Shown here piece by piece: positions 1 to 33,799 of a stretch of 33,799 nt of DNA. Position numbers and translations under genes: made by a program. The notes beneath the pieces were generated by a model. It did not search any database, was not told the DNA's origin, and was given only the letters and a program-made list of their open reading frames with translations. The first letter of the stretch is position 1; the number at the start of each line of letters is the position of its first letter. The stretch is from an uncultured Pelagibacteraceae bacterium. Its GTDB lineage: Bacteria; Pseudomonadota; Alphaproteobacteria; Pelagibacterales; Pelagibacteraceae. The DNA is taken from NCBI GenBank assembly GCA_902556065.1, contig CACDUV010000009.1, positions 1 to 33,799 of the forward strand. The letters run 5' to 3'.

Positions 1-1
1 T

Positions 2-1168
2 CCAGTAATTGGATTTTATTTTTTGATTGGAGGAATTACTGGTTTTATATTTGGTTTATTATTAGAATTAAAAAGAGTTACAATTAATCTTATAGACTAC
101 TTTAAGATACTATTTAAAGTAATTTATAGAAATGGTAATCCTATTCAAATTGTTAATTTTATAACTGCAAGATGTAATTTAAGATGTCATCATTGTTTTT
201 ACAAAAATACTCTTGATGCTAAAGATCCAGGTGAGATGGATTTATCAATTATAAATGAATATACAAAAAACTTTGGATCTGTATTATGGTACGCTTTAGG
301 TGGAGGAGAACCCTTTATACGATCAGATCTATACAAACTTTATGAAAAAGTTGAAACCAACTGTCGACCAAAAGTTTTTACAATACCAACAAACGGTTGG
401 TATAAAGATAAAATATTTTTATCTACTCTAAGAATGTTGCAATTCTCTAAAGGTAAAAGACCAATAATTATTCAATACTCCTTGGATGGTAATGAAGATA
501 TGCACGACCAAATTAGAGGAAAAAATTCTCACAAAAAAGTTTTAGAAAGTTTAGAAACTTTAAAAAAACTTCAAACTCTTTATAAATCTCTTCATTTTTC
601 AGTAATTACTGTTGTAACCGATGAAAATAGAGACATTTACCCAGAATTAATTGATGATTTATTAAAATTTGAAACAAATCAAATAAATATAAACTTATTT
701 AGATACGGAACTCTTGATCATCCTCCGTTGCCAAAAGAAACAATTGAAAAATATAAAGAGTCAGTAGAAAAATATGAAAGCTTTATTAAAAATAAAAAAA
801 TGAAAAGATATTCATTTTTAGGAGCTAAGTTAATGAGATTAAAAGAAGCTTTGCAGAAAGATTTAATCTATGAAGTTGCTAAAAATAATAAATTTGTAAC
901 TCCATGCACCGCAGGTACCTTATCATATGTTATTTGGGAAGATGGAAGAGTAAACGCTTGCGAGATACTACCTGATACTATTGGTAATTTAAACGACAAA
1001 ATTTTTCCAAAAAATATTTTTAAATCTTCTAAAGCTAAAGAATTAAGAAAAAAAATTAAAGAGACTAATTGTAAGTGTACTTATGAGTGTGCTATGTCAA
1101 CTAATACATTTTTTTCATGGAATATGACAAAAAAATTAATTTGGTCATTTGTGACCAATAGAGTTTAA
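2..1168 (+). CDS. Radical SAM/SPASM-domain protein, 5' end cut by the window edge
   Basis: Radical SAM enzyme of unknown substrate. The cluster motif CNLRCHHC (Cys 51, 55, 58 counted from a TTG at 23) binds the SAM-cleaving 4Fe-4S cluster, and GGGEP follows as the SAM-contacting strand. The C-terminal third has a SPASM-like cysteine set (PCTAG, then NACE, then CKCTYEC) that would carry auxiliary clusters. The frame is open to base 2. The only in-window start codon is the TTG at 23, so the true start may lie outside. The first about 25 residues are strongly hydrophobic and look like a membrane helix, which is unusual ahead of a radical SAM barrel. The gene lies 14 bases before an epimerase in the same direction, which suggests surface-polysaccharide or peptide modification, but nothing here fixes the substrate. 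Confidence 0.8.
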   Translation, partial: PVIGFYFLIGGITGFIFGLLLELKRVTINLIDYFKILFKVIYRNGNPIQIVNFITARCNLRCHHCFYKNTLDAKDPGEMDLSIINEYTKNFGSVLWYALGGGEPFIRSDLYKLYEKVETNCRPKVFTIPTNGWYKDKIFLSTLRMLQFSKGKRPIIIQYSLDGNEDMHDQIRGKNSHKKVLESLETLKKLQTLYKSLHFSVITVVTDENRDIYPELIDDLLKFETNQININLFRYGTLDHPPLPKETIEKYKESVEKYESFIKNKKMKRYSFLGAKLMRLKEALQKDLIYEVAKNNKFVTPCTAGTLSYVIWEDGRVNACEILPDTIGNLNDKIFPKNIFKSSKAKELRKKIKETNCKCTYECAMSTNTFFSWNMTKKLIWSFVTNRV

Positions 1169-1182
1169 CTATAAAAAATTTT

Positions 1183-2211
1183 ATGCGTTGTCTTGTCACT
1201 GGAGGCTCTGGTTACCTTGGATCATCATTAATAAAATTCATATCATCTAAAGTATCTTCTGTTGCAAATTTTGACATTATAAAACCAAAAAATGGAACAA
1301 ATAATATTAAATTTATTAAGGGAGATATTTGTAATTTTGAAGATATCTTAAATGCAACAAAGAATATAGATGTTATTTATCACAATGTTGCAAAAGTACC
1401 TATAACTAAAAATAAAAAGTTATTTTCTGAGGTAAATGAAAAAGGAACTAAAAATTTACTTGAAGCTGCTAAAATTAATAAAGTAAAAAAAATAATTTAT
1501 ATTTCTAGTTCAGCTGTATTCGGAATACCTACAAAACTACCTATTGTTGAGAATGATAAAAGAACACCAATTGAGGCATATGGCTTATCCAAGAAAAAAG
1601 GTGAAGATATATGCTTTAAATATATGGAAGAGTCCAATTTAGATATTTCTATAATAAGACCAAGAACAATTCTAGGAGAAGATAGACTTGGAATATTTAG
1701 TATATTATTTGAATGGATCAGTAATAATAAAAATATACCAATTTTAAATAATGGGGAAAACTTTTATCAGTTTATTCATATAAATGATCTGAATGATGCT
1801 ACTTACAAATCTTCTTTAATTAGTGGAAGTAATATTTTTAATATAGGTGCGGAAAAATTTGGATCAATGTTTGAAACAATCAATTCCGTTATAAAACATG
1901 CATCAAGTAGTTCTGTTATAAAAAATGTAGATAAAAATTTTTTTTTAAATACAGCCTATTTTTTGAGCAAAATTAATTTGATTCCACTTCAAGAATATCA
2001 TTTCAAAGTATATGGTAAATCTGTTTATTTTGATATATCTAAGGCAAAAAAAATTTTAAATTGGCAACCAAAATTTTCAAACATTGAGTCTATGAAAATG
2101 TCATATGACAATTATTTAAAAATAAAAAAAAATTTAGCTAGTGATAACTATAGCCCTCATAATTCAATTTTAAGAAAAGGATTGCTTAGATACGCACATT
2201 TTTTTTTTTAA
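1183..2211 (+). CDS. NAD-dependent epimerase/dehydratase (extended SDR family)
   Basis: Extended short-chain dehydrogenase/reductase, the family of nucleotide-sugar epimerases and dehydratases and 3-beta-HSD-like enzymes. Seen: the Rossmann motif TGGSGYLG (residues 6-13), an acidic residue at the end of the second strand (D31), the ISSS strand (108-110) and the catalytic YGLSK (Y133, K137). Length 342 aa fits the family. It follows the radical SAM gene by 14 bases and probably shares its transcript. Substrate is not determinable; a nucleotide sugar for surface glycans is the likeliest guess from context. The last codons run into an 11-T tract followed by 7 A (2199-2216), so the C-terminus is exposed to slippage and the tract may also end transcription. 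Confidence 0.85.
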   Translation: MRCLVTGGSGYLGSSLIKFISSKVSSVANFDIIKPKNGTNNIKFIKGDICNFEDILNATKNIDVIYHNVAKVPITKNKKLFSEVNEKGTKNLLEAAKINKVKKIIYISSSAVFGIPTKLPIVENDKRTPIEAYGLSKKKGEDICFKYMEESNLDISIIRPRTILGEDRLGIFSILFEWISNNKNIPILNNGENFYQFIHINDLNDATYKSSLISGSNIFNIGAEKFGSMFETINSVIKHASSSSVIKNVDKNFFLNTAYFLSKINLIPLQEYHFKVYGKSVYFDISKAKKILNWQPKFSNIESMKMSYDNYLKIKKNLASDNYSPHNSILRKGLLRYAHFFF

Positions 2212-2265
2212 AAAAAGGTATTCAAGTATAAATTTGAAAAAATAACTATTTAAAGCATATTTTAT

Positions 2266-2342
2266 TGGTGCGCCTGCAAGGAGTCGAACCCTGAACCTCC
2301 AGAGCCGAAATCTGGCGCTCTATCCAGTTGAGCTACAAGCGC
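2266..2342 (-). tRNA. tRNA-Arg (anticodon UCG)
   Basis: A 77-nt cloverleaf on the minus strand with encoded CCA. The acceptor GCGCTTG pairs with CAGGCGC (one G-T pair), the D stem GCTC pairs with GAGC, and the anticodon stem CCAGA/TCTGG encloses loop TTTCGGC with anticodon TCG, reading CGA and possibly other CGN codons. The T arm is CAGGG-TTCGACT-CCTTG. It is antisense to both flanking plus-strand genes and marks the edge between island-type genes on the left and core genes on the right. Confidence 0.95.
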
Positions 2343-2355
2343 ATATAGTATTAAT

Positions 2356-2361
2356 ATTATA
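2356..2361 (-). promoter_or_regulatory. Putative -10 box for tRNA-Arg
   Basis: On the minus strand a perfect TATAAT lies 13 bases upstream of the tRNA 5' end, placing transcription start a few bases before the mature tRNA. No good -35 is visible. The element sits within the leader of rluD, which is read the other way. Confidence 0.3.
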
Positions 2362-2365
2362 TTTT

Positions 2366-3346
2366 ATGGAAAAAAGCATTAATTTTATAGTCGAAGAAAA
2401 AGAAAAGAATTTAAGAGTTGATGTCTTAATTAACAAAAGACATGAAATAATTAGTAGGACAAGAGTTAAAAATTTAATTTTAAAAGAAAAGTTAAAATTA
2501 AATAATGAAATAATTAAAAGTCCATCAAAAAAAGTTTCTATTGGCGATGTAATAAATCTTACAATTCCAAAACCAGAGATAGCGTCTCTTGTGCCCTATA
2601 ATTTTAAATTAAATATTGTTTATGAAGATACAGATTTATTAGTAATTAACAAACCTGCAGGTATAATAATGCATCCTGGAGCGGGTAACTATGACAAAAC
2701 AATTGTAAATGCATTAATGCATTACGATAAAGAATCTTTGTCATCTATAGGTGATAAATTGAGACCTGGAGTTGTTCATAGAATTGATAAAAATACCTCA
2801 GGTTTAGTTGTGATAGCAAAAAATAATGAAACACATGAAAGTTTATCTAAACAATTCAGCAACCACACTATTATTAGAGAATATCAGCTTTTGATATGGG
2901 GTAAACTTAGACCATCTTCTGGAAGGATAGAAACATTTATTACTCGTAGTTCAAAAAATAGACAGGTTATGGAAGTCAGCCGTTCAAAAGGTAAAAAAGC
3001 TATAACAAACTATAAAACAATTGAAATTTTTGAAAATAAAAAAATACCAACATTAAGTTTAGTCGAATGTAAATTAGAAACTGGGAGAACTCATCAAATT
3101 AGAGTACACATGAACTATAAAGGTAATAGTTTGGTTGGTGATGATAAATATAAAAAAAAATATAAAAAATTAAAAAATGTTGATTTTGAAGTGCAAAATT
3201 CAATTAAAAATTTAAATAGGCAATTTCTACACGCAAAAACATTAGGCTTTGTTCATCCTAAATCTCAGACAAAATTAGTTTTTACCTCAATTTTGCCCCA
3301 AGAACTAAATAATATTTTAAAAATGCTTAGAAATACTGAAGAATAA
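2366..3346 (+). CDS. rluD: 23S rRNA pseudouridine synthase RluD
   Basis: RluA/RluD-family pseudouridine synthase, expected to modify helix 69 of 23S rRNA. Seen: an N-terminal S4-like RNA-binding segment (residues about 17-65), the strand LLVINKPAGIIMHPG (91-105), and the catalytic motif HRIDKNTSG (138-146) with nucleophile Asp141. GRTHQIRVH near residue 240 is the second family signature. Length 326 aa is normal. It starts 23 bases from the 5' end of the divergently read tRNA-Arg, so the two promoters must overlap. No Shine-Dalgarno is evident. Assignment as RluD rather than RluC or another RluA-family member rests on the S4 domain and overall length. Confidence 0.9.
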   Translation: MEKSINFIVEEKEKNLRVDVLINKRHEIISRTRVKNLILKEKLKLNNEIIKSPSKKVSIGDVINLTIPKPEIASLVPYNFKLNIVYEDTDLLVINKPAGIIMHPGAGNYDKTIVNALMHYDKESLSSIGDKLRPGVVHRIDKNTSGLVVIAKNNETHESLSKQFSNHTIIREYQLLIWGKLRPSSGRIETFITRSSKNRQVMEVSRSKGKKAITNYKTIEIFENKKIPTLSLVECKLETGRTHQIRVHMNYKGNSLVGDDKYKKKYKKLKNVDFEVQNSIKNLNRQFLHAKTLGFVHPKSQTKLVFTSILPQELNNILKMLRNTEE

Positions 3347-3362
3347 ATTATTGAAAATTGAG

Positions 3363-3368
3363 TATAAT
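3363..3368 (+). promoter_or_regulatory. Putative -10 box for rpoH
   Basis: A perfect TATAAT lies 19 bases before the rpoH ATG in the 41-base rluD-rpoH gap. No convincing -35 sits at the right distance: TTGAAA at 3351-3356 is only 6 bases upstream. A short 5' leader of roughly 13 nt would result, too small for the long folded thermosensor leader known from enterobacterial rpoH. Confidence 0.35.
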
Positions 3369-3387
3369 AAACTAAATAAACTCTGCT

Positions 3388-4281
3388 ATGAGCACAACTG
3401 TAAATAATAACCTGCCAACGCTATCCAACGAAGGTGGTCTTTCCGCGTATTTGGATCAGATTAAAAAATTCCCCATGCTAGCTGCAGAAGAAGAATACAT
3501 GTTAGCAAAAAATTGGAAAACAACTGGGAATATTAAAGCTGCTGAAAAATTAGTTACTAGTCACCTAAGATTAGTTGCAAAAATTGCTATGGGCTACAAA
3601 GGTTATGGTCTTCCAATTAATGAAATGATCTCAGAAGGTAATGTTGGTTTGATGCAGGCTGTTAAAAAGTTTGAACCAGAAAAAGGATTTAGACTAGCAA
3701 CTTATGCCATGTGGTGGATTAAAGCATCAATCCAAGAATATATTTTGAGATCTTGGAGTCTTGTCAAAATTGGAACAACAACTGCTCAAAAAAAATTATT
3801 TTTTAATTTAAAGAAAATCAAAAATCAAATATCTCCAGAGACAGAAGGTGATTTAAAGGATGAACACGTAAACCATATTGCTAATAAACTTGACGTAAGC
3901 AAAGAAGAAGTTGTTTCGATGAACAGGAGACTTTCTGGAAAGGAATTTTCATTGAATGCTCAAGTTGGAGAAGATGGTGACGAATGGCAGGACTGGTTAG
4001 TAGACAAAGAGCTCGATCATGACTTAAAATTTGCTCATAACGAAGAGATGCAGCAAAGAAAAGATTTATTAAAAGATTCTATTAAAGTGCTTAATGACAG
4101 AGAAAGAGAAATTTTGTATTCAAGAAGATTAAATGATAATCCAACAACCTTGGAAGATTTAAGTAAAAAATATAAAATTAGCAGAGAAAGAGTTAGACAA
4201 ATTGAAAATAAAGCATTTGAAAAACTTCAAAAACAAATGCTTCTCCTTGCTAAATCAAAAAATCTATTACCAGCAAATTAA
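3388..4281 (+). CDS. rpoH: RNA polymerase heat-shock sigma factor RpoH (sigma-32)
   Basis: Alternative sigma factor directing heat-shock promoters. Seen: region 1.2/2 with the core-binding and -10 segment ([19 protein letters not shown], then [15 protein letters not shown], residues about 103-119), the RpoH-specific box QKKLFFNL (134-141), which separates RpoH from other sigma-70 proteins, and a region 4.2 helix-turn-helix ([19 protein letters not shown]) near the end. Length 297 aa is typical. It converges with purA: the two stop codons share the palindrome TTAA at 4278-4281, so no terminator lies between them. FtsH, which degrades RpoH in enterobacteria, is encoded about 6 kb away. Confidence 0.96.
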
Positions 4282-5570
4282 ACTTCAAAAGGATTTTCAA
4301 TTAAAATAGTATCGTCTCTTTCAGGACTAGTGGAAACACTGGATATTTTTGCTCCAATAAAATCTTCTATTCCAAGAATATATTTTTTTGCATTATCAGG
4401 TAAAGTGCTTATATCTTTAATTCCACTAGTAGATACCTTCCAACCTGGAAAAGTTTTGTAAATTGGTTTTATTTTAAGTTGGTCCTCTACAGCAGCAGGT
4501 AAATAATCTAATTTTTCTCCATCAAGTTCATAAGCGATACAAATTTTAATTTCATCTAATTCATCAAGAACATCCAATTTTGTTAAAGCAATACCATCTA
4601 TACCAGAAACTTTAATTGTTTGTCTTACTAGAACACCATCAAACCACCCACATCTCCTTTTTCTACTCGTAACAGTTCCAAATTCTTTTCCACGTGTACC
4701 TAAAAGTTCACCTATTTCATCTGTTAGTTCTGTAGGAAAAGGACCCTCTCCAACTCTAGTTGTATAAGCTTTTGTAATTCCTAAAACATAGTTTATCGAA
4801 TTAGGACCACAACCTGTTCCTGTAGCTGCACTTGAAGCAACTGTGTTGGACGATGTTACAAAAGGATAAGTTCCATGATCTACATCAAGTAAAATACCCT
4901 GGGCACCTTCAAATAATATTTTCTTTTTTTGCTTTTTAAATTGATCAATTTTAAGCCATACAGGCTGTGAAAATTTTAATATTTTAGGAGCAATTTTTAG
5001 CAAATCAGATTTAAGTTTATCTTTCTCAAAAATTTTTTTTCCAAGTCCTTTTCTAATTGCATTATGATGTATCAACACAGAATCTAGTCTTTGATCTAAA
5101 TTTTTTTCTGATCTTAAGTCCATAACTCTTATTGATCTTCTTCCAACTTTATCCTCATAAGCAGGTCCAATACCTCTTCTGGTAGTTCCTATTTTGCTTT
5201 TTCCTGCTGAGTCTTCTCTAATCTCATCCATTTCTCTATGAAAAGGCAAGATCAAATTTGCAGATTCTGATATTATGAAATTATTTACATCTACTTTTAC
5301 ACCTTTAGATTTTATTTCTTCAATTTCTTCTAATAAGGCCCATGGATCTACAACAACACCATTGCCAATTATTGATATTTTACCTTTTCTAACAATACCA
5401 GATGGGAGTAATCTTAATTTATAAGTTACACCATCGATAACGAGAGTGTGACCTGCATTATGACCGCCTTGAAATCTAATGACAACATCTGCCTGTTCAG
5501 ATAACCAATCAACAATTTTGCCTTTTCCTTCATCACCCCATTGAGATCCTACAACAACTATATTTTTCAT
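4278..5570 (-). CDS. purA: Adenylosuccinate synthetase
   Basis: Catalyses GTP-dependent joining of IMP and aspartate, the first committed step of AMP synthesis. Seen: the phosphate-binding WGDEGKGK at residues 11-18 with catalytic Asp13, catalytic His41 in GGHNAGH, EGAQG, and the aspartate/GTP-binding segment with TSRKRRCGW. Length 430 aa is normal. Its start ATG overlaps the thiD stop by one base (TAATG-type junction), so translation is probably coupled. It is last in the long minus-strand run ftsH-folP-glmM-thiD-purA and overlaps the end of convergent rpoH. Confidence 0.97.
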
Positions 5571-6382
5571 TAATTAAATTTTCTATTTACTTTTATAGAA
5601 GTGAGATGGTTAATTGGACCATGACCTTTTCCATAATTTGAGTTTGTTTTAATAGCTGAATTTACATACTTAATTCCAAGCTCACAAGATTTCTTTGCTG
5701 GTTTTCCACACGATACAAATGTAGTGACCGCGCTTGATAAAGTACAACCTGTACCATGAGTATTCTTTGTTTTGTAACGCTTACTATTAAAAATTTTGAT
5801 GTCTTTATTATTAACAAAAACATCCTTAACTATTTTATTTTTTAAATGTCCGCCTTTAATAAGTACATTTTTTGCTCCATATTCCATTAGCTTATTTGCA
5901 GCATAAATCATATCTTCAACAGATATAATTTTTGTTTCAGTCAAAATTTCAGCTTCAGGAATATTAGGGGTAACAAGTGAAACTTTTTTTAGTAATTGAG
6001 ATTTTAATAACTTAATTGCATTTGCATCGATTAATTTAGTACCACTTTTCGCAACCATGACAGGATCTAAAATGATATTTTTAACTTTGACTAAATTTAA
6101 TGCTTTAATTACCATCTTAATTACATTAGATGAGTGCAACATTCCTATTTTAATTGCATCAGGCTTAATATCTTTACAAGTAAAAATAATTTGATTGAAA
6201 ATTTCTTTTGGATTAATTCCGATAATTGATTGCACTCCTGTAGTATTTTGGATTGTAACTGCTGTTATAGCTGTCATTGCATAAGAGCCTAAAGCTGTCA
6301 CAGTTTTAATATCAGCTTGTATACCAGCTCCTCCTGATGAGTCGGATCCTGCAATAATTAAAATTTTAGATTTTGATTTCAA
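5570..6382 (-). CDS. thiD: Hydroxymethylpyrimidine / phosphomethylpyrimidine kinase ThiD
   Basis: Ribokinase-fold kinase that phosphorylates HMP and HMP-phosphate to give the pyrimidine half of thiamine. Seen: [14 protein letters not shown] (residues 11-24), the substrate-binding start of the family, and THGTGCTLS (208-216) with Cys213 in the anion hole, as in ThiD rather than pyridoxal kinases. Length 270 aa is standard. It sits between glmM (1-base gap) and purA (1-base overlap), away from other thiamine genes. thiE lies about 20 kb away in another operon. No TPP riboswitch could fit at either junction. Confidence 0.93.
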
Positions 6383-6383
6383 T

Positions 6384-7715
6384 TTATTTTATTTTTTTGG
6401 ATATCATGTGAACACATTTAAATAAAAGTGTTTTATTATCACTTTCACCCATCACTCTAATTTTAGACTCTGTTCCTGATTTTCTGACTAAAATTCTACC
6501 CTGACCTTTAATTAATTTTTCCATTTCTTTTATGATTTTTTTTATTTCAGTTTTATTAATAATATTTTTATCCTTAACAATTATATTTTCTAATAATTGA
6601 GGGGTTTTTTTAAAAGTCTGAAAAAATTCACTTGTTTTTTTTCCTTTTCTCAAAGCAAAAAGAGCTTCTAAAGCTACAAGCAATCCATCTCCGGTTGTTG
6701 CAAATTTACCTAAAATAATATGTCCTGATTGTTCACCACCTAAATTAAATTTATATTTTTGCATTTTTTCTTTAACATATCTATCGCCTACATTGGCTCT
6801 TATAAATTTTATTCCCTTGGATTTAAAATATTTTTCTAATCCATAATTTGACATTAATGTTCCAACAACCCCGCCTTTTAGCATTTTTTTATTTTTCCAT
6901 CTTGTTGCTAAAGCAGCTATAATTTGATCACCATCTATAATATTGCCTTTTTCATCGCACATTATAATTCTATCGGCGTCTCCATCTAAAGAAATACCAA
7001 TATGAGCTTTATGCTTTTTTACAGCTGTTCTAATTTTTCTTGGAAAAGTTGAGCCACAATCTTTATTTATGTTTAAACCATTTGGTTTTACACCTATAGC
7101 TATAACTTTAGCGCCTAATGATTTTAATAATTCAGGCCCTGCTTTATAACCTGCACCATTGGCACAATCTATAACAATTCTTAATCCTCTTAAATTGAAC
7201 TCTTTTATAAAATTTTTTTTTAATATTTTAATATATTGTGTAGTTCCTGTTTCTAATCTTTTAACTTTTCCTAACTTTTCAGGACTGGATAGATTATTTG
7301 ATATTTTTTTATCTATAAGAACTTCTATTTTTTTTTCTATTTTATCCGATAATTTCATTCCATCAGGACCAAATAATTTTAATCCATTATCATAATGAGG
7401 GTTATGAGAAGCAGTAATCATAATGCCCATATTAGCCTTCATTTCTTTTGTAAGCATAGCCAATCCATTAGTTGGTAAGGGACCCAAAGTATAAACATGC
7501 ATGCCTGCAGAAGCCAAACCTGAAACAAGTGCAGGCTCGAGTGTATATCCTGACAATCTAGTGTCTTTTGCTATTATTGCTGTTTGTTTTTTTTTCTTTT
7601 GAGATTTAAAATATGTACCACTAGCTAATCCAAACTTAAAAAACATATCTCCATTTATATTTTTGCTATTAATAGCTCCTCTTATTCCATCTGTACCAAA
7701 ATATTTTTTTGCCAT
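6384..7715 (-). CDS. glmM: Phosphoglucosamine mutase
   Basis: Interconverts glucosamine-6-phosphate and glucosamine-1-phosphate on the route to UDP-GlcNAc for peptidoglycan and lipid A. Seen: the N-terminal FGTDGIRG (6-13), the active-site serine in TASHNP (Ser103), the Mg-binding DGDADR (Asp244, 246, 248), the sugar-binding GEQSGH, and the C-terminal phosphate-binding loop RKSGTESKIRVM. Length 443 aa is normal. It overlaps the folP stop by one base. The order ftsH-folP-glmM is widespread in proteobacteria. Confidence 0.97.
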   Translation of the reverse strand: MAKKYFGTDGIRGAINSKNINGDMFFKFGLASGTYFKSQKKKKQTAIIAKDTRLSGYTLEPALVSGLASAGMHVYTLGPLPTNGLAMLTKEMKANMGIMITASHNPHYDNGLKLFGPDGMKLSDKIEKKIEVLIDKKISNNLSSPEKLGKVKRLETGTTQYIKILKKNFIKEFNLRGLRIVIDCANGAGYKAGPELLKSLGAKVIAIGVKPNGLNINKDCGSTFPRKIRTAVKKHKAHIGISLDGDADRIIMCDEKGNIIDGDQIIAALATRWKNKKMLKGGVVGTLMSNYGLEKYFKSKGIKFIRANVGDRYVKEKMQKYKFNLGGEQSGHIILGKFATTGDGLLVALEALFALRKGKKTSEFFQTFKKTPQLLENIIVKDKNIINKTEIKKIIKEMEKLIKGQGRILVRKSGTESKIRVMGESDNKTLLFKCVHMISKKIK

Positions 7716-8767
7716 TATTTATTTATCATCTCATTAAAAACTTTAATTCCTTGTATAACTTCATTAACATCATGAATTCTTAAAATTTGGACACCTTGCA
7801 TCATCAAATATAATGAAGATGATATTGTTCCTCCAATTCTAGCATAACTATCATTTCTTTTAGATATATCTTTAATAAATCTTTTTCTTGAGTTTCCTAC
7901 AAGTATAGGAAAACCTAATGAATGAAAAATAGAAATACCTCTAATTAAATTCATATTATGTTTCAGTTTTTTTCCAAATCCAATTCCAGGATCTAAAATA
8001 ATATTGTTATGCTTTATGCCTTTTGACCTTAGAAGTTTTATTTTTTGTTCAAAAAAATCATAAACTTCCAGTAACTCATTCTTATACTTTGGATTTTTTT
8101 GCATATTTTCTGGTTTTCCAAGTGTGTGCTGAATAACAAAGGGAATTTTATATTTTTTTAATACGCTTATTGTTTCAGGATCAAAGCTCAAACCTGAAAC
8201 ATCATTAATTAATTTTACCCCTAATCTAATTCCATTTTTCATTATTTGAGATTTTCTAGTATCCAAAGAAATTGGAATTTTTTTTACAATAGATTTTAAA
8301 ATCTGATTAATTCTTTTCCACTCATCTTCTTTATTTACTGTATTCGAACCTGGTCTTGTAGACTCCCCTCCAACATCTATTAAATCTGCACCATCTTTGT
8401 ATAATTTAATAGCATGATTTATTCCCCTATGTTTTGTATTAAATTTACCTCCATCTGAAAAACTGTCAGGAGTAAGATTTAAGACACCTAATATATTTGG
8501 AATTTTTTTAAAATCTAAATTAGAAAAATTTTTCTTTTTAGATTTAATTTTTTCGATATCTAAATAAACTTTTTTCTTTAAATCATCTGATAAATACTTG
8601 ATTTGATTTATAGAAATTTTTTTCTTTGATTTTCTAGTTATTATCTCAATATGATCAAACGATATTTCTTTAATTTGATGTAATGGTATAGTTTTTTTTT
8701 TACTAACTAAAATTTTCGACTGACTTCCAAAATAGAAATTACACGCTCTTGTGTAATATCTTTGCAT
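7715..8767 (-). CDS. folP: Dihydropteroate synthase with N-terminal extension
   Basis: Condenses p-aminobenzoate with dihydropterin pyrophosphate in folate synthesis. The DHPS barrel starts near residue 90: NLTPDSFSDGG (97-107), DVGGESTRPG (131-140), the strand PISLDTRKS, and GNSRKRFI near the C-terminus with the pterin/pABA-binding Lys-Arg. The first about 88 residues are an extra lysine-rich segment. Similar extensions occur in alphaproteobacterial FolP, and here it accounts for the 350 aa length against about 280 in E. coli. The gene lies 6 bases downstream of ftsH and overlaps glmM by one base. Confidence 0.93.
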   Translation of the reverse strand: MQRYYTRACNFYFGSQSKILVSKKKTIPLHQIKEISFDHIEIITRKSKKKISINQIKYLSDDLKKKVYLDIEKIKSKKKNFSNLDFKKIPNILGVLNLTPDSFSDGGKFNTKHRGINHAIKLYKDGADLIDVGGESTRPGSNTVNKEDEWKRINQILKSIVKKIPISLDTRKSQIMKNGIRLGVKLINDVSGLSFDPETISVLKKYKIPFVIQHTLGKPENMQKNPKYKNELLEVYDFFEQKIKLLRSKGIKHNNIILDPGIGFGKKLKHNMNLIRGISIFHSLGFPILVGNSRKRFIKDISKRNDSYARIGGTISSSLYLMMQGVQILRIHDVNEVIQGIKVFNEMINK

Positions 8768-8773
8768 TATATA

Positions 8774-10681
8774 TTAATGAACAATTTTTGGTTTTAGACC
8801 CATAGCACCCAAAGCTGAGTCTTGGTCATCTTTTGAATCTTCATTTTCTAAAATTTTATCTTTTGGATACAAGTTTTTATTAATTATGTTCTCAATCTCT
8901 TCACCTGTTAAAGTTTCGTAAGTGATTAAAGCCTTAGCAATTTTATGTAAATCATCTATTTTTTCTGTCAAAATTTTCTTTGCTTGATTATATCCCTCAT
9001 CCACAAGCTTTCTAATCTCCTTATCAATTTTTTGAGCAACTTCCTCTGAAACTGACTGTGTTTGAGTTACCGATCTACCCAGGAAAACTTCCTCTTGATT
9101 TTCTCCATATTCAACTGGACCCATTTCTTCGCTCATACCATATTTAGTTACCATTGCTCTTGCAAGTTGAGTAGCCTGATTGATATCAGAACCGCTCCCT
9201 CCACCTGCTCCTGTAGATATGTTGTCTTTTCCAAAAATTAATTCTTCTGCAACTCTTCCACCAAAACAGACTGCTAGTCTAGCTTTTAGATATTTGATTG
9301 AATATCCATGCTTGTCTCTTTCTGGTAAATTCATAACCATTCCAAGCGCTCTTCCTCTCGGAATAATTGTAGCTTTATGAATTGGATCATAACTAGGCAA
9401 ATTAAATGAGACTAAAGCGTGACCACCTTCGTGATAAGCAGTAAGTTTTTTTTCATCCTCAGTCATAACCATCGATCTTCTTTCAGCGCCCATCATTACT
9501 TTATCTTTTGCTTCTTCAAATTCTAATAAAGTAACAATTCTTTTGTTCTTTCTAGCTGCTAATAATGCAGCTTCATTAACTAAGTTAGCTAAGTCTGCTC
9601 CAGAGAAACCAGGAGTTCCTCTTGCAATAGTTCTTAAATTAACATCCGGTGCCATCTTAATTTTTTTCACATGGACTTTTAAAATTTTTTCTCTTCCAAT
9701 TATATCTGGATTTGAAACAACTACCTGTCTGTCAAATCTTCCAGGTCTCAATAATGCAGGATCAAGTACATCAGGTCGATTTGTTGCTGCAATTATGATA
9801 ACGCCTTCATTAGTATCGAAACCATCCATTTCGACCAACAATTGGTTTAATGTTTGCTCTCTTTCATCATTACCTCCACCTAAGCCTGCACCTCTGCTTC
9901 TTCCAACTGCATCAATTTCATCTATAAATATAATACATGGAGAATTTTTTTTACCCTGTTCAAACATGTCTCTTACTCTCGATGCGCCAACACCAACAAA
10001 CATTTCAACAAAGTCCGAACCCGATATTGTAAAGAAAGGAACTCCTGCTTCACCTGCAATAGCTCTAGCTAATAAAGTTTTTCCTGTGCCTGGGGGTCCT
10101 ACAAGTAAAGCACCTCTTGGTATCTTTCCTCCAAGTCTACTAAATTTTTTAGGATCTTTTAGAAATTCCACAATTTCTTCCACTTCTTCTTTTGCCTCTT
10201 CTACTCCAGCAACATCATTGAATGTTACTTTACCTTTAAGTTCATTCATCATCTTTGCTTTTGACTTGCCAAATCCCATTGCTCCACCTTTTCCTCCTTG
10301 CATTTGTCTCATAAAGAAGATCCACACCGCAATTAATAAAAGCATTGGGAACCAAGAGAGTAGTACACCAAATAATGAAGGCATTTTTTCCTCTAATGGA
10401 GCAGCAGAAATGCTCACACCTTTATCTGATAATTTTTCTATTAAGTTGGGATCATTCGGAGAATAAGTAGAAAAAGAATTTCCATTTGAGTAAACACCTT
10501 TAATGTTGTTTCCTTGGATCTCTACCTTTAATACTTCTCCATTTTCGACAGAAGTTAAAAAATCTGAGAAAATTATTTGATTTCCCCCTCTTATGTTTGA
10601 CTGTGGATTTTTAAACATATTATAAAGACCAATAGTTAAGAAAACTATTATGGCCCACATGGCTAGATTTTTTAAATTCAT
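8774..10681 (-). CDS. ftsH: ATP-dependent zinc metalloprotease FtsH
   Basis: Membrane-anchored AAA+ protease that degrades unassembled membrane proteins and, in E. coli, RpoH and LpxC. Seen: TM1 (about residues 6-23), a periplasmic segment, TM2 (about 104-124), Walker A GPPGTGKT (195-202), Walker B IFIDE (251-255), the second region of homology ending RPGRFDR (312-318), and the zinc site HEGGH (417-421) with a downstream acidic ligand region. Length 635 aa is normal. It follows tilS by 63 bases. The plus-strand frames across it are shadows. Confidence 0.98.
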
Positions 10682-10744
10682 AGCATTAAGATAAGAATTA
10701 TTGAGGATTAAACAAGTGACAAAATTACTAAAAATTTAACAATA

Positions 10745-11767
10745 TTAACGCTCTTTAAACACTATTACGGTTCTATTGATTTTTTTTATCACACAATTTC
10801 CCAGTGTAGATTTAAATGTAACTTCATTTTGTAGATTTTCTAGAATATTAATTATTTTTTTTCCCCTCGGTGAGAAATATTTTTTTCCAACTAAATGTAA
10901 AACTTGTGAAAAAGATCTAAACAAAACTTCTTGGGGCAAATTAAAAAATTCTTTGTTCAATACAACTTTGTTATGAGAAATAACCAAATTTTCCCTTAAG
11001 TTTTTTTCACAAAAATATTGGATTGATTGATCGACGCTTTTTAATTTTTGAATTGATAATTTGAATTTTTTTTTATCAAAACCTTCATTTTCAAGATTTT
11101 TAATTAAATTTCTTATTCTTACCCTTGTAAAACTTTCATCTTCATTTGATGGATCATCTACATATTTATTAAAAACTTTTTTAGAAATGTAGATTAAATC
11201 CTTTTTTCGAACTTGTATTAAAGGCCTTAAAATATTTACTTTATTTATAGAAGTCTTTTTATCTAGAGATACAATACCCTTTAAACCACTTCCCCTTAAT
11301 AGTCTTATAAAAAAATTTTCATAAACATCATCCTCATGATGACCAAACAGAATATGATTAATTTTAAATTTTTTAGAATGATTAATCAAAATATTATGTC
11401 TTTTTTCTCTTGCAATAGCTTGTATATTGCTTCTAGGTTTTTTTCCATTCCATCTTAAAATATGTAAATCTATAGAAAAATCCTTCAAAAGATTTTTTAC
11501 AAATAAAGCTTCTGCAGATGAATTTTTTCTTAATTTATGATCAACTAGAAAATATTTGACTTTCAAAGATTTTTTTATTGAATAAATTTTTGAAAAGAAC
11601 GCTAAGGAAAGGCTATCAGCACCTCCTGAAACGGCAACAGTAAAATTATTATTTATATTTAAATTATTTTCAAATTTATTATAGATTTTATAAATTCTTT
11701 TATCTTTTAACTTGCTTAGAAGGTTTTTATGAATCTTGCTTGACGCATTCAAATTTTTTTGATTCAT
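10745..11767 (-). CDS. tilS: tRNA(Ile)-lysidine synthetase
   Basis: N-type ATP pyrophosphatase that adds lysine to C34 of tRNA-Ile(CAU), switching it from Met to Ile decoding. Seen: the PP-loop SGGADS (residues 47-52), a GHHEDD-type helix, and RPLIQVRKKDL typical of the family. At 340 aa it is shorter than the E. coli enzyme (about 430) because the C-terminal domains are reduced, common in streamlined genomes. The start ATG lies inside the end of cpoB (41-base overlap); no alternative ATG follows for some distance, so this start is preferred. The neighbour order pal-cpoB-tilS-ftsH is typical of alphaproteobacteria. Confidence 0.93.
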   Translation of the reverse strand: MNQKNLNASSKIHKNLLSKLKDKRIYKIYNKFENNLNINNNFTVAVSGGADSLSLAFFSKIYSIKKSLKVKYFLVDHKLRKNSSAEALFVKNLLKDFSIDLHILRWNGKKPRSNIQAIAREKRHNILINHSKKFKINHILFGHHEDDVYENFFIRLLRGSGLKGIVSLDKKTSINKVNILRPLIQVRKKDLIYISKKVFNKYVDDPSNEDESFTRVRIRNLIKNLENEGFDKKKFKLSIQKLKSVDQSIQYFCEKNLRENLVISHNKVVLNKEFFNLPQEVLFRSFSQVLHLVGKKYFSPRGKKIINILENLQNEVTFKSTLGNCVIKKINRTVIVFKER

Positions 11768-12731
11768 ATTTTGCTTTTTGTATTACAGACTGATTTGCAT
11801 TTGGATATTGTAACTCAACACCATTTATCATTTTACAACCCTGGTCCTTTTCACCAATTTGAACCATTGAAACTCCAAGTTTCAATAAATTTATTGGAGC
11901 TTTCTTGCCTTTTGGATATTTTTGATAACCTTCAAGATAAGCTGAAGCCGCATCAGTATAAAGTTGTCTTATTCTAAAAGTTTCCGCATACCAATATTGA
12001 GCACTACCTGCTAATTCATCTTCAGGGTTTGATAAGACAAATTCTCTAAATGCTCTTTCAGCTGTGCTGTAATCTCCAACTTTTAAAAAGCTAGTTGCAA
12101 ATTCGTATTGTTCTTTTGGAGTTAAATCTATTGGTAAAATCTTATCTTCTGCTTGAAAAGTTTCCTCTATTATTGAAGCTGTTGTTTCAACTGATTGGAG
12201 TTGTTGGTTCTTCTCTGCGGTTTCCATGTCTTTATAAGAAATAGTGCCTAAATCTTGTGGTTGAGAACTTCCAGGAAGTATTTGTTTCTCAATTTTAGGA
12301 GCAGAACTCAATTTTTTGGTAGTATCAATGGTATTAATTGAACTCATATCATTTTCAATATCTTGAAATCTAATCTGATTATCAGATTGTAGCTTGGAAA
12401 CCCTGTTTGACAATTTGTCTAACTTAAAATTTATCTCTTCAAATTTATTTGTAAGTTCTCTAAACTGTTCTTCAACTTCTGACAATTTAAGCAGGTGCCT
12501 AGTCAAGACATCTTCAGAGTTATTATCAAGATTTGAAACTGTTTGATTATTTGAATTTCCCTCAATTTCAATTGAACCAGAGTAAACTGCCCTTTCAAGA
12601 GTTTTTAAATCTTTTTTAATTAAGTCTAAAATTTCATAAATATTATGATTATCTGCATATGCATTTCCGTGGAAAGATATGTTTATTAATAAAAATAATT
12701 TAAAGAAACTTGATCTAAACAATGATCTCAT
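11727..12731 (-). CDS. cpoB: Tol-Pal system periplasmic protein CpoB (YbgF)
   Basis: Periplasmic coordinator of Tol-Pal with peptidoglycan synthesis. Seen: a signal peptide (about 1-26, hydrophobic core then NAYA before DN), an N-terminal coiled-coil region (about residues 70-130, LSEVEEQFRELTNKFEE and following heptads), a low-complexity linker, and a C-terminal TPR region (about 208-330) including LSNPEDELAGSAQYWYAE, the YbgF signature. Length 334 aa. It lies downstream of pal but behind a strong hairpin terminator, so it may have its own promoter or depend on readthrough. It overlaps tilS by 41 bases. Confidence 0.92.
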   Translation of the reverse strand: MRSLFRSSFFKLFLLINISFHGNAYADNHNIYEILDLIKKDLKTLERAVYSGSIEIEGNSNNQTVSNLDNNSEDVLTRHLLKLSEVEEQFRELTNKFEEINFKLDKLSNRVSKLQSDNQIRFQDIENDMSSINTIDTTKKLSSAPKIEKQILPGSSQPQDLGTISYKDMETAEKNQQLQSVETTASIIEETFQAEDKILPIDLTPKEQYEFATSFLKVGDYSTAERAFREFVLSNPEDELAGSAQYWYAETFRIRQLYTDAASAYLEGYQKYPKGKKAPINLLKLGVSMVQIGEKDQGCKMINGVELQYPNANQSVIQKAKYESKKFECVKQDS

Positions 12732-12760
12732 TAATTTTTTATAAGACTATAAAACGGCAA

Positions 12761-12807
12761 AAAAAAGACCCTTAATTTATATTTATATATAAATTTTGGG
12801 TCTTTTT
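12761..12807 (-). terminator. Rho-independent terminator after pal
   Basis: A hairpin in the pal-cpoB gap. The outer stem AAAAAGACCC/GGGTCTTTTT (12762-12771 with 12798-12807) continues, after a 2-base mismatch, into an inner A/T stem AATTTAT/ATAAATT with a loop of about 8 nt. A U-tract follows on the minus strand, ten bases past the pal stop. Because the stem ends in A-runs and T-runs, it would also work on the plus strand. It separates pal from cpoB. Confidence 0.75.
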
Positions 12808-12817
12808 AAAATAATTT

Positions 12818-13372
12818 TTAGTTAGCTTTAACAGTTACTGATCTTCTGTTTTTTGACCAAGCTAAAGGCGTTGATCCTGAGTCAACAGGTCTTTCTTTAC
12901 CATAGCTGATAACTGTTATTCTGTCTGAGGAAACTCCATAAGTCATAAGATAATCTTTAGCAGCATTAGCTCTTCTCTCACCTAGAGCCAAGTTATATTC
13001 TCTTGTTCCTCTTTCGTCAGCATGACCTTCTAATACAACCGTAATATTAGAATTTTCTCTTAACCATGCAGCTTGTGCTCTTAAAGTTTCTCTTGATGCA
13101 GTTGTTAAAATTGACTCATTAGTTGCAAAGAACACTCTATCAGCCACACCATCAGCTAAATATTTTACGCTATCAGTTCCAACGTAAACATCACCTTGCA
13201 TTTGACCTGCAATTTTCTCAATTTTTGTTACTTCCTCTTTTTTAGTTTCTTCTTTAGGCGCAGCTGGTGTCTCTTTGTCAACAGCTACCTCTTTTTTTGT
13301 TGCACAGGCTGTTAAAATTATTCCTGCAGAAATAATTAATAGTGCATTTTTGAAAATTTTGTTTAATCTCAT
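12818..13372 (-). CDS. pal: Peptidoglycan-associated lipoprotein Pal
   Basis: Outer-membrane lipoprotein that binds peptidoglycan and the TolB propeller. Seen: a lipoprotein signal peptide with lipobox LTAC (Cys23 is the acylation site), a Lys/Glu/Pro-rich tether, and an OmpA-like domain (about residues 75-184) containing LEGHADERGTREYNLALG and the RRANA helix with diaminopimelate-binding Asp and Arg. Length 184 aa is normal. A strong Shine-Dalgarno AAGGAG (13380-13385) lies 7 bases before the ATG, better than most genes here, and the 106-base gap to tolB leaves room for its own promoter. Confidence 0.96.
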   Translation of the reverse strand: MRLNKIFKNALLIISAGIILTACATKKEVAVDKETPAAPKEETKKEEVTKIEKIAGQMQGDVYVGTDSVKYLADGVADRVFFATNESILTTASRETLRAQAAWLRENSNITVVLEGHADERGTREYNLALGERRANAAKDYLMTYGVSSDRITVISYGKERPVDSGSTPLAWSKNRRSVTVKAN

Positions 13373-13456
13373 TAATTTGCTCCTTGCTGCTTATTTCAAA
13401 TTCTAAGTTATTCACAACTAAATAGATGTTTCAAGGCAAAAAATCAAGAAATTTCA

Positions 13457-13477
13457 ACATATTCAAATATAATATGT
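13457..13477 (-). other. Small inverted repeat just after tolB
   Basis: ACATATT (13457-13463) and AATATGT (13471-13477) form a 7-bp A/T stem with a 7-nt loop, one base past the tolB stop codon. T-rich sequence follows on the minus strand. It could be a weak terminator or an mRNA 3' stabiliser. Low GC makes this uncertain. Confidence 0.25.
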
Positions 13478-13478
13478 G

Positions 13479-14819
13479 TTAATTACTTAACAAAGACGAC
13501 CAAGATGGGTCAGATGCGTCTGTCACTGTTTTTATTAATCTTTCATTATAACCAGTTAAATCAATAGACCATAATTTTGCTGAAAAACCTTCACCCTTAG
13601 AGTTAGTTTTAGTTTCTCTATAAAATATTAAAACTCTTCCATTGGGTGACCATGATGGGGCCTCTTGATAATAATTTTCTGTTAACAATCTTTCACCAGT
13701 ACCATCAATTCGCATCACTCCAATATAAAATTTTCCTTTATGCAATTTTGTAAATGCTATTAAATCACCTCTAGGAGACCAAACAGGTGTTCCATATAAA
13801 CCATTCCCAAAAGAAATTCTTTTTACATCGCTACCATCATTTTTCATTACGTAAATTTGTTGGTAACCACTTCTATCAGAATTAAAAGTTATATATTTAC
13901 CATCTGGAGAATAAGAAGGTGATGTATCGATTGATGGGTGATTTGTTATTCTTTCTACCAAACGAGTTTCTAAATTCATTGTATAAATATCTGACTTACC
14001 ATCTTTTGCAAAACTCATAATTATTTTTTTTCCATCAGGGGAAAATCTAGGAGCAAATGTCATACCAGGAAAATCTCCAACAACTTCTTGTGTCCCTGTT
14101 TCAATATCTAAAAGATAAACTCGCGGCATATTTTTAAAATAAGATAAATACGTAACCATTTGACTTGCGGGGTTAAATCTTGGGGTTAGAACTAGTTCAT
14201 TTCCTAAAGTTAGAAATTTATTATTAGCACCATCTTGATCCATGATCGCTAATTTTTTTATTCTTTGTGTTTTTGGACCCTCTTCAGCAACATAAATTAT
14301 TCTAGTATCAAAATATCCCTTTTCACCTGTTAATCTCTCATAAACTTTATCTGAAATTATATGACCAACTCTTCTCCAATTTGTAGGCACAGTTGTAAAT
14401 GCTAAAGCCATCATCTCTTTTGCAGCAAGTACATCCCAAAGTCTAAACTCAACTCTTAATTTATCATTAATAAAATTTACTTTACCTGTGATAAGTGCTT
14501 GGGCTTTAATTAAATTCCAATCCTCAAATCTCGGTTTCAAATTCGCTATATCTGGAGCTTGCAAAAATGCTTTTTTGTCTAAAGGATTAAATAAACCTGA
14601 AGTTCTTAAATTGTTTTCTACAATTAGTGATATTTCTGATCCAATATTTTCTTTATCTAAAATTTGTTCAAAATTCTTTCTAGATGTTTCATCTATTGAC
14701 AATGGTGAGACAGCAAGCGGTAGTGGATTTAAGTTTCCTCTTGTAATATCCACTTCAATTAAAGCTAAAGCTTTTATTGGAATAATAATAAAAATAAAAA
14801 TTATAAATTTTTTAATCAT
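13479..14819 (-). CDS. tolB: Tol-Pal system translocation protein TolB
   Basis: Periplasmic beta-propeller that cycles between Pal and TolA. Seen: a signal peptide (about 1-19, ending ALA), an N-terminal domain (about 20-165), then repeated propeller blades of the type [36 protein letters not shown] and [10 protein letters not shown], the TolB WD40-like (PD40) signature. Length 446 aa is normal. It starts 12 bases after the tolA stop, in the order tolQ-R-A-B. The AT-rich small plus-strand frames opposite it are shadows. Confidence 0.96.
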
Positions 14820-14831
14820 AAAATTTTTATT

Positions 14832-15695
14832 CTACCCTCCTAACATCTCCCTTGCATCAAAATTTAATTGTAATTCTTTCCATCTTTCGTAACCAGAACT
14901 TGGAACCCTTAAAGGTTGACATAATCTTACTGCTCTCAAAGCACTTTCTGCTAAAACCTTATAAAATCCTTGACCAGGTTTGTTCATTCTAGCATGATCT
15001 AGAATCTCTGTTTTTGTTACAGACCCATCCGGATTGAGATTAAGTTTTATTCTGACTAGTAGATTTTCATCATATGGCAAACCTAAAGGAATACTCCAAC
15101 AACCAAATATTTGTGCCTTTAAAGCATCTTCCTCACTCAACGTAAGTTTAGAATTTTCAATATTTCTTACCTGATCTTGAGTAACATCATTATTTATTTT
15201 TACTGTTTCTGCTGTTTCCTCTTTTGATTTATCGATTAATGCAGCGATGTTATTTGGATCAAATAAGTCTTTTTTTTCAAACTCAGATACTTGCTTAACT
15301 TCATTTTCTACTTTTTCTGGATTTTGTTTTTTTTCTTCTTTAGTTTTTATTTTCTTAACCTGTTTTTCTGGCAGTGGTACAGCTTCAGGATTTTGTTTTT
15401 CTATCTTTTTGTTTTTTTTTTCTGAGACAACTGTCTTAGTTTTAGTCTTTTTTACCTTTTTGGGAGGAGCTTGTTCAGAAACAAGTTTTTTTTCTTTTTC
15501 TTTTACTTTTTCAATAATTTTTTTTGCTTTTGGAGCGAAAGGAATATTTGTTTCCTCAGTTATTTGAATTAATTCTACTGATACTATAGGTGGAAGATCT
15601 ATTGGTTTTTTGGAAAGAAAAGGCAAACTTAAGGCTGTAAGTACAACTAAAGATACATGTAAAGCAGAAGATATTACTATACTACTACTCTTCAC
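14832..15695 (-). CDS. tolA: TolA-type energy transducer
   Basis: Links the TolQR motor to TolB-Pal. Seen: a short N-terminus with one TM helix (about residues 6-27) carrying an SxxH-like SALH (Ser10-His13) expected to contact TolQ, a Lys/Glu/Pro-rich periplasmic spacer (about 55-140), and a C-terminal TonB/TolA-like domain (about 190-285) with the line LNLNPDGSVTKTEIL and two cysteines (199 and 259) that could form a disulfide. At 287 aa it is shorter than E. coli TolA (421), mainly in the spacer. Context between tolR and tolB supports the name over TonB. Confidence 0.9.
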   Translation of the reverse strand: MKSSSIVISSALHVSLVVLTALSLPFLSKKPIDLPPIVSVELIQITEETNIPFAPKAKKIIEKVKEKEKKLVSEQAPPKKVKKTKTKTVVSEKKNKKIEKQNPEAVPLPEKQVKKIKTKEEKKQNPEKVENEVKQVSEFEKKDLFDPNNIAALIDKSKEETAETVKINNDVTQDQVRNIENSKLTLSEEDALKAQIFGCWSIPLGLPYDENLLVRIKLNLNPDGSVTKTEILDHARMNKPGQGFYKVLAESALRAVRLCQPLRVPSSGYERWKELQLNFDAREMLGG

Positions 15696-15700
15696 TATTA

Positions 15701-16117
15701 TTACCTTTGTTTAAGAGGCTCAGAGATCAATGCAACCTTTGTGAAACCAGACCCAGATAATAACCCCATTATCTCTAGAACTCTTCCATAGTTTATAGTT
15801 TTATCACCTCTTACGTAAATTCTTGTGTCGGTTCTATTTTTTGAAACAGCTAAAACTTTAGCAATTATATTGTCATACTCAACTTTTGACTCTTGAATAA
15901 AAATTTCACCTTTAGCATTTATTGAGAGAGTTAAAGGTTCTGTTTCCTCAGGCAAAGAATCCGCAGAACTCTCCGGTAAATCAACTTGAACACCAACTGT
16001 TAAAAGGGGTGCTGTAACCATAAAAATAATTAATAACACTAACATCACGTCAACAAAAGGAGTAACATTAATCTCACTCATTGGTTCCTTTGATGAGCGA
16101 TTTAATTTAAAAGCCAT
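15701..16117 (-). CDS. tolR: TolR, ExbD-family proton-channel subunit
   Basis: Inner-membrane stator protein of the Tol motor. Seen: a basic cytoplasmic N-terminus, then INVTPFVDVMLVLLIIFMV with the family's essential membrane aspartate at position 23 (same number as in E. coli TolR), and a periplasmic domain ending with a KVALISEP-type strand. Length 138 aa is normal. It lies immediately after tolQ with no gap and 5 bases before tolA. Confidence 0.96.
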   Translation of the reverse strand: MAFKLNRSSKEPMSEINVTPFVDVMLVLLIIFMVTAPLLTVGVQVDLPESSADSLPEETEPLTLSINAKGEIFIQESKVEYDNIIAKVLAVSKNRTDTRIYVRGDKTINYGRVLEIMGLLSGSGFTKVALISEPLKQR

Positions 16118-16798
16118 TTAAATTATTGTTAAAAATCTTTTTGAAAAATTCTCTAATTTTTCTGAATATTTTTTTGCGTCTGTATTAAATTTATTATAAG
16201 CAACTACAGCAGGTATGGCTGCTAACAGTCCTAATGCAGTTGCAAATAATGCTTCGGCTATACCAGGTGCAACTATTGCAAGACTAGTATTTCTTGAAAT
16301 TGCAATTGACTGAAAAGAATTCATAATACCCCAAACTGTTCCAAACAATCCAATAAAAGGTGCCGTTGAACCAACAGTTGCTAAAAATGTAAATCCCTTT
16401 TCAATTTTTGACATTTCTTTTTCTATTCCCCCCTCAAGGAAGGCTGACATTCTTTCGCTCAAATTTGATTTAGATTTTTTCTTTAGTAAGTTTTCCATAG
16501 CATTTTGGAATACTAAAGACATTGGATCTTCTAACTTACTTGGTAAACTATTATAAAAATTTTCAGCAGATTTGGAGTTCCAAAATTTTTCCTCAAATTC
16601 CTCTGAAGATTTGTTTATTTTTTTAAATAGTCTATATTTTTCTATAATCACCGCCCATGAATATACTGAGCAAATTATAAGGCTAATCATTACTGCTTTA
16701 ACAACTATATCTGCTTTTAAAAATAAACTTAAAAGTGAAAAATCTGTATTTGTGCCTAGGTCTAGTGCTTTTGCGGCTATGTCTGCTTCCATAATCAC
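16118..16798 (-). CDS. tolQ: TolQ, ExbB/MotA-family proton-channel subunit
   Basis: Three-helix inner-membrane protein that forms the proton channel with TolR. Seen: TM1 (about residues 30-50), a cytoplasmic region, then TM2 in the GSTAPFIGLFGTVWGIM segment and TM3 in AEALFATALGLLAAIPAVVAYN, both family signatures. Length 226 aa. The first codon given is GTG at 16798; an ATG two codons later (16792, giving MEADIAAK) is an equally plausible start. In most alphaproteobacteria ruvB and a ybgC thioesterase gene precede tolQ; here neither is present. Confidence 0.95.
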   Translation of the reverse strand: MIMEADIAAKALDLGTNTDFSLLSLFLKADIVVKAVMISLIICSVYSWAVIIEKYRLFKKINKSSEEFEEKFWNSKSAENFYNSLPSKLEDPMSLVFQNAMENLLKKKSKSNLSERMSAFLEGGIEKEMSKIEKGFTFLATVGSTAPFIGLFGTVWGIMNSFQSIAISRNTSLAIVAPGIAEALFATALGLLAAIPAVVAYNKFNTDAKKYSEKLENFSKRFLTII

Positions 16799-16845
16799 TC
16801 ATCACACTTAATTGTGTCATGAATTTGACTATATAAATTTAAAGA

Positions 16846-17340
16846 TTAGTCGTTTTTGTATGTTTCATGAAAATAACTAGCTATAAGAATTGCATCAGCT
16901 TTATTTGAGTCTTTTTTTTTGGATAAATTTGAGGAAAAATAAGGAAATATTTCAATAGCCCTTGTCCTACTGGCATCTTTTTCAGAATTAATTAAATTAA
17001 AATATTTTTTCCACTTTGCCGGTCTGACAAAGTAAATTGGCAACTGCATTGCACTACAAATACCTTTTAAAATTCCAAAAGATTGACCAAAATTAAACAT
17101 ACTAGTTACCCCTTGTCCTGGCATAGCCGAAACTTGTTCTATGACCACTTTAATATTTTTTTTTTCATATGTTTTTATTCTTAAAGAAATTTCATTAAAT
17201 ATTTGAGATCCATTAACTTGTTTTTTATTTTTTTTTCCTTCTGTCATTGTTGGCATCTCAAGGACATCTTTGATTATTCCATCTTCTAAAAAACATATAG
17301 ATCCAGAAATTCCTGGATCAATTCCAATTATTAACATCAA
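16846..17340 (-). CDS. Divergent RuvC-like Holliday junction resolvase
   Basis: RNase H-fold nuclease of the RuvC superfamily, expected to cut four-way DNA junctions as a dimer. Seen: IIGIDPGISGS with Asp8 (Asp7 if the second Met is used), VVIEQVSAMPGQG with Glu68, and KADAILIA with Asp149 as the C-terminal metal ligand. The canonical RuvC partner Asp three residues earlier is Asn146 here, with Asp144 nearby as a possible substitute. The block QGVTSMFNFGQSFGILKGI and the following VRPAKWKK are typical of phage- and plasmid-type RuvC-like proteins as I recall them. It overlaps yebC by 4 bases, the position of canonical ruvC, yet ruvA and ruvB are missing next to it. Confidence 0.75.
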   Translation of the reverse strand: MMLIIGIDPGISGSICFLEDGIIKDVLEMPTMTEGKKNKKQVNGSQIFNEISLRIKTYEKKNIKVVIEQVSAMPGQGVTSMFNFGQSFGILKGICSAMQLPIYFVRPAKWKKYFNLINSEKDASRTRAIEIFPYFSSNLSKKKDSNKADAILIASYFHETYKND

Positions 17341-18062
17341 ATATTTCCCAAATTTAAGTTTGAAAAAACATTCTGAACATCATCATCATCTTCTAGATTT
17401 TCTAAAAATTCTATTACACTTTCTTTTTCATCATTTTGAATATTAACACTGTTAATAGGCACCCACTCAATCTCAGTGGAAATAAAGTTCGCAATTGTAT
17501 TTTCTAAATTTTTTTTAACATTATATATTTCATTTGAAACACATTGAACTTCATGAAATTCCCCGTGAGAAATACAGTCTTCTGCACCAGCGTCTATAGC
17601 TAATTCAAAGATTTTATCCTCTGATATTTCATTTTTATCAATCTTTATAATCCCAAGTTGTTTAAAATTGTGAGATGCTGATCCTTGAGTACCTAGACTT
17701 CCACCAGATTTTTGAAAAATAGTTCTCACATTGGAAGCTGTTCTATTTTTATTATCAGTTAAAGTTTCAACAATTACAGCAATTTTGTTTGGTCCAAATC
17801 CTTCATATCTCAAATTTTCAAAATTTGCTCCTGATGCAGCAGTAGATTTATCTATTGCCCTCTCTATATTATCTTTTGGCATGTTTGCTGATCTAGCAGC
17901 TTGTACTGCTGATCTTAATCTTGGGTTCATTGCAGGATCTTTATCTCCAAGCTTTGCGGCTACTGTAATTTCTTTTGACAACTTTGAGAAAATTTTGGAA
18001 CGTTGCTTGTCAGCTTTTCCTTTTTTATGTTTAATACCTGCCCAATGTGAATGACCCGCCAT
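17337..18062 (-). CDS. yebC: YebC/PmpR family DNA-binding regulatory or translation protein
   Basis: YebC/TACO1 family, described as a transcription regulator in some bacteria and as a translation factor aiding proline-rich synthesis in others. Seen: the N-terminal signature AGHSHWAGIKHKKGKADKQR, the AKLGDKDPAMNPRLRSAV segment, and DNKNRTASNVRTIFQKSGG in the middle. Length 241 aa is normal. The gene is followed, with a 4-base overlap, by the ruvC-like gene, preserving the yebC-ruvC pairing known in many bacteria. Confidence 0.94.
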   Translation of the reverse strand: MAGHSHWAGIKHKKGKADKQRSKIFSKLSKEITVAAKLGDKDPAMNPRLRSAVQAARSANMPKDNIERAIDKSTAASGANFENLRYEGFGPNKIAVIVETLTDNKNRTASNVRTIFQKSGGSLGTQGSASHNFKQLGIIKIDKNEISEDKIFELAIDAGAEDCISHGEFHEVQCVSNEIYNVKKNLENTIANFISTEIEWVPINSVNIQNDEKESVIEFLENLEDDDDVQNVFSNLNLGNI

Positions 18063-18069
18063 ATCTAAA

Positions 18070-18873
18070 TTAAATATTTTTTAGTTTTTCTCCAAATATA
18101 TAACTATTAATATTTTTAGCTAAACCAGTATTTATATCACAATCAACTATAACACCAGACAAAGTACCTTCTCCAACTGCTGGAAAATGTTTGACTGAAT
18201 CTTTCTTTAGAAATCTATTTAATGAATTCTCTTTGTCCATACCAATAACAGAGTCATAATCCCCACACATCCCAGCATCAGTTTGGTATCCAGTGCCATG
18301 GTTAAGTATTCTGGCATCATTAGTTGGTATATGTGTATGAGTTCCAACAACTAACGTTGCATGACCGTCAAAAAAATGACCTATCGCGTTTTTCTCACTA
18401 GTAATTTCACCATGAAAATCTACTACCAATAAATCATAGTCATCTTTTAAATTATATTCACTTAAAAATTTTTTTGAAGTTTCAAACACATCTTCACATT
18501 TTTTCATAAACACATTGCCCATAAGGTTAAGTACCCCAACTCGTATATTTTCATTAGTTTTGAAAATTTGAAAACCTCGACCAGGTGCGGGTTCAAAAAG
18601 ATTTTTAGGACGTAACAATCTCTCTTCTTTTTCTATATACTTCATGATTTCTTTTTGATCCCAAACATGATTACCAGTTGTTATAACGTTAACACCACAG
18701 TTATAAAAATCTTTGCAAATTTCCTCAGTCAAACCAACACCTTGGGCTGCAGCATTTTCGCCATTAGCAATAACAAAATCTATTTTTTTTGATTTAATTT
18801 CACTAAGTAAGCTACTTGAAAGTTTGGAACACCCTGAAATACCAACAACGTCTCCTAAAAATAAAATTCTCAA
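18070..18873 (-). CDS. YmdB-type metallophosphoesterase (TIGR00282 family)
   Basis: Calcineurin-like metallophosphodiesterase; the B. subtilis relative YmdB acts on 2',3'-cyclic nucleotides. Seen: ILFLGDVVG with metal ligand Asp8, IANGENAA with Asn37/Glu39/Asn40, TTGNHVWDQKE with Asn68-His69, VDFHGE, and the paired histidines in GTHTHIPTND. Length 267 aa is normal. Its start overlaps the end of the formyl-THF cyclo-ligase gene by 4 bases, and yebC follows after 7 bases, so it belongs to the zapA-yebC run. Cellular role here is inferred only from the family. Confidence 0.88.
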   Translation of the reverse strand: MRILFLGDVVGISGCSKLSSSLLSEIKSKKIDFVIANGENAAAQGVGLTEEICKDFYNCGVNVITTGNHVWDQKEIMKYIEKEERLLRPKNLFEPAPGRGFQIFKTNENIRVGVLNLMGNVFMKKCEDVFETSKKFLSEYNLKDDYDLLVVDFHGEITSEKNAIGHFFDGHATLVVGTHTHIPTNDARILNHGTGYQTDAGMCGDYDSVIGMDKENSLNRFLKKDSVKHFPAVGEGTLSGVIVDCDINTGLAKNINSYIFGEKLKNI

Positions 18874-19415
18874 AATATTAAACCTCTTTCAGTAATTATT
18901 AAATCAAGCTTCTTATCATAATTATTAACTGGTACCTCTTTTAATTCTTGGAAAGAAAAAGCAAATCCTACCTTAAAGACCTTTTTTTTAATTTCAATTT
19001 TTTCAATATAACGATCATAAAAACCACCACCATATCCTAATCGATTAAATTGATTGTCAAAAGCTAATAGTGGAACTAGTAATATATCTGGATAAACTCT
19101 CTTTTGAGATAATGGTTCAATAATCCCATATTTGTTTATCTTTAATGGATTTTCTTTGGACCATTCATAAAAGTCCATTTGGTTATTATTCTCAATAATC
19201 GGTAATGAGATAATTTTTTTATTTTTACTAAATAAATTTAAAACTTCTAAATCATCTATCTCGTGATTGCATGGATAATATCCACCAACAATTTTTGTTT
19301 TAAGCTTATTATCCTTTAGAAATTTAATAAATTTTAAAGAATTAATTTTTAAATTTTCTTTAAAATTTTTTTTTCTAAGCGATGTTATCTTTCTTCTTAA
19401 TTTAGATTTATTCAC
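18870..19415 (-). CDS. 5-formyltetrahydrofolate cyclo-ligase, probable GTG start
   Basis: Converts 5-formyl-THF to 5,10-methenyl-THF, clearing a dead-end folate. Seen: a basic N-terminus NKSKLRRKITSLRKK and the C-terminal substrate/ATP-binding motif LGYGGGFYDRYI. I choose the GTG at 19415, four bases past the zapA stop, because it places NKSKLRRK at the protein start as in the family and gives 181 aa, a usual length. An ATG at 19487 would add 24 residues inside zapA with no family counterpart. The zapA neighbour is conserved in E. coli (zapA-ssrS-ygfA), but here there is no room for 6S RNA between them. Confidence 0.87.
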   Translation of the reverse strand: MNKSKLRRKITSLRKKNFKENLKINSLKFIKFLKDNKLKTKIVGGYYPCNHEIDDLEVLNLFSKNKKIISLPIIENNNQMDFYEWSKENPLKINKYGIIEPLSQKRVYPDILLVPLLAFDNQFNRLGYGGGFYDRYIEKIEIKKKVFKVGFAFSFQELKEVPVNNYDKKLDLIITERGLIF

Positions 19416-19419
19416 AAAT

Positions 19420-19866
19420 TTATTGAGATAAATTTTCTTGTTTTGCTTTTTCGACAAAACTTGAAATTTTCTCTGCAGCACTATCAATTAAATCTTCATA
19501 TTTTTTTTGATTAGTTTCAATCTCGATTTTTAATTTGTCATGATTTAAATTTAACTCTTTTATTTCTTCTTCCTTTTTATCTTTATATTCATAAATTAGA
19601 GTTTTTAATTCTTTAAATTTATTTGATAAATCTTTTAATTCTTGCTTCTTTTGGTCAACTTTCTTTTTTGTTTCGTAGTATTCATCCATTATTTTAACCG
19701 CTGTAATTAATAAGAGTTTATTCTCCCCTAAATTGCCAAGATCGTTTTTTAAATGATTAAATTTTTGATTTATTTGTGTTAACAATTCTTCCAGATGTTC
19801 CTCTTGTCCGTCATCACAAGACAATAAAAACTCTTTATTATTAAACTTAATACTTACATTTGCCAT
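19420..19866 (-). CDS. zapA: Cell division protein ZapA
   Basis: Z-ring associated protein that bundles FtsZ filaments. Seen: the N-terminal ZapA head (residues 1-65: VSIKFNNKEFLLSCDDGQEEHLEEL, then INQKFNHLKND and ENKLLLITAVKIMDEYYE), followed by a long coiled coil (about 65-145). At 148 aa it is longer than E. coli ZapA (109) because of the coiled coil. Its start overlaps the upstream coiled-coil gene by 13 bases, indicating translational coupling. Confidence 0.88.
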   Translation of the reverse strand: MANVSIKFNNKEFLLSCDDGQEEHLEELLTQINQKFNHLKNDLGNLGENKLLLITAVKIMDEYYETKKKVDQKKQELKDLSNKFKELKTLIYEYKDKKEEEIKELNLNHDKLKIEIETNQKKYEDLIDSAAEKISSFVEKAKQENLSQ

Positions 19867-20177
19867 TTGTCTATTTCTTCCAATAAAATATCTGTTTCTT
19901 GATTTAATTCATCGATTTTCTCAGAAAACTCTATTTGTTTTCTTTCTTCAACCTTTTCTTTACTTCTAAACTCATCTAATTTTTTTGATAAAATTTCATT
20001 TTGATCTGATAGCTCTTTATATTTTTTTTCTAATTCATTTTTTTCAATCTCTAATTGATTTTTATGCAGGTTAAGATTTTCAATATTATTTCTCAAATCT
20101 GGATTGGTTAGATCTAAATTTTTTAATTCATCCAAAGCTAGATTAAGTTTTTTTTCTTTTTCGTTTATAGAATTCAT
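19854..20177 (-). CDS. zauP: Coiled-coil protein upstream of zapA, probable ZauP
   Basis: A 107-residue protein, almost entirely charged heptads (Lys/Glu/Asn/Leu rich) from about residue 5 to 103, with no membrane segment or catalytic motif. In Caulobacter a small coiled-coil protein, ZauP, is encoded directly upstream of zapA and works with ZapA to focus the Z-ring. Position, size, coiled-coil character and the 13-base overlap with zapA all match. Sequence alone is too low in complexity to prove homology, so the name rests mostly on context. Confidence 0.65.
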   Translation of the reverse strand: MNSINEKEKKLNLALDELKNLDLTNPDLRNNIENLNLHKNQLEIEKNELEKKYKELSDQNEILSKKLDEFRSKEKVEERKQIEFSEKIDELNQETDILLEEIDKWQM

Positions 20178-20189
20178 ATATATATACTT

Positions 20190-20218
20190 ATATTATTAAA
20201 TAGAATCTTCTTAGTCTA
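20190..20218 (-). promoter_or_regulatory. Candidate divergent promoter between zauP and tkt
   Basis: The 53-base gap between the divergent genes must hold both promoters. On the minus strand TAGACT (20213-20218) and TAATAT (20190-20195) are spaced by 17 bases, each matching consensus at 4 of 6. The -10 overlaps TATTAT (20191-20196) on the plus strand, a possible -10 for tkt. The leader of zauP would then be only a few bases long. Confidence 0.35.
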
Positions 20219-20221
20219 GTC

Positions 20222-20225
20222 AGGA
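20222..20225 (+). promoter_or_regulatory. Shine-Dalgarno AGGA fixing the tkt TTG start
   Basis: AGGA lies 5 bases before TTG at 20231. An in-frame TAG at 20201-20203 and the lack of any ATG or GTG between it and the TTG leave TTG as the only standard start. Confidence 0.6.
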
Positions 20226-20230
20226 TAATT

Positions 20231-22189
20231 TTGAGTAAAATACATAAAGATTTAGCAAATTGTATTAGATTTTTAACTATTGATGCAGTTCAAAAAGCTA
20301 ATTCTGGTCACCCTGGGATGCCGATGGGTATGGCGGACGTTGCAACCGTACTTTTTAGGTATTTTTTAAAATTCAATCCAAAAAATCCAAATTGGATAAA
20401 TAGAGATAGATTTGTTTTATCAGCCGGGCATGGTTCAATGCTTCTTTATTCTTTGTTGTATTTGACTGGTTATAAAAGTATTTCGTTAAATTCGATTAAA
20501 AAGTTTAGACAACTAAACTCTATTTGCGCAGGTCATCCAGAGTATCATCCAAAAACTGGAATTGAAACAACCACTGGTCCACTTGGACAAGGAATAGCTA
20601 ATGCAGTTGGATTTGCACTAGCTGAGGAAGTACTCAAAAAAAAAATAGGCAAAAATCTAATTAATCATAAAACTTATGTTATAGCTGGCGATGGTTGCTT
20701 GATGGAAGGTATTAGTCACGAAGCGATGAGTTTAGCTGGTCACTTAAAATTAAAAAATTTGGTGATGCTTTTCGATAATAATAATATTTCAATAGATGGT
20801 CCAACAAGTCTTGCTGTATCAGATAATTTTAAAAAAAGATTTCAAAGCTATGGATGGGATTACATATTAGTTGACGGCCATAATGAAAATCAAATTTATA
20901 GAGCTTTAAAAAGGGTTCAAAAAGCAAAAAAACCAACTGTAATTTCTTGTAAAACAAAAATTGGATATGGTTCTCCAAATAAATCTGGCAAATCGTCTTC
21001 ACATGGTAGTCCTTTAGGACTAGATGAAATCAAATTAGTAAGAAAAGCACTCAAATGGAAATATAAAGCCTTTGAAATTCCAAATAAGTTAATAAAGGAA
21101 TGGAGAGCTATAGGAAGCAAGGGTCAGTTAATTGAAAAAAAATGGAACAAATTAATTAAAAAACATAGTAAAAAAATTAGTCTAATCAAAAAAAATAACT
21201 TTAAAAATGCTTTAAATTCAGAAAAAAAACTTGCAGTCAAAGAACCTAAAAGCTTGGCAACAAGAAAGTGTTCTGAGTTAACTTTAAATGCATTAACCAA
21301 TTCAAATAATAATCTCATTGGTGGTTCTGCAGATTTAGCTGGATCCAACAACACTAAAACAAAAAAACATAAAATTATTACACCAGGAAATTTTGATGGA
21401 AATTATATTCATTATGGTGTCAGAGAACACGCGATGAGCGGGGTAATGAATGGAATCGCACTCCATAGTAATTTTATTCCTTATGGTGGAACTTTTTTAA
21501 TATTTTCTGATTACTGTAAACCTTCAATAAGATTATCAGCTTTAATGCAACAAAGAGTTATTTATGTAATGACACATGATTCTATTGGCTTAGGTGAGGA
21601 TGGGCCAACACATCAACCAATTGAGCAATTATCTGGTTTAAGATCAATTCCAAACCTAAATGTTTTTAGACCTGCAGACAGAATTGAAACAATTGAATGC
21701 TGGGAGCATGCATTAAAAACTTTAAAGACTCCCAGTGTTTTGTCTCTAACAAGACAAAATTTAGACCCGATTAGAAAAAAATATTCCTCAAATAATAAAT
21801 GTTCACTTGGCGCTTATGAAGTTCTCAGAACGAATAAAAAAATTAAACTAACAATTTTAGCAAGTGGTTCAGAAGTAAATCTTGCGATCGAGGCAAGTCA
21901 TAAACTTGCCAAAAATAAAATTTATTCTAAAGTTATTTCAGTACCTTGCATGGAGCTTTTTGATAAACAAAGTAAATCTTATAAAAATAAAATACTAAAT
22001 GAAACCAAAAATAAAATCTCTATAGAAGCTGGTTCAAGTGATTATTGGAAAAAGTATGTTGGAGAAAATGGAAAAAATTTTGGAATTAATGAATATGGTA
22101 AAAGTGCGCCATTTAAAGAAATATATAAATTTTTTGGGCTTACAAAAGAAAATATAACTAGCAAATCAAAAAAATTTATTAATAATTAA
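20231..22189 (+). CDS. tkt: Transketolase
   Basis: Thiamine-diphosphate enzyme moving two-carbon units between sugar phosphates in the pentose phosphate pathway. Seen: ANSGHPGMPMG near the N-terminus, the ThDP/Mg motif from GDGCLMEG (about 155-162) to DNNNIS, HGSPLG, and the second-domain signature GVREHAMSGVMNG, with a C-terminal transketolase domain. Length 652 aa is normal. TTG start with AGGA. It heads an operon with gap, pgk and fba (gaps 2, overlap 1, and 1 base), so the sugar-phosphate rearrangement and triose steps are co-expressed. Confidence 0.97.
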   Translation: MSKIHKDLANCIRFLTIDAVQKANSGHPGMPMGMADVATVLFRYFLKFNPKNPNWINRDRFVLSAGHGSMLLYSLLYLTGYKSISLNSIKKFRQLNSICAGHPEYHPKTGIETTTGPLGQGIANAVGFALAEEVLKKKIGKNLINHKTYVIAGDGCLMEGISHEAMSLAGHLKLKNLVMLFDNNNISIDGPTSLAVSDNFKKRFQSYGWDYILVDGHNENQIYRALKRVQKAKKPTVISCKTKIGYGSPNKSGKSSSHGSPLGLDEIKLVRKALKWKYKAFEIPNKLIKEWRAIGSKGQLIEKKWNKLIKKHSKKISLIKKNNFKNALNSEKKLAVKEPKSLATRKCSELTLNALTNSNNNLIGGSADLAGSNNTKTKKHKIITPGNFDGNYIHYGVREHAMSGVMNGIALHSNFIPYGGTFLIFSDYCKPSIRLSALMQQRVIYVMTHDSIGLGEDGPTHQPIEQLSGLRSIPNLNVFRPADRIETIECWEHALKTLKTPSVLSLTRQNLDPIRKKYSSNNKCSLGAYEVLRTNKKIKLTILASGSEVNLAIEASHKLAKNKIYSKVISVPCMELFDKQSKSYKNKILNETKNKISIEAGSSDYWKKYVGENGKNFGINEYGKSAPFKEIYKFFGLTKENITSKSKKFINN

Positions 22190-22191
22190 TT

Positions 22192-23199
22192 ATGACGATT
22201 AAAGTTGGAATAAATGGAATGGGTAGAATTGGTCGAATGGTAATCAGATCAATAATAGAAAACGAAAACGAAAATATAAAAATTCAACACATAAATAATA
22301 GATCAAATTCTGAGGTTACCTGTAAATTGATAAAATATGATTCAATACATGGTAAATTTAATGCGAATTTAGATTTTGATGAAAATCACTTAATAATAAA
22401 TAATAAAAAAATTACATTTTCTCAGGAATCTAATATTGAAAATATAGACTGGAAAAAATTTGATGTTAATTATGTTTTTGAATGTACGGGAAAATTTAAT
22501 TCTAAAGAAAAACTTCTAGCTCACATTCAAAATGGAGCAAAAAAAGTAATTGTATCTGCACCGTGCAAAAACGCAGATAAAACAATTGTATTTGGTGTAA
22601 ACGAAAAAGATATAACCAGTGAAGACCAAATAATCTCAGCTGCCTCTTGCACCACAAACTGTTTAGCTCCAGTTCTACATACGCTAAATGAAAATTTTGA
22701 AATTGAAAAAGGATTTATGACTACTATTCACGCAATTACTAGTGATCAAAGAATTTTAGATAATTCTCATAAAGACCCAAGAAGAGCAAGAGCTGCAAGT
22801 CAATCAATTGTCCCAACATCTACTGGTGCCTCAAAAGCAATTGGTGAAATTATTCCTAGCTTGAAAGGAAAGCTAGAGGGAGTTGCAATGAGAGTACCTA
22901 CCCCAAATGTTTCACTTGTAGAATTAGTTTTCTGCACAAAAAAAAATATCAACAAAGAAAACATAAATAAATCATTTGAATTAGCATCTAAAAATAATCT
23001 AAAAAATGTATTAGAAATTACACATGAAAAGTTAGTATCAATTGATTTTAATCATAACCCTGCATCCGCTATTATTGATGGATCACTTACTAATGTTGTT
23101 GGAGATAATATGGGTAAAATTTCAGCCTGGTATGATAATGAATGGGGTTTTTCAAATCGTATGTGTGATATTGTAGAATTTATTCATCAAAATTCTTAA
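22192..23199 (+). CDS. gap: Glyceraldehyde-3-phosphate dehydrogenase, NADP-type residues
   Basis: Interconverts glyceraldehyde-3-phosphate and 1,3-bisphosphoglycerate. Seen: the Rossmann start INGMGRIGR (7-15), catalytic Cys153 in SCTTNCLAP and His180. The usual NAD-selecting aspartate after the second strand (IND in NAD enzymes) is replaced: residues 34-37 read INNR. The Leu-Pro pair of NAD enzymes (LDLPHKD) reads LDNSHKD here (Asn191, Ser192), as in NADP-using chloroplast and GapB types. I therefore infer NADP or dual cofactor use and a largely gluconeogenic role. Length 335 aa. Its stop overlaps the pgk start by one base. Confidence 0.95.
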   Translation: MTIKVGINGMGRIGRMVIRSIIENENENIKIQHINNRSNSEVTCKLIKYDSIHGKFNANLDFDENHLIINNKKITFSQESNIENIDWKKFDVNYVFECTGKFNSKEKLLAHIQNGAKKVIVSAPCKNADKTIVFGVNEKDITSEDQIISAASCTTNCLAPVLHTLNENFEIEKGFMTTIHAITSDQRILDNSHKDPRRARAASQSIVPTSTGASKAIGEIIPSLKGKLEGVAMRVPTPNVSLVELVFCTKKNINKENINKSFELASKNNLKNVLEITHEKLVSIDFNHNPASAIIDGSLTNVVGDNMGKISAWYDNEWGFSNRMCDIVEFIHQNS

Positions 23200-24374
23200 T
23201 GCAAAGTGTTTCTAAACTAACAAACCTTCGTGGTAAAAAAGTTATTTTAAGATTGGATTTAAATGTCCCTCTTAAGAATGGTGAAATAACTGACACAACA
23301 AGAATTGATAAAGTTCTTGCAACAATTGAATTTTTATTAAAGCAAAATTCAAAAATAATTATCTTATCTCACGTTGGTCGACCAAAAGGAAAAATAATAA
23401 GAGAACTTTCGTTGAAACCAATTCAAGAATATATAGAAAAAAAATTAAATGAAAAAATAAACCTTATTGAAAAAAATATTTATGAAATAAAAAAAGACAT
23501 ACTTGATAATTTTAATGAAAAAATTTTACTCATTGAAAATATTAGATTTTATATAGAAGAGGAAAAAAATGACGTGAATTTTGCAAAACATTTAGCAAGT
23601 TTGGGTGATATTTATGTAAATGATGCTTTTTCATGCTCACATAGGGCGCATGCATCTGTTTGTGAAATTTCAAAATTTTTACCGTCTTTTTCAGGATTAC
23701 AACTAGATATGGAGGTAACTGCATTAAAAAAAATTACATCTAAAATAACTAAACCTGTTACTTGCATAATAGGAGGATCTAAAATTTCTACTAAAATCAA
23801 TATTATAAAAAACTTAATTTCAAAATTTGATAACATAATAATTGTGGGTGCAATGGCGAATAATTTAATTGAACACAATGGTTATAATATTGGAAAATCT
23901 ATTAGGGAAGAAAATGTTAACTCTATAGTTAATGAAATACTCTCACATTCAAAAGAAAAAAATTGTAATATAATTTTTCCAGAAGATGTAGTGGTAGCCA
24001 ATGATTTAAATGGGCAGCCTAAAATTAAAGAATTAAATCAAATTAAATTAGATGATATGATTTTGGATATAGGTCCAAAAACTGTTGAAAGAATATTTGA
24101 TATTATTGATAACACAAATACCATATTATGGAACGGTCCTGCTGGATATTTTGAAAATCCCAATTTTGCAAATGGAAGTAATGAAATTGCAAAAAAAATA
24201 ATTGAAAAAAATAAAGAAAATAAAATTTTCTCTGTAGTGGGTGGTGGAGATACCGTTTTATTAATTAATTCATTAAACGCTTTTAAAAATTTTAATTTTG
24301 TTTCAACCGCAGGTGGAGCATTTTTGGAATATCTTGAAGGAAAGGAACTTCCTGGTATAAGCGCCTTAAATTAA
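23199..24374 (+). CDS. pgk: Phosphoglycerate kinase
   Basis: Transfers phosphate between 1,3-bisphosphoglycerate and ADP. Seen: RLDLNVP (18-24) with the substrate-binding Asp and Asn, the SHVGRPKG loop, ENIRFY, GGSKISTKI, the nucleotide-binding WNGPAGYFE and GGGDTV, and the STAGGAFLEYLEG C-terminal signature. Length 391 aa is normal. It sits between gap (1-base overlap) and fba (1-base gap). Confidence 0.97.
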   Translation: MQSVSKLTNLRGKKVILRLDLNVPLKNGEITDTTRIDKVLATIEFLLKQNSKIIILSHVGRPKGKIIRELSLKPIQEYIEKKLNEKINLIEKNIYEIKKDILDNFNEKILLIENIRFYIEEEKNDVNFAKHLASLGDIYVNDAFSCSHRAHASVCEISKFLPSFSGLQLDMEVTALKKITSKITKPVTCIIGGSKISTKINIIKNLISKFDNIIIVGAMANNLIEHNGYNIGKSIREENVNSIVNEILSHSKEKNCNIIFPEDVVVANDLNGQPKIKELNQIKLDDMILDIGPKTVERIFDIIDNTNTILWNGPAGYFENPNFANGSNEIAKKIIEKNKENKIFSVVGGGDTVLLINSLNAFKNFNFVSTAGGAFLEYLEGKELPGISALN

Positions 24375-24375
24375 A

Positions 24376-25386
24376 ATGTCAGAACTAAATAAAATAGCTC
24401 TTAAAATACTTTCAAATGGCAAAGGAATACTTGCAGCGGATGAAAGTAATGGAACTATGACAAAAAGGCTCGAAGCTGTTAAAGTCCAATCAACACCAGA
24501 TAAGAGACTTGCTTTTAGAGAAACTCTATTTAATTCAGAATGTATGAAAGATTGCATCGGTGGTGTAATTTTATACGATGAGACGATAAACCAAATTTCA
24601 AATTCAGGTAAATCAATTCCTGAATTAATCTCTGCTAGTGGAGCAGTCCCAGGAATTAAAGTAGATACTGGTGCAAAGAACTTGGCAAACTCTCCAGAAG
24701 AAAAAATTACTGAGGGACTAGATGGGCTTCGAGAAAGATTAAAAAAATACTATGAGCTTGGTGCAAGATTTACAAAATGGAGAGGTGTTTATTCTATAAG
24801 TAATAACTATCCTAGCAAACTTGCAATTCATTCTAACGCTCATGCCCTTGCAAGATATGCAGCATTAGTTCAAGAGTGTGAAATGGTTCCTATAGTTGAG
24901 CCAGAAGTTTTGATGGATGGAGATCACTCTGCAGATCAATGTTTAAAGAAAACTTCAGAGATTATAAAAAAATGCTTTGAAGAATTAATTCTACACAAAA
25001 TTGACTTGTCAGGGATTATATTAAAACCAAACATGATTTTAGCTGGAAGTAATTCAAAAAATAAGATTTCTAATGAAGAGGTTTCAAATAAAACACTTGA
25101 ATGTCTTAAAAATTCAGTGCCGACAGAAGTTCCAGGGATTGCCTTCTTGTCAGGAGGTCAATCTGAAGTAGAAGCAACAGAAAATTTAAATTTAATAAGC
25201 AAAAACAATAGTACAAATTTTATAATGACCTATTCATATGGTAGAGCCTTGCAACAAAGTGCTCTTAAATTTTGGTCTAAAGATATCACTAAAATAGCAG
25301 AAACACAGGATGTGTTTAATCATAGAGCAAGAATGTGTTCTCTAGCTGCTCAAGGCAAATGGAAAAGCGATCTTGAGAATAAATAA
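24376..25386 (+). CDS. fba: Fructose-bisphosphate aldolase, class I
   Basis: Schiff-base aldolase joining or splitting fructose-1,6-bisphosphate. Seen: GILAADESNGTMTKR (17-31), FTKWRGVY with Lys134 (muscle Lys146), VEPEVLMDGDH with Glu175/Glu177, and the Schiff-base lysine in ILKPNMILAG (Lys217, muscle Lys229), then FLSGGQSE. This is the animal/plant-like class I family, metal independent. Length 336 aa, slightly shorter than eukaryotic forms. thiE starts inside its last 14 bases. Confidence 0.96.
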   Translation: MSELNKIALKILSNGKGILAADESNGTMTKRLEAVKVQSTPDKRLAFRETLFNSECMKDCIGGVILYDETINQISNSGKSIPELISASGAVPGIKVDTGAKNLANSPEEKITEGLDGLRERLKKYYELGARFTKWRGVYSISNNYPSKLAIHSNAHALARYAALVQECEMVPIVEPEVLMDGDHSADQCLKKTSEIIKKCFEELILHKIDLSGIILKPNMILAGSNSKNKISNEEVSNKTLECLKNSVPTEVPGIAFLSGGQSEVEATENLNLISKNNSTNFIMTYSYGRALQQSALKFWSKDITKIAETQDVFNHRARMCSLAAQGKWKSDLENK

Positions 25387-25987
25387 AAAAAAATTTATTT
25401 ATCTCATCTCTCCAAGCAAAATTCCAAAAAATTTTTACAAAACTTTAAATGAAGTATTAAAATCAGATAAAATAAGTTTTTTTCAAATGAGATTTAAAAA
25501 ATACTCTTTTGAAAAAAAAATTTTTTTAGGAAAAAAAATCAAGCATTTGTGTAAAAAAAATAATGTAAAATTTATTGTGAACGATGACCCAATTCTTGCC
25601 AAAAAATTAAATGCTGATGGATGTCATTTAGGACAAAAAGATACAAATATTAAAGAAGCAAAAAAAATAATTGGAAATAAAATTATTGGAATAACATGTC
25701 ATAACTCAATTAAACTAGCAAAAGAAGCTGTTAAAAATAAAGCTAATTACATTGCTTTTGGTGCTTTTTTTCCAACAAAAACAAAAAAAGTAAAATATAA
25801 ATCCAACATAAAAACTCTAAATAAAGCACAGAAATTAACAAATATTCCTATCGTAGCTATCGGTGGAATAACAAACGAAAACTATAAAAAACTTTTATTG
25901 AACAATGCAAATTTTTTAGCTATTTCAGGCTACATTTGGAATAATAAAAAATACAAACCTACAGAAGCTATAGAAAGTTTAATATGA
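25373..25987 (+). CDS. thiE: Thiamine-phosphate synthase (ThiE / TMP-TENI family)
   Basis: Joins HMP-diphosphate to thiazole phosphate to give thiamine phosphate. Seen on a small TIM barrel: QMRFK (compare Q-x-R-x-K of ThiE), FIVNDDPILAKKLNADGCHLGQKD with the phosphate-binding Asn-Asp-Asp, ITCHNS, FGAFFPTKTKK and VAIGGITNEN. Length 204 aa is normal. TTG start at 25373 lies within the end of fba (14-base overlap), and the stop overlaps efp by 4 bases. The TenI subfamily cannot be excluded, but the QxR and FPT-TK motifs favour ThiE. It is isolated from other thiamine genes; thiD is about 20 kb to the left. Confidence 0.8.
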   Translation: MRINKKKFIYLISPSKIPKNFYKTLNEVLKSDKISFFQMRFKKYSFEKKIFLGKKIKHLCKKNNVKFIVNDDPILAKKLNADGCHLGQKDTNIKEAKKIIGNKIIGITCHNSIKLAKEAVKNKANYIAFGAFFPTKTKKVKYKSNIKTLNKAQKLTNIPIVAIGGITNENYKKLLLNNANFLAISGYIWNNKKYKPTEAIESLI

Positions 25988-26544
25988 AAATAAATGCAAG
26001 TGAAATTAGAGTTGGGATGCTTTTAGAATATAAAAATGATCTTTGGCAAGTTCTAAAAACACAACATGTAAAACCTGGAAAAGGTGGTGCATTTGCACAA
26101 ATAGAAATGAAAAGTGTTGGCAAAAATACTAAACTAAATGAAAGATTTAGATCAAGTGAAACTGTAGAAAAAGCATCATTAGATGAAAATAAATATAGTT
26201 ATATGTATGAAGATGATGCTAATTATTTTTTTATGGAACCAAAAACTTTTGAACAAATTGAAATTAAAAAAGAAATTATTGGAGATCAAGGTAAATTATT
26301 AACTGAAAATCTTGAGGTATCTATAAGTTTTTATAATGAAAATCCAATTTCAGTTGAATTACCCAACCAAGTACAATGCAAAGTAGATACTACTGATGTG
26401 GCCTTAAAAGGTCAGACTGTATCATCTTCCTATAAACCAGCAAAATTAAATAATGGCTTAAGTATTCAAGTCCCTCCATTTATAGAAGCAGGGGACGAAG
26501 TAATTGTTGATACTCGAAACTTAGAGTACGTAAAGAAGATTTGA
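25984..26544 (+). CDS. efp: Translation elongation factor P
   Basis: Stimulates peptide-bond formation at polyproline stretches. Seen: the KOW-like N-terminal domain with the tip loop HVKPGKGGAF carrying Lys33, the residue modified by EpmA in species that have it, then two OB domains, including VSISFYNENPISVELP and the C-terminal GDEVIVDTRNLEYVKK. Length 186 aa is normal. It overlaps thiE by 4 bases and is followed after 1 base by suhB. No epmA or epmB is seen in the window. Confidence 0.97.
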   Translation: MKINASEIRVGMLLEYKNDLWQVLKTQHVKPGKGGAFAQIEMKSVGKNTKLNERFRSSETVEKASLDENKYSYMYEDDANYFFMEPKTFEQIEIKKEIIGDQGKLLTENLEVSISFYNENPISVELPNQVQCKVDTTDVALKGQTVSSSYKPAKLNNGLSIQVPPFIEAGDEVIVDTRNLEYVKKI

Positions 26545-26545
26545 A

Positions 26546-27286
26546 ATGATATCAATATCTTCAAATCTTAACTTGATGATAAAGGCTGCTGAAAAAGCAT
26601 CTAAATCTGTGATCAGAGATTTTGGTGAAGTTGAAAAATTACAAGTTTCTAAAAAAGGCCCTTACGATTTTGTTACTAAAACTGATAAAAATGTAGAAAA
26701 AATTTTAATTGAAGAATTATCCAAATCAAAAAAAAATTATTCTTTTATTACAGAAGAAACAGGTAAGATAAATAACAAAGATAAAGAAAATTTTTGGATA
26801 ATTGACCCTATAGATGGAACAACTAATTTTCTCCATGGTATTCCACACTTTGCTATTTGTATTGCACATATGTCAAATAACAAAATTATTAGTGGTTTAG
26901 TTTTTGATCCAATAAAAGATGAGATGTTTTTTGCTGAAGAAGACAAAGGAGCTTATTTAAATAATCAAAGATTAAGAGTTTCAAAGAAAAGTAAATTAGA
27001 TGATTGTCTATTCTCAAGTAATCATGAAGGAGTTAAATTTAGTAATCTAAACATGAGATATAGTGGCTGTGCTGCTTTAGATTTAGCCTATGTTGCGTCA
27101 GGAAGATTTGATGGTTTTTTTCATGATGATATTAATTTATGGGATATTGCGGCAGGAGCTATTCTTGTCAAAGAAGCAGGCGGTATAGTAAATGATATCT
27201 GTAAGTTTAATATTAATAATATTAATATAAGAGCTGCAAACCCATCAATAAATGAGGATATGTTAAAAACTTTAGTAGGATTTTAA
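26546..27286 (+). CDS. suhB: Inositol monophosphatase family protein (SuhB-like)
   Basis: Mg-dependent sugar-phosphate phosphatase family; SuhB also acts in rRNA antitermination in E. coli. Seen: ITEETG with metal-binding Glu70/71, the signature WIIDPIDGTTNFLHG with Asp87, Asp90 and the Thr of GTT, and LWDIAAGAILVKEAGG with the last metal Asp. Length 246 aa is slightly short. It is the last gene of the tkt-to-suhB run. Next to efp is a common place for suhB in alphaproteobacteria. Exact substrate (inositol phosphate, fructose bisphosphate or other) is not set by sequence. Confidence 0.88.
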   Translation: MISISSNLNLMIKAAEKASKSVIRDFGEVEKLQVSKKGPYDFVTKTDKNVEKILIEELSKSKKNYSFITEETGKINNKDKENFWIIDPIDGTTNFLHGIPHFAICIAHMSNNKIISGLVFDPIKDEMFFAEEDKGAYLNNQRLRVSKKSKLDDCLFSSNHEGVKFSNLNMRYSGCAALDLAYVASGRFDGFFHDDINLWDIAAGAILVKEAGGIVNDICKFNINNINIRAANPSINEDMLKTLVGF

Positions 27287-27342
27287 GAAGATAATTAATA
27301 TTTGATCGAAGAAATATAAATAAATATTTATTACATTTGAAT

Positions 27343-27372
27343 TTGTTGAATATAAAAAAAATCTTATATATA
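27343..27372 (+). promoter_or_regulatory. Candidate promoter for the Wzz-like gene
   Basis: In the 108-base gap after suhB, TTGTTG (27343-27348) and TATATA (27365-27370) are 16 bases apart, with the start codon 24 bases further on. AT richness makes chance matches likely. The rest of the gap shows no hairpin terminator I trust. Confidence 0.3.
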
Positions 27373-27394
27373 AACCAATTTAATTTATATAAAA

Positions 27395-28084
27395 ATGACT
27401 AAAAAACCTAAATTGAACGACGAAATAGATTTGATTAAAATTATAAATTTAATTCTTAAATACAAAATCTCTGCATTAATTATAATTTTAGTCACATTTT
27501 TTTCTGGTATAGCTATAAATTTTTCAAAATTTACTGAAAAAAATTACAAAGTTTCTGTTAATTATTCAATTCTTTATCATCCTTCTAGAGTTGTACAATT
27601 ATGTTCCTCAATTTATAAATGTATGAATGAACAAATTTCAAATGAAATAATAACATTACTCAGAGATGGGTGGAAGTTTGATGCCGATTCCCAAATATTT
27701 TCACTAAGGACATCTTCACCTTTGAGAACTGAAATCTACAAAGAAGAGTTTGATCAGATTAATGAAAATTTAACGAGAGAAATCTACGATTCTGCTGTAA
27801 ATGATTTAATAGAAATTGACAAAACTCTTCAAAATTTAGAAGTAAATGTAGAGACAGGATTTAAATATCGAGATACGGGATTTAATCAAATTATACTTAA
27901 GACAAAAAGATTAATCTATTCTATCGAAAAAAACCAAAAAAAAGCTCTGTATATTGGTAAAATAAAAATAAATAGAATTCCAAACAGAATAGCTCCGACA
28001 TTAGTATTTTCGCTTATCATTGGAGTATTTTTGTCAATATTATACATATTAGTTTCTAATGCTTCTAGAAGCGTGAAAAAATAG
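27395..28084 (+). CDS. Wzz-like (chain-length determinant-like) membrane protein
   Basis: Not firmly recognised. A 229-residue protein with a short acidic/basic N-terminus (DEIDLIKIINLILKYK), TM1 (about 25-43), a hydrophilic loop of about 150 residues (with two cysteines near 70-75 and helical charged sequence after), and TM2 (about 199-221) followed by a basic tail. This is the topology of polysaccharide co-polymerases (Wzz family), and the DEIDL...I start resembles theirs. There is no tyrosine-kinase domain. It stands apart from surface-glycan genes here, between suhB and rpmE. Confidence 0.55.
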   Translation: MTKKPKLNDEIDLIKIINLILKYKISALIIILVTFFSGIAINFSKFTEKNYKVSVNYSILYHPSRVVQLCSSIYKCMNEQISNEIITLLRDGWKFDADSQIFSLRTSSPLRTEIYKEEFDQINENLTREIYDSAVNDLIEIDKTLQNLEVNVETGFKYRDTGFNQIILKTKRLIYSIEKNQKKALYIGKIKINRIPNRIAPTLVFSLIIGVFLSILYILVSNASRSVKK

Positions 28085-28199
28085 TAATTTTACCTAGTAA
28101 TTTTAATTAAAATCAAATTTTAGTAAATTTTAATAATAAATTAGTTAATTGCATGAACTTTTAATTGTTTTAAAAAATTCTTTTGTTATAAGTCTCGCT

Positions 28200-28430
28200 A
28201 TGAAAAAAAATATTCATCCAAATTACCATGATATAAAAGTTGAAATGACTGATGGTACTCAGTTTGAAACGAAATCCACTTGGGGAAAAGAAGGGGATGT
28301 TCTTAAATTAGAAATTGACCCGAAATCTCATTCTGCTTGGACTGGTGGTAAACAAAAATTAATGGATAAAGGAAGAATAAGTAAATTTAATAAAAAATTT
28401 CAAAATTTTAAATCAGATAAAAAAAGTTAA
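28200..28430 (+). CDS. rpmE: 50S ribosomal protein L31, zinc-free form
   Basis: Large-subunit protein L31, part of an inter-subunit bridge. Seen: [19 protein letters not shown] at the start and [14 protein letters not shown] near the end, both L31 signatures. The zinc-binding cysteines of the E. coli type are absent; the protein has no Cys. I start it at the ATG at 28200, matching the family N-terminus (76 aa); an upstream TTG at 28149 would add 17 unrelated residues. There is no clear Shine-Dalgarno. The next gene begins at the base after its stop. The preceding 115-base gap is AT-rich with no clear element. Confidence 0.94.
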
Positions 28431-28994
28431 ATGTCAAATGCACCTTTGATGCCAATGGCGACAGCTGTATGGCTTGTTGAAAATACCACGCTAACATTCA
28501 AACAAATTGCAAATTTTTGTAAACTACATGAAGTTGAGGTTCAGGGTATAGCTGATGGTGAAGTTGCGAAAGGTATAAAAGCTTATAATCCAATAATATC
28601 AGGTCAGTTAACTAGGGAAGAAATTGAGCTTTCATCAAAAAACGAGAACAGACCATTAGAAATTAAAAGTAATGATATAGAAATTTCAAACACAAGTGAA
28701 AAAATAAAAAAATATGTTCCTATTTCTAAAAGACAAGATAAACCAGATGCTGCATTATGGTTGCTTAGACAACATAACATCCTAAAGGACTCTCAGATAG
28801 CAAAATTGGTGGGAATTACAAAGAACTCTGTATCCTCAATAAGAAATAAAAGCTATTGGAATTATAATAATTTAAATCCGAAGGATCCTGTAGCATTAAA
28901 TTTATTTAGTCAAAAGGACTTAATTGAGTCAATTGAAAAAGCCGAAAGAAGATTGAAAAGAGAAAAAAAACAAAAAGAAAAATCTGTAAAATAA
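28431..28994 (+). CDS. DUF1013 family, TrcR-like cell-cycle regulator
   Basis: Alphaproteobacterial DUF1013 family; databases name members cell cycle transcriptional regulator TrcR, as I recall. Seen: the family N-terminus PLMPMATAVWLVENTTLT, a first helix-turn-helix-like segment (about residues 20-45, FKQIANFCKLHEVEVQGI), a variable charged linker, then KPDAALWLLRQHN and a second HTH-like segment (about 118-135, DSQIAKLVGITKNSVSSI), and a basic C-terminal tail. Length 187 aa. It directly abuts rpmE, so the two share a transcript. DNA binding is predicted only; targets are unknown. Confidence 0.8.
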   Translation: MSNAPLMPMATAVWLVENTTLTFKQIANFCKLHEVEVQGIADGEVAKGIKAYNPIISGQLTREEIELSSKNENRPLEIKSNDIEISNTSEKIKKYVPISKRQDKPDAALWLLRQHNILKDSQIAKLVGITKNSVSSIRNKSYWNYNNLNPKDPVALNLFSQKDLIESIEKAERRLKREKKQKEKSVK

Positions 28995-29058
28995 ATTTTA
29001 AATTATGAATAATATCGATAGACATAAAATATTAATAATGATAAATAATCCCTTTTTT

Positions 29059-29063
29059 GGAGG
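29059..29063 (+). promoter_or_regulatory. Strong Shine-Dalgarno GGAGG that points to an ATT start for rpsU
   Basis: GGAGG at 29059-29063 is 5 bases before ATT at 29069. The candidate standard starts TTG (29057) and GTG (29063) lie on or inside the Shine-Dalgarno itself and could not be served by it. Confidence 0.6.
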
Positions 29064-29068
29064 TGGTT

Positions 29069-29263
29069 ATTAAAATAGAAGTCAAAGATAATAATGTTGA
29101 GCAAGCTCTACGGGTTTTGAAAAGAAAACTCCAAAGAGATGGTTTTTTTAAAGTGATAAAACTAAAAAATACTTATGAAAAACCATCTGAAAAGAAAAAA
29201 AGAATTCTACAAGAAAATATCAAAAGAGTAAAAAAACTTAATAAACTTAAAAATAGAATTTAA
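29069..29263 (+). CDS. rpsU: 30S ribosomal protein S21, probable ATT start
   Basis: Small-subunit protein S21, which lies near the mRNA exit and anti-Shine-Dalgarno region. Seen: VKDNNVEQALRVLKRKLQRDG and YEKPSEKKKR, the family core, then a basic tail. Aligned to the usual alphaproteobacterial start (MQVLVRDNNV), the initiator Met falls on ATT at 29069, which also has ideal spacing from GGAGG. Alternative starts are GTG at 29063 or TTG at 29057, adding 2 or 4 residues; either overlaps the Shine-Dalgarno. Length from ATT is 64 aa. The stop TAA is directly followed by the first base of initiator tRNA. Confidence 0.93.
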   Translation: MKIEVKDNNVEQALRVLKRKLQRDGFFKVIKLKNTYEKPSEKKKRILQENIKRVKKLNKLKNRI

Positions 29264-29340
<77 letters not shown>

Positions 29341-29346
29341 ATTCAC

Positions 29347-30045
29347 CTAGATTTTAAAATTTGATTTTTTGCTATCTATAAGAAATGATTTAACGGTTTC
29401 TATTGTCAATTGATCAAATGATTTTCCAAATTTTTTAATTTTTTCAATAATTGAAGGCGGAATTGTTATGATATGACAGCCCAATTGTTTTGCCTGTAAA
29501 TAATTATAAGGCTCCCTTACACTAGCCCATAAAATTTCAACATTATTAAATTTTTTTGCTAGCTTTATACTTTTTACAAATTCTGGAACAGGGTCTTTTC
29601 CAGTGTCTCCTGCTCTTCCAGCAAATATTGAAATAATTACTTTTGTTTTCCTATTAATTTTTTTTAAAATCTTCTCTGTTTGTTTAGCCGTGTAAACAGC
29701 AGTAACATTTAATTTAATATTACTATTATTTAGTTCCTTTATTACTTTTCCAGTAAAATTGTTTTTTGAATTAACCACAGGAACTTTAACATATACATTT
29801 TTACCCCAGCTGTTAATTTTTTTTCCCTGTTCAATCATTGATTTATCATCATCAGCAAACACCTCTAGCGAAACTGGTTTCTTTAAACAAATTTTAAGTA
29901 TTTGTTTTGAATATGATTTGTAATCTTTTGCTCCAGCTTTTCTCATTAAGCTTGGATTGGTTGTAAATCCTTTTACAATTTTAAATTTATTAATTTTTTT
30001 TATCGAAGACAAATCAGCGATATCACAAAAAATTTTTGTATTCAT
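29347..30045 (-). CDS. tal: Transaldolase (small TAL/FSA family)
   Basis: Schiff-base aldolase transferring dihydroxyacetone units in the pentose phosphate pathway. Seen: FCDIAD with Asp8, GFTTNPSL (26-33), the Schiff-base lysine in VYVKVPV (Lys87), and IISIFAGRAGD (136-146). Glu61 in SLEVFAD and Phe140 are the residues of transaldolases; fructose-6-phosphate aldolase has Gln and Tyr at these places, so transaldolase is preferred. Length 232 aa. It lies 5 bases after the pntB stop and ends 6 bases from the convergent tRNA-fMet. Confidence 0.88.
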   Translation of the reverse strand: MNTKIFCDIADLSSIKKINKFKIVKGFTTNPSLMRKAGAKDYKSYSKQILKICLKKPVSLEVFADDDKSMIEQGKKINSWGKNVYVKVPVVNSKNNFTGKVIKELNNSNIKLNVTAVYTAKQTEKILKKINRKTKVIISIFAGRAGDTGKDPVPEFVKSIKLAKKFNNVEILWASVREPYNYLQAKQLGCHIITIPPSIIEKIKKFGKSFDQLTIETVKSFLIDSKKSNFKI

Positions 30046-30050
30046 CTAGT

Positions 30051-31445
30051 TTATAAATTTTTTGTAATATCTTCTGTCATTTTTTTTGCATCTGCAAACA
30101 ACATTAAAGTATTTTCTTTGTAAAATAGATCATTGTCTATTCCAGCATATCCAGGTGATAAGCTTCTTTTTACAAATAAAACTGATTTACATTTTTCAAC
30201 ATCTAATACAGGCATTCCATAAATTGGGCTTTGTGGATCTGTTTTTGCAACCGGGTTAGTTACATCATTAGCACCAATTACAAATGCAACATCTGCATTT
30301 GCAAAATCATTGTTTATCTCTTCCAATTCAAATACCTCATCGTATGGAACGTTTGCTTCAGCTAATAAAACATTCATATGACCAGGCATACGTCCAGCAA
30401 CTGGATGAATTGCATATGATACTTTGATGTCGTTCTTCTTTAATGTATCTACCATTTCTCTTAATGCATGTTGTGCTTGAGCTACGGCCATTCCATAACC
30501 TGGAACAATTATAACTGAAGATGCATTTTTCATTAAGAAAGCTGCATCATCTGCGTTTCCACTTTTAACTGGTCTTTGTTCCTTATTTTGACTTCCAGAT
30601 GTTTGGTCAGTAGCACCAAAACCACCTAAAATTACGTTGAAGAACGACCTATTCATACCCTTGCACATTATGTAAGAAAGTATAGCTCCAGATGATCCTA
30701 CTAATGCTCCAGTAATAATTAAGGCTGTATTTTCTAGAGTAAATCCAATTCCAGCCGCTGCCCACCCTGAATAAGAATTCAACATAGAAATAACAACTGG
30801 CATATCTGCTCCACCAATAGGAATAATTATTAAAAATCCAATTAAAAAAGAAATTGCTATTAAAATCCAAAATAAATTAGATGATTGAGTTGAACAAAGG
30901 TAAACCGTTAATATTACAATTAATATTAACAATATGGCGTTTAATAAATGCTGACCTTTAAAAGTTATCGGTGCACCTGACATTATTCCTTGTAATTTTA
31001 AAAAAGCTATAACAGAACCAGAAAAAGTGATTGCACCAACAGCTGCCCCTATCGCCATTTCGATTAAACTTGCAAGTTTAATATTTCCTGGTGTACCAAG
31101 GTTAAAGGCTGCAGGGTTTATAAATGCTGAGATGGCAACAAATACTGCTGCCAGACCAACTAAACTATGAAATCCTGCAACTAATTCTGGCATTGCAGTC
31201 ATTGGGATACGATACGCTATAAATGCCCCAATGCCACCACCAATAGCCAAAAATATTAGTACATAAATAAATCCTGAACTAAAATTATCAACAGATAGAA
31301 ATGTAACTGTTACAGCAATAACCATTCCAATTATTCCAAATAAATTTCCTTGTCTTGAAGTTTCAGGTGATGATAAGCCTCTTAAAGCTAAAATAAATAA
31401 TACCCCTGATACTAAATACAAGATTGCAGATAGATTTGCAGACAT
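30051..31445 (-). CDS. pntB: NAD(P) transhydrogenase subunit beta
   Basis: Membrane plus NADP(H)-binding part of the proton-driven transhydrogenase that makes NADPH from NADH. Seen: about eight or nine hydrophobic helices in residues 1-285, then the NADP-binding dIII domain from about 300: VIIVPGYGMAVAQAQHAL, HPVAGRMPGHMNVLLAEA, VIGANDVTNP and VFVKRSLSPGYAGIDN-type segments, all family signatures. Length 464 aa is normal. It follows pntAB by 3 bases. Confidence 0.97.
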   Translation of the reverse strand: MSANLSAILYLVSGVLFILALRGLSSPETSRQGNLFGIIGMVIAVTVTFLSVDNFSSGFIYVLIFLAIGGGIGAFIAYRIPMTAMPELVAGFHSLVGLAAVFVAISAFINPAAFNLGTPGNIKLASLIEMAIGAAVGAITFSGSVIAFLKLQGIMSGAPITFKGQHLLNAILLILIVILTVYLCSTQSSNLFWILIAISFLIGFLIIIPIGGADMPVVISMLNSYSGWAAAGIGFTLENTALIITGALVGSSGAILSYIMCKGMNRSFFNVILGGFGATDQTSGSQNKEQRPVKSGNADDAAFLMKNASSVIIVPGYGMAVAQAQHALREMVDTLKKNDIKVSYAIHPVAGRMPGHMNVLLAEANVPYDEVFELEEINNDFANADVAFVIGANDVTNPVAKTDPQSPIYGMPVLDVEKCKSVLFVKRSLSPGYAGIDNDLFYKENTLMLFADAKKMTEDITKNL

Positions 31446-31448
31446 TAA

Positions 31449-31757
31449 TTATTTTTCCTTTTTCTTTTTTTTATACATTGCTAACATTCTTTGTGTGACT
31501 AAGAATCCACCAAAAATATTAACAGCTGCTAAAATGATTGCTAAAAAACCATAAACACTAGATGAGGAAAAAACTACACCATCACTTCCAGATAAGGCTG
31601 CAATTATTGCACCTACTATGATTACTGAAGAGATTGCATTTGTAACTGACATTAAAGGAGTATGTAAAGAAGGTGTTACACTCCATACAACATAGTAGCC
31701 AACAAATATTGATAATATAAATATACTTAATCTAAATATAAAAGGATCTATTTCCAT
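31449..31757 (-). CDS. pntAB: NAD(P) transhydrogenase subunit alpha 2 (membrane part)
   Basis: Short membrane subunit of the three-piece transhydrogenase found in alphaproteobacteria such as Rhodospirillum. 102 residues with three or four hydrophobic helices (about 6-28, 32-57, 63-90), containing YYVVWSVTPSLHTPLMSVTN and VNIFGGFLVTQRMLAMYKKK, both typical of the family. Basic tail. It sits 4 bases after pntAA and 3 before pntB, in the standard order. Confidence 0.95.
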   Translation of the reverse strand: MEIDPFIFRLSIFILSIFVGYYVVWSVTPSLHTPLMSVTNAISSVIIVGAIIAALSGSDGVVFSSSSVYGFLAIILAAVNIFGGFLVTQRMLAMYKKKKKEK

Positions 31758-31761
31758 AATA

Positions 31762-32850
31762 CTAACTGATAAGCGTTTTCTCTATTATTTCATCTTCTAA
31801 ATTGATATTTAATTTTTTATTTTCTTTATCATATAAATTAGAAATAAAATTAAACACGTTCTTAGCATATAAATTAGAAGCTGACACAGGTAATTTATTT
31901 AATATATTTGCCTCACCTAAAATTTTAACACCATTTTTTTCAACAATTTTATCAACCTCAGTAAATACAGTATTTCCTCCTTGAACTGCTGCTAAGTCAT
32001 AAATAACTGAACCTGATTGTAAATTTTTGAACATTTCCTCTTTAATTATCTTTGGAGCTTCTTTACCTGGGATTAAAGCAGTGCATATTATTATATCAAT
32101 TTTTTTTAATGATTCTGAAAGTAGTTCCTCTTGCTTTTTTTTAAATTCATCTGATGCTTCTTTTGCATAACCACCTTCGGTTTCTAAATTCTCGGATCCT
32201 TCAACTGTAAGAAATTTTCCTCCTAAACTCTCAACTTGTTCTTTTGAGGCCATCCTTACATCTGTTGCAAATACTACGGCTCCCATTCTTTTAGCAGTTG
32301 CAATAGCTTGTAATCCAGCAACTCCAGCTCCAACCACTAATACTTTTGCTGCAGGAATTGTTCCTGCTGCAGTCATCATCATCGGAATTGCTCTTTCGTA
32401 AACTTGGAAAGCTTCTACAACAGCTTTATAACCAGCAAGGTTGGCTTGTGATGATAAAATATCCATTGATTGAGCTCTTGTAATTCTTGGTAGCAACTCT
32501 AAGGAAAAACAATTTATTTTCCTAGACTTTAAATTCTCTAACTTCACTTTATTTACGAAAGCGTTTAACGAACCAATCAAAGTTTGATTTTCTTTAAACA
32601 ATGATAATTTTTCCTCAACAGGTAATCCTAATTGAATAACAATCTCAGAATTTTGAATTATTTCTTCTTCATTATCCAAAAAATTAACTCCCAGATTTTT
32701 ATAATCTTCGTCATTGAAACCTAAGTGAGTTCCATACTTATTTGGTAATGTTAAATTAAACCCTAAACTGATATATTTTTTTGCAATTTCTGGTGTAATT
32801 GCTATTCGTTTTTCAATGTCTTGATTTTCTGAAATTGAAGCTAAGTTCAT
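31762..32850 (-). CDS. pntAA: NAD(P) transhydrogenase subunit alpha 1 (NAD-binding part)
   Basis: Soluble NAD(H)-binding dI subunit of the transhydrogenase, related to alanine dehydrogenase. Seen: EKRIAITPE near the N-terminus, RAQSMDILSSQANLAGY (125-141), the conserved loop that contacts nicotinamide, and the Rossmann motif VVGAGVAGLQAI (172-182) with ATDVR at the end of the next strand. Length 362 aa is normal for the split form. It follows the small membrane-protein gene by 15 bases. Confidence 0.96.
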   Translation of the reverse strand: MNLASISENQDIEKRIAITPEIAKKYISLGFNLTLPNKYGTHLGFNDEDYKNLGVNFLDNEEEIIQNSEIVIQLGLPVEEKLSLFKENQTLIGSLNAFVNKVKLENLKSRKINCFSLELLPRITRAQSMDILSSQANLAGYKAVVEAFQVYERAIPMMMTAAGTIPAAKVLVVGAGVAGLQAIATAKRMGAVVFATDVRMASKEQVESLGGKFLTVEGSENLETEGGYAKEASDEFKKKQEELLSESLKKIDIIICTALIPGKEAPKIIKEEMFKNLQSGSVIYDLAAVQGGNTVFTEVDKIVEKNGVKILGEANILNKLPVSASNLYAKNVFNFISNLYDKENKKLNINLEDEIIEKTLIS

Positions 32851-32865
32851 ATTAAATTATAAAGT

Positions 32866-32976
32866 TTATAAAAGAAAAAAAGCCATTAAAACTAAAACAA
32901 AAACTACAGCAACTGTTCCCCATAAAACAAATTTAGTGAAATTATTCCAAGTATTTTTATGGCTTTCGTTATCCAT
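32866..32976 (-). CDS. 36-residue single-helix membrane protein, resembles aa3-type oxidase subunit IV
   Basis: A very short gene: ATG at 32976, stop at 32866. The protein starts MDNESHKNTWNNFTKF, has one TM helix (about residues 17-36) and ends ...LVLMAFFLL. A polar N-terminus with a W/F pair followed by a single helix matches the small bacterial aa3-type cytochrome c oxidase subunit IV family (PF07835), often found just upstream of pntA in alphaproteobacteria. The start is 4 bases past the rpmJ stop and the end is 15 bases before pntAA, so it is clearly inside the operon. Whether it serves the oxidase or the transhydrogenase is unknown. Confidence 0.75.
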   Translation of the reverse strand: MDNESHKNTWNNFTKFVLWGTVAVVFVLVLMAFFLL

Positions 32977-32980
32977 AAAA

Positions 32981-33106
32981 TTATTTTTGTCTTGCTTTAA
33001 ACTTCGGATTGGTTTTATTTATTATATAAACCCTCCCCCTTCTTCTAACTAGTTTAGAATTAAGGTCTCTTTTCTTGATTGATTTTAAAGAACTTTTTAT
33101 TTTCAT
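32981..33106 (-). CDS. rpmJ: 50S ribosomal protein L36, zinc-free form
   Basis: Smallest large-subunit protein, 41 residues from the ATG at 33106. Seen: [29 protein letters not shown] and the FKARQ end, the signature of the cysteine-free L36 type (E. coli YkgO). There is no zinc ribbon. The same frame runs upstream into the 5S rRNA gene, but those residues are RNA-gene sequence, not protein. The ATG is only 10 bases from the end of 5S rRNA, and the nearest Shine-Dalgarno-like AGG is the 3' terminal CCAGGC of 5S. Confidence 0.93.
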
Positions 33107-33116
33107 AAATTTATAA

Positions 33117-33232
33117 GCCTGGCAATGTCCTACTCTTCCGTGTCTTAAGACAAAGTACCATTGGCGCTGAAAGGCTTGACTTCCGAGTTCGGAATGGGAT
33201 CGGGTATTACACTTTCGCAATAATCACCAGGC
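33117..33232 (-). rRNA. rrf: 5S ribosomal RNA, not next to 23S
   Basis: About 116 nt. The ends GCCTGG...CCAGGC pair as the terminal helix, and the conserved core CCGATCCCATTCCGAACTCGG, split here as CCGATCCC and ATTCCGAACTCGG, and GTCAAGCC are present, followed by GGTACT. Upstream on its strand is a 46-base gap and then a polysaccharide gene, not 23S rRNA. Downstream, rpmJ begins after 10 bases. Ends are estimated from pairing and may be off by one or two bases. Confidence 0.95.
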
Positions 33233-33278
33233 AGAGCCTTTTACTTAAAAAAATTAAATTAGTAAAGAATAAAAATTA

Positions 33279-33799
33279 TTATTCAGTTACGCTATTTTTT
33301 GACTTTCTGCTCCAAATTAAGAATGGTAAGTTTAAAATTAAAGTAATATTCAACCAATTATTGAAAAAATTTCCTGTTGGCACTAAAGGCCATAAATATA
33401 TTGCTATTCCTGACAAAATACATATTTCAAAATCATTAAAATAAAAATTTCCCTTAAACTTAAGTGCCAGATGTTTAAGTAAATATTTGCAGAAATAAAT
33501 TAAACAAGTAAACAAAAATAAGAAACCAATTATTCCAGTTTCAGTAAGTAATTGAAGATAACTATTATGAGGATGAGTAAAACATCTTGGTTTACCGCTC
33601 ACATAATATTTTGTTTCATTGCAAACTGTTCTAAAGTTTTTTACACCAATACCAAAAAACTTGTTATCTAAAAACATTTTATAAGCAGCAATATAGATTT
33701 CGTGATGAGCTTTTGTAAAAATATAAATTTCATTTTCATTTTTTGAATTTTTTTCTCCACCTCCCTTGAACAGTTTCACTCCCTTTAAAAGATTCATTT
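33279..33799 (-). CDS. O-antigen ligase/polymerase family protein, C-terminal part
   Basis: C-terminal fragment of a multi-pass membrane protein of the WaaL/Wzy/RfaL (Wzy_C) family, which joins or polymerises surface glycan units. Seen: GIGVKNFR, then a loop with CFTHPHNSYLQLLTETGIIGF, whose histidines and N-x-YLQ...E-GxxG block are the family signature, then three hydrophobic helices (about residues 89-108, 124-142 and 146-162). A Met at 33797 is probably internal; the missing N-terminal helices would lie beyond the right edge. It is read towards 5S rRNA with a 35-46 base gap. Confidence 0.82.
   Translation of the reverse strand, partial: MNLLKGVKLFKGGGEKNSKNENEIYIFTKAHHEIYIAAYKMFLDNKFFGIGVKNFRTVCNETKYYVSGKPRCFTHPHNSYLQLLTETGIIGFLFLFTCLIYFCKYLLKHLALKFKGNFYFNDFEICILSGIAIYLWPLVPTGNFFNNWLNITLILNLPFLIWSRKSKNSVTE

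Follow-up and report, generated by a model that had tools for sequence, protein, structure and literature searches.

Initiation factor IF3 discriminates against start codons outside the set AUG, GUG and UUG, and infC and sigR are controlled in this way (PMC5472188). In Flavobacterium johnsoniae, ribosomes without bS21 prefer the rpsU mRNA with its strong Shine-Dalgarno sequence (SD), thereby regulating bS21, and in Flavobacteriales rpsU typically stands alone as a strongly SD-led gene (PMC9976891). The rpsU locus of SAR11 described here links these two separate known systems, that is, starts policed by IF3 and feedback of S21 via the anti-SD. In the literature covered, which excludes most subscription papers, we found no report of a SAR11 rpsU with a non-AUG start; a survey of non-AUG starts (arXiv 2008.10758, cited in PMC9845219) may include rpsU.

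SAR11 bacteria rank with the most abundant cells of the ocean. The window, the whole stretch of 33,799 nucleotides analysed here, is a piece of a SAR11 genome whose assembly is 74% complete; its close matches come from Pelagibacteraceae. It carries the genes bL31 (28149-28430), trcR (28431-28994; PF06242), rpsU and tRNA-Met (29264-29340), in this order, the last three on the forward strand. The rpsU reading frame was assigned to bS21 by PF01165 (E 1.8e-15, 56.8 bits against a gathering cut-off of 27) and by its conserved start position; it runs from 29069 to 29263, with 64 codons counted from ATT followed by the stop codon TAA (29261-29263). The open frame begins with the codons TTG, GAG, GTG, GTT, ATT, AAA, ATA, GAA and GTC, in which TTG occupies 29057-29059, GGAGG 29059-29063, GTG 29063-29065 and ATT 29069-29071. 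The first-pass annotation had proposed ATT as the start codon of rpsU. The GGAGG five bases 5' of ATT (spacer TGGTT) was confirmed, and the comparative tests across 211 distinct loci agree with the proposal.

In the window's family we read 239 rpsU loci, 188 of them found by protein and family searches that are blind to the start codon and 51 by pattern searches; since the start codon was the criterion for choosing these 51, they inflate the share of ATG and ACG. Loci identical from -60 to +190 were considered duplicates, and the removal of 28 of the 239 left 211 distinct loci (two weak extra S21 matches in genome G056, L169 and L170, were excluded from the counts). The position of the window's ATT holds only four codons in these 211 loci: ATT (188), ATG (16), ACG (5) and ATC (2). 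In the start-codon-blind subset (n = 188, duplicates kept), the corresponding counts were 177, 5, 4 and 2. Pattern counts in 399 genomes of the window's genus gave ATT, ATC or ATA in 279, ATG in 16 and ACG in 5, with neither pattern in the 99 remaining genomes, where the gene is absent from the assembly, has diverged or has another start. Each non-AUG start codon seen is one letter off AUG. The window's ATT lies seven codons 5' of the conserved NN, at the same place as GTG in many other Alphaproteobacteria, and 16 close relatives have ATG exactly at this codon; the alignment of the initiator Met on ATT in the earlier annotation is borne out by both. Moreover, ACG substitutes for ATT in five genomes with GGAGG retained, and neither Val nor Leu codons were seen at this position in the 188 start-codon-blind loci. 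The ATT does not behave as an internal isoleucine codon, because a conserved Ile would drift to Val or Leu and not to Thr (ACG). Judging from these alignments, no canonical start explains the N-terminus, the start codon is conserved across relatives, and the SAR11 S21 gene almost certainly does start at AUU.

That translation truly starts at TTG (29057) or GTG (29063), with ATT as an internal Ile codon, is very improbable. TTG does occur at codon -12 in 154 of 189 ATT loci (drift at codons -12 and -6 was counted in 189 ATT loci, before the last duplicate removal), and phage S21 homologs have ATG or TTG 0-3 codons 5' of the aligned position. However, the remaining loci have AGG (10), CTG (9), TCG (3), other codons (8) or even a stop (TAG 4, TAA 1) at codon -12, and codon -6 is GTG in only 14/189. 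In the comparison of SAR11 leaders that the annotation had suggested, the strong SD and the near-cognate codon are kept while the TTG and GTG codons drift. An ATG in relatives at either of these two codons, which it had named as evidence against ATT, was looked for and not seen among the 189 ATT loci; the relatives with ATG have it at the ATT codon. No canonical start lies upstream in frame in 26 of the 195 non-AUG loci, and seven of these 195 frames have no ATG, GTG or TTG at all. The distance between SD and ATT is 5 nt in 95/96 loci of the window's genus (g1) and in g19, 4 nt in g16, 6 nt in g12 and g18, 5-6 nt in g15 and 9 nt in g13, so that the upstream reading frame is not kept. In addition, 174 of the 195 non-AUG loci have GAG as the codon over the SD and 5 have GGG, but none has GAA, unlike the window ORFs as a whole, in which GAA outnumbers GAG 546 to 137. 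Six ATT loci have an in-frame upstream ATG (3), GTG (2) or TTG (1) 21-36 nt away, and one g15 locus (L472) has ATG at the beginning of the rpsU frame; all seven codons lie 5' of the SD and are not widely shared. Taken together, the seven frames lacking ATG, GTG and TTG and the out-of-frame shifts in SD-ATT spacing between genera argue against both upstream codons, and with the drift and the stops at codon -12 they led us to reject them as starts. On these comparative grounds, it is the T run and the SD that produce the TTG and GTG codons as by-products.

The strength of the SD is closely associated with the start codon. In the window, the SD GGAGGTG (29059-29065) pairs with the SAR11 16S tail GGATTACCTCC at -13.2 kcal/mol, the last pair being G-U. 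This tail, read from four genomes (L381, L378-L380), matches the GGAGGTA common in rpsU; E. coli has GGATCACCTCC in its place. A strong SD was found in 195/195 non-AUG loci (GGAGG 189, GGGGG 5, GGAGA 1) and in 0/16 ATG loci (Fisher p 2.4e-24 for 211 loci, not corrected for kinship), and the combination of AUG with a strong SD, which would be expected to yield the most S21, was not seen in the 211 loci. Mean pairing energies with the SAR11 16S tail were -12.3 kcal/mol for ATT (188 loci, range -8.2 to -15.9), -12.5 for ACG and -2.8 for ATG, and a seemingly decayed SD is visible in three ATG loci (L397, L398, L399). A tree was built from 132 of the 211 loci (those with ATG or ACG, those from other genera, the window and a random draw of 90; rows with less than 250 nt upstream were omitted). 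The best tree required at least 4 changes between AUG and non-AUG and 4 changes for SD presence. The ATG loci fall into two groups, one of which is a supported clade of 11 rows (6 ATG and 5 ACG). Well-supported branches hold just 2 independent pairs, and counted as independent events the coupling is not significant (sign test p 0.5). Sixteen genomes do without both the near-cognate start and the strong SD; AUG without an SD is an alternative solution.

A strong SD is unusual in these genomes. Using mechanically set ORF starts, the mean SD energy was -3.17 kcal/mol in G012 (190 ORFs in 200 kb) versus -3.35 at a mock site, and -3.38 versus -3.06 in the 34 window ORFs, where rpsU reaches -13.2; the same method gave -5.90 versus -4.16 kcal/mol in E. 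coli (41 ORFs in 50 kb). Just 1 of the 190 sampled G012 genes has an SD energy of -11 kcal/mol or lower. In G091, from the second family of the order (f2), there is a mild general SD signal (13% versus 4% of genes at or below -7 kcal/mol) under an assumed 16S tail, the 16S gene of this genome having been searched for and not found. In the window's genus, SDs are thus little used, and outside rpsU few of the sampled SAR11 genes have a strong one. The genus resembles Flavobacteriales in this respect, because its sampled genes are hardly SD-led while rpsU is strongly so. We also screened ORFs of at least 90 aa for near-cognate starts with plain SD motifs, a design that would miss starts without an SD. 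No SD-led near-cognate start near the beginning of a frame without a canonical start close by was found in 196 ORFs of G012 and 189 of G091, and ATT as a general SAR11 start codon was rejected, as this screen gave no further case.

Upstream of the SD, other elements are conserved. A T run (29053-29058) directly precedes the SD and is conserved together with it, with a mean of 5.3 T out of 6 in the 195 non-AUG loci versus 3.6 in the 16 ATG loci; it fades where the SD is lost. Further 5', the arrangement TAGACA, 17 nt, TG-N-TA is conserved (TAGAC in 188/211 loci; the -10 columns T, G, T and A at 99% each among these 188). From this conservation alone we propose a probable rpsU promoter with a -35 element TAGACA (29019-29024) and, 17 nt after it, an extended -10 element TG-N-TAAATA (29039-29047); a consensus promoter scan reported no site on the forward strand. 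If this promoter is right, the mRNA 5' end would lie in or next to the T run and leave a leader of about 20 nt; should transcription start there, the T run might serve in slippage or in S1 binding. A leader hairpin was rejected: compared with shuffled sequences, a 61-nt segment spanning the SD folds less well than the majority (z 1.56). Because of this result, and since the probable 5' end is close to the SD, we propose no structured leader element.

The near-cognate start and the strong SD were seen together in all 13 listed genera of the order, and only some g1 genomes use AUG. In g17 (1 genome) and g14 (3 genomes; a fourth without a match), GGAGG and ATT are found with a stop codon just before. 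In f2, 45 loci were given, all of them readable; the 38 distinct ones start with ATA (37) or ATC (1) after GGAGG (37) or GGGGG (1), mostly in the form TAAGGAGGG, 8 nt 5' of the start, and 35 of the 38 lack any in-frame canonical start further upstream. The f2 start codon lies one codon upstream of the position used in the window's family, and the near-cognate property therefore persisted although both the codon and its place changed. Among 50 rpsU loci of the wider Alphaproteobacteria (30 best-scoring and 20 chosen), 48 were readable by eye and start with GTG (28), TTG (8), ATG (8) or ATA/ATC-like codons (4). The last four, candidates from other alphaproteobacterial families (L343, L357, L434, L445), are possibly independent origins; in L357 and L434 a GTG is also present in or near the SD. 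Viral S21 genes have ATG or TTG at the aligned position or up to 3 codons before it (56 readable of 57 loci, by eye), and phage rpsU was rejected as the source of ATT, as the viral loci start with ATG or TTG.

What might the weak start be used for? Our main reading, to which we give a probability of roughly 0.5, is that it ties S21 synthesis to SD pairing and to initiation stringency, most likely as a negative feedback by S21. The weak codon would be kept by selection. For a 30S subunit to start at AUU, its 16S tail would have to pair with the strong SD and its initiation factors to accept the codon-anticodon mismatch. Subunits lacking S21, with a freer 16S tail, would initiate best on rpsU mRNA and S21 would be refilled, while S21-replete subunits facing AUU would largely ignore this mRNA; IF3 would set the threshold. 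Feedback is the most likely use because S21 adjoins the 16S tail with its anti-SD. The weak codon would make the SD indispensable, and S21 synthesis would therefore track how available the anti-SD is and how stringent initiation is. Comparison of the loci shows the start codon and the SD, how the two are coupled and how widely they occur in the order, whereas we infer the feedback, the direction of the S21 effect and the dependence on IF3. Older work in E. coli is said to have found that S21 helps expose the anti-SD, an effect of the opposite sign to that in Flavobacterium. Control of rpsU by initiation stringency, which we likewise infer, would fit the comparison, in which non-AUG starts always come with a strong SD and AUG never does; it would also fit the finding that infC has no near-cognate start in the window's genus. 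The SD side, which the annotation touched on only as the location of S21, looks at least as important as AUU, given how little the window's genus uses SDs and by analogy with Bacteroidota, where a strong rpsU SD is the hallmark of S21 feedback (PMC9976891).

Control by IF3 alone, in which the amount or activity of IF3 would set rpsU output and the SD would serve just to rescue the weak codon, with no S21 feedback, is an alternative that we regard as unlikely, though it is the strongest of those considered. AUU, AUC, AUA and ACG are all outside the AUG, GUG and UUG set that IF3 tolerates according to the study cited above (PMC5472188). The infC starts, deduced from the SD and the reading frame for the 30 best-scoring of 54 genomes with a match, speak in both directions. 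In f2, infC has ATA after GGAG (17/17 loci), as rpsU has AUA, and in g13 both genes have AUU (infC 2/2 loci), as if under one regime. In contrast, infC starts with GTG in g1 (8/8 loci) and g15 (1/1) and with ATG in g12 (2/2). In these 11/11 loci the IF3 loop is gone and rpsU keeps AUU; in the window's genus it is therefore rpsU, rather than infC, that carries the near-cognate start. By itself, IF3-only control also leaves unexplained why a rare strong SD is found on the gene of a protein adjacent to the anti-SD. As an observation in its own right, the textbook near-cognate start of infC was gained or lost within one order (L201, L299-L327).

The weak codon might also be a passive throttle: rpsU and the single initiator tRNA gene would share a strongly transcribed unit, and the codon would do no more than reduce the yield of S21, with no feedback; we consider this somewhat less likely still. 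The tRNA-Met (CAU; 29264-29340) directly 3' of the rpsU stop codon is presumably an initiator, as we take its C1-A72 ends to indicate. It begins 0-8 nt after the rpsU stop in 116/116 g1 loci and in 75/75 further Pelagibacteraceae loci tested (0 nt in the window, 3-8 nt in its relatives of the genus), and it is the only initiator match in the one-contig genomes G012, G081, G150 and G153, which favors a shared unit. In g19 the gap measures 6 nt; in g12 it is 17-25 nt for 3/4 loci, the fourth being too short to tell. However, no tRNA-Met was found within 220 nt of rpsU in g13, g15, g16, g18 and 42/42 f2 loci tested, where the near-cognate start is kept all the same, and for a plain throttle a strong SD is superfluous: AUG behind a weak SD suffices and is used by 16 genomes. 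A throttle by co-transcription with the tRNA was rejected as insufficient, since loci without a directly downstream tRNA keep the start codon. Several side observations concern this region. The junction between rpsU and tRNA-Met leaves no space for a separate tRNA promoter between the genes. In one g15 and one g16 genome (G191 and G295), the tRNA is found farther along the same strand, and a cold-shock gene directly follows rpsU in a g16 locus (L265; Pfam on the first 24 residues) and in a g15 locus (L272; by eye). Three G-C pairs are typical of the anticodon stem of initiator tRNA; in the window's stem (TCAGG/CCTGA) one of the three is A-U, which could have a bearing on IF3 stringency.

A broader proposal, which is tentative and about as doubtful as the throttle, would regard the SAR11 locus as a control unit of translation initiation. 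One promoter would give both the S21 mRNA, with AUU and one of the genome's few strong SDs, and the cell's only initiator tRNA. S21 synthesis would then read free anti-SD, IF3 stringency and initiator tRNA supply, and would take over the role that infC has in E. coli. Ribosomes ending at the rpsU stop codon might cover the 5' end of the tRNA and couple S21 translation to tRNA maturation.

Returning to feedback through SD pairing and initiation stringency, the start codon and SD of SAR11 rpsU suggest that S21 is controlled at the first step of translation. The trade between near-cognate start and strong SD in this gene offers a natural test of the purpose of near-cognate starts, and SAR11 lineages with and without the feature are available for comparison. 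In practice, gene finders limited to ATG, GTG and TTG will misplace or miss SAR11 rpsU, given the 7/195 frames without a canonical start.

Compared with known systems, the SAR11 locus is like E. coli infC, which is autoregulated by IF3, in having AUU on a gene of the initiation machinery; it differs in that the product is a ribosomal protein and not IF3, and infC of the window's genus starts with GTG. With Streptomyces sigR it shares a non-canonical start outside infC and a misleading canonical codon upstream; sigR, however, has a GTC start, encodes a stress sigma factor and had its repression by IF3 tested experimentally (PMC5472188), whereas SAR11 rpsU has AUU. The autoregulated rpsU of F. 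johnsoniae and other Bacteroidota (PMC9976891) has like SAR11 rpsU an exceptionally strong SD in an SD-poor genome. The Bacteroidota system is further marked by an anti-SD that sits in a pocket of bS21, bS18 and bS6, and by rpsU translation that increases when bS21 is lost. To the strong SD, SAR11 adds the near-cognate start, and feedback and anti-SD occlusion in SAR11 would follow by analogy. The SAR11 mean of about -12 kcal/mol, calculated with a different program, is weaker than the 9-13 bp and -14 to -21 kcal/mol given there for Bacteroidota. Finally, rpsU of other Alphaproteobacteria is not without likeness, since a non-AUG start stands at or next to the same place in 40/48 loci; yet GTG and TTG are canonical starts, whereas the AUU, AUA, AUC and ACG of SAR11 are not.
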